Part shown: positions 1 to 35,619 of the stretch, in pieces
How the letters are laid out: each line of letters begins with the position of its first letter
How positions within the stretch are numbered: position 1 is the first letter of the stretch
Assembly: GCA_030696315.1 (NCBI GenBank)
Contig: JAUYSM010000092.1
Coordinates: 1 to 35,619, forward strand
DNA: 35,619 bases
Reading direction: 5' to 3'
From: Pseudohongiella sp.
Lineage (GTDB): Bacteria > Pseudomonadota > Gammaproteobacteria > Pseudomonadales > Pseudohongiellaceae
Notes under the pieces: model-generated
Seen by the model: only the letters and a program-made list of their open reading frames with translations
What the model was told of the DNA's origin: nothing
Database searches by the model: none
Position numbers and translations under genes: made by a program

Positions 1-43
1 GCTAGAATCCGTGCCCTTGAATAGCTCAGGACAACAACACGGC

Positions 44-1582
44 ATGAACGCACAGACGCAAGGCAGACACGTCCAACTTCTTGATACCACGCTTCGCGAC
101 GGCGAACAGACTCAAGGGGTGTCATTTGCAGCCAAAGAAAAGCTGCAGATCGCCCGCGCATTGCTCCAGGCATTAAAAGTGGATCGTATTGAAGTTGCCT
201 CCGCGCGAGTTTCTGATGGCGAAAAACAGGCAGTTAAAGACATTAACGCCTGGGCCGCACAAGAAGGCCTGCTGGAACGTGTCGAAGTATTGGGTTTTGT
301 GGATTACACACTCAGCGTCAACTGGATTCGCGACGCGGGCGGCAGAGTTATGAATCTGCTGGCCAAAGGCAGCGAAAAACATTGCCGCGAACAACTGGGG
401 CGCACCCTCACTGAACACATACAAGACATCAAGCGTACCGTTGCTTATGCGAACGAGAACAATCTGCTGGTGAACATGTATCTGGAGGATTGGTCCAACG
501 GTTACAAAGACAGTCCAGACTACGTTTTTGGTCTGGTGGACGGTGTCAGAGACATCGGTATCCGTCACTTTATGTTGCCAGACACTTTAGGGGTCATGAC
601 ACCTGATGAAGTGTTCAGCGCGCTTACAGAGATGAGCCGGCGCTTTCCGGATCTGAATTTTGATTTCCATCCACACAACGATTACGGACTGGCCACGGCC
701 AATGTCATGGCAGCCGTCAAAGCCGGCATCAGTACCATCCATTGCACGATCAATTGCCTGGGCGAACGCGCCGGTAACGCTTCGTTAGCAGAAGTGGCGG
801 TGGTCTTGAAAGACAAGATGGATATACAACTGTCCATCGATGAAACCCGTATCGCCATGCTCAGCCGGATGGTAGAAAACTTCTCTGGCAAATGGATTGC
901 AGCCAACACCCCGATTGTTGGCGCCGATGTTTTTACCCAGACTGCAGGTATTCATGCTGATGGTGACTCCAAAGGCGGGCTCTACATCACAGCACTGAGG
1001 CCAGAGCGTTTTGCGCGCAAACGCACCTATGCACTGGGCAAAATGAGCGGCAAAGCGTCCTTGGCCAATAACCTGGAAGAACTCGGGCTTGAGTTATCTG
1101 ACGATGACCAGCGCAAAGTACTGCAGGAAATTGTCAAACTGGGCGACTCTAAAGCCATCATCACCTCTGACGATCTGCCGTTTATCATCGCCGACGTGCT
1201 TGAGAATCGGGAGTATCGCTACATCGAGTTGCTGAATTGCTACATCAGCAGCGGCATGGATGTCGACAGCACAGCAAGCATCAGGGTCAGCGTGAACAAC
1301 GCCGTCCACAACGCTACCGGATCAGGCAACGGTGGTTTTGCAGCCTTTATTGCAGCTATGAGTCAGATTCTGGACAAGCTGAATTTCACTATGCCGGCCT
1401 TGTTGGATTACGAGGTACACATCCCGCGTGGCGGAAACACCAGCGCCTTGACCGAATGCATCATTACCTGGAAAGTCGAAGACCGGGAGTTAAAAACACG
1501 CGGCGTCGATTCCAACCAGGTGCTCGCGGGCGTCAAAGCAACCATGCGCATGATCAATATGCGTATGCATGCACAGGTGTAG
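44..1582 (+). CDS. 2-isopropylmalate synthase / citramalate synthase family protein (LeuA-like)
   Basis: DRE-TIM metallolyase that should condense acetyl-CoA with a 2-oxo acid. The exact substrate (2-oxoisovalerate, pyruvate or another) cannot be told from sequence. The TIM barrel opens with DTTLRDGEQ at residues 14-22. The metal-binding pair is HPHND (H209, H211), and GERAGN with N245 follows; these are the family signatures. A C-terminal region from about residue 380 resembles the LeuA regulatory (allosteric) domain, and 512 aa is a normal length for LeuA. I chose ATG at 44 because it leaves the usual short leader before the DTTLRDGE motif and has AGGA at 28-31. A GTG at 11 is also in frame, and the frame stays open to the window edge, so a longer N-terminus is possible. 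No other leucine gene is nearby; the downstream neighbour is convergent lptG. Confidence 0.85.
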   Translation: MNAQTQGRHVQLLDTTLRDGEQTQGVSFAAKEKLQIARALLQALKVDRIEVASARVSDGEKQAVKDINAWAAQEGLLERVEVLGFVDYTLSVNWIRDAGGRVMNLLAKGSEKHCREQLGRTLTEHIQDIKRTVAYANENNLLVNMYLEDWSNGYKDSPDYVFGLVDGVRDIGIRHFMLPDTLGVMTPDEVFSALTEMSRRFPDLNFDFHPHNDYGLATANVMAAVKAGISTIHCTINCLGERAGNASLAEVAVVLKDKMDIQLSIDETRIAMLSRMVENFSGKWIAANTPIVGADVFTQTAGIHADGDSKGGLYITALRPERFARKRTYALGKMSGKASLANNLEELGLELSDDDQRKVLQEIVKLGDSKAIITSDDLPFIIADVLENREYRYIELLNCYISSGMDVDSTASIRVSVNNAVHNATGSGNGGFAAFIAAMSQILDKLNFTMPALLDYEVHIPRGGNTSALTECIITWKVEDRELKTRGVDSNQVLAGVKATMRMINMRMHAQV

Positions 1583-1619
1583 AGGGTTTGTTGCTGAAAC
1601 TCGAACGCGTTCAAACCCT
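1583..1619. repeat. Palindromic element between the LeuA-like gene and lptG (copy 1)
   Basis: Perfect 8-bp arms AGGGTTTG (1583-1590) and CAAACCCT (1612-1619) start right after the LeuA-like stop codon. The right arm overlaps the lptG stop codon at 1611-1613, so the hairpin sits at the 3' end of both convergent genes. There is no clear T-tract, so it is not a textbook intrinsic terminator. The stretch 1586-1611 matches 5891-5916 at 22 of 26 positions (see the second copy), which suggests a dispersed repeat. Confidence 0.5.
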
Positions 1620-2687
1620 GCGTAGCAAGTAGACACCTAGCAGCGCACAAAACAAAATGGGGGCGAGTACGGCAACAAACGGGCTGATGCCGTACAGGAT
1701 GGTCGCTGGGCCCAAGGTGCGCTGCACAATGGTAAACCCCAGACCCATGGCAATTGCGATAAACACCCGAAAGCCCATGGTCGACTCACGCAGCGGGCCA
1801 AACACAAAGGACACCGCCAACAGCACCAGACTGAGCGTCGCCAAAGGCTGCAGTAGTTTTTTCCAGTACGCAAGATAATAACTGCTGCTGTCCAGCCCTT
1901 CATTCTCAAAGTAGCGTGCAAACTGCAGTAAACCACTGATTGACTGACGGTCGGGTCTGACCAGCAACACGCTTAACAAGGACGGTGACATATCAATCGG
2001 CCATTGATACTGCTCGTGATGACTGGCAAACAGCTGCCCTTCAGTAAATAAAGTTTCCTGGACATCACTGAGCATCCAATAGGACTCGGCGCCCATCACC
2101 TCGACGTACTGACCTTGCGCAGCAAAACTGGTTCGTTTGAGCTGCCGGTTGTCATCGAGTTCAAACACAGTGATACCAAACAGCTCTCGTCCACCGGGCG
2201 CAATTGCATTGATGTGCACAAACTCGTTGCCCACTTTGCGCCAATCGCCGTCTTCACTGCTGATCGCCTGCCCGCCACTCATTAACAAGGCACGGTCACT
2301 TTGCGCTTTCTGCTGCAACATGGGTGCAATCCATTCCCCAAGTACCAGACTGAACAGCATAACGCCAAGGACAGGTATCATGACCCAGCCAACCAACACT
2401 GGCGTGCGGACGCCGGTTGACTGAATCACCAGCAATTCCTGGTTGGAAGCCAGTACTCCAAGGCCTATCAACGCGCCGCCCAATGCTACATACGGCAACA
2501 GTTCATAGACGCTGGTTGGCAAGGTTCTGAGCACATACACAATGGCATCGCTGGCACTGTAGAAACGATTGGTGCTGGCCATTTCATCCGCCAAGGTAAA
2601 CACCAGGTCAATGGTGGCAATCACACCTAGCACTACCAGCATGGCCGCCAGAACGGTTTTGGAAATATAACGCGCCAACATGGGCAT
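1611..2687 (-). CDS. lptG: LPS export ABC transporter permease LptG
   Basis: Inner-membrane permease of the LptB2FG complex, which extracts lipopolysaccharide from the inner membrane and passes it to the periplasmic Lpt bridge. The 358-aa protein has the family layout: three N-terminal membrane segments (about residues 10-33, 60-80 and 98-120), a periplasmic beta-jellyroll domain of roughly 140 residues, then three C-terminal segments ending in LLRRV. It begins 3 bp after the lptF stop on the same strand, so the two are co-transcribed as usual. The start is ATG at 2687; a second in-frame ATG two codons later is an alternative. Length and topology are normal. Confidence 0.95.
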   Translation of the reverse strand: MPMLARYISKTVLAAMLVVLGVIATIDLVFTLADEMASTNRFYSASDAIVYVLRTLPTSVYELLPYVALGGALIGLGVLASNQELLVIQSTGVRTPVLVGWVMIPVLGVMLFSLVLGEWIAPMLQQKAQSDRALLMSGGQAISSEDGDWRKVGNEFVHINAIAPGGRELFGITVFELDDNRQLKRTSFAAQGQYVEVMGAESYWMLSDVQETLFTEGQLFASHHEQYQWPIDMSPSLLSVLLVRPDRQSISGLLQFARYFENEGLDSSSYYLAYWKKLLQPLATLSLVLLAVSFVFGPLRESTMGFRVFIAIAMGLGFTIVQRTLGPATILYGISPFVAVLAPILFCALLGVYLLRRV

Positions 2688-2690
2688 GAT

Positions 2691-3806
2691 TCAGTGTGTT
2701 CCTGTATTCACAATGGCAGACGAACGACGAGCCCGGCCGCGCATGAACAACCACGCCGCCCCTGCAACAAACATTGCATGCACCCACCACAGACCGATAA
2801 ACGCCGGCAAACTACCCTCTTCCAATGCGTCCCGGGAAACTTGAAGCAACATAAAATACAGACCATACAACAATGCCGCAGGCACCAGTCGCGCAAAACG
2901 ACCCTGCCGCGGATCAACCCGACTGAGCGGCACCGCGATCAGGGTCAAAATTGGTATCAGCAGGATCACGGACAAGCGCCACTGCAATTCGGCACGCAAA
3001 CCCGGCAGATCAGACCCCAAGAGTTGCGAAGTGGGCATCGCCCGCTCTTCCAGTACCGGGGCAATCACCGATTGGTCGGGCAATAAAATTCCTTGCTGCT
3101 CAAAGCGCGTGACGGCGTAGTCAGCCTTACCCGGTGTACCATCGTAAAAATGGCCTTCTTCCAGCAACATGAATCGTCTACCGCTGGCAGCATCCAGCAC
3201 AGGCCGGGCGGTTTTGGCGACCATCATACGCAGGCCTGACTCACCTTCGGGCGGGTTTGGGTCACGAATGACAACAAACGCATTATTGAGCTGACGCCCG
3301 ACACTGGTCTCTGAAATGGATTCTGCATAGGTTACCCGTTCACCGCGCGCAAACTCCTGAAACTGTCCGGCAACAATCAGGTCAATTTCGGTCAACTCAT
3401 CCTGTGACTGTCGCAGCGCATCTGTTTGTTGCAGCCCTGCTGGCGCGACATAGAGGCTCATAAAGGCTAACAGCATGGTCAACAGCAGCGCGAAGCTCAT
3501 AGTCATGGCCAGCAGCTTACCGCGACTGAAGCCACAGGCATGCAAAACAACCATCTCGTTCTCCGCGTACATGCGACCATAGGCCAGCAGTATTGCCAGA
3601 AAAAACGCAAATGGCACAATAATCAGCAGGAATTCCGGCAAACGATACAACATCAACATCAGCAGGATGTCGGTTGTCATCTGCCCTGCCACGGCATCTG
3701 CCAGATATTGCAGAAACCGGGAGGTGAACGACACCACCAGCAGAATTAAAGAGACTGCCAGCGTGACTTGCAGCACCTGTCGGGTGAAGTACCAGAATAA
3801 AATCAC
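2691..3806 (-). CDS. lptF: LPS export ABC transporter permease LptF
   Basis: Partner permease of LptG in the lipopolysaccharide exporter. The 371-aa protein shows the LptF/LptG fold: an N-terminal membrane segment (about residues 12-32), two more by residue 125, a periplasmic domain of about 145 residues, and three C-terminal segments. The stretch with MYAENEMVVLHACGFSR, in the cytoplasmic loop after the second segment, is typical of LptF. The start codon is GTG (3806-3804). It shares 4 bp (GTGA) with the stop codon of the upstream thioesterase gene, which points to translational coupling. The order thioesterase-lptF-lptG puts a small acyl-CoA enzyme into the lpt operon. Confidence 0.95.
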   Translation of the reverse strand: MILFWYFTRQVLQVTLAVSLILLVVSFTSRFLQYLADAVAGQMTTDILLMLMLYRLPEFLLIIVPFAFFLAILLAYGRMYAENEMVVLHACGFSRGKLLAMTMSFALLLTMLLAFMSLYVAPAGLQQTDALRQSQDELTEIDLIVAGQFQEFARGERVTYAESISETSVGRQLNNAFVVIRDPNPPEGESGLRMMVAKTARPVLDAASGRRFMLLEEGHFYDGTPGKADYAVTRFEQQGILLPDQSVIAPVLEERAMPTSQLLGSDLPGLRAELQWRLSVILLIPILTLIAVPLSRVDPRQGRFARLVPAALLYGLYFMLLQVSRDALEEGSLPAFIGLWWVHAMFVAGAAWLFMRGRARRSSAIVNTGTH

Positions 3807-4237
3807 AGTTCTGGTTCACCCACCAGACTGATAAAAGCCAGCGGCACTGAAGCGATTTTGTGTCTGTCGAAGTCAAAAAACACCACACCCTGCTTGGCGT
3901 TACACACCACCTTTTCGAGTGCAGAGTTGGTAATCTGGAAACAGATATCACATCCGTACTTGTTAAAGCGTGCCACACCCACCTCGATCACCAGCACATC
4001 CTTGGCAAAGGACTCCGACCGGTAATCTATTGCCATGTCCGTCACAACCATGCCCAGCCCAAAAATGTTGGCCTCGGTCAGACCCAGACTGGCCAGAAAC
4101 TGTAGACGCGCTTCGTGCAGTATATGAACCATTGCGACGCTGTTCAGGTGTTTGGCATAGTCCAGATCACTGAAACGAACCGGATACTCCATCGAGTACA
4201 AAAACTCTTCAGGCATACTGATTTTGACTCTGGCCAT
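3803..4237 (-). CDS. Hotdog-fold acyl-CoA thioesterase (4HBT family)
   Basis: Probable cytoplasmic acyl-CoA thioesterase. The 144-aa length is typical of single hotdog domains of the 4-hydroxybenzoyl-CoA thioesterase type. Near the N-terminus FSDLDYAKHLN (residues 22-32) matches the family active-site loop, with Asp24/Asp26 as catalytic candidates followed by His30-Leu31-Asn32. The hydrophobic helix VAMVHILHEARLQFL comes next, as in the family. The gene opens the operon that includes lptF (4-bp overlap) and lptG. It may process acyl-CoA linked to lipid metabolism, but its substrate is unknown and the link to LPS export is only positional. Confidence 0.8.
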   Translation of the reverse strand: MARVKISMPEEFLYSMEYPVRFSDLDYAKHLNSVAMVHILHEARLQFLASLGLTEANIFGLGMVVTDMAIDYRSESFAKDVLVIEVGVARFNKYGCDICFQITNSALEKVVCNAKQGVVFFDFDRHKIASVPLAFISLVGEPEL

Positions 4238-4317
4238 ACCTACTCCGAGATAAGTAACATTGCGAGGCGGTGAATTTTAATCGCCACGGCCGGTAAAGTA
4301 CACTTACACGCTCGGCA

Positions 4318-4346
4318 TTGCCATGCTCAGCGCTATTCTCTAGCAT
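4318..4346 (+). promoter_or_regulatory. Candidate sigma-70 promoter for pepA
   Basis: TTGCCA (4318-4323, five of six to consensus) is followed after 17 bp by TAGCAT (4341-4346, four of six). It lies 40 bp before the pepA start codon. A ribosome-binding AGGA is at 4375-4378, 7 bp before the ATG. Read by eye only. Confidence 0.45.
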
Positions 4347-4385
4347 GTCGGCCTGACATCCTTCTTTCGAATCCAGGAAATATTT

Positions 4386-5873
4386 ATGAAATACCAGGTT
4401 CACAGCAGCAAAACGTTGGATAAAAAAACTGATTGTCTGGTGTTGGCTGTTTGGGAAAAAACCGGCCCGGCAGACTGCGCCTTGCTGGACGAAAGCCTCG
4501 CTGCCTTGGCTGGCGCGGTATTTAAAGCAGGCGACATCAAGGGCAAAACCGGTGAAACCCTTTTAATCCCGGTCCACACGCACGCCAAAACCGAACGACT
4601 ATTGCTGGTCGGTGCTGGTGACGCGTCCAAGTTTGATGCCAAGGCATACCGCAAAGTCATTCGTGCAACTGCGCAGGCAATCAATAAAACCTCAGCCAAA
4701 TCAGCGATCTTTACCATGCCGCAATTGACTGTGTCAGATCGCGACCTGTCATGGGCAGTAACACAACTGGTCATGGAAAACAGCAACTCCCAATACCGCT
4801 ACGATCACACCAAAAGCAAAAAGGCTGATGCCTTACATTTAAAAACCGTCAGCCTTGCGCTGCCCGCAGATGCCAATCGTAAGGCAGTTGACGAGGCTAT
4901 CCGCGCGGGTGAATGCATCAGCATGGGCATGAGTCTGACCCGCGAACTGGGCAACCTGCCCGGCAACATCTGCACACCCAGTTATTTGGGCGAAAAGGCC
5001 ACCGAAATGGCCGGCAAGTACAAAACAGTCAAAGTAAAAGTATTAAATGAAAAACAGATGGAAAAGCTCGGCATGGGCTCCTTGCTGTCTGTGGGTAATG
5101 GCTCTAAAGAAGAATCACGATTGATCGTGATTGAGTACAAGGGCGCGACCGATGCCAGCAGCAAACCATATTGTCTGGTTGGCAAAGGTATTACCTTTGA
5201 CACCGGCGGCATCAGCCTGAAACCCGGTCTGGGCATGGATGAAATGAAGTATGACATGTGTGGGGCCGCCTCAGTGCTTGGAACCATGACCGCTGTTGCC
5301 GAACTGGGCCTGCCCATCAACGTGGTGGCAGTGATCGCGTCCGCTGAAAACATGCCATCAAGTACCGCCACCAAACCCGGCGATGTGGTCACCAGCATGT
5401 CTGGCAAAACCATTGAAATTCTGAATACCGATGCTGAAGGTCGTTTGGTGCTGTGTGATGCATTAACCTATGCCGAACGGTTTAAACCCAGAACCGTGAT
5501 TGACGTTGCAACCCTGACGGGTGCAGCCGTGGCAACCTTTGGTGAAGTGAATACTGCCCTGCTCAGCAACCATGATCCCCTGGCAAAAGAGTTGTTAGCG
5601 CTTGGACAGCAGACGCTGGATCATGTCTGGCAATTGCCGATGAATGAAGAGTATCAGTCATTACTGGATAGCAATTTTGCAGATATCGCCAACATTGGTG
5701 GACCCAAGGGCGGCACAATTACGGCAGCGTGTTTCCTGTCGCGTTTTGCTGAAAAATTCCATTGGGCGCATTTGGATATCGCGGGTACTGCCTGGTTGAG
5801 TGGAGCGCAGAAAGGCGCAACAGGACGGCCGGTGCCATTGCTGGTCGAGTATTTACGTCAGCAAAAAGCATAA
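4386..5873 (+). CDS. pepA: Leucyl aminopeptidase PepA (M17)
   Basis: Cytosolic dinuclear-metal aminopeptidase that removes N-terminal residues from peptides; the family in E. coli also binds DNA. At 495 aa it is close to the E. coli enzyme (503 aa). All expected active-site residues are present with a constant offset of 3 from E. coli numbering: Lys267 and Asp272 in GKGITFDTGG, Lys279 and Asp290 in the following loop, and Asp349, Glu351 and Arg353 in NTDAEGRL. The start is ATG with AGGA 7 bp upstream. It is divergent from the thioesterase-lptF-lptG operon, the standard gammaproteobacterial arrangement. A palindromic element follows its stop. Confidence 0.97.
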   Translation: MKYQVHSSKTLDKKTDCLVLAVWEKTGPADCALLDESLAALAGAVFKAGDIKGKTGETLLIPVHTHAKTERLLLVGAGDASKFDAKAYRKVIRATAQAINKTSAKSAIFTMPQLTVSDRDLSWAVTQLVMENSNSQYRYDHTKSKKADALHLKTVSLALPADANRKAVDEAIRAGECISMGMSLTRELGNLPGNICTPSYLGEKATEMAGKYKTVKVKVLNEKQMEKLGMGSLLSVGNGSKEESRLIVIEYKGATDASSKPYCLVGKGITFDTGGISLKPGLGMDEMKYDMCGAASVLGTMTAVAELGLPINVVAVIASAENMPSSTATKPGDVVTSMSGKTIEILNTDAEGRLVLCDALTYAERFKPRTVIDVATLTGAAVATFGEVNTALLSNHDPLAKELLALGQQTLDHVWQLPMNEEYQSLLDSNFADIANIGGPKGGTITAACFLSRFAEKFHWAHLDIAGTAWLSGAQKGATGRPVPLLVEYLRQQKA

Positions 5874-5879
5874 CGTCTC

Positions 5880-5922
5880 TTCGATAACGCGTTTGTTGTC
5901 AGAACTCGAACGCGTTGTCGAA
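5880..5922. repeat. Palindromic element after pepA (copy 2)
   Basis: Twelve-base arms TTCGATAACGCG (5880-5891) and CGCGTTGTCGAA (5911-5922) pair with a single G-T wobble around a 19-nt loop. It lies between the pepA stop and the EamA start. No T-tract follows. The inner sequence 5891-5916 matches 1586-1611 at 22 of 26 positions, including the shared AACTCGAACGCGTT. The stem sequence differs between the copies while the loop is kept. The element covers the TTG at 5915, which argues against using that TTG as a start codon. Confidence 0.5.
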
Positions 5923-5941
5923 TCCTAACCGGGCATATCAC

Positions 5942-6826
5942 ATGACTGGCCATCCCGGCACCTCCAAACATCTCAACACCGCCATTCTGCTGCTGGTTGC
6001 CGGTAATTTTATGGCAATCATTGCGGATGTAATCGTTAAGATCATGGGGTCGGAGGTGCCGATTTTTCAGCACATTTTTGTGCGCACCCTGATTATTATG
6101 GCCTTGCTATCGCCCCTGTACCGGCAGTTTGACTGGCAGACACCGCTGGCGGGGCTACGCATTCATCTGCTACGCGCCCTGTTCAACTTTGTCTGTATGT
6201 TCGCCATTATTACGGCATTGACCTTATTGCCACTGGCAACCGCCAACGCGGTTTTTTACCTGGCACCGATATTGGTGATGTTGCTGGCGGTGGTGATGTT
6301 CAAAGAGCGCCTGACCCGTTGGAGTCTGCTGGCTGTGGTCAGCGGTTTTTTGGGCGTGATTGTCATCCTGCGCCCTGTTGATCTGGGCTGGGGAGCGCTG
6401 GCCGCGCTGGCAGGTGCATGGGCGCTGGCATTTAATGCAGTGCTGGTGCGTAAACTGCCCTCGCATCAGTCCACCGTACATAAATTGATGATGAGTAATC
6501 TGCTGGCATTACCCATAATTACAGTCTGTTTCATCTGGGAGTTTGTAACGCAGGACACCGGCTGGGACCGCCGTGCAATATTCGCTGCGGTAGGCTCCTC
6601 GATTTTTGTGATGGCCTATAGCATCAGCGTATTGAAGGCTTATAAAACGGTCGACGCCAATCAAGTCACCAGCGCCGAATACACTGGCTTGATCTGGGCG
6701 GCATTGATCGGCTGGATCTGGTTTTCTGAAGTACCAGACCTCTGGTTCTTGCTGGGCAGTGCGATGATTGTGATTCCCCTGGTGATGCTGAGCATTGAGC
6801 AGAACAGGCGTTTGCGTCTTATTTAG
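5942..6826 (+). CDS. EamA/DMT-family transporter
   Basis: Inner-membrane drug/metabolite transporter superfamily member of 294 aa. It appears to have ten hydrophobic segments in two repeated halves of five (roughly residues 13-140 and 147-285), the EamA layout. The second half shows the usual SAEYTGLIWAALIGWIWFSE region, followed by the last helix. The substrate is unknown; relatives export amino acids, metabolites or drugs. ATG at 5942 is preferred over TTG at 5915, which is inside the hairpin. The 3' end overlaps the convergent M28-like gene by 4 bp. It occupies the slot where holC is usually found between pepA and valS. Confidence 0.85.
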   Translation: MTGHPGTSKHLNTAILLLVAGNFMAIIADVIVKIMGSEVPIFQHIFVRTLIIMALLSPLYRQFDWQTPLAGLRIHLLRALFNFVCMFAIITALTLLPLATANAVFYLAPILVMLLAVVMFKERLTRWSLLAVVSGFLGVIVILRPVDLGWGALAALAGAWALAFNAVLVRKLPSHQSTVHKLMMSNLLALPIITVCFIWEFVTQDTGWDRRAIFAAVGSSIFVMAYSISVLKAYKTVDANQVTSAEYTGLIWAALIGWIWFSEVPDLWFLLGSAMIVIPLVMLSIEQNRRLRLI

Positions 6827-8094
6827 CTGTTTGACAGTTCCAGTACCAGCCCGGTAAATGCCTCTGCCCAGCGTGTAGTCTTTTCAATATCAACCGCTTC
6901 TGGCCAGACGTCGTTGGGGTGATGGAGCAGCGGATTGCTGCCAAGCAAAGAAACAAAGTGTCCACCCGCTTCAAACACTTTTTGAACTGCACCCGACGGA
7001 CGATTACCAATGGGTGTTTTTAGGCCGGGCGCCAAGCGCTGCGAGCCTAAAATCAACTCGGTAAGCTCCTCGAGCTCGTAGTCTGAAAACTGTAAGCGTA
7101 TCACTGAGCCCTTGGCCGCAAAATTCGCACCCAGATCTATCCAGACTGCTGCGTCATTCGCCGGCGCCGGATTGTTCCGCATAAAGTGATTCAGACCCAG
7201 GTGACCCAGTTCGTGGCCGGAATTAGCAGTAAACAGAACGCTGCAGCGTGGCTTGTTTAAACTGAGCGCATGGGCAATTTCCACAAAAGCCGCTATCCCG
7301 CCGCCGCGCTCGGAGGCGCATTGCCACCAACCACTGCGGGGCGTCATCACGACCACCGGCGGCAAGGCTGGATCATGGCCCGCAACGCTGGCATTGACGT
7401 TAAACGCAGTCGTTTGCACACGTCGCGCGCTGGCAATCAAGGTGACGGGTTGTTGCGTGGCAATCAGTGTTTGAATATCTGTCCAGCGTGCATGAGCTAT
7501 TTGCAGCACCGGTGGGCCAAACGGTTCAAGAAAGTCTTGCGCATTGAGCACTGCCACACCTTCTGGTGGATAACTTTGTGCGTTCACCACCAGAATGGCT
7601 TTGTAGTTGCCAGTGCGTCGCGCTGCATCCAGCAAAATGTGCTGTGGACTGCTGTCAGCGGACGGCAGCATCACCACTCCAATATCTGCCGCAAGGCCGC
7701 TGTCTATTTCAGACAAGACCCCGGTTACCCCTGCAGCACCACTGTAATGGCAATCGTATAAAGGCTCGCCTTCTGTTTCGAACCCAGGGGCAATGAATCT
7801 GGCTGTCTCTACTTCAATCTTGTCTACACTAAACGGTTCAAGACTCGCTGCGATACCCATCGCTGCCAGGCGATCCCGCATCCAGTGCGCACTCAGAAGG
7901 TCGATGTCGGAGCCTGTGCGATGATTGCCCTGCTGCGAGTATTCACGAATGATGTCAGAAATACGCTGGCGCTTGTCGCCCTGCGTTTGAGCAGGCAGCG
8001 TTGAAGACCACATTGGTGCATGGATCAGCGATCCGACGTACAAACACCGCTTGAGAAATTGTCGGCGGGTTGCCAGTAATGGCGAGCGGGGCAT
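6823..8094 (-). CDS. Tat-signal M28-like peptidase with changed metal ligands
   Basis: Predicted exported protein of 423 aa. It begins with a twin-arginine type signal (RRQFLK at residues 10-15, then a weakly hydrophobic stretch up to about residue 36). The C-terminal half has the M28 (PA-domain and aminopeptidase) frame: SGHELGHLG with Glu295, WIDLG with Asp320, and HHPNDVWP with His391/His392. The two N-terminal metal ligands of M28 enzymes are not seen. Where the family has a His in an AHxD-like motif there is TPRSGWW (Thr251), and where it has Asp in a DD-type motif there is SERGGG (residues 261-266). It may be a noncanonical or inactive member. It is divergent from valS and convergent with the EamA gene. 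Confidence 0.75.
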   Translation of the reverse strand: MPRSPLLATRRQFLKRCLYVGSLIHAPMWSSTLPAQTQGDKRQRISDIIREYSQQGNHRTGSDIDLLSAHWMRDRLAAMGIAASLEPFSVDKIEVETARFIAPGFETEGEPLYDCHYSGAAGVTGVLSEIDSGLAADIGVVMLPSADSSPQHILLDAARRTGNYKAILVVNAQSYPPEGVAVLNAQDFLEPFGPPVLQIAHARWTDIQTLIATQQPVTLIASARRVQTTAFNVNASVAGHDPALPPVVVMTPRSGWWQCASERGGGIAAFVEIAHALSLNKPRCSVLFTANSGHELGHLGLNHFMRNNPAPANDAAVWIDLGANFAAKGSVIRLQFSDYELEELTELILGSQRLAPGLKTPIGNRPSGAVQKVFEAGGHFVSLLGSNPLLHHPNDVWPEAVDIEKTTRWAEAFTGLVLELSNS

Positions 8095-8124
8095 AAGAAA
8101 ACCAAAAGAGGAAATAGAATCGCT

Positions 8125-8139
8125 CCGAGGATGCCTCGG
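8125..8139. other. Short perfect hairpin between the M28-like gene and valS
   Basis: CCGAGG (8125-8130), ATG, CCTCGG (8134-8139) form a 6-bp GC-rich stem with a 3-nt loop. It lies upstream of the candidate valS promoter and 31 bp from the start of the divergent M28-like gene. It could be an operator or lie in the leader of that gene; nothing else supports a role. Confidence 0.3.
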
Positions 8140-8192
8140 CGCTGTTGCCTTGTAAAGTATGGCGTGTCCTTTGGGGCCAAGACAGGTGACGC

Positions 8193-8221
8193 TTTAGGCA
8201 ATCGCATGCATCGGTTATACT
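8193..8221 (+). promoter_or_regulatory. Candidate sigma-70 promoter for valS
   Basis: TTTAGG (8193-8198), 17 bp, then TATACT (8216-8221, five of six to the -10 consensus). It is 38 bp before the valS ATG. The leader is too short for a T-box or other large regulatory RNA. Confidence 0.45.
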
Positions 8222-8259
8222 CCCGGGCTTTCCGAAACACGAGTTAACCGAGCCACATC

Positions 8260-11070
8260 ATGGATAAAACCTACCAACCCCAGCAGATCGAACGCCAGTG
8301 GTACAGCACTTGGGAAGAACGCAATTATTTTGCACCTTCCGGAAAAGGCGATTCTTATAGCATTGTGATACCGCCACCCAATGTGACTGGCCGTCTGCAC
8401 ATGGGTCATGGTTTCCAGAATGCCATCATGGATGCGCTGATCCGTTATCACCGCATGATGGGAAACAACACACTCTGGCAGGTAGGTACCGATCATGCCG
8501 GCATTGCCACGCAGATGGTTGTAGAGCGTCGGCTTGAGCGCGAAGGCATCAAACGTAAGGTGCTGGGCCGCGAAAAATTCCTGGAAAAAGTCTGGGAGTG
8601 GAAAGAAGAATCCGGCGGCATGATCACCCAGCAGATCCGTCGTCTGGGTGGCTCCATCGATTGGTCACGTGAACGTTTCACTATGGACGAAGGCTTGTCT
8701 GCGGCCGTGGAAGAAGTGTTTGTGCGCCTGTATGACGAGGGTCTGATTTACCGTGGCAACCGCCTGGTGAACTGGGATCCGAAGTTACACACTGCGGTGT
8801 CTGACCTGGAAGTGTTGTCGGAAGAAGAAGACGGCTTTTTCTGGTATTTCAAGTATCCACTGGCTGACGGCGCCACAACCGACAGCGGTGATAGTTTCAT
8901 CACTATCGCGACCACACGACCTGAAACGCTGCTGGGTGATACGGCTGTTGCGGTCAGCCCGCAAGACGAGCGCTTCAAATCTCTGGTCGGCAAATGGATT
9001 GACCTGCCCCTGTGCAACCGGCGCATCCAGATTATTGCAGACGACTACGTTGATCCGGAGTTCGGAACTGGGTGCGTAAAAATTACGCCAGCGCACGATT
9101 TCAACGACTACGAAGTGGGCAAGCGTCACCAACTGGAGATGATCAACATCTTCACCATTGATGCCGCCATCAACGACAATGCACCGGAAGCATTCCGCGG
9201 CATGGATCGCTTTGATGCACGTAAAAAACTGGTCGCAGACATGGACGCTGCCGGCTTGTTACTTAAAGTTGAACCACACAAATTAAAAGTACCCCGTGGC
9301 GACCGCACCGGGGCGGTGATTGAGCCCTACCTGACCAATCAGTGGTATGTTGCGGTTAAAGCACTGGCAGAACCTGCCATCAAAGCCGTAGAAAATGGCG
9401 ATATCGAATTTGTGCCCAAGCAGTGGGAGAACACCTATTTTGCCTGGATGCGCGATATTCAGGATTGGTGTATTTCCCGTCAGCTGTGGTGGGGGCACCG
9501 CATCCCGGCCTGGTATGACACTGACGGCAATATTTATGTGGGCCGTAGTGAAGCGCAGGTGCGTGAAAAATACAAACTGACTGCAGATCTGCCGCTGAAT
9601 CAGGACGAAGACGTTCTCGATACCTGGTTCTCCTCCGCGCTGTGGACTTTCTCCACCTTGGGCTGGCCGGATGATCTGGAAACCTTAAAAACCTTCCACC
9701 CCACCAATGTGTTGGTGACGGGTTTTGACATCATTTTCTTCTGGGTTGCCCGCATGGTGATGATGACCCTGAAGTTTACCGGTCAGGTGCCGTTCAAAAA
9801 GGTGTATATCCATGGTCTGATCCGTGACGGTCAAGGCCCGAAAATGTCCAAGTCCAAGGGCAACGTGCTGGACCCGATTGATCTGATTGACGGCATTGGT
9901 CTGGAAGATCTGGTCACCAAGCGCACCGAAGGTCTGATGCAACCGCAGCTTGAGCAAAAGATCGAGAAAAATACCCGCGCCGAGTTTCCTGACGGCATCA
10001 CGGGTTACGGCACTGACGCGCTGCGTTACACCTATTACTCGCTGGCGTCGACCGGCCGGGACATCAAATTTGATCTTGGGCGCATGGAAGGTTTCCGCAA
10101 CTTCTGCAACAAGATCTGGAATGCCTCGCGGTACGTGATCATGAATACCGAAGAAAAAGGCGTTTATTTCACGGCAGCCGATGTTGCGTCTTTAAAAGAC
10201 GACAAAAACCTGAGCCTGGCTGACCGCTGGATTCTGTCGCGCCTGCAACAAACCGTGGCACAGGTGCATGAGCACATGGCCAGCTTCCGTTTTGATCTGA
10301 TGTCGCAAGTCATTTATGACTTTTTCTGGAACGAGTATTGCGACTGGTATGTAGAGCTGTCCAAACCCGTGTTGTGGGATGCAGACAACCAGCCGGAAAA
10401 AGCCCGGGCTGCCCGCCTGACTTTGCTGACCGTACTGGAATCCAGTTTACGCATGCTGCATCCGCTGATGCCATTTATTACCGAGGAAATCTGGCAGAAG
10501 ATCGCCACCTTGATTGGCACAGAAACAGCAAACACCAGCATCATGCTGCAAGCTTATCCGCAGGTAGATGCTTCACTGATCAATACCACGGTGGATGCTG
10601 ATATTGAGTGGGTCAAAGGTGTGATTCTCGGCGTGCGAAACATTCGCGGTGAAATGAACATTCCGCCAGGCAAGAGCTTCCCTGCCCTGTTGCGCAAAAC
10701 CGGCGCAGAGGATCAACGTCGTCTTGCTGAGAACCTGCAGAACCTGCTCAAACTGGCAAAACTCTCGGAACTGCGCTGCCTGGCAGACAACGAAACTGCA
10801 CCGGTCAGTGCAACGCAGTTGTATCAGGATATGGAAATTCTGGTGCCACTGTCTGATCTGATCGACAAAGACGCAGAAATTGCACGTCTTGAAAAAGAAA
10901 TCGCCAAACTCGATAAGAATCTGCAAGGCATTAACGGCAAACTCACAAATGACAAATTTGTGCAGAATGCCCCAGTGGAACTGGTAGAGCAGGAACGCGA
11001 ACGTCAACGCGCAGCACAAACTGCGATGGATGCACTCAACGAAAAACTGGCCGCCATCAAGGCGCTGTAA
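8260..11070 (+). CDS. valS: Valine--tRNA ligase
   Basis: Class I aminoacyl-tRNA synthetase that charges tRNA-Val, with an editing domain that clears threonyl-tRNA. At 936 aa it is of normal bacterial length. The HIGH-type motif is HMGH at residues 47-50 (within [14 protein letters not shown]). The KMSKS loop is exact at 528-532. The inserted CP1 editing domain, with its [10 protein letters not shown] motif, occupies about residues 215-340. An anticodon-binding domain follows, and a C-terminal charged coiled coil of about 65 residues ends the protein. The start is ATG at 8260, with a weak ribosome site. The acetyltransferase gene begins 7 bp after its stop, so they are probably co-transcribed. 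Confidence 0.98.
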
Positions 11071-11077
11071 AACAACG

Positions 11078-11545
11078 ATGACAACACCGACTTACCACTG
11101 GGCCAGACTGCACGACCTGACTGGCCCTCACGTGCATGAAATACTGCAGGCACGTGAGTCGGTGTTTATTGTTGAGCAAAACTGCCCGTATCTGGATGCC
11201 GACGATTGCGACCCCCATGCATGGCACATGACTGGTCGCATCAACGGCAAACTTGCGTGTTATGTGCGCGTGGTAGACCCTGGCAAGAAATACCCGTACC
11301 CATCCATAGGCCGGGTATTGACCACCACAGAATTCCGCGGCTCCGGGCTGGGCCGTGCAATGATGCAAGAAGCCATCCGACACACCCATCAACTTTATCC
11401 CGGCCAGCCTATCCAGATTGGAGCCCAGGCGCATTTGTACGCGTTCTATAACGCTTTGGGTTTTGAGCAAATCAGTGATGAATACCTGGAAGACGGCATT
11501 CCGCACATACTGATGCTAAAACAGTTCAACCAACTCAGTCTGTAG
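11078..11545 (+). CDS. elaA: ElaA-family GNAT N-acetyltransferase
   Basis: Small cytoplasmic GNAT acyltransferase, 155 aa, strongly resembling E. coli ElaA. It has VFIVEQNCPYLDAD (residues 29-42), IGRVLTTTEFRGSGLG with the acetyl-CoA pyrophosphate loop at 87-92, the IGAQAHLYAFYNALGF segment, and the closing EDGIPHI motif. The natural acceptor of ElaA proteins is not established. ATG at 11078 is chosen because homologous sequence starts there. A longer frame from 11030 would run inside valS in another frame. The 3' end overlaps the convergent serine hydrolase by 30 bp, which is tight packing for two unrelated genes. Confidence 0.9.
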   Translation: MTTPTYHWARLHDLTGPHVHEILQARESVFIVEQNCPYLDADDCDPHAWHMTGRINGKLACYVRVVDPGKKYPYPSIGRVLTTTEFRGSGLGRAMMQEAIRHTHQLYPGQPIQIGAQAHLYAFYNALGFEQISDEYLEDGIPHILMLKQFNQLSL

Positions 11546-12712
11546 CGAAGAAAAATCCTGAAATGTCGTCAAAGTAGTGTTCGTCGTCAACGCGATGACC
11601 ATTGATTGGCTGCGTTGATCGTTTTCCGGGTAAACAGCCAGCCACGCCATCGAACCTTTTGACACACCGCCGTGATGTGCATAACCCAACGCAGCATTCC
11701 ATCGCCAGGTGATTGCATAAGACTGCTCATTGATGGTGCCAGAACTCAGGGTCTGAGGCTGCCAAAACAATTGCCGGGTTTCTTCACTGATAAAGTCCGG
11801 ATCCAGCCACGCGGAGCCGAGTTTTACAAGATCCTCAGGCGTCGACATAAAACCGCCACCTGGCAACTTATTACTTAAATCAACACGTCGCCATGGTTTC
11901 GCCTGTCCGTCACTGGTCTGATAAAACTGTGCTCTTGCGCCGGTTTCAACATCGGGCACAGGTGAATCCAACGCAAGTGGGTCCAACACTGTTTCCTCGA
12001 CCAATTGCCTGAAAGGTTTACCTGCCACTTCCTGCAAGACGGTTGCAATCAATAGCGCTCCAAATGAGGAGTATTCAAAATCAGTGCCCGGGGCAAAACG
12101 TTGCGGGCTGCCATCAAACAAGCCAAGACTTTGACGAACATCGATATGCTGACGACGAAGTGCCATGGACTGATACAAACCCAACAGATCTCGATTAGTT
12201 CCATATTCTGGCAATCCGGCCATGTGTGATGCCAGTTGCCGTAAGGTCAGTTTTTGCCAGTCAGGGTTGGGTAAATTGGCAACATAACGACCAATAGGTT
12301 CATCTAAATCGACCAGTCCGGCATCCAACATGCGCGCCAGTACCGTACCGGTTACCGGTTTCGAGGTAGAACCAATGCGATATAGAGTCTTGTTGGTCGC
12401 TGGTATAGCGTGCTCAATGTCTGCCCAACCCACGCTGCTGCTCCAGACCAGTTTACCGTCGATGGCGATGGCAGCGGACAAAGACGGCACACCGATCGCA
12501 GCCTGATGTGTACGCAGCAGCAGACAAGCCCTTTCCGCCACATCAGCTACCGAACTTTCAAGCACGCCAACCTGGCAACTTTGCGCATCAGGGACAGACT
12601 GCCAACCCCAAGGTGCACGCAATCGGGCACGATCTTCTGCCAAAAAGCCGTAAGCAGGCCAAAGCAAATAGGTAACCAAACCAACAAGAGCAAACATCAT
12701 CAAACGCAGCAT
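11516..12712 (-). CDS. Beta-lactamase-fold serine hydrolase (S12), membrane-anchored
   Basis: Serine hydrolase of the class C beta-lactamase / DD-peptidase / esterase fold, 398 aa, with one N-terminal hydrophobic segment (about residues 4-22) that should anchor or export it to the periplasm. With numbering from ATG 12712 the SxxK motif is STSK (Ser115, Lys118), the YxN-like motif is Tyr214-Ser-Ser (Asn replaced by Ser), and HGG at 347-349 stands in the KTG position. The substrate could be a peptide, an ester or cell wall; beta-lactamase activity is not implied. AGGAG at 12722-12726 sits 9 bp before ATG 12712, so I prefer that to the in-frame TTG at 12721, which is directly next to AGGAG. It follows the AraC-type gene by about 80 bp on the same strand and is likely in its transcription unit or control. 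Confidence 0.8.
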   Translation of the reverse strand: MLRLMMFALVGLVTYLLWPAYGFLAEDRARLRAPWGWQSVPDAQSCQVGVLESSVADVAERACLLLRTHQAAIGVPSLSAAIAIDGKLVWSSSVGWADIEHAIPATNKTLYRIGSTSKPVTGTVLARMLDAGLVDLDEPIGRYVANLPNPDWQKLTLRQLASHMAGLPEYGTNRDLLGLYQSMALRRQHIDVRQSLGLFDGSPQRFAPGTDFEYSSFGALLIATVLQEVAGKPFRQLVEETVLDPLALDSPVPDVETGARAQFYQTSDGQAKPWRRVDLSNKLPGGGFMSTPEDLVKLGSAWLDPDFISEETRQLFWQPQTLSSGTINEQSYAITWRWNAALGYAHHGGVSKGSMAWLAVYPENDQRSQSMVIALTTNTTLTTFQDFSSLQTELVELF

Positions 12713-12791
12713 ATCCTTCAACTCCTGACATCTAAACGGGAGTTAAAGTCTGTTATACGCTGTGCTACCGCGTCTTGCCGATTTCAAAAAT

Positions 12792-13910
12792 CTAGCACCG
12801 ATTCTGAACAGTGCGGCGATAATCACCAGGCGTCAGACCGGTTTGGGCCTTGAATGCCCTATTAAATGGTCCAATCGAATCGTAGCCCAGTGACAACGCA
12901 ATCGACAGTACAGGGAATACATTCTGAGTGGCGTCGGCCAATTGTTGACAGGCATCGTTCACGCGCAGTTCATTAAGAAAGCTGTTGAAATTGCGATGCC
13001 CCATGGACTGATTGATCAATCGCCTGAGTTTGTGCTCTGGATAATCCAGTTGTTTTGCCAGCGCAGTAATAGTGAGCCCGTTTTGCTGGTAACGTTTTTG
13101 CGCGATAAAACTGTCCAGTGCATGCTTGATATCTGACAGCGCAGGATCTTGCGCAAATTTGGTCAAGTCCGACGGTGAGCGTTCTTTTGCAGGGCCCTCG
13201 TTCTGTTCAATGATCGACACATTGACCCGATGAGCCTCTTCGTGCCCGGCTCCCGATTTAAAGCTGAGACTGAACACCCTGCCAATACCCAAAGTGATCG
13301 CAATCAGCAAGATGCCTGCGTTTACCAGACCATACAACGCGGCATTGCGGAAACGCTCATCAATTAACTCAAAGACCACTAAAACGGTGCTATACAGACC
13401 AACGACGAGTACCAATACAATTCTGGCTCGTCGACGCGAGTCCAACAGATCATTGGCGTAGCCTCTGATTGCGATAAAAACCGTGTGAACAATAAAGAAT
13501 AACCCCGCCAAATGAATCAGATCATGAATGGGAGTAATGCCTGCACGCATGCCAAGAGCGTACAAGTAGACCAACAATAGTATTGTGAACAATGCTTTCT
13601 TCAAGGCCGAAATGGGGCCAATAGAAAAGTCATCTTCAAACAGGTAGCGAATCAACAACCAGAACAAGAGCGAAAATGCATCCGTCAGTATCAGCAACAC
13701 ATTACGCAGCAATCCGTAATGTTGTTCTGGCACCGGCGCTGTCAACACAATCAGTGCAGCCACACTGATACCGCAGGCAAGCAACAACCGTGTGACCGGT
13801 GTTCCCGGTTCTTTCAATAATAACGCCCCCAGCAAAACAAGTTGCCCCAACACCATTGTCCGGAACAACAGGTCCAACAGCACTATGAGTGGTAACGATG
13901 CCAGATCCAT
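12792..13910 (-). CDS. AraC-family regulator with a multi-pass membrane N-terminus
   Basis: About 372 aa. The first 230 residues contain roughly seven hydrophobic segments. The last 110 (from about residue 262) form an AraC/XylS DNA-binding domain with two helix-turn-helix units: the first around LTITALAKQLDYPEHKLRRLI, the second around SIALSLGYDSIGPFNRAFKAQTGLTPGDYR. It is therefore likely an inner-membrane sensor that binds DNA directly from the membrane. The signal is unknown. The frame opens at TTG 13913, but ATG at 13910 is the next codon and is preferred. The neighbours it could control are the serine hydrolase downstream and the ureohydrolase pair transcribed divergently. Confidence 0.85.
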   Translation of the reverse strand: MDLASLPLIVLLDLLFRTMVLGQLVLLGALLLKEPGTPVTRLLLACGISVAALIVLTAPVPEQHYGLLRNVLLILTDAFSLLFWLLIRYLFEDDFSIGPISALKKALFTILLLVYLYALGMRAGITPIHDLIHLAGLFFIVHTVFIAIRGYANDLLDSRRRARIVLVLVVGLYSTVLVVFELIDERFRNAALYGLVNAGILLIAITLGIGRVFSLSFKSGAGHEEAHRVNVSIIEQNEGPAKERSPSDLTKFAQDPALSDIKHALDSFIAQKRYQQNGLTITALAKQLDYPEHKLRRLINQSMGHRNFNSFLNELRVNDACQQLADATQNVFPVLSIALSLGYDSIGPFNRAFKAQTGLTPGDYRRTVQNRC

Positions 13911-13913
13911 CAA

Positions 13914-14268
13914 TGCTGCAATCTCACCGGGGTTTCCTCCAAGGATAAGTCCATTTTTAAAAACAGAGTGTTATAGGGATAGGTACAAAAAGATCTGGTA
14001 CAGACAGGCCACTTGAGAATTGCACCGTTCTTAGTAGTCCCCGGCAACTTCCCTCACCTGAAAGACATTGCCCTCACCCCTTGGAATATTACCTGCAACA
14101 ATGAGACTATCAAAGCCGGTGGCAATATTTCTCATAAAACAACCCCGTTGTTTAACGCAGAGAAAGCACCAGTGTCATCGTGTATAAGTCGGCTTTGAAC
14201 AGGAATTTCAAAACCGATTTTGCCACGAGTACTGTCTCGTCAACTGATCGGATGAGGAGCAACACTGA
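13914..14268. promoter_or_regulatory. Divergent intergenic region between the AraC-type gene and the ureohydrolase pair
   Basis: 355 bp without a convincing gene. Three sequence features are visible. CCCTCACC occurs at 14051-14058 and again at 14071-14078, exactly 20 bp apart, a spacing that suits AraC-type half sites. An imperfect inverted repeat has arms GGCTTTGAA (14191-14199) and TTCAAAACC (14207-14215) with a 7-bp spacer. It lies just after TATAAG (14183-14188), a possible -10. GAGGAG lies about ten bases before the ATG at 14269. A 61-codon frame at 14013-14198 has no recognisable ribosome site or domain and is not called. Confidence 0.4.
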
Positions 14269-15675
14269 ATGAAAAAGCTACCATTCCCCGTGTTGTCAGC
14301 TATGGCAACGCGGTGGGTTTTATGCAGTGCCATGGTCCTGACGGCATCGTGTGTTACGGCTGCAGAACCTGCCTGGCAACTTCCTGACTCGCTGACTGAC
14401 AAACTGGCCGCGCTTGACGCCAGTCAACAGGGGTTTGTTACCCGTGGCGACTTCCTGCAGTTTATGCCCGCACGGCAAATGGAGTTTGAACTTGGCAATC
14501 GCGATGCGGCCTCCATGTCTGCATTGCTGGCTGATCTGTTATTGGTAGCCGGTGAGATGGGCTACAACCCGACTCGTGATATGGGCGCCATGCCGCTCAA
14601 CCTTGCCACACCTGACTTTAACTTTGGTGTCATTCTTCCGCCGATTTTGCGCAAAGACGTGCGCAGTCCCGGCCCTTTTAGCGTACACCGTTACCTGTTC
14701 CCTGAATCGGGTGTTCCAACTTTTGCCGGAGCCCCCGTCGCCATTTATCCCGAAGATCTGGTAGCTGGCGATGTAGACATTGCGATTGTTGGCATTCCCA
14801 ATGATTTAAGCAGCGGACGCCGAAATGCCAAGTTCGGGCCGCGCGCGATGCGCGCACTGGACACCATTGCCACACCAGACATCCAGACGCTGGTAGATCC
14901 CATGAAAGTGTTGTCCGTTGTGGACTACGGTGATTTTGCGGTGGATAACATGAGTACCGAGCGCACTATTGGCCACGTGACGGCTATGGTCGCTGAAACT
15001 GCAGGCACTGGCGCGATCCCGATGATGGTCGGTGGTGACACATCCATGCTCTACCCCGGTGTTAAGGGCGTTGCACAGGTGCACGGTAATGGCAACTTTG
15101 GCCTGGTGCATTTCAGCGCACATCCCGATGCAAACCGTCAGGCGGTGCACACGATTTCAGACGACCAAGCTCTCTTTCTGCTGATCGATGAAGGCATCGT
15201 GAACGGCGCTCACCTGATTACAGTAGGTTTGCGTGGTGATGCAGTGACCCTGGACACCCTGCAATGGTTACGTGATCAACGCGTGCGCTATCACACCATG
15301 GCAGAAGTTAATCAGACAGGTTATCGCGCAGTGATGGCGCGGGTGGTGGATGAACTCAGTGCTTTGCCGGAAAAATTGTTTGTGTCCATTGATGTCAGTG
15401 TGATCGAACCGGCCAACATGGTCGCTGCAGGTCGAATCGCGGCGAACGGGCTGAGTATTCAAGACGTCACCTCGACAATTCGCCATTTGTGTGCGGCGCG
15501 TGAGATTGTTGGTTTTGAAATCACAGATCTGGCGCCCATGATGGATTTTTCGCGCTTGTCGGCCGTCAATGCAAACGCAGTTCTGAACGCCTGCCTGGTG
15601 GGCATAGCCGCTCGGGAAGCCGGATTTACAGCGGATGCCGTGCATCCGTTAGCACTGGATCACGGTCAGGATTAA
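14269..15675 (+). CDS. Exported arginase/agmatinase-fold protein with degenerate metal site (pseudoenzyme candidate)
   Basis: Ureohydrolase-fold protein of 468 aa with a Sec-type signal (hydrophobic stretch about residues 16-30, likely cut after VTAA before EPAW). The arginase core starts near residue 165. Compared with the six manganese ligands of the family it keeps His285 and Asp287 (SAHPD) and Asp375 (SIDVS). It has Thr258 instead of His in GGDTS, Ser283 instead of the bridging Asp, and Ser377 instead of the last Asp. Catalysis by the usual mechanism looks unlikely. It retains a substrate-lobe motif, FGPRAMRAL. It is followed after 51 bp by an intact paralogue that shares its long N-terminal extension and signal peptide. 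It may be a structural or regulatory partner; this is inference. Confidence 0.8.
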   Translation: MKKLPFPVLSAMATRWVLCSAMVLTASCVTAAEPAWQLPDSLTDKLAALDASQQGFVTRGDFLQFMPARQMEFELGNRDAASMSALLADLLLVAGEMGYNPTRDMGAMPLNLATPDFNFGVILPPILRKDVRSPGPFSVHRYLFPESGVPTFAGAPVAIYPEDLVAGDVDIAIVGIPNDLSSGRRNAKFGPRAMRALDTIATPDIQTLVDPMKVLSVVDYGDFAVDNMSTERTIGHVTAMVAETAGTGAIPMMVGGDTSMLYPGVKGVAQVHGNGNFGLVHFSAHPDANRQAVHTISDDQALFLLIDEGIVNGAHLITVGLRGDAVTLDTLQWLRDQRVRYHTMAEVNQTGYRAVMARVVDELSALPEKLFVSIDVSVIEPANMVAAGRIAANGLSIQDVTSTIRHLCAAREIVGFEITDLAPMMDFSRLSAVNANAVLNACLVGIAAREAGFTADAVHPLALDHGQD

Positions 15676-15726
15676 GGGACTGCGGCTTATCATCGGGTGC
15701 TGGACAAAAAAACTGGAAACCAAATC

Positions 15727-17358
15727 ATGACTACCTCTACATTCAAAACCACGGCCTATCGACCACAACGGATGCTGCGCCCTTCTATGTTGCTGTTGGC
15801 CATCCTGAGCGCACAGGCAACGTTTGCCCAGGACAGTGATAGCGTCGCCCCGGCAGTTCCTCCGCAACCGGAGCATGTTGTGGGCAGCAACCCCTACCCG
15901 TTTGATACGGTTGATGCACGCATCAAACAGGCGCCTGCGATTGAATTGCCCGAGAGTGTGAATGACAAACTGGTGTTGCTGACCGAAGAACAGATCACCT
16001 TTCTGAAAAGTGGAGACGCACGCCGTTTTGCCGGCGATCCTGAAAAGACAGTCAAACATCTGGAAGAAAACACACCCGAGCAAATCAAGGCTTGGGTAGA
16101 AGCCATGCAGTCGGTGATTGCCAGCCGCGATTATGTTGAAGGCCGCGACCTGGCTAACATTCCCTTAAATACAGATTCCCCGCAGTTTAATGCCTGGCGA
16201 ATGCAACGACCGCGCTCAATGGACCCAGAACGTAAAGCCGGCCCCATTTCGCTGGGGCGTTATAACGGTAACGGCGGCCCGCCTACGTTTGGCGGTTTTC
16301 CACTGGCATTAACTAAAGAAGATTTGATTGCCGGCGAAGTGGATGTTGCGATTGTGGGTGCGCCACTGAATATGGGTTCCGGCTGGCGCGACTCGGGTGC
16401 ACAAGCCACCACTGACATGCGTGTCATGGGACGCGCGCTGGGTGGCATGGATCAGTATGTGCAAATTACACCCGGCAGCGTGCTGAATATTGTTGATTAC
16501 GGTGACATCGCCATGGACAACAACAGTACGGAACGCTCCATGCAGCATGTGCGCGACATTGTGCGTGAAATCGCGGAAACCGGCGCGGTGCCCGTCATCA
16601 TTGGTGGCGATCATTCTCTGGAATATCCTAACGTGGCAGCGCTTGCCGATGTGCATGGTAAAGAAAGAGTCTCCGTCATCCATTTTGACTCGCATTACGA
16701 TGCCTGGTGGGGAGATGCACACTTGATCAACCATGGCGCACCCATCTACCGATTGCTTAACGAGGGCCATGTGCGTGGCGCCGATTACATACAGGTTGGC
16801 CTACGCTCCAGCGGCCCTGATGAAGAAGCTTTTAAATGGATGCGCGAAATTGGCATGCGCTATCACACCATGGCAGAGGTTGAACAGCGTGGGTGGGATG
16901 CAGTGATTGATCGGGTTGTTGCTGAAGCCAGCGAAGAAGGCCGCAAGATTCATATTTCATTTGATATTGATGTGCTGGACCCGGCATTTGCAGTGGCAAC
17001 GGGCACACCCGTGTCCGGCGGCATCAGTATGCGCGAGGCCATTACCATTGTGCGACGCTTATGTGCAGAGTCCAATGTCATCAGTTTTGACCTTGTGGAG
17101 CTACATCCGGCGCTGGACCCAACTTATGCCACCACGTCCAACAGCGCTCATATCGTGAAAGCCTGTCTGACCGGACTCGCGATGCGCGAGGAAGGCATGA
17201 CCGCACCGCACTATCTCAGTCCGATTGCCTCCGAGCATGCAATCGACAATTATTATGGAGATCAGGATGAGTTTCTGAGACGGACCCAGGAACTTGAAGA
17301 AAAGGAACTTGATGAAAAGGAACTTGAAGAAAAAGACGAAGAAGAAACTGAAGAATGA
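15727..17358 (+). CDS. Exported arginase/agmatinase-family ureohydrolase, metal site intact
   Basis: Predicted periplasmic ureohydrolase of 543 aa that would hydrolyse a guanidino compound to urea and an amine. The substrate is not predictable. A signal peptide ends near ATFA before QDSD. All six metal ligands are present: His296 (GGDHS), Asp321, His323 and Asp325 (DSHYD), and Asp413 and Asp415 (SFDIDVLDP). A region of about 150 residues before the core is shared with the upstream paralogue, for example LPxSxxDKL and a conserved EDLxAGxVDxAIVG. The canonical GPxxIR motif of agmatinases is not kept. The C-terminus is a highly acidic Glu/Lys tail. ATG 15727 is chosen over GTG 15697, which has no ribosome site. 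Most agmatinases are cytoplasmic and about 300-350 aa, so export and length are unusual. Confidence 0.85.
   Translation: MTTSTFKTTAYRPQRMLRPSMLLLAILSAQATFAQDSDSVAPAVPPQPEHVVGSNPYPFDTVDARIKQAPAIELPESVNDKLVLLTEEQITFLKSGDARRFAGDPEKTVKHLEENTPEQIKAWVEAMQSVIASRDYVEGRDLANIPLNTDSPQFNAWRMQRPRSMDPERKAGPISLGRYNGNGGPPTFGGFPLALTKEDLIAGEVDVAIVGAPLNMGSGWRDSGAQATTDMRVMGRALGGMDQYVQITPGSVLNIVDYGDIAMDNNSTERSMQHVRDIVREIAETGAVPVIIGGDHSLEYPNVAALADVHGKERVSVIHFDSHYDAWWGDAHLINHGAPIYRLLNEGHVRGADYIQVGLRSSGPDEEAFKWMREIGMRYHTMAEVEQRGWDAVIDRVVAEASEEGRKIHISFDIDVLDPAFAVATGTPVSGGISMREAITIVRRLCAESNVISFDLVELHPALDPTYATTSNSAHIVKACLTGLAMREEGMTAPHYLSPIASEHAIDNYYGDQDEFLRRTQELEEKELDEKELEEKDEEETEE
17287..17331 (+). repeat. Three 15-bp in-frame repeats encoding an acidic tail
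   Basis: Three copies of a 15-bp unit close to AAGGAACTTGAAGAA encode QELEE, KELDE and KELEE (residues 521-535). A further Asp/Glu run follows to the stop. In-frame minisatellites of this kind can change copy number between strains. The tail should be a short charged helix. Confidence 0.75.
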
Positions 17359-17368
17359 CCGATGGGTT

Positions 17369-17914
17369 TTAAACAGGCTGTTGTGTGCCTGACGACACAG
17401 CAGTTCGCTTGAGTCGATTATTGGTATCACGACTGGTTTTGATCAAGGCATTGTTGTCTATTGCGCGGCTTGATTTGGCAAGTCGGTCGTAGAGCACTAC
17501 ATTCACTGTGGCCGCCAGATTCATACACCCGATGGTCGGCACAAACACCACCGCATGCGCCTGATCGACAATCGACTGTGGTATTGAGCCATCCTCAGGA
17601 CCAAACACATACAAGGCATTGTGGGGGTGCGTAAACTCAACCAGCGATTGCGCACCTTCCACAAATTCAACACAGACCACGTTGATATCAAGCGGCAAGT
17701 TCGCCAACAAATCATCATGCTGTATCAAGGGGATTTTACCAGCAAGATTCTTGGTATCCGTCTGATAGCTGGCAGCACGCGCAAACCGTTTGCCGGTGTA
17801 CCAGACTTCATTTACCTGGTAACAACCGGCAGCACGCAAAACAGAGCCCACATTAGCTGGGCTCTTTGGATCAAGCAGACCAATAATCAATTGGACTTGA
17901 CTGATGCTATCCAC
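17369..17914 (-). CDS. TrmH/SpoU-family RNA 2'-O-methyltransferase
   Basis: SPOUT-class methyltransferase of 181 aa, probably adding a 2'-O-methyl group to tRNA or rRNA using S-adenosylmethionine. The three SpoU motifs are visible: motif 1 SPANVGSVLRAAG (residues 18-30, with Asn21 and Arg27), motif 2 FGPEDGSI (104-111), and motif 3 in VPTIGCMNLAATVNVVLYD (125-143), which builds the trefoil knot that binds the cofactor. The target nucleotide is unknown. The start codon is GTG (17914) with a weak ribosome site. Its first 28 bp lie inside the 3' end of the DUF885 gene, so translation may be coupled. It converges on the ureohydrolase gene with only 10 bp between the stops. Confidence 0.85.
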   Translation of the reverse strand: MDSISQVQLIIGLLDPKSPANVGSVLRAAGCYQVNEVWYTGKRFARAASYQTDTKNLAGKIPLIQHDDLLANLPLDINVVCVEFVEGAQSLVEFTHPHNALYVFGPEDGSIPQSIVDQAHAVVFVPTIGCMNLAATVNVVLYDRLAKSSRAIDNNALIKTSRDTNNRLKRTAVSSGTQQPV

Positions 17915-19761
17915 TGATTGACTCGACGTTCAAGTAATGCCAGAGGCAAGGCGCCACCTAACAAAACGGTGTCATGAAACTCACGAATATCAAACGCATC
18001 ACCCAACTCAGCGCGGGCATGTGCGCGCAACTCAAGGAATTTATTCATACCAATCTTGTAGGATGTAGCCTGACCTGGCATCACAATATAACGCTGCACT
18101 TCAGAGCGAATCGCAGCCAACGGTACCGAAGAATTGTCAGCAAAATAGTCAACCGCTTGCTGCTCAGTCCAGCCTTTAGCGTGCAAACCGGTGTCTACAA
18201 CCAATCGGATAGCCCGCCACATTTCAGACGTCAGGCGTCCAAACTGTGAGTAGGGATCCACGTAGGTGTCTGGCATTTCACTGGCCAGATATTCTGAATA
18301 AAGCCCCCACCCTTCCGAGTAAGCGGTAAAACCCGCCTGGGTTCGGAACATGGGAATACCCTGCAGCTCCTGTGCAATGGCTATCTGCATGTGGTGACCC
18401 GGCAGCCCCTCGTGATAGGCAATCACTTCCATTTCCGACTTGGGCATGGCATTCATATCTGACAGGTGTGCGTAGTAGACGCCGGGACGCGAACCATCTG
18501 GCGTGCTGGGATAGTAGTGTTGAGCGGCGCCATCCTGTTCACGGAAGGCTTCAACACGTCTGACAACCAGATCCGCTTTAGGCAAGGTGCCAAAGTAATT
18601 TGGCAGCTCTGCTTTTATGTTTTCAATCGCTGCGGTGGCATCGTCAATGTAGGCCTGTCGACCGGCATCATTATTGGGGTAGTAAAAACGCTCGTCGTCC
18701 TTGGTTTCGCGCAGCATGACAAAAAAGTCCTGCAACGGGCCAGTGAATCCTGCCAGTTCCTTTACAGCCTCCATTTCGCTGCGCAGTCTGGCAACATCAG
18801 TCAACCCTATCTGATGAATTTCCTCCGCCGTCAGATTGGTTGTTGTCTGGTTGGCCAGCAAAAAGTTGTAGTACGCCAGGCCGTTGGGTTGTGATACCAG
18901 ACCAGTAGACACCTCAGGAATTTTTGCCTTTTCAGCCTCTGCCCAGGCAATAACCCGTTCATAAGCCGGGCCAAACGTTTCCATCATGGCGGTGCGAGCC
19001 TGCTCCAGCAGTTCATCAGCACGCAATTGATCCAATGTGCCGGCGGTTACCAGCGCCTGCACATCCGTTTTGGCATCCGACCAAAGCGCCGAATCACCAC
19101 CTTCTGTAAAGGGCGTTCCGGTAATCACGTTTTGTGCCTGTTGAATGACTCCATCCAAGGCAAAACCGGGGGTAATCACGCCCAGACGTGCCGACTCCTC
19201 TGCCTGCTCAATCAGCTGATCCAGCGCGCGCGCAGCTTCACGGATACGAGATATGAGCGCTTCGACATCAGCGGCATCTTCTACGGTATGAAAACTGATC
19301 AGAAACGTTGGCAAGAAGCTCTGGGCGCCATTCATCTGCTCAAAGGTCAGGCCGTTATTGCGGAACTCGACACCGCGTTCGGCCTGTTCATACTGGTACA
19401 TCCAGATATCCCAGGAAGTTTGTGTTTCGGCATCCAGCACGTTGTAATCGAACTCGCGCTGCATTTCCGCCACACTGGCACGCAACCATTCAAGCTGACG
19501 GTCAGCCCCTGCAACGGAAAAATCGTCGAGTTCATCATTGCGATCTTTGCGTCCTAAAAAAGTCAGCCCGATTGGACTCAGTTGCAGCTGTTCCTCAAAT
19601 TTGACATCAAACCATGCGTTGAGTCGCTCGGACTCGGTTTGCACAGACTGGGTGGCAAGCGCTCCAGCGTTTTCACTTGATGAAGAGGTGTCGGGTGCCG
19701 GAGCCTGCCCGCAGGCAAACAATGCAATAGCGATGGCGAGCGCTGTCATGGAATTGCGCAT
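17887..19761 (-). CDS. DUF885-family metallopeptidase, lipoprotein
   Basis: Protein of 624 aa with a lipoprotein signal: lipobox LFAC puts the acylated Cys at residue 17, so it should be anchored in the outer or inner membrane. DUF885 proteins carry a zinc-peptidase-like motif; here it is HEGLPGHH at residues 450-457, followed by AYSEGWGLYSEYLA, which supplies the downstream Glu. This layout resembles M32/M3-like peptidases. A role in periplasmic peptide degradation is likely; no substrate is known. ATG 19761 has AAGGA upstream. It is divergent from a second lipoprotein peptidase of family M13, with a 195-bp shared control region. Confidence 0.85.
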   Translation of the reverse strand: MRNSMTALAIAIALFACGQAPAPDTSSSSENAGALATQSVQTESERLNAWFDVKFEEQLQLSPIGLTFLGRKDRNDELDDFSVAGADRQLEWLRASVAEMQREFDYNVLDAETQTSWDIWMYQYEQAERGVEFRNNGLTFEQMNGAQSFLPTFLISFHTVEDAADVEALISRIREAARALDQLIEQAEESARLGVITPGFALDGVIQQAQNVITGTPFTEGGDSALWSDAKTDVQALVTAGTLDQLRADELLEQARTAMMETFGPAYERVIAWAEAEKAKIPEVSTGLVSQPNGLAYYNFLLANQTTTNLTAEEIHQIGLTDVARLRSEMEAVKELAGFTGPLQDFFVMLRETKDDERFYYPNNDAGRQAYIDDATAAIENIKAELPNYFGTLPKADLVVRRVEAFREQDGAAQHYYPSTPDGSRPGVYYAHLSDMNAMPKSEMEVIAYHEGLPGHHMQIAIAQELQGIPMFRTQAGFTAYSEGWGLYSEYLASEMPDTYVDPYSQFGRLTSEMWRAIRLVVDTGLHAKGWTEQQAVDYFADNSSVPLAAIRSEVQRYIVMPGQATSYKIGMNKFLELRAHARAELGDAFDIREFHDTVLLGGALPLALLERRVNQWIASVKSN

Positions 19762-19906
19762 GGATCATTTCCTTGAATTTGGAGACCAGCACGCTGGACT
19801 CTGAGGTATGGGAGAGTGTCTTGACGACAAGGCGCGCAGTTTATCGGATTGGCTGAACCTGAGTCCAGTTACCTATACTGGCATGAGCTGACTTAAAGCC
19901 GTAAAC

Positions 19907-19935
19907 TTGCCCCGAGCTGTTTTAATTACTATCGA
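19907..19935 (+). promoter_or_regulatory. Weak candidate promoter for the M13 peptidase gene
   Basis: TTGCCC (19907-19912), 17 bp, TATCGA (19930-19935), ending 21 bp before the ATG. Just upstream, CCAGT (19865-19869) and ACTGG (19877-19881) form a short perfect inverted repeat between the two divergent genes. Read by eye only. Confidence 0.25.
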
Positions 19936-19956
19936 CCCTATGTAACGGAATCAATT

Positions 19957-22044
19957 ATGAAGAAGTCGTTCACCCTGGGCACAGCAGGCGTGGTGTTGGC
20001 TATTAGCCTTACCGCCTGTTCACCCGCAGAACAAGCACCTCAAAATACTGCCGCTGTTGAACAAAGCGAGCAGGCTAACCCTGTAGAGCAAACCCTGACG
20101 TCGGGACTGTTCCTTGACGATTTTGACAGAAGCGTGCGTCCACAAGACGATCTGTTCATGTTCGTCAATGGCGCTTGGTATAACAACACTGAGATACCGG
20201 CCGATCGCTCCACCTATGGGGCGTTTAATATGCTGGCGGAAGAAAATGAATTGCGCCTGCGCGGCATCATTGAAGACGCCATGGCTGAAGACGCGGCCCC
20301 TGGCAGCAATGCTCAGAAAATTGGCGACTTTTTTGCCAGTTACATGAACGAAGCGCGCATTGAAGAGCTGGGTTTGACACCCATTCAGCCAATGCTAGAT
20401 CGCATCGCTGGCGTTCAGAACCATGATGAACTGACTACTACCATGGCAGAACTGCGTAGCAGCGGGTTGAGTGAACCGTTTGGATTTTTTATCTCGACTG
20501 ATGCAAAAAACCCGGACATTTATGCCTTGCACTTGGGGCAGTCAGGCCTTGGACTACCTGATCGCGATTACTACTTTCGGGATACTGAAGATTTTTCCCG
20601 CATTCGTGATGAGTATGTGAAATACCTCGGCGCCATTCTGGCAGCTTCAGGCCATAGCGATGCCGCCGCAGCGGCGCAACGTATTTATGACCTGGAAGCG
20701 ACACTGGCCGGTCATCATTGGACACGTGCGGAAATGCGTGACGCTGAAGCACGTTATAACAAAATGACCATTGATGAGGTGCGCAGCCTGTTGGGCAGCA
20801 TCAGTTACGATGCGATGGCTGGGGTGGCAGGCATAGACCATGCGGAGTACGTCATAGTCAGCACACCATCCTATATCCAGGCGCTGGGGGAACTGTACGC
20901 TGATACCGATCTCCAGATCTGGAAGGACTATTTGCAAACACGACTGATGACCACGTTTGCGCCTCGGTTACATAAAGAAGTCGCTGATATCCACTTCAAT
21001 TTTTACGCCACTACCTTAAGCGGCACCCCTGAACAACAAGAGCGGTGGAAACGGGGTGTGCAGGCATCAAGTGGTGCGCTTGGTGAAGTATTGGGTCAGG
21101 CCTACGTAGAGCGATACTTTCCGCCTGCTGCCAAAGCTCGCATGAGCGAGTTGATTGATAACCTGCTGGCAGCCATGGAGGAATCCATCAGAGATCTTGA
21201 CTGGATGACTGCAGAAACCAAAGAAAAGGCGCTGGAAAAACTGAGCACCTTTACACCCAAAATTGGATACCCCGATGTCTGGAAAGATTATTCGGATCTG
21301 GAAGTCAGCGCAGATGATCTGATTGGCAACACCATCCGCACCAATCAGTTTGACTACTATAAAAATGTGGCAGACCTGGGCCAGCCAGTCGATCGCAATC
21401 GCTGGGGCATGACGCCACAAACCGTCAACGCCTACTACCGCCCGACTGCCAACGAGATCGTGTTTCCAGCCGGCATTTTGCAGCCTCCGTTTTTTGATAT
21501 GAATGCTGATGATGCCGTGAACTATGGCGGCATTGGTGCCGTCATAGGACACGAAATTGGTCACGGATTTGATGACCAGGGCTCACGCTACGACAGCAAC
21601 GGCAACTTGCAGAACTGGTGGACAGAACAGGATCGCGAGCAGTTTGAAGCAAAGGCCGATATTCTGGTCGCGCAATATGCAGAACATGAGCCATTGCCCG
21701 GTATGAATATCGACGGGCGCGTGTCGCTGGGTGAAAACATTGGCGACCATGTTGGCTTACTGAGTGCGTATCGCGCTTATCAAAAATCACTTGCTGGACA
21801 ACCCGCGCCTGTGTTGGATGGTTTTACCGGCGAGCAACGCTTTTTTATCAGCTGGGCACAAATCTGGAAAATTAAATTCCGGGACGATGCCATGCGTGCA
21901 CAGCTGGCTACCGGTCCGCACTCGCCCGGCAAATATCGCGCCCTGGCAGCACCGCGTAACATACCGGGCTTCTACGAGGCGTTTGATGTCAAAGAAGGAG
22001 ACGGCATGTATCTGCCACCTGAGCAGCGTGTGGTGCTTTGGTAG
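19957..22044 (+). CDS. M13-family zinc metallopeptidase (neprilysin/PepO-like), lipoprotein
   Basis: Lipoprotein endopeptidase of 695 aa that should cut short peptides in the periplasm or at the outer membrane. The lipobox LTAC places the Cys at residue 21. The zinc motif is HEIGH (532-536) within VIGHEIGHGFDDQG. The third ligand and its partner are Glu593 and Asp597 in GENIGD, equivalent to the GENxAD motif of neprilysin with Gly for Ala. NAYYRPTANEIVFPAGIL is the substrate-binding NAYY motif. Length is normal for bacterial M13. It is divergent from the DUF885 peptidase and convergent with the PhoH-like gene, 10 bp away. Confidence 0.93.
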   Translation: MKKSFTLGTAGVVLAISLTACSPAEQAPQNTAAVEQSEQANPVEQTLTSGLFLDDFDRSVRPQDDLFMFVNGAWYNNTEIPADRSTYGAFNMLAEENELRLRGIIEDAMAEDAAPGSNAQKIGDFFASYMNEARIEELGLTPIQPMLDRIAGVQNHDELTTTMAELRSSGLSEPFGFFISTDAKNPDIYALHLGQSGLGLPDRDYYFRDTEDFSRIRDEYVKYLGAILAASGHSDAAAAAQRIYDLEATLAGHHWTRAEMRDAEARYNKMTIDEVRSLLGSISYDAMAGVAGIDHAEYVIVSTPSYIQALGELYADTDLQIWKDYLQTRLMTTFAPRLHKEVADIHFNFYATTLSGTPEQQERWKRGVQASSGALGEVLGQAYVERYFPPAAKARMSELIDNLLAAMEESIRDLDWMTAETKEKALEKLSTFTPKIGYPDVWKDYSDLEVSADDLIGNTIRTNQFDYYKNVADLGQPVDRNRWGMTPQTVNAYYRPTANEIVFPAGILQPPFFDMNADDAVNYGGIGAVIGHEIGHGFDDQGSRYDSNGNLQNWWTEQDREQFEAKADILVAQYAEHEPLPGMNIDGRVSLGENIGDHVGLLSAYRAYQKSLAGQPAPVLDGFTGEQRFFISWAQIWKIKFRDDAMRAQLATGPHSPGKYRALAAPRNIPGFYEAFDVKEGDGMYLPPEQRVVLW

Positions 22045-22054
22045 CAGACTGAGT

Positions 22055-23434
22055 CTATAAATTTTCCTCCGCAAATGCAGCCAAGGCCGAGCGAGGCACA
22101 CCCTTGAGCTGCAGATTGCCACCATGGGCAAAGTGTTTAAATCGCTCAGTCAAATACGTCAGCCCAGAGCTGGTCGGGCTCAGATAGGGAGTATCTATCT
22201 GAGCCAGATTGCCCAAGCAAACCACTTTAGATCCGGTACCGGCGCGCGTCACAATGGTTTTCATTTGATGCGGCGTCAGGTTCTGGCACTCATCAATCAG
22301 AATCAGACTATGCTGAAAACTGCGGCCGCGAATAAAATTCAGAGACTTGAATTGCAGAGGCACTTTGGCAAGCACATAGTCAATGCTCGATGAGCTATTG
22401 ATGTCGTCCAGATGCAAAGCCTCCAGATTATCGGTGATTGCGCCCAGCCAAGGCTCCATTTTTTCAGCCTCGGTACCGGGCAAAAATCCGATATCCTCAT
22501 CCAACCCCTGAGTACTGCGGGTCGCGATAATACGACGGAATTGTTTGCTGGCCAGTGTCATATCGATGGCAGCGGCCAACGCCAGAATGGTTTTTCCGGA
22601 GCCCGCTGCACCGGTCAGATTTACCAGATGTACAGTGGGATCCAGCAACAGATCCAGCGCCATGGCTTGATAGATATCTCGCGGATAAAGTCCCCATGCT
22701 TCGCGTTGCAACATCCGCTCGCGATCCTGATGTCTGAGCACAATGGTGTCCTGCCCTACCTCGGTCACGCGCCCGATAAAACCCGCTTCATCCAGAAAAT
22801 ACTGATTGGGGAATACATCCGTTTTGATGCTGTCGCGCCGCAGGGTGTGAAACGTTTCACCCTGATGAGTCTGTTCTGTTTCAACCGATTGAATACCATC
22901 CCAAAAACTACCAGGAAATTCGATATAACCCTTATGCAGCTGATTGATGTCGGTCACCAGCTGATCCGTGTGATAGTCCTCGGCATCAATGCCACACGCC
23001 CTTGCCTTCAAACGCATGTTGATGTCTTTGGAAACCAGTATCACGCGATTTGCAGGTGACTTGCTGTGCTTGAGTTCTGCAACTGCATTCAGAATTTTAT
23101 TGTCATTCAAATGCAGTGGCAGAATTTCTCTGATGTGCGGCGAATCGGTCATCAATACACTGAGATACCCCAGCCCGGGCTGATTTTTACCTCGGTTGAT
23201 CAGCACCCCGCTTTCCACAGCTTCCGGCGGTGCGTCAGCAAGGATGCGATCCAATTCGCGGATGGCCTGTCGTGCATCCGCCGCCAGCGCACCACGCCCA
23301 CTTTTGAGTTTGTCCAACTCTTCGAGCACGGTCATGGTGATGATCAGATGATGTTCGTCGAAGTTCCAGATCGCGGAGGGGTCATGAATCAAGACATTGG
23401 TATCAAGGACGTAGTAAATCGTGCTGGATGTCAA
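22055..23434 (-). CDS. PIN-domain PhoH-family ATPase (YlaK-like)
   Basis: Two-domain protein of 459 aa: an N-terminal PIN ribonuclease-type domain (about residues 1-150, acidic residues from Asp11 in VLDTNVLIHD) fused to a PhoH ATPase domain. Walker A is GAAGSGKT at 275-282 and Walker B is LILIDECQN with Asp381-Glu382. PhoH2-type fusions of this sort are reported to couple RNA unwinding and cleavage; the role here is inferred from that. I place the start at TTG 23434, not the longer frame to 23515. GGAGG (23442-23446) sits exactly 7 bp upstream of it, and the PIN fold starts a few residues later. The upstream region has a palindrome over a candidate promoter. Confidence 0.9.
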   Translation of the reverse strand: MTSSTIYYVLDTNVLIHDPSAIWNFDEHHLIITMTVLEELDKLKSGRGALAADARQAIRELDRILADAPPEAVESGVLINRGKNQPGLGYLSVLMTDSPHIREILPLHLNDNKILNAVAELKHSKSPANRVILVSKDINMRLKARACGIDAEDYHTDQLVTDINQLHKGYIEFPGSFWDGIQSVETEQTHQGETFHTLRRDSIKTDVFPNQYFLDEAGFIGRVTEVGQDTIVLRHQDRERMLQREAWGLYPRDIYQAMALDLLLDPTVHLVNLTGAAGSGKTILALAAAIDMTLASKQFRRIIATRSTQGLDEDIGFLPGTEAEKMEPWLGAITDNLEALHLDDINSSSSIDYVLAKVPLQFKSLNFIRGRSFQHSLILIDECQNLTPHQMKTIVTRAGTGSKVVCLGNLAQIDTPYLSPTSSGLTYLTERFKHFAHGGNLQLKGVPRSALAAFAEENL

Positions 23435-23480
23435 AGGGCGGCCTCCAATAGGGATTTGACTCGAATACTGTGACAGTAGT

Positions 23481-23515
23481 GCAGCATTTTTACAGTTGTG
23501 TGACAAATGCTGCAA
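23481..23515 (-). promoter_or_regulatory. Candidate promoter with overlapping palindrome for the PIN-PhoH gene
   Basis: On the minus strand TTGCAG (23515-23510), 17 bp, then TAAAAA (23492-23487) could be a sigma-70 promoter. A perfect 9-bp inverted repeat, GCAGCATTT (23481-23489) and AAATGCTGC (23505-23513), covers both elements. A second small palindrome ACTGT-G-ACAGT (23467-23477) lies downstream in the leader. The arrangement suits an operator that blocks the promoter; a leader hairpin is the alternative. Confidence 0.4.
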
Positions 23516-23599
23516 TGAAAAACATTAATCGATCGATCTGCCGCCCGCTTCGAATCGTACCTTGATAGAGTAGATAACGTAGTCGCCAGGAGTGTCCTA

Positions 23600-24691
23600 T
23601 TGAACAGCTTTGAATTACAAATCCAGCGCGCAACCGCCGCGCTTCGCAACCTGTTTATAGCCGATGCACTGGCCATGCCGGTGCACTGGTATTACAACAT
23701 CAGAGATATCGAAAAGGCCTTTCCCGGCGGGGTCAAACAACTGGAAGCTGCGCCGCAATTTCATCCTTCGTCCATCATGTCGCTGCACTCCACAACGAGC
23801 GGTGGACGCCGGTACGGCGGATCAGCAAAGCCCCAGGCTGAGATTGTCGGGGACGTGATCCTGAAAGGACGACGGCAATATTGGGGCCAGGCGAATGTGC
23901 ACTACCATCAGGGAATGAAGGCCGGTGAGAACACGCTGAACGCCCAGTGCATGCGCGTGCTGATGCGAACGCTGGCAGCACAATCGGACCATTACGACCC
24001 AAGGAGTTTTCTGGCTGACTACATACAATTTATGACTGCTGAACCGCCTTTGCACAACGACACGTATGCGGAATCCTATCACCGAGGTTTTTTTGCCAAT
24101 CTACAGCAAGGCCTGCCTTGTGAGAAATGCGCCGCACTCACGCATGACACCCCATCCATCGGTGGCCTGGTCAGTATTGCCGCACTGGTTCTCGCTCAGC
24201 GACTCAGGGAAGTGCCCTTGCAGCGTGTGCTCAGTGACGCACGTGTGCATCTGGCGTTGACACATCCCGACGCCGGACTTGCGCGCATTTGTGACGCCTA
24301 CGTGCAGCTTATTGACAGTCTTTTGTTTAACGAGGATACCGGCGCGATCGCAGGCATTATTGCAGAGACAGCCAAACGTAGCGTGGGCCTGGATCTGCCA
24401 GCATTGATTGGCAAAAACCGTGATGATCGCGAAGTGATTGGGCAATTGTTTTCCAGCGCGTGTTACATCGACGGCGCATGGCCTGGCATTTTGTATCTCC
24501 TGTACAAATACCAGAATCAACCCGAGGCTGCATTATTGGCCAATACCAACCTGGGCGGCGACAATGTGCATCGCGGTGCGGTGCTGGGTGTTTTGCTTGG
24601 GCTGATACATGCTCATACCATAGAACATTGGTACAAGGCACTCGTCGAGCACGATCAGATTGAACGGGAGATAAACCAGCTTTTGGGGTAA
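23600..24691 (+). CDS. ADP-ribosylglycohydrolase-fold protein with altered metal motifs
   Basis: Protein of 363 aa with the all-helical ADP-ribosylglycohydrolase (DraG/ARH) fold. NLFIADALAMPVHW (residues 17-30) stands at the GDALG motif, and LGGDNVHRGAVLG (318-330) at the GGDxDT motif. Enzymes of this family bind two magnesium ions through an acidic TDDT motif and the GGDxDT motif. Here the first reads GENT (109-112) and the second GGDNVH, so several ligands are missing. It may act on another substrate or bind without cleaving. The start is TTG at 23600, supported by AGGAG at 23588-23592, 7 bp upstream. It is divergent from the PIN-PhoH gene and followed by an exported phosphoesterase 73 bp on. 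Confidence 0.8.
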   Translation: MNSFELQIQRATAALRNLFIADALAMPVHWYYNIRDIEKAFPGGVKQLEAAPQFHPSSIMSLHSTTSGGRRYGGSAKPQAEIVGDVILKGRRQYWGQANVHYHQGMKAGENTLNAQCMRVLMRTLAAQSDHYDPRSFLADYIQFMTAEPPLHNDTYAESYHRGFFANLQQGLPCEKCAALTHDTPSIGGLVSIAALVLAQRLREVPLQRVLSDARVHLALTHPDAGLARICDAYVQLIDSLLFNEDTGAIAGIIAETAKRSVGLDLPALIGKNRDDREVIGQLFSSACYIDGAWPGILYLLYKYQNQPEAALLANTNLGGDNVHRGAVLGVLLGLIHAHTIEHWYKALVEHDQIEREINQLLG

Positions 24692-24764
24692 TGCCCTGCA
24701 AGCCTGTCACATCGCTGTCAACAAGCCAGCTCACACTGAATCAGGACCCCGGGAGATTCTTGCA

Positions 24765-26456
24765 ATGACACGTAAAACATTTTTGATTGGCTTGGTCAGT
24801 ATCAGCCTGCCATGGTTCAGCGCCGGTGCCATCGCACAGTGCGGTACGGACATCATGGACGCCGACACAGCGCGTGGCACTGTGTTTATTGATGCTGACA
24901 AGAATGGTGTTTTGAATGCAGGTGAGACTGGCTTGGCTGGCGTCAGTGTCAGCAATGGTTGTGAAGTGGTACTGACAGACTCCGATGGCCGTTACGAAAT
25001 AGCGCTGGCTCCGTTGCAGATACTGTTCATCTCCCAGCCTTCTGGTTACAGCGTTGCCGTGGATAACAACAATATCCCCGCGTTTTATTATCGCCATTAC
25101 CCCAACGGCACGCCCGTCAACATAAACGGCGCCAATGTTCAATGGTTGTTTCCGGTTGTTGACGTCACCGGTCCCTTGCCGCCTGCTATCGACTTTCCAT
25201 TGACAGAAATAGTCGATGCCAGTCTTCAGTTTGACGCGCATGCCTTTGCTGATCCGCAGGCGCGCACTGAACTTGATCAGGACAAATTGCGCGAAGATTT
25301 GATCACCACCTTGATCGGCAACCCGTTTTCTGCCGAGTTTGGCATCACCGTCGGGGATGTGGTGTATGACAACCTGGCTCTGTATGACCGACACAAGCAA
25401 ATGATGGCACTGATGGATATGCCACAGTGGTATCTGCCTGGCAATCATGACCTGAACTTTGAATCGCCTGACGCACAATTTGCCAATGAGACTTACAAAC
25501 TACACTTCTGGCCAAGCTACTATTCCTTCAACTACGGCAATGTGCATTTTGTTGCGCTCAATAATGTCGAGTACGCGGGTCAGGGCCAGCAGTTGCCTGA
25601 TGGCGACCGCTACCGTGGTTACATCCATGATGACCAGCTTTATTGGCTGGCACGTGATCTGGCCCATGTGCCACATGACCGCTTGATTGTGATTGCATCA
25701 CATATCCCGTTGGTTTCAGAGGCGGTGGACAGCAGCGGTTCAGAGCCTGCAACCGGACCCCACACAGAGAACTTTGCTGCGCTGCTTGAGATACTGGAGC
25801 CGTTTGAGCACATTTATGGCATCGCCGGCCACGATACCAGCAACAGTTGGAAAGTTGAGGTTGGACATAGCCATGGCTGGCACGGTCAGCCATGGATAGC
25901 ACACACGCTGGCGGAAGTGCGCGGCAACGGCTGGCAAACCGGGCTTGCCGATGCGCGTGGCGTCAATGATGCCTTGATGCAGGACGGCAACCCCAATGGG
26001 TATTATTTGCTGAGGTTCGATGATGTTGATGTTGTGCCAGAGTTTATGCCCTTCCCTTACGGCGCTGACGCCAATCAACATATGCGTATCACGCTCGATC
26101 CGCCGTTGATTGAACCCATGCAGGGCGGTATCAATCGTGGTCATCTGTCTGCCGCAAGCAAAGTGGTTGTGAATCTGTTTGATGGCGGAGCCCGCGACAA
26201 ACTCTGGTTGTCTTTGAACAAGGGTGAGCGGCAAGAGATGACCTACACGGTGCGCACCGATCCGTTTATGGAAAGGCTGTATGAGCAGCTGCAGGATTCG
26301 GATCATCCCATCAGCAGACCCACACGCTCAGCACATATCTGGGAGATCCCGCTGCCAGCGTCATTGGCACCCGGGGTTCATCGTATTGAGGTGTATAGTG
26401 AGGATGAATTTGGTCAACATCATCACGGCGCATTCAGTTTCGAAATTTTGCCGTGA
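24765..26456 (+). CDS. Exported calcineurin-like metallophosphoesterase (MetallophosN/C type)
   Basis: Secreted protein of 563 aa. The Sec signal ends after AGAIA (residue 25). A small beta-sandwich follows, rich in Asp and Gly with an EF-like stretch DADKNGVLNAGETG, which resembles the N-terminal domain of this family. The phosphoesterase domain carries ADPQ near residue 165, GDVVYDN (Asp198), GNHD (226-229), GHDTSNSW and GHSHGWHG, the ordered metal and catalytic motifs of calcineurin-like enzymes. The last 170 residues form an extra beta domain. The phosphoester substrate is unknown. GGGAG lies about 9 bp before the ATG. It probably shares a transcript with the upstream ADP-ribosylglycohydrolase-fold gene. 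Confidence 0.88.
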   Translation: MTRKTFLIGLVSISLPWFSAGAIAQCGTDIMDADTARGTVFIDADKNGVLNAGETGLAGVSVSNGCEVVLTDSDGRYEIALAPLQILFISQPSGYSVAVDNNNIPAFYYRHYPNGTPVNINGANVQWLFPVVDVTGPLPPAIDFPLTEIVDASLQFDAHAFADPQARTELDQDKLREDLITTLIGNPFSAEFGITVGDVVYDNLALYDRHKQMMALMDMPQWYLPGNHDLNFESPDAQFANETYKLHFWPSYYSFNYGNVHFVALNNVEYAGQGQQLPDGDRYRGYIHDDQLYWLARDLAHVPHDRLIVIASHIPLVSEAVDSSGSEPATGPHTENFAALLEILEPFEHIYGIAGHDTSNSWKVEVGHSHGWHGQPWIAHTLAEVRGNGWQTGLADARGVNDALMQDGNPNGYYLLRFDDVDVVPEFMPFPYGADANQHMRITLDPPLIEPMQGGINRGHLSAASKVVVNLFDGGARDKLWLSLNKGERQEMTYTVRTDPFMERLYEQLQDSDHPISRPTRSAHIWEIPLPASLAPGVHRIEVYSEDEFGQHHHGAFSFEILP

Positions 26457-26487
26457 TGTGTGCAGCAGTGTGATATGTGCAGCGGCT
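26454..26487 (+). repeat. Tandem 17-bp duplication at the end of the phosphoesterase gene
   Basis: TGATGTGTGCAGCAGTG (26454-26470) is followed directly by TGATATGTGCAGCGGCT (26471-26487), 13 of 17 identical. The first unit contains the stop codon TGA. This looks like an old slippage duplication with no evident function. Confidence 0.4.
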
Positions 26488-26495
26488 TAAAAATC

Positions 26496-26512
26496 TGATC
26501 AATAGACGATCA
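26496..26512 (-). terminator. Weak hairpin at the 3' end of the minus-strand lipoprotein gene
   Basis: TGATC (26496-26500), a 7-nt loop and GATCA (26508-26512) pair perfectly. On the minus strand the hairpin is followed by GATTTTT. It overlaps the stop codon at 26499-26501. The stem is short and AT-rich, so efficiency is doubtful. Confidence 0.3.
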
Positions 26513-27683
26513 AAAAATTGCCATCAGGCTTCACCATGACCGCCACAAAGCTGCGATCAGGAATTTCCAATGCCTCGAGCTCAGGCAGGGAAACCTGATT
26601 GCCCTCGCCGTCAAACAGCGTTCGTCGTAGCAATCCGCCACTGAAAAAACCACCGCCCTCACCCCAGGCGATCAGCTGATAGCCTTCGATGTTGAATGCC
26701 ATGGCAGGGTGTTTTTCTCTAACAGAAGACGGCTGGGCTGAGATAAATTCTGGCTCAGTGTTGCCCGACAAATTCATTTTAAGCAGACGATTCTCAGTCT
26801 CGTAAGCCAGCCAGTAATCACCGGACACATCTCTGACAAGATCATTGGTGCTGACCGGACACGAGGAAATATCCCATTCACTCAACGCATGCACTGGCAA
26901 ATACGAGGATTGCACGTCGCCGTGCGCATTCTGAGTGATGATCAGCGTCTGCATGTGGCGGCCAGTGTTATTGATCGCGGAACGGTATGCTACAAACAGC
27001 TCGCCAGATTGATTGAACTCAGCAGACAAGGCACAACATGCGCAGGCACCTAATGCGGCGTCAGCAATCATGACGGTATCCTCAAAACTGTCGCCATAGT
27101 CTTCTGACTTCAGCATAAATATTGAGCGCTGATCTTCCTGCATCAAATCACCAGCGCCCCATACCAAGGCGACGCGATTGTTGTATGTCGCAATATCCGC
27201 GTTGGCATCAACACCTTCCAGATGCGATCCATCAATCAGAATTGGCGGTTCAAACAAACGTTTATTGATGTCAGATCGTGCATACAAAAACCGTGCTGGT
27301 CTATCGACATACCAGACGACATGAATCCTGCCTTCGCCGCCTACCGCAAAATTGGCGCGGTATATCGGGTCTTTGTAGTTAAATGGCTCACTGGAAACCT
27401 GAACAGCCGCTTGCCATGAAGCGGTATTGTTATCGTAGCGGGTGTAATACAGATGACCGAGGTAAGCCTCGCTTTCGGGAGACTGTGTGCGGAAATACAA
27501 CAAATGTGTATCGCCCCATTCATCCATGATAATGCGGGGATGAATGCCATTGTCCGGAACGCGCTGTAGATCGATAGAAGGCGACGACACCGGGTCTGTA
27601 CAAGACACCAGCGCCGTCAACATCAACAGACATAATCCGACAAATAACTTACGGGACAATATGTGTAATCTTGGTTCCTTCAA
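26499..27683 (-). CDS. Lipoprotein of unknown function, probable beta-propeller (sialidase-like)
   Basis: Protein of 394 aa with a lipoprotein signal; the lipobox LVSC puts Cys at residue 28. The mature part is rich in beta-strand patterns with spaced W/Y/F and repeated 'hVvwyvd'-like and 'lvwgagd'-like segments, which resembles six-bladed sialidase/BNR-type propellers. I cannot point to catalytic sialidase residues, so no activity is assigned. A CACC cluster (residues 214-217) is unusual. The start is TTG at 27683: GGAG is 6 bp upstream. This places the first 35 bp inside the 3' end of the SYLF gene, so the two are probably translationally coupled. Confidence 0.6.
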   Translation of the reverse strand: MKEPRLHILSRKLFVGLCLLMLTALVSCTDPVSSPSIDLQRVPDNGIHPRIIMDEWGDTHLLYFRTQSPESEAYLGHLYYTRYDNNTASWQAAVQVSSEPFNYKDPIYRANFAVGGEGRIHVVWYVDRPARFLYARSDINKRLFEPPILIDGSHLEGVDANADIATYNNRVALVWGAGDLMQEDQRSIFMLKSEDYGDSFEDTVMIADAALGACACCALSAEFNQSGELFVAYRSAINNTGRHMQTLIITQNAHGDVQSSYLPVHALSEWDISSCPVSTNDLVRDVSGDYWLAYETENRLLKMNLSGNTEPEFISAQPSSVREKHPAMAFNIEGYQLIAWGEGGGFFSGGLLRRTLFDGEGNQVSLPELEALEIPDRSFVAVMVKPDGNFLIVY

Positions 27684-28203
27684 CGCTGACTCCAGCCATT
27701 AAACCCTGTTGGTTAAAAATAAAGGCGTAGGCATCATCCTGAATGGAGGTAGACGAAACATTTGCCGCAAGGCCTTCATCCATCACCACCACAGTCGGAC
27801 CAACACCAATCTCCCATCCTTTTGAATCATTCAAATACGTCACAGCCGCATCTGTCATCAGGAAAACCGCATAGCCATAGGATTGGGCACCCGCCTGCAG
27901 GCCCCATGATCCCGTAAAGGAGTTGTAATACTGCGGGGCCATGCCCGCCTGCATCAAGACGCCTTCACCGTATGCTCCACCAAACACCAGGCCAGCCTTC
28001 ACAATATTCGGAAATACCAGCACGGCTTTGGCACGATCACCAAAGTCTTCTGCCACCTGATTGGTGCTGTACAGCAAGGCCAATGCTTCTTCCGCGTCAC
28101 GGTGCAATTCTGCAGCAGTTTCTGCGTGTGCGCTTACCAGCATACCTGATAACAGCAGACCAGCTGCCAATTGAAATACTGTCTTACCTTGTTTAATGGT
28201 CAT
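27649..28203 (-). CDS. SYLF-domain lipid-binding protein (Ysc84-like), exported
   Basis: Exported protein of 184 aa with a Sec signal cut after SAHA (residue 27). The rest is one SYLF/Ysc84 domain: the DRAKAVLVFPNIVKAGLVFGGAYGEGVL region, then the SWGLQAGAQSYGYAVFLMT segment, and a C-terminal beta stretch. SYLF domains bind phospholipids, and bacterial exported members are common in Proteobacteria, but their role is not settled. GAGGA lies 8 bp before the ATG. The upstream gap of 86 bp to the TMEM175-type gene has a small TCAGG/CCTGA hairpin (28222-28237), so transcription may start here separately. The lipoprotein gene downstream overlaps by 35 bp. Confidence 0.88.
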   Translation of the reverse strand: MTIKQGKTVFQLAAGLLLSGMLVSAHAETAAELHRDAEEALALLYSTNQVAEDFGDRAKAVLVFPNIVKAGLVFGGAYGEGVLMQAGMAPQYYNSFTGSWGLQAGAQSYGYAVFLMTDAAVTYLNDSKGWEIGVGPTVVVMDEGLAANVSSTSIQDDAYAFIFNQQGLMAGVSVEGTKITHIVP

Positions 28204-28289
28204 TGCAAATTCCTCAAATAGTCAGGTTTTTCCCTGAGAAATTCAGTATGACGGATATGCTGCAAATACCTCTGTACGCCAACTAACAC

Positions 28290-29018
28290 TTAAAGGCTGG
28301 ATCGCAATTGGCGCCGCTCGTACATTCGCTGAACAGGCAACAGTACAAATAATAGAAAATACACAAAACCGGCATAAATGACGCCGAATCCTTGAGTGAA
28401 CAGCGCAACCAGCATGCTGATCAAACCAGCCCCCGCAGGAATTGCCCAGAATATGATTTTTGATCGCGTCACCAGCAGCTCTTGCGTATTTAACGCAAGC
28501 CATTCCCGCTGGCGCCAAGCATGTATGTACAGCAAAACAATCAAACTGCACATTACCGAAAAGCCAGTACCATAAATAATAAAGATCTGGCGCATTTCAG
28601 GCCAGCCGACCTGAAACGGGTATGGAAAAAAACCACCTGACAGGTAGCTGAACCCTGATCCAAACACAACGCGTAATGGAAACACAATCACCAGAATGCC
28701 ACACACCAGAACCAAGGACAGTGCGATGGCTGTGCGATCCTCCAGCGCAAAACGTTGACTCCAGTTACGATGCCCCAACCAGAACATGATCACTTGAAAA
28801 AAGCTGGCTATAAACGCAGGAATGCTTTTGAGTGCATCAACAAATTCACTGTAGGTGCGCGGTACATCATCAACGGAAATAACCAACATGGTGACTGCGA
28901 ACGCAAAAGCCGCATCAACAAAGGTTTCAAGACGAGTACTGCCCTCACCACGTATTCGGAAGTGCTCTTCACTGTTGAGTGTTGAAAGTCTGGTTTCACT
29001 CCACGGGCTTGTCGCCAT
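28290..29018 (-). CDS. TMEM175-family potassium channel-like protein
   Basis: Membrane protein of 242 aa with about six hydrophobic segments. The first contains RLETFVDAAFAFAVTMLV (residues 29-46), close to the family pore-helix motif RxxxFSDxxxAxxxT; bacterial TMEM175 proteins form tetrameric potassium-permeable channels. The Ser of the motif is Val here, which is seen in some bacterial members. Selectivity cannot be judged by eye. The ATG at 29018 lies 23 bp inside the end of the transglutaminase gene, so it is the last gene of the MoxR/DUF58/transglutaminase operon. The link between a channel and that machine is unexplained. Confidence 0.75.
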   Translation of the reverse strand: MATSPWSETRLSTLNSEEHFRIRGEGSTRLETFVDAAFAFAVTMLVISVDDVPRTYSEFVDALKSIPAFIASFFQVIMFWLGHRNWSQRFALEDRTAIALSLVLVCGILVIVFPLRVVFGSGFSYLSGGFFPYPFQVGWPEMRQIFIIYGTGFSVMCSLIVLLYIHAWRQREWLALNTQELLVTRSKIIFWAIPAGAGLISMLVALFTQGFGVIYAGFVYFLLFVLLPVQRMYERRQLRSSL

Positions 29019-30852
29019 CGGTCAGTCCCTTATTCTGTTGAAGTCGCTTGAACAATTTTTTCAATTTGTTGAGGTCGGGATCAGTCTTTCCATAGATAAC
29101 TTGATCCAACTCGGCCATCAGCTCGGTCGCCTCTTTTACCAGATCGGGTCTGATTGTGGCAATACGCCGAAGATGCGCTGCTGTGGTTTCTCCGGGCAAT
29201 GATCCCAGCGCTTGTTTGGCCAAGCTTTTTTCAAAAGTGTGATACATCTTTATGGCGGGGGGGACAGGCGCAAGGATGCCGCCTCGCATAGACATGGTTC
29301 TTAAGACCACAAACAATAGGACCGCGGCCATCAGCCAGACTGGCAACTCACCCAGACCACGCTGCTCTAACCATAGACTGAACGCATCGGTACGTAGCTC
29401 ACCCGCTTCGTCGAAAAACCATCGATCTGACTGATATAAAAAAGCGTCCAGCGCATCACCAGCGGTTACGGCGCCCGGCAGTTGCTTCACATAAAACCAC
29501 CATCGATCACGCAAATTCTGTTCAGCTGCAGCCTCCTGCAACCATGCATCCATTCCGATCGTGATACGCTCCGGTGCAACCCAGGCAGTTGGATCGAGCA
29601 GTACCCAGCCCCTACCGGCATACCACGCTTCAACCCACACATGTGCGTGATACTGATACACACTGAGGTGATTACTTAGCGGGTTGAATTCCCCTCCTTG
29701 ATAACCACCGATCACACGCGCCGGGATACCTGCTGCACGCAATACAAAACTTAAAGCCGACGCGTAGTGTCCACAAAAACCCTGACGCTGGTTAAACAGA
29801 AAGTCGTCAATACCCTGCTCTGTCATGGCGGGCGGATTAACTGTGTAGAAAAAATTATTAAGATAAAACTGTTCAAGAACAAACTGGGTTAACACCAGAT
29901 CGTCCGGGAACTGCTGCCGCAACGAACCTGCCCATTGCACACTCAAGGGGTTGGAGCCTTCAGGCAGCTGCAGATTGCGGGCGCGCGTGGTGTCATCAAG
30001 TGTGATGTCGACCGCAGACGGTGGTGCGTTCAGCGGGTCTGTGTTGACATACGACGTCACCGGGTAGCGCAAGCGTTGTCGCACCGGTATTCTGTTGACC
30101 AACGCGCCGCGGGTATCACGGTATACATCCTCTTTTTCAACCCAAGCCTCATTCAGACCATACAACCAGTACGCACGATTAGGCTCTTGTGTAACCTCGT
30201 ATGACACTTGCACCGTGTTCTCTGGCGTCTCTGTGGGTGAATCTGCCAGATTGAACTCCAGTTGCGGGTCACGGACCCAGGCTTTGCCATCAAAATTCTC
30301 CAGAACAACGCCTCGCCAATACAACATCGACAAGGGGGGAGGTTGCCGCTCATACTGGCCTTCAAACTTCACCCGCAGCGCTAGCTCGGTTGAGGCAACC
30401 AGGCGGGTCACCGAATCAGGCGATAGTCTATCGCTGATGCCGGTCTGCATGGTTCCGCTGTTTTGTCGTTCTACCCAGCGCGCACCGGCGCTGGCCAGCA
30501 GTCCCATCAGCAAAATAGAAACCGGGATGGACAACAGCACTATTGTAAACACCGTTTTAAAACTGTCCATTGCCGAAGACTGCCCAGCACCCTCAAACGT
30601 GCGGGCGCGTGCCGCCACAATAGACACCAACAACAGCATGGTCAGCAACAGTAGATAGACCCCAGCGATCGGCGTTTCAGCATACAAATAACTGCCCATC
30701 AACATTACAAATGCAGTCAATCGCCATCCGAGTACCAGCGTGATCAAACTTGGCAGAATCAGCCACCAGGCCATACCCTGAAACGGCGGCAACAACAAAG
30801 CCAAACCAAACAGTAGTGTGCCAGGCACCTCGATTCGACTGGATTTGGTCAT
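28996..30852 (-). CDS. TgpA-like membrane transglutaminase (copy 2)
   Basis: Protein of 618 aa: about five N-terminal membrane segments (to residue 122), a periplasmic region of about 400 residues with a transglutaminase-like core, a single membrane segment (about 515-535), and a cytoplasmic tail like DUF4129. The catalytic triad is intact: Cys360 in QGFCGHYA, His404 in YHAHVWVEAW and Asp420 in LLDPTAW. Family architecture matches Pseudomonas aeruginosa TgpA, which is linked to MoxR and DUF58 genes. Its substrate is unknown; an envelope-protein target is likely. It overlaps the DUF58 gene by 4 bp and the TMEM175-type gene by 23 bp. It is 61 residues shorter than its paralogue at 32844-34883, mainly in the N-terminal membrane part. 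Confidence 0.9.
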   Translation of the reverse strand: MTKSSRIEVPGTLLFGLALLLPPFQGMAWWLILPSLITLVLGWRLTAFVMLMGSYLYAETPIAGVYLLLLTMLLLVSIVAARARTFEGAGQSSAMDSFKTVFTIVLLSIPVSILLMGLLASAGARWVERQNSGTMQTGISDRLSPDSVTRLVASTELALRVKFEGQYERQPPPLSMLYWRGVVLENFDGKAWVRDPQLEFNLADSPTETPENTVQVSYEVTQEPNRAYWLYGLNEAWVEKEDVYRDTRGALVNRIPVRQRLRYPVTSYVNTDPLNAPPSAVDITLDDTTRARNLQLPEGSNPLSVQWAGSLRQQFPDDLVLTQFVLEQFYLNNFFYTVNPPAMTEQGIDDFLFNQRQGFCGHYASALSFVLRAAGIPARVIGGYQGGEFNPLSNHLSVYQYHAHVWVEAWYAGRGWVLLDPTAWVAPERITIGMDAWLQEAAAEQNLRDRWWFYVKQLPGAVTAGDALDAFLYQSDRWFFDEAGELRTDAFSLWLEQRGLGELPVWLMAAVLLFVVLRTMSMRGGILAPVPPAIKMYHTFEKSLAKQALGSLPGETTAAHLRRIATIRPDLVKEATELMAELDQVIYGKTDPDLNKLKKLFKRLQQNKGLTDGDKPVE

Positions 30853-31910
30853 GACGCAGCATCCTGTGGGGACACCTGCTCGGCGGGAAAAAGCGCCAAT
30901 TCACGCAATAAACGATGTTTGTGCGAGTCACCTTTGCCGGGCGCTTCAAACACACCCGGCAGCCGTAAGCCAAACACCCGGTGCCGACGACTGAGTTGCA
31001 AGATCTGGTGACACAGACAACTCAGAATCTGTTCGTTATCACGTCCGGCGAACCGTTCCCAGTCCAGAATAATTTCCGGCTGTTTCTCGCGGACAAACTG
31101 TTTGGTCTGCAAACCATGTCCGCGTGCAAGGGATTGCCAATGAATTTGACGTGAGGTATCGCCGGGCTGGTATTCCCTGAGTCCAGAAAAATCGTCGCTG
31201 CCACTCTCCGCGGCAGTTTTGAGCGCGCCCGCCTGAGTAGCATGACTATGATAAACGTCATCCGGTACCTCACAAAAAACGGGTCGAGGGTAAACCAGAC
31301 AGTGCATGGCTAAGTCAGGACGCGACCATGCTCGCCATAGTCCCAACGGATAGTCACTGGCAATCAACAGGCGTGGCGCTGACATCACCCCGCGCTTTAA
31401 CGCTGTTTGCTGCAGTTCAATAGTTGTGCCCAAACCTTGTATCGACTCAATGGATTTCATTGACTGCGACTCAAACCCAATTCCCAACTGGCAATGTTTG
31501 CGCTGGGGCGCTGAGGGGCCAAGTTGCAAAACAAACAAGGCTTGCTCACCTTCAAAACAATGGTGCGAGGCACTCGCACGTCGGGTATTGGCACTTTGTA
31601 TCAACAATCCACTCAGGTTGCGATAGGTTAGAATCAGACAAACAAGAAACAGACTCAACATCAGACTGGCTAACAACACAGCAACAACATTGCGCTGTGC
31701 TAATGCAATCAATGAAATGGCCAGTGCCGCGATTCCTATGAGTGCTCCTTGCGGGGTGGGGAGAATAAAAATGGTGCGGCGGCCCAGTGCCAGCGTAGAC
31801 ATCGGAGGCACCCGCTTGTTCAGCCAGCGAGTGTGCCGGCCTTTCCAGCGCTTTGACAGCCGTCCGATCAATGAGAACCGGGCAGCACGTTGACCGATGC
31901 CAGTATCCAT
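30849..31910 (-). CDS. DUF58 membrane protein (copy 2)
   Basis: Protein of 353 aa with two adjacent hydrophobic segments (about residues 50-90) and a C-terminal DUF58 domain. The DUF58 signature is clear at DDFSGLREYQPGDTSRQIHW, then ARGHGLQTKQF. DUF58 proteins are partners of MoxR ATPases and often carry a von Willebrand A-like fold; their biochemical role is not known. The start is ATG at 31910, 43 bp inside the MoxR gene; an in-frame ATG at residue 37 could be an alternative. The stop overlaps the following transglutaminase start by 4 bp. It is a paralogue of the partial DUF58 gene at the right edge. Confidence 0.9.
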   Translation of the reverse strand: MDTGIGQRAARFSLIGRLSKRWKGRHTRWLNKRVPPMSTLALGRRTIFILPTPQGALIGIAALAISLIALAQRNVVAVLLASLMLSLFLVCLILTYRNLSGLLIQSANTRRASASHHCFEGEQALFVLQLGPSAPQRKHCQLGIGFESQSMKSIESIQGLGTTIELQQTALKRGVMSAPRLLIASDYPLGLWRAWSRPDLAMHCLVYPRPVFCEVPDDVYHSHATQAGALKTAAESGSDDFSGLREYQPGDTSRQIHWQSLARGHGLQTKQFVREKQPEIILDWERFAGRDNEQILSCLCHQILQLSRRHRVFGLRLPGVFEAPGKGDSHKHRLLRELALFPAEQVSPQDAAS

Positions 31911-32809
31911 GAACCCAAGCCACCTTGTTCTGTGTCTGAAAACGCTGTCAAACCCTCAGTGTGTGCCTGCAGGCGGTGTTCTGCTACGGCAGCAAAAACA
32001 GCCTGCACATCATCTGCGCTCACATAGTCCCGCCCGTGCATCAATGCATAACAACTGGCTGCCCGCATAATCGCCATGCCGCCACGAGGCGACAGCCCTT
32101 CGCGAAAGTGCTTGTGGTTGCGGGTAAACGCAATGAGCCGTTGTACATAATCCAGCAATACTTCGCTGACATGGATGTTTGCCAGTGCGTCACGAATCTC
32201 ATGCAAATCCCGATCACTCAAACATGATTCAGACACCTGTTGGTGGTGTCTGACGGCAAACGCTTTTAGCAGTTCCCGTTCTGCTCCGGCATCCGGGTAA
32301 CCCAGCGACAGACACATCAAAAACCGATCAGTCTGAGACTCTGGCAATGGATAAGTACCGGCCAGATTAGAAGGGTTTTGGGTAGCAATCACAAAAAACG
32401 GTTCCGGCAATGCGCGCGTTTCGCCATCCAGAGTGACCTGCCCTTCTTCCATTGCTTCAAGCAAGGCACTTTGTGTGCGCGGCGTGGCACGATTGATTTC
32501 ATCGGCCATCAGTAACTGACAAAACACCGGGCCTTCCCGAAAGCTGAAGTTACCGCTTGCAGGATCAAAAACTGAGCCGCCCAATATGTCTGCGGGTAAT
32601 AAATCACTGGTGAACTGAATACGTTTAAATGACAAACCCAGCACACCTGCCAGCGCTTGCGCGAGGGTGGTTTTGCCCATGCCCGGCAGATCTTCCAATA
32701 ACAGATGACCGCCTGCCAGCAAACAACACATCGCCAGTTTGACTTGCTGCTCCTTGCCCAACACAATTTTATTGATGCTGTTCAGCACGTGATTGATTCT
32801 GGTTTGCAT
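31868..32809 (-). CDS. MoxR-family AAA+ ATPase
   Basis: AAA+ ATPase of 313 aa in the MoxR group, thought to act as a chaperone for membrane or secreted complexes. Walker A is PGMGKTT (residues 42-48), Walker B is LLMADEIN with Asp103-Glu104, and the sensor region is FFVIATQNPSNLAGTYPLPESQTDRF. It is the only MoxR in the window, yet two DUF58 and two transglutaminase genes flank it. It is 34 bp downstream of the first transglutaminase gene and overlaps the next DUF58 gene by 43 bp. In most genomes MoxR leads such a cluster, so its mid-operon position is unusual. Confidence 0.93.
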   Translation of the reverse strand: MQTRINHVLNSINKIVLGKEQQVKLAMCCLLAGGHLLLEDLPGMGKTTLAQALAGVLGLSFKRIQFTSDLLPADILGGSVFDPASGNFSFREGPVFCQLLMADEINRATPRTQSALLEAMEEGQVTLDGETRALPEPFFVIATQNPSNLAGTYPLPESQTDRFLMCLSLGYPDAGAERELLKAFAVRHHQQVSESCLSDRDLHEIRDALANIHVSEVLLDYVQRLIAFTRNHKHFREGLSPRGGMAIMRAASCYALMHGRDYVSADDVQAVFAAVAEHRLQAHTEGLTAFSDTEQGGLGSWILASVNVLPGSH

Positions 32810-32843
32810 GATGATGAGTGTATTCCCTTAACAGCGGGCCAAT

Positions 32844-34883
32844 TCAACTGCTTTGTTTGTTCGCGCGCGCCAGTTGCCGACTCAGGCGCTTTAGTCGGGT
32901 GGAAAGTGCGCGCAGTTCATTCTTGATGAGCACATTATGGCTATCCATGCTTGATCGGTACATCATTTGATTGATATCCCGGGCGCAGGCATCCAGCTCA
33001 TCACGACACTCAGGATTGTTTTGAGCCAATCGCTGAAAAAATGTGTAAGCGCCTTCTCTGGGAACTCTGGCCAGTTTAGTGCCTGCAAAGGAATTCATAA
33101 ACTGCAAACAGGTGTCTACGACCGGATCATGTCGGCGACGATTCTTGAACATGCTGCCAGCAACAACTGCCGCAAGAATCAACACTAACATCGCTACCAT
33201 GATCGCGGGCAGCCACTTAACGCGCGACGCTCCGACCAGACTCTCAAGAAACGCCAACTGCGTGGTTTCGTCATAACTGAGCACCCAACGATTCCAGGAG
33301 TACTCAAGCGAGTCCATACGCAACCGCAGGGCGTTTAACCACGGCCTGTCCATCAGTAACAGCATGGCAAACGCAGGATCCTGTAAAGTCTGCTCATTCT
33401 GTCTCATCAGCATTTCCGCACCAAGCTCAATGCGGTCCGGCGCTACCCATGCTGTTGGATCAAGCTGTTGCCAACCTACACCTTCAAACCAGGCTTCAAC
33501 CCACGCGTGTGCGTTGTACTGATACACAATCAGGTAGTCCTCAAAGCGATTGTGCTCTGCACCCTGATACCCGACGACCACCCGGGCGGGAATACCGGCA
33601 GCCCGCAACATAAATGTCAATGCGCCTGCATAGTGCTCACAAAACCCTTGCTGGCTGTCAAACAGGAAATCATCAATGCTGTTGTCCGGCATCAAAGGTG
33701 GATACAAGGTGTAGAAGTACTCTTCTGTGCGAAAGCGACTGAGCATCGCGTTCGTCAGCTGCCTGTCATCGCTGTACTGCGCGCGCATTTGTTGCGCGAG
33801 TTCCCGGGCTCTGGGATTGCCATCCTCTGGCAAGCGCAGTGCTCTGTTGCGCGCGCGCTGCCCAAGTATCAAATCCGACGGTACATCTGTGTATGAGCGC
33901 ACGTCATAACGAAATCGCTGCACAACCGGCCGCGAGACATTCAGTACATTGTAATTATCAAGAAACACCCCTGGCTGATTTACATCTGGCACATTGATCG
34001 CATACAACCAGTTCTGCTGAGTAGGTTCCATGATGATGCTGTAGTCCAACACAGCTTGGCTACTATCACTTTGATAGTCGCGATCCTGTCGGGGGCCAAT
34101 CGTAAAATAGTTACGCGACCACGTGCTGCCATCAAAATCTTCCAGCACCAGCCCTCGCCAGTACAAGTGCTGGGGCGATGGGATGTTGGCAGTGAACTTG
34201 ACCCTGAACGCAATTTCTGTCGAGCGGGCCAGCTCACTGATTTCACCCGGTGACATGCGATCGCTGACGCCTGTTGCGCTGGCGGTGCTTGGCTGGGTCA
34301 CCGACCAAAGTGGCGAAATTCTTGGTACCGTAACAAACAGTATTAACATCAGCGGCAAGGCTTGCAGCATCAGAATACCTGCCAGGCGCAGATTACGCAG
34401 CTGTTCAATCCGACCGTCGGTAAAATCAGGCGCGCGGTTCAATGAAATTAACGATGCCAAGATCAGCAGCGCTACCATTAAATTGTAGGCACCTGACAAG
34501 ATGGATTGTGAATAAATAAATCCTGCCATCAGTAACAAAAATGCCAGAGTATTGACGATGTAAATATCGCGCCGGTAGCGCATCTCCAATAACTTTAACA
34601 AACACCCACTGATCAATAGAATCACTGTGCCGTCAATGCTCAGCCCCTCTCCTCCATACTGCACGATTGTTGCTGCTGCGACTGCAAACAACGCAACCGC
34701 CCGGACGGCACGACCAGGGTAATTCGCCCGGCCAATATAGATCAGCCAGCGCCAGGTCAAACACACCCCGGCCAACACAATCAACCAGAGTGGCATACGC
34801 GTCAGATGCGGCAGAATAAGCAGCACCATCACGGATAGTATCCAGATCAGCGCTGTTCTCGGGATAGCAGCATTTACGACCAT
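32844..34883 (-). CDS. TgpA-like membrane transglutaminase (copy 1)
   Basis: Protein of 679 aa with six or seven N-terminal membrane segments (to about residue 188), a periplasmic transglutaminase-like domain, one membrane segment near 555-578 and a cytoplasmic tail. The catalytic triad is intact: Cys415 in QGFCEHYA, His459 in YNAHAWVEAW and Asp475 in QLDPTAW. Size and layout match TgpA of Pseudomonas aeruginosa (DUF3488, transglutaminase core, DUF4129). It is clearly a paralogue of the protein encoded at 28996-30852; the DxxQGFCxHYAxAL and DPTAWVAPxRI blocks are shared. It starts 10 bp inside the end of the upstream DUF58 gene and is 34 bp ahead of MoxR. Confidence 0.92.
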   Translation of the reverse strand: MVVNAAIPRTALIWILSVMVLLILPHLTRMPLWLIVLAGVCLTWRWLIYIGRANYPGRAVRAVALFAVAAATIVQYGGEGLSIDGTVILLISGCLLKLLEMRYRRDIYIVNTLAFLLLMAGFIYSQSILSGAYNLMVALLILASLISLNRAPDFTDGRIEQLRNLRLAGILMLQALPLMLILFVTVPRISPLWSVTQPSTASATGVSDRMSPGEISELARSTEIAFRVKFTANIPSPQHLYWRGLVLEDFDGSTWSRNYFTIGPRQDRDYQSDSSQAVLDYSIIMEPTQQNWLYAINVPDVNQPGVFLDNYNVLNVSRPVVQRFRYDVRSYTDVPSDLILGQRARNRALRLPEDGNPRARELAQQMRAQYSDDRQLTNAMLSRFRTEEYFYTLYPPLMPDNSIDDFLFDSQQGFCEHYAGALTFMLRAAGIPARVVVGYQGAEHNRFEDYLIVYQYNAHAWVEAWFEGVGWQQLDPTAWVAPDRIELGAEMLMRQNEQTLQDPAFAMLLLMDRPWLNALRLRMDSLEYSWNRWVLSYDETTQLAFLESLVGASRVKWLPAIMVAMLVLILAAVVAGSMFKNRRRHDPVVDTCLQFMNSFAGTKLARVPREGAYTFFQRLAQNNPECRDELDACARDINQMMYRSSMDSHNVLIKNELRALSTRLKRLSRQLARANKQSS

Positions 34884-35619
34884 AACGCCAGTGCCTCCAG
34901 CAGGTTACGGCGATGTTCATCCCCACGGCCAGGCCCAAACTCCTGACCAGGCAGCCGCAGACCAAAATCGACATCGCGCGCCGACAGTTGCAACACCTGA
35001 TAACACAGGCAAGAAAGACGGGTTTCCAAGTCAAGGCCCGAAAACTGTGTCCAGTCGAGCATCACGTTGAAATCACAGGGATCAACAAACTGTTTGGTTT
35101 TTAAGCCTTGCCCGCGCGCCAGTGTTTTCCAGGCAATCTGACGTCTGGAGTCTCCCGGTTGATAGTTGCGCAGGCCATAGAAGTCCTCACTACCGGGAAC
35201 GCTGGCAAGGTTGTCAGCGCTGTCTCCCGCCCCCGACGATGCTGGCAATTCACACACCTGGGGCCGCGGATACACCAGACACTGCAAATCAAGATCAGGT
35301 CGCGACCAAGCCTCCCACAGACCCAGCGGGTAAGCTGTTTTAACCATTAAGCGCGGGGCTTTAAACAGTCCCCGTTGGGGGGCTTTGACCGCCAGGAAAA
35401 TCTCGGTTGTGAGGTTGTGATTCAGATTCGCTATCTGACCGTTGAAGTTACTTTTGGCAGACGACCTGGTATCTGTTTTTGTTTGACTGGCCGAGTCAGC
35501 CATACCCACATGAATCGCTTCGCGGATACGTTTATCGTCACGCTGCACAATGATTTTGAACACGGCACTGTCGCCGGCAAAACACGCCTCTGCACCATGA
35601 CCACGCAGTGTGACGCCTT
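34874..35619 (-). CDS. DUF58 membrane protein (copy 1), partial at the window edge
   Basis: The 3' part of a DUF58 gene; the 5' end lies outside the window. The frame is open to the last base, and the residues before the GTG at 35563 (such as GHGAEACFAGDSAV) align with the DUF58 paralogue (HHCFEGEQAL), so that GTG is not the true start. The signature EDFYGLRNYQPGDSRRQIAW and ARGQGLKTKQF is present. About half of the residues agree with the paralogue at 30849-31910 in the DUF58 core. The membrane segments would be in the missing N-terminus. It overlaps the next gene by 10 bp and is the first gene of the operon that can be seen here. Confidence 0.9.
   Translation of the reverse strand, partial: GVTLRGHGAEACFAGDSAVFKIIVQRDDKRIREAIHVGMADSASQTKTDTRSSAKSNFNGQIANLNHNLTTEIFLAVKAPQRGLFKAPRLMVKTAYPLGLWEAWSRPDLDLQCLVYPRPQVCELPASSGAGDSADNLASVPGSEDFYGLRNYQPGDSRRQIAWKTLARGQGLKTKQFVDPCDFNVMLDWTQFSGLDLETRLSCLCYQVLQLSARDVDFGLRLPGQEFGPGRGDEHRRNLLEALALWS

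Follow-up and report, generated by a model that had tools for sequence, protein, structure and literature searches.

The locus raises the question of why two adjacent genes of Pseudohongiella sp. each encode an apparently exported protein of the ureohydrolase fold, and whether they specify two enzymes or two parts of one. Ureohydrolases are generally cytoplasmic. In the stretch of 35,619 nucleotides that we analysed (the window), gene A (14269..15675) is an open reading frame of 468 amino acids and gene B (15727..17358) one of 543; these and all features given with coordinates below lie on the + strand. The start of B is uncertain: the ATG at 15727 gives 543 amino acids, and a GTG at 15697 or a downstream ATG are alternatives. 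Both frames stand where the preliminary description placed a pair of paralogues, and both match the Pfam Arginase profile (PF00491; residues 170–441, E = 8.7 × 10−45 for A; residues 206–480, E = 9.3 × 10−69 for B). Fold comparison likewise places them in the ureohydrolase (arginase/agmatinase) superfamily, to which all of the 50 Foldseek matches listed for each whole model belong. Neither protein reaches the curated NCBIfam cut-offs for agmatinase, arginase or formimidoylglutamase in any of the five families listed; the best scores against agmatinase PRK02190 (cut-off of 302) are 114.5 for A and 185.8 for B. The two proteins are 36% identical across their alignment, extension included, and full-length copies of each score approximately 340–490 bits against the three-row profile of the other. 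Because this identity includes the extension and other genomes contain the same pair, the arrangement is more than chance.

The long shared region that had been described ahead of the core is present: 169 residues in A and 205 in B, signal included, precede the Arginase match. Two motifs are common to both proteins, as had been reported, namely LPxSxxDKL (LPDSLTDKL and LPESVNDKL) and EDLxAGxVDxAIVG (EDLVAGDVDIAIVG and EDLIAGEVDVAIVG). AlphaFold2 predicts a helical extension at residues 40–104 of A (14386..14580; helices 40–48, 51–58, 61–64, 68–77, 80–97 and 101–104) and 76–134 of B (15952..16128; helices 76–82, 87–93, 96–102, 105–114 and 117–134), with moderate confidence (pLDDT of 76.6 for A and 73.4 for B) that falls to a low level in the loop following the helices. 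B also has an acidic C-terminal tail (residues ~508–543; 17248..17355), with a predicted helix at 513–542. Both helical extensions fall outside the Pfam and listed PDB profile matches: apart from the Arginase domain, Pfam gives nothing at E = 0.001, and none of the listed PDB profile matches starts before position 142. A known domain therefore has no support from Pfam, PDB profiles or fold search among the matches listed. Plasmid records with a match to B number 658, and in one of them the match spans at least 80% of the protein.

Export-like signals were recognized by eye at approximately residues 1–33 of A (14269..14367), with no match to a lipobox pattern, and 1–35 of B (15727..15831). Similar N termini recur across 32 rows of A and 34 of B, window rows included; two of the former (L013 and L036:13287) begin within the gene. 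We treat the signal peptides of the preliminary description as putative. A and B are probably exported, and their location would be periplasmic.

The two proteins differ in the metal site, which we read as an eight-position signature of six metal ligands, the proton-shuttle His and the catalytic Glu (HDHDDDHE when intact). Every B read through these sites keeps HDHDDDHE, with all six ligands (two His and four Asp) expected of an active ureohydrolase; in the window, alignment places them at His296 (16612..16614), at Asp321, His323 and Asp325 in DSHYD (16687..16701), just before a WWG loop, and at Asp413 and Asp415 in DID (16963..16971). A lacks this set. We refer to the pair in the window and its kin as type 1, and to a paralogous B-A-B-A block, which supplies two further pairs in the same genome, as type 2. 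Each type-1 A fetched reads TSHDDSDD, having lost three of the six ligands plus the two catalytic residues (the proton-shuttle His, and the catalytic Glu, replaced by Asp). In the aligned A of the window, Thr replaces a ligand His (GGDTS for GGDHS; 15040..15042), SAHPD replaces D-x-H-x-D with loss of the first Asp (15115..15129), and DVS replaces DxD with loss of the second Asp (15391..15399). Every A read across these positions has lost Asp415 (to S), His336 (to D) and Glu458 (to D). These losses, set against the complete site of B, do not support the picture of two equal catalytic partners. One metal ion might still bind in type-1 A, judging from the alignment, because three ligands (His285, Asp287 and Asp375) remain.

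A is not a decaying pseudogene, as dN/dS well under 1 (0.042–0.151 in 7 comparisons for A; 0.026–0.110 in 6 for B), open frames and the fixed signature exclude this. By these sequence criteria, purifying selection acts on A, a conserved pseudoenzyme, and B is its putative catalytic partner. Pairing is conserved, as the preliminary description had expected: among 119 genomes from the family of the window, 15 carry paired copies, and all 31 A copies adjoin a B and all 33 B copies adjoin an A, on the same strand. This count left out matches below 594 bits in one profile search and below 788 bits in the other; what fell below these limits was the A and B genes again, each matched by the profile of its partner, together with 17 shorter relatives that occur as single copies, ordinary ureohydrolases, and fragments from four genomes (G003, G066, G105 and contig C217 of G060). 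In the phylogenetic tree, all A sequences, including those of Alphaproteobacteria, form one clade (ultrafast bootstrap of 99), and clades are also recovered for type-1 B (100), type-2 B (95) and type-2 A (100); the type-1 A clade has a bootstrap of 99 without the sequence from locus L019 and only 45 with it.

The closest analogue is metformin hydrolase (MefH, MfmAB or MetCaCb), although A and B probably belong to a separate lineage. Metformin hydrolase and dimethylguanidine hydrolase of Pseudomonas and Aminobacter are likewise encoded by two adjacent ureohydrolase genes. According to two reports, one metformin hydrolase subunit has two His and four Asp ligands and the other is ligand-poor and metal-free (PMC11399263), each is inactive alone (PMC11271267), and HupE and urea genes lie nearby (PMC11399263; PMC11271267). 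MefH is described there as α2β4 with a metal-free β-subunit, a heterohexamer termed unprecedented (PMC11399263) in a family in which homomultimers are common (PMC11271267). Dependence on Ni is a further mark of the metformin hydrolase type. A and B show the same arrangement of adjacent genes for one intact and one ligand-poor subunit. They differ in their export-like N termini and proposed periplasmic location: ‘signal peptide’ is absent from the main text of PMC11399263, ‘periplasm’ from PMC11271267, and both terms from PMC11410670. The MefH chains score only 76–107 bits against larger A and B profiles (β 95.6 and α 77.0 for A; β 106.5 and α 98.9 for B), so that A and B are closer to each other than either is to MefH, and the MefH matches do not reach the helical extension.

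GdmH scores above MefH against both profiles. GdmH and guanidinase (7esr and 9fek) are single-gene enzymes that share the fold of A and B; 7esr is the best PDB match (158 bits for A and 180 bits for B), and its match begins at profile position 143 for A and 150 for B, leaving GdmH without the extension. Guanidinobutyrase, guanidinopropionase and agmatinase (3nio, 3nip and 4dz4) have the same fold and, as in B, six ligands, but A and B add an export-like signal, the extension and a partner gene. Metal-free ‘noncanonical’ arginase-family pseudoenzymes of elusive function are known from eukaryotes and prokaryotes, and the passage on them names no exported pair (PMC11271267). The view that no characterized system has this layout must be narrowed: an enzyme–pseudoenzyme gene pair has a precedent in metformin hydrolase (PMC11399263; PMC11271267). 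No paper on exported or periplasmic ureohydrolases was found in a search that mostly covered literature outside subscription.

We consider it probable that A and B together make up a single exported, metal-dependent ureohydrolase that acts in the periplasm to release urea from a guanidino compound, B being its catalytic and A its non-catalytic subunit. B would split the guanidino group of a small substrate into urea and an amine at a binuclear arginase-type site, possibly occupied by Mn or Ni; A keeps the fold, would be unable to hold the metal pair and, by analogy with metformin hydrolase β, may act as a structural or activating partner. Contacts in such a complex would likely involve the helical N-terminal extension that both proteins share and the loop that follows it. 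The finding that A is a conserved pseudoenzyme makes a heteromer likelier than the preliminary description supposed when it offered one as a possibility; the physical complex is our extrapolation from these patterns.

The clearest indication of function comes from type 2. In a relative (G022), genes for a TonB receptor, B-A-B-A, a PPIase, a HupE/UreJ protein, the urea ABC transporter UrtABCDE and urease run co-directionally on one strand. The genome of the window has TonB-BABA-PPIase-HupE-UrtA on one contig (C23) and UrtBCDE-urease on another (C48). UrtABCDE and urease are standard urea utilization genes; here, unlike in plain urea utilization, a TonB receptor and exported ureohydrolase pairs stand in front of them. 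Urease occurs in 8 of 9 type-2 genomes compared with 5 of 110 others in the family sample (P = 1.4 × 10−8, confounded by common descent, with one genus involved) and, within the genus, in 8 of 9 compared with 0 of 6 (P = 0.0014, similarly confounded). In Alphaproteobacteria, two intact copies adjoin UreD-UreA-UreB-UreC at one locus (L037), and a B-A pair lies near HupE, PPIase and Urt genes at another (L055); the names UreD and UreF were assigned by position. Large frames beside the alphaproteobacterial pairs have no Pfam match, and a TonB neighbour is therefore established only at the type-2 loci of Gammaproteobacteria and at two of the three single-copy loci opened in the family (L060 and L062, but not L061).

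In the type-2 system, the TonB receptor would bring the substrate, its presumed cargo, to the periplasm, B-A pairs would cleave it, UrtABCDE would import the urea and cytoplasmic urease would convert it to ammonia. Because the operon names the product importer, this hypothesis is directly testable. Hydrolysis of guanidino compounds with release of urea, as first suggested for the pair in the window, thus draws its support from the urea transporter and urease genes at the paralogous block. We tentatively extend this to a general account, to which we give somewhat less than even weight: extracytoplasmic nitrogen scavenging, with TonB uptake and periplasmic cleavage by an old pair independent of metformin hydrolase, such that only urea enters the cell, the pair having been copied as a module for different substrates. 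The type-1 pair of the window would be one such copy, probably with the same chemistry and a different substrate.

The surroundings of type-1 pairs are less informative. An AraC-type gene lies divergently upstream of A, but the link to a membrane-bound AraC-type regulator was not borne out: the gene has no match at E = 10−8 in any locus outside the genome of the window (whose own loci, L002–L007, were left out; the contig of the closest relative, L010/L068, stops immediately upstream of A), and we rejected it as a part of the system. No guanidine riboswitch that could hint at the substrate was found at Rfam gathering scores in the window or six related loci (L008, L031, L037, L055, L066 and L011); the two Rfam matches there, both to the 5′ ureB sRNA, are antisense to urease coding regions and probably reflect conservation of the coding sequence. 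The pair in the window is not beside urea genes, and we dropped a tie between type-1 pairs and urease, which is present in 1 of 6 type-1-only genomes compared with 4 of 104 pair-free genomes (Fisher P = 0.25).

The absence of urease from the other five type-1-only genomes favours a reading that is itself compatible with a heteromer, in which the type-1 pair removes the guanidino group of a peptide, polyamine or other compound, either to obtain carbon or to detoxify it, with urea as a waste product. The loop of type-1 B is WWG in 14 of 14 rows and differs in type-2 B, and no recurring transporter was noted next to type-1 pairs at the loci examined, both consistent with this purpose; one type-1 pair (L019/L064), however, adjoins the PPIase and HupE genes that belong to the type-2 operon. 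We regard this reading as the less likely one, albeit a serious contender. It is improbable that A is instead an exported sensor or binding protein, such as a lipoprotein receptor, whose dead site binds a guanidino compound or urea separately from B. Its fixed degeneration is what a retained pocket would lead one to expect, and 8 of 32 A rows have a lipobox-like N terminus (0 of 34 B rows). This pattern is not general among A, however, and A never occurs without B in the family sample, the type-1 and type-2 groups are found in both A and B, and type-1 pairs have no widely recurring partner gene.

We also doubt that B is a stand-alone periplasmic ureohydrolase, with A kept as a chaperone or scaffold for its folding or stability in export and catalysis unaffected. 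Two type-2 blocks (B-A-B in G028 and G045) have two B per one A. Unpaired relatives with intact ligands and export-like N termini exist, both among the 17 shorter family sequences (the three opened, L060–L062) and outside the family sample (four shorter, L076 and L081–L083, and two with the full extension, L049/L069 and L080); neither export nor the extension alone therefore requires a partner. Homologues are nevertheless not mostly single cytoplasmic enzymes, since the paired copies are export-like by eye; unpaired relatives placed in the tree fall outside the paired gammaproteobacterial B clades, and every high-scoring B in the family sample adjoins an A. That A is catalytic after all, breaking a different bond at a mononuclear or altered site, is very improbable: type-1 A keeps three ligands and the A proteins of Komagataeibacter and Novosphingobium four and five, but the proton-shuttle His and catalytic Glu have become Asp in every A read, and type-2 A copies have lost two to five ligands that differ among them.

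If A and B do form one enzyme, they would constitute a further enzyme–pseudoenzyme ureohydrolase, apparently an older one, situated outside the cytoplasm and present in several copies, and the less degenerate A subunits of Alphaproteobacteria would show stages of ligand loss. With exported ureohydrolase pairs and a TonB receptor, the cell could draw on guanidino compounds, and this route to their nitrogen would go unnoticed under the plain label ‘agmatinase family’.

Genes A (14269–15675, forward strand, 468 aa) and B (15727–17358, forward strand, 543 aa) are adjoining and co-directional, and each encodes a ureohydrolase core (Pfam PF00491; residues 170–441 of A and 206–480 of B) behind an N terminus that, judged by eye, is export-like. 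In both proteins, approximately 130–170 residues that fall outside the Pfam models (E-value of 0.001) separate the signal from the core. AlphaFold2 predicts a small helical bundle within this stretch (residues 40–104 of A and 76–134 of B), followed in both models by a poorly predicted loop and the usual ureohydrolase fold (pLDDT of 76.6 for A and 73.4 for B). Among the matches listed, alignments of the A and B profiles to Protein Data Bank (PDB) ureohydrolases start at profile position 142 at the earliest. The adjacent paralogues with an N-terminal extension proposed in the preliminary description are therefore borne out by both frames, their cores and the uncovered region. A lipobox-like N terminus occurs in 8 of 32 A rows (for example, L008:3663–5063, L010:147–1589 and L024:11254–12693), and the pseudoenzyme may thus be membrane-anchored in some lineages.

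Sequence comparison indicates that B keeps all six metal ligands (His296, Asp321, His323, Asp325, Asp413 and Asp415) as well as His336 and Glu458, which, after work on arginase, we take to be the proton shuttle and the substrate-binding catalytic Glu. The eight equivalent positions of A read T, S, H, D, D, S, D and D; three ligands are gone and the equivalents of His336 and Glu458 are both Asp. This signature is identical in every A fetched from a window-like, A-then-B arrangement (type 1: the window, L010–L022, L030, L043–L047, L058, L059, L063, L064, L067 and L068, several of which share one genome). Every B that spans the sites has HDHDDDHE, and every A that spans them, distant ones included, lacks the second Asp of the DxD motif, the His and the Glu (HDHEDSDD in Komagataeibacter and HDHDDSDD on a Novosphingobium plasmid). 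The possibility that A is a decaying gene is ruled out by its dN/dS of 0.042–0.151 in seven comparisons; values for B were 0.026–0.110 (six comparisons), with synonymous change near saturation between the window and L010.

A profile search of 119 genomes of the family of the window recovered 31 high-scoring copies of A and 33 of B, in 15 genomes. The conserved pairing that had been singled out beforehand as a check was found throughout: each of the 31 A copies is accompanied by a same-strand B no more than 400 nt away, and each of the 33 B copies adjoins an A. The surplus of B arises because the B-first block (type 2) is B-A-B in two genomes (G028 and G045). Type 1 occurs in 14 of the 15 genomes and type 2 in 9. 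Across loci from named genomes, B adjoins A in 28 of 30, counting L023, in which the A match covers part of the gene, L033, in which the contig ends within A, and the near-identical records L011 and L012; L037 has two intact copies and L038 stops within B.

The system is rare. Sampling of the phylum gave matches in 2 of 398 genomes (that of the window among them), sampling of the class to which genome G421 belongs in 2 of 385, and sampling of the order in 8 of 293, four of these in the genus of the window. In these three samples, the matches from outside the genus are all unpaired and keep their ligands; two have the extension (L049/L069 and L080) and four lack it (L076 and L081–L083). In the family sample, 17 genomes have a shorter relative whose alignment to the B profile begins, in most cases, at about position 100; the three opened (L060–L062) are unpaired with ligands intact. 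L060–L062, L076 and L081–L083 are shorter and single-copy, with export-like N termini and the helical bundle absent.

Maximum-likelihood analysis of 84 proteins groups every A, alphaproteobacterial sequences included, in a single clade (ultrafast bootstrap 99), and metal-site loss therefore seems to have begun once, early; long A branches could affect the tree. Support is 100 for type-1 B, 95 for type-2 B, 100 for type-2 A and, for type-1 A, 99 without L019 and 45 with it, a pattern that fits copying of the pair as a module. Distances of A and B correlate across 14 type-1 loci (r = 0.90, a correlation also expected from shared species history alone), with A evolving slightly faster (mean distance 0.337 versus 0.277).

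Neither protein qualifies for a named NCBIfam family by profile score. The best PDB matches, among those listed, are guanidine hydrolase (both profiles), formimidoylglutamase (A) and guanidinobutyrase (B). Metformin hydrolase resembles the pair in joining an intact subunit to a ligand-poor partner: its alpha subunits carry two Ni ions, beta has four of six ligands replaced (PMC11399263), and each subunit is inactive alone (PMC11271267). Its chains score below the best matches, with beta outscoring alpha against both profiles, by a wider margin for A. An independent origin is thus likely rather than proven.

Neighbours of type-1 pairs are variable, with peptidyl-prolyl isomerase (PPIase) and HupE genes beside the pair only at L019/L064 (one record), and urease is absent from five of the six family-sample genomes with a type-1 pair alone. 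All 14 type-1 B rows have a WWG loop, pointing to a different substrate. The AraC gene beside the window pair has no match among the loci of other genomes, and a link to this regulator, noted next to the pair in the preliminary description, is not supported. Nearby hydrolases identified by Pfam (a beta-lactamase-family protein, 11516–12721; a DUF885 protein, 17887–19761; an M13 peptidase, 19957–22044) have no match at E = 10−8 in the compared loci of other genomes, save distant beta-lactamase-family matches (24–26% identity) in L014, L015 and L022.

The genome of the window has seven ureohydrolase genes: the window pair, a lone 319-aa protein with intact ligands (L009) and four in the order B-A-B-A on contig C23 (L008:3663–9327). 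A TonB receptor gene precedes this block, and genes for a PPIase-like protein, a HupE/UreJ protein and UrtA follow it close to the end of the contig; contig C48 of the same genome (L066) carries UrtBCDE and urease subunits above curated cut-offs. In G022, TonB, B, A, B, A, PPIase, HupE, UrtABCDE and urease genes follow uninterrupted on one strand (UreA, UreB and UreC; UreD and UreF assigned by position, UreG by Pfam, UreE below its cut-off). Urease alpha (E < 10−50) occurs in eight of nine type-2 genomes; among the others it occurs in none of six within the genus and in 5 of 110 in the family sample, leaving out twelve with weak matches only (20.7–24.4 bits). In G003, where a search for urease alpha found none, a truncated B frame lies behind the gene for a TonB receptor that shares 95% identity with the L008 receptor (L065:6503–10807), probably the remnant of a lost type-2 block. 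On a Novosphingobium plasmid (L055), B-A lies near HupE, PPIase and Urt genes on mixed strands. A Sphingomonadales contig has two intact export-like copies directly upstream of UreD, UreA, UreB and UreC (L037:9866–14918), possibly picturing the state before one copy degenerated. The single-copy relatives at L060 and L062 follow a TonB receptor that shares 43–44% identity with its type-2-block counterpart. Matches to the Rfam 5′ ureB sRNA family lie on the strand opposite urease genes (L066:6080–6366 and L037:14556–14844) and probably reflect conservation of the coding sequence.

In arginase chemistry, water activated by two metal ions attacks the carbon of the guanidino group, releasing urea. 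B would catalyse hydrolysis of this type, and A would be a metal-free subunit on which the shape or activity of B depends, the two forming a complex as in metformin hydrolase. Because both appear to be exported, hydrolysis would be periplasmic, in keeping with the TonB receptor gene before, and the urea ABC transporter genes after, the pair in the type-2 operon. Our literature searches found no exported ureohydrolase. The enzyme–pseudoenzyme type is already known; what appears to be new here is its probable relocation outside the cytoplasm.
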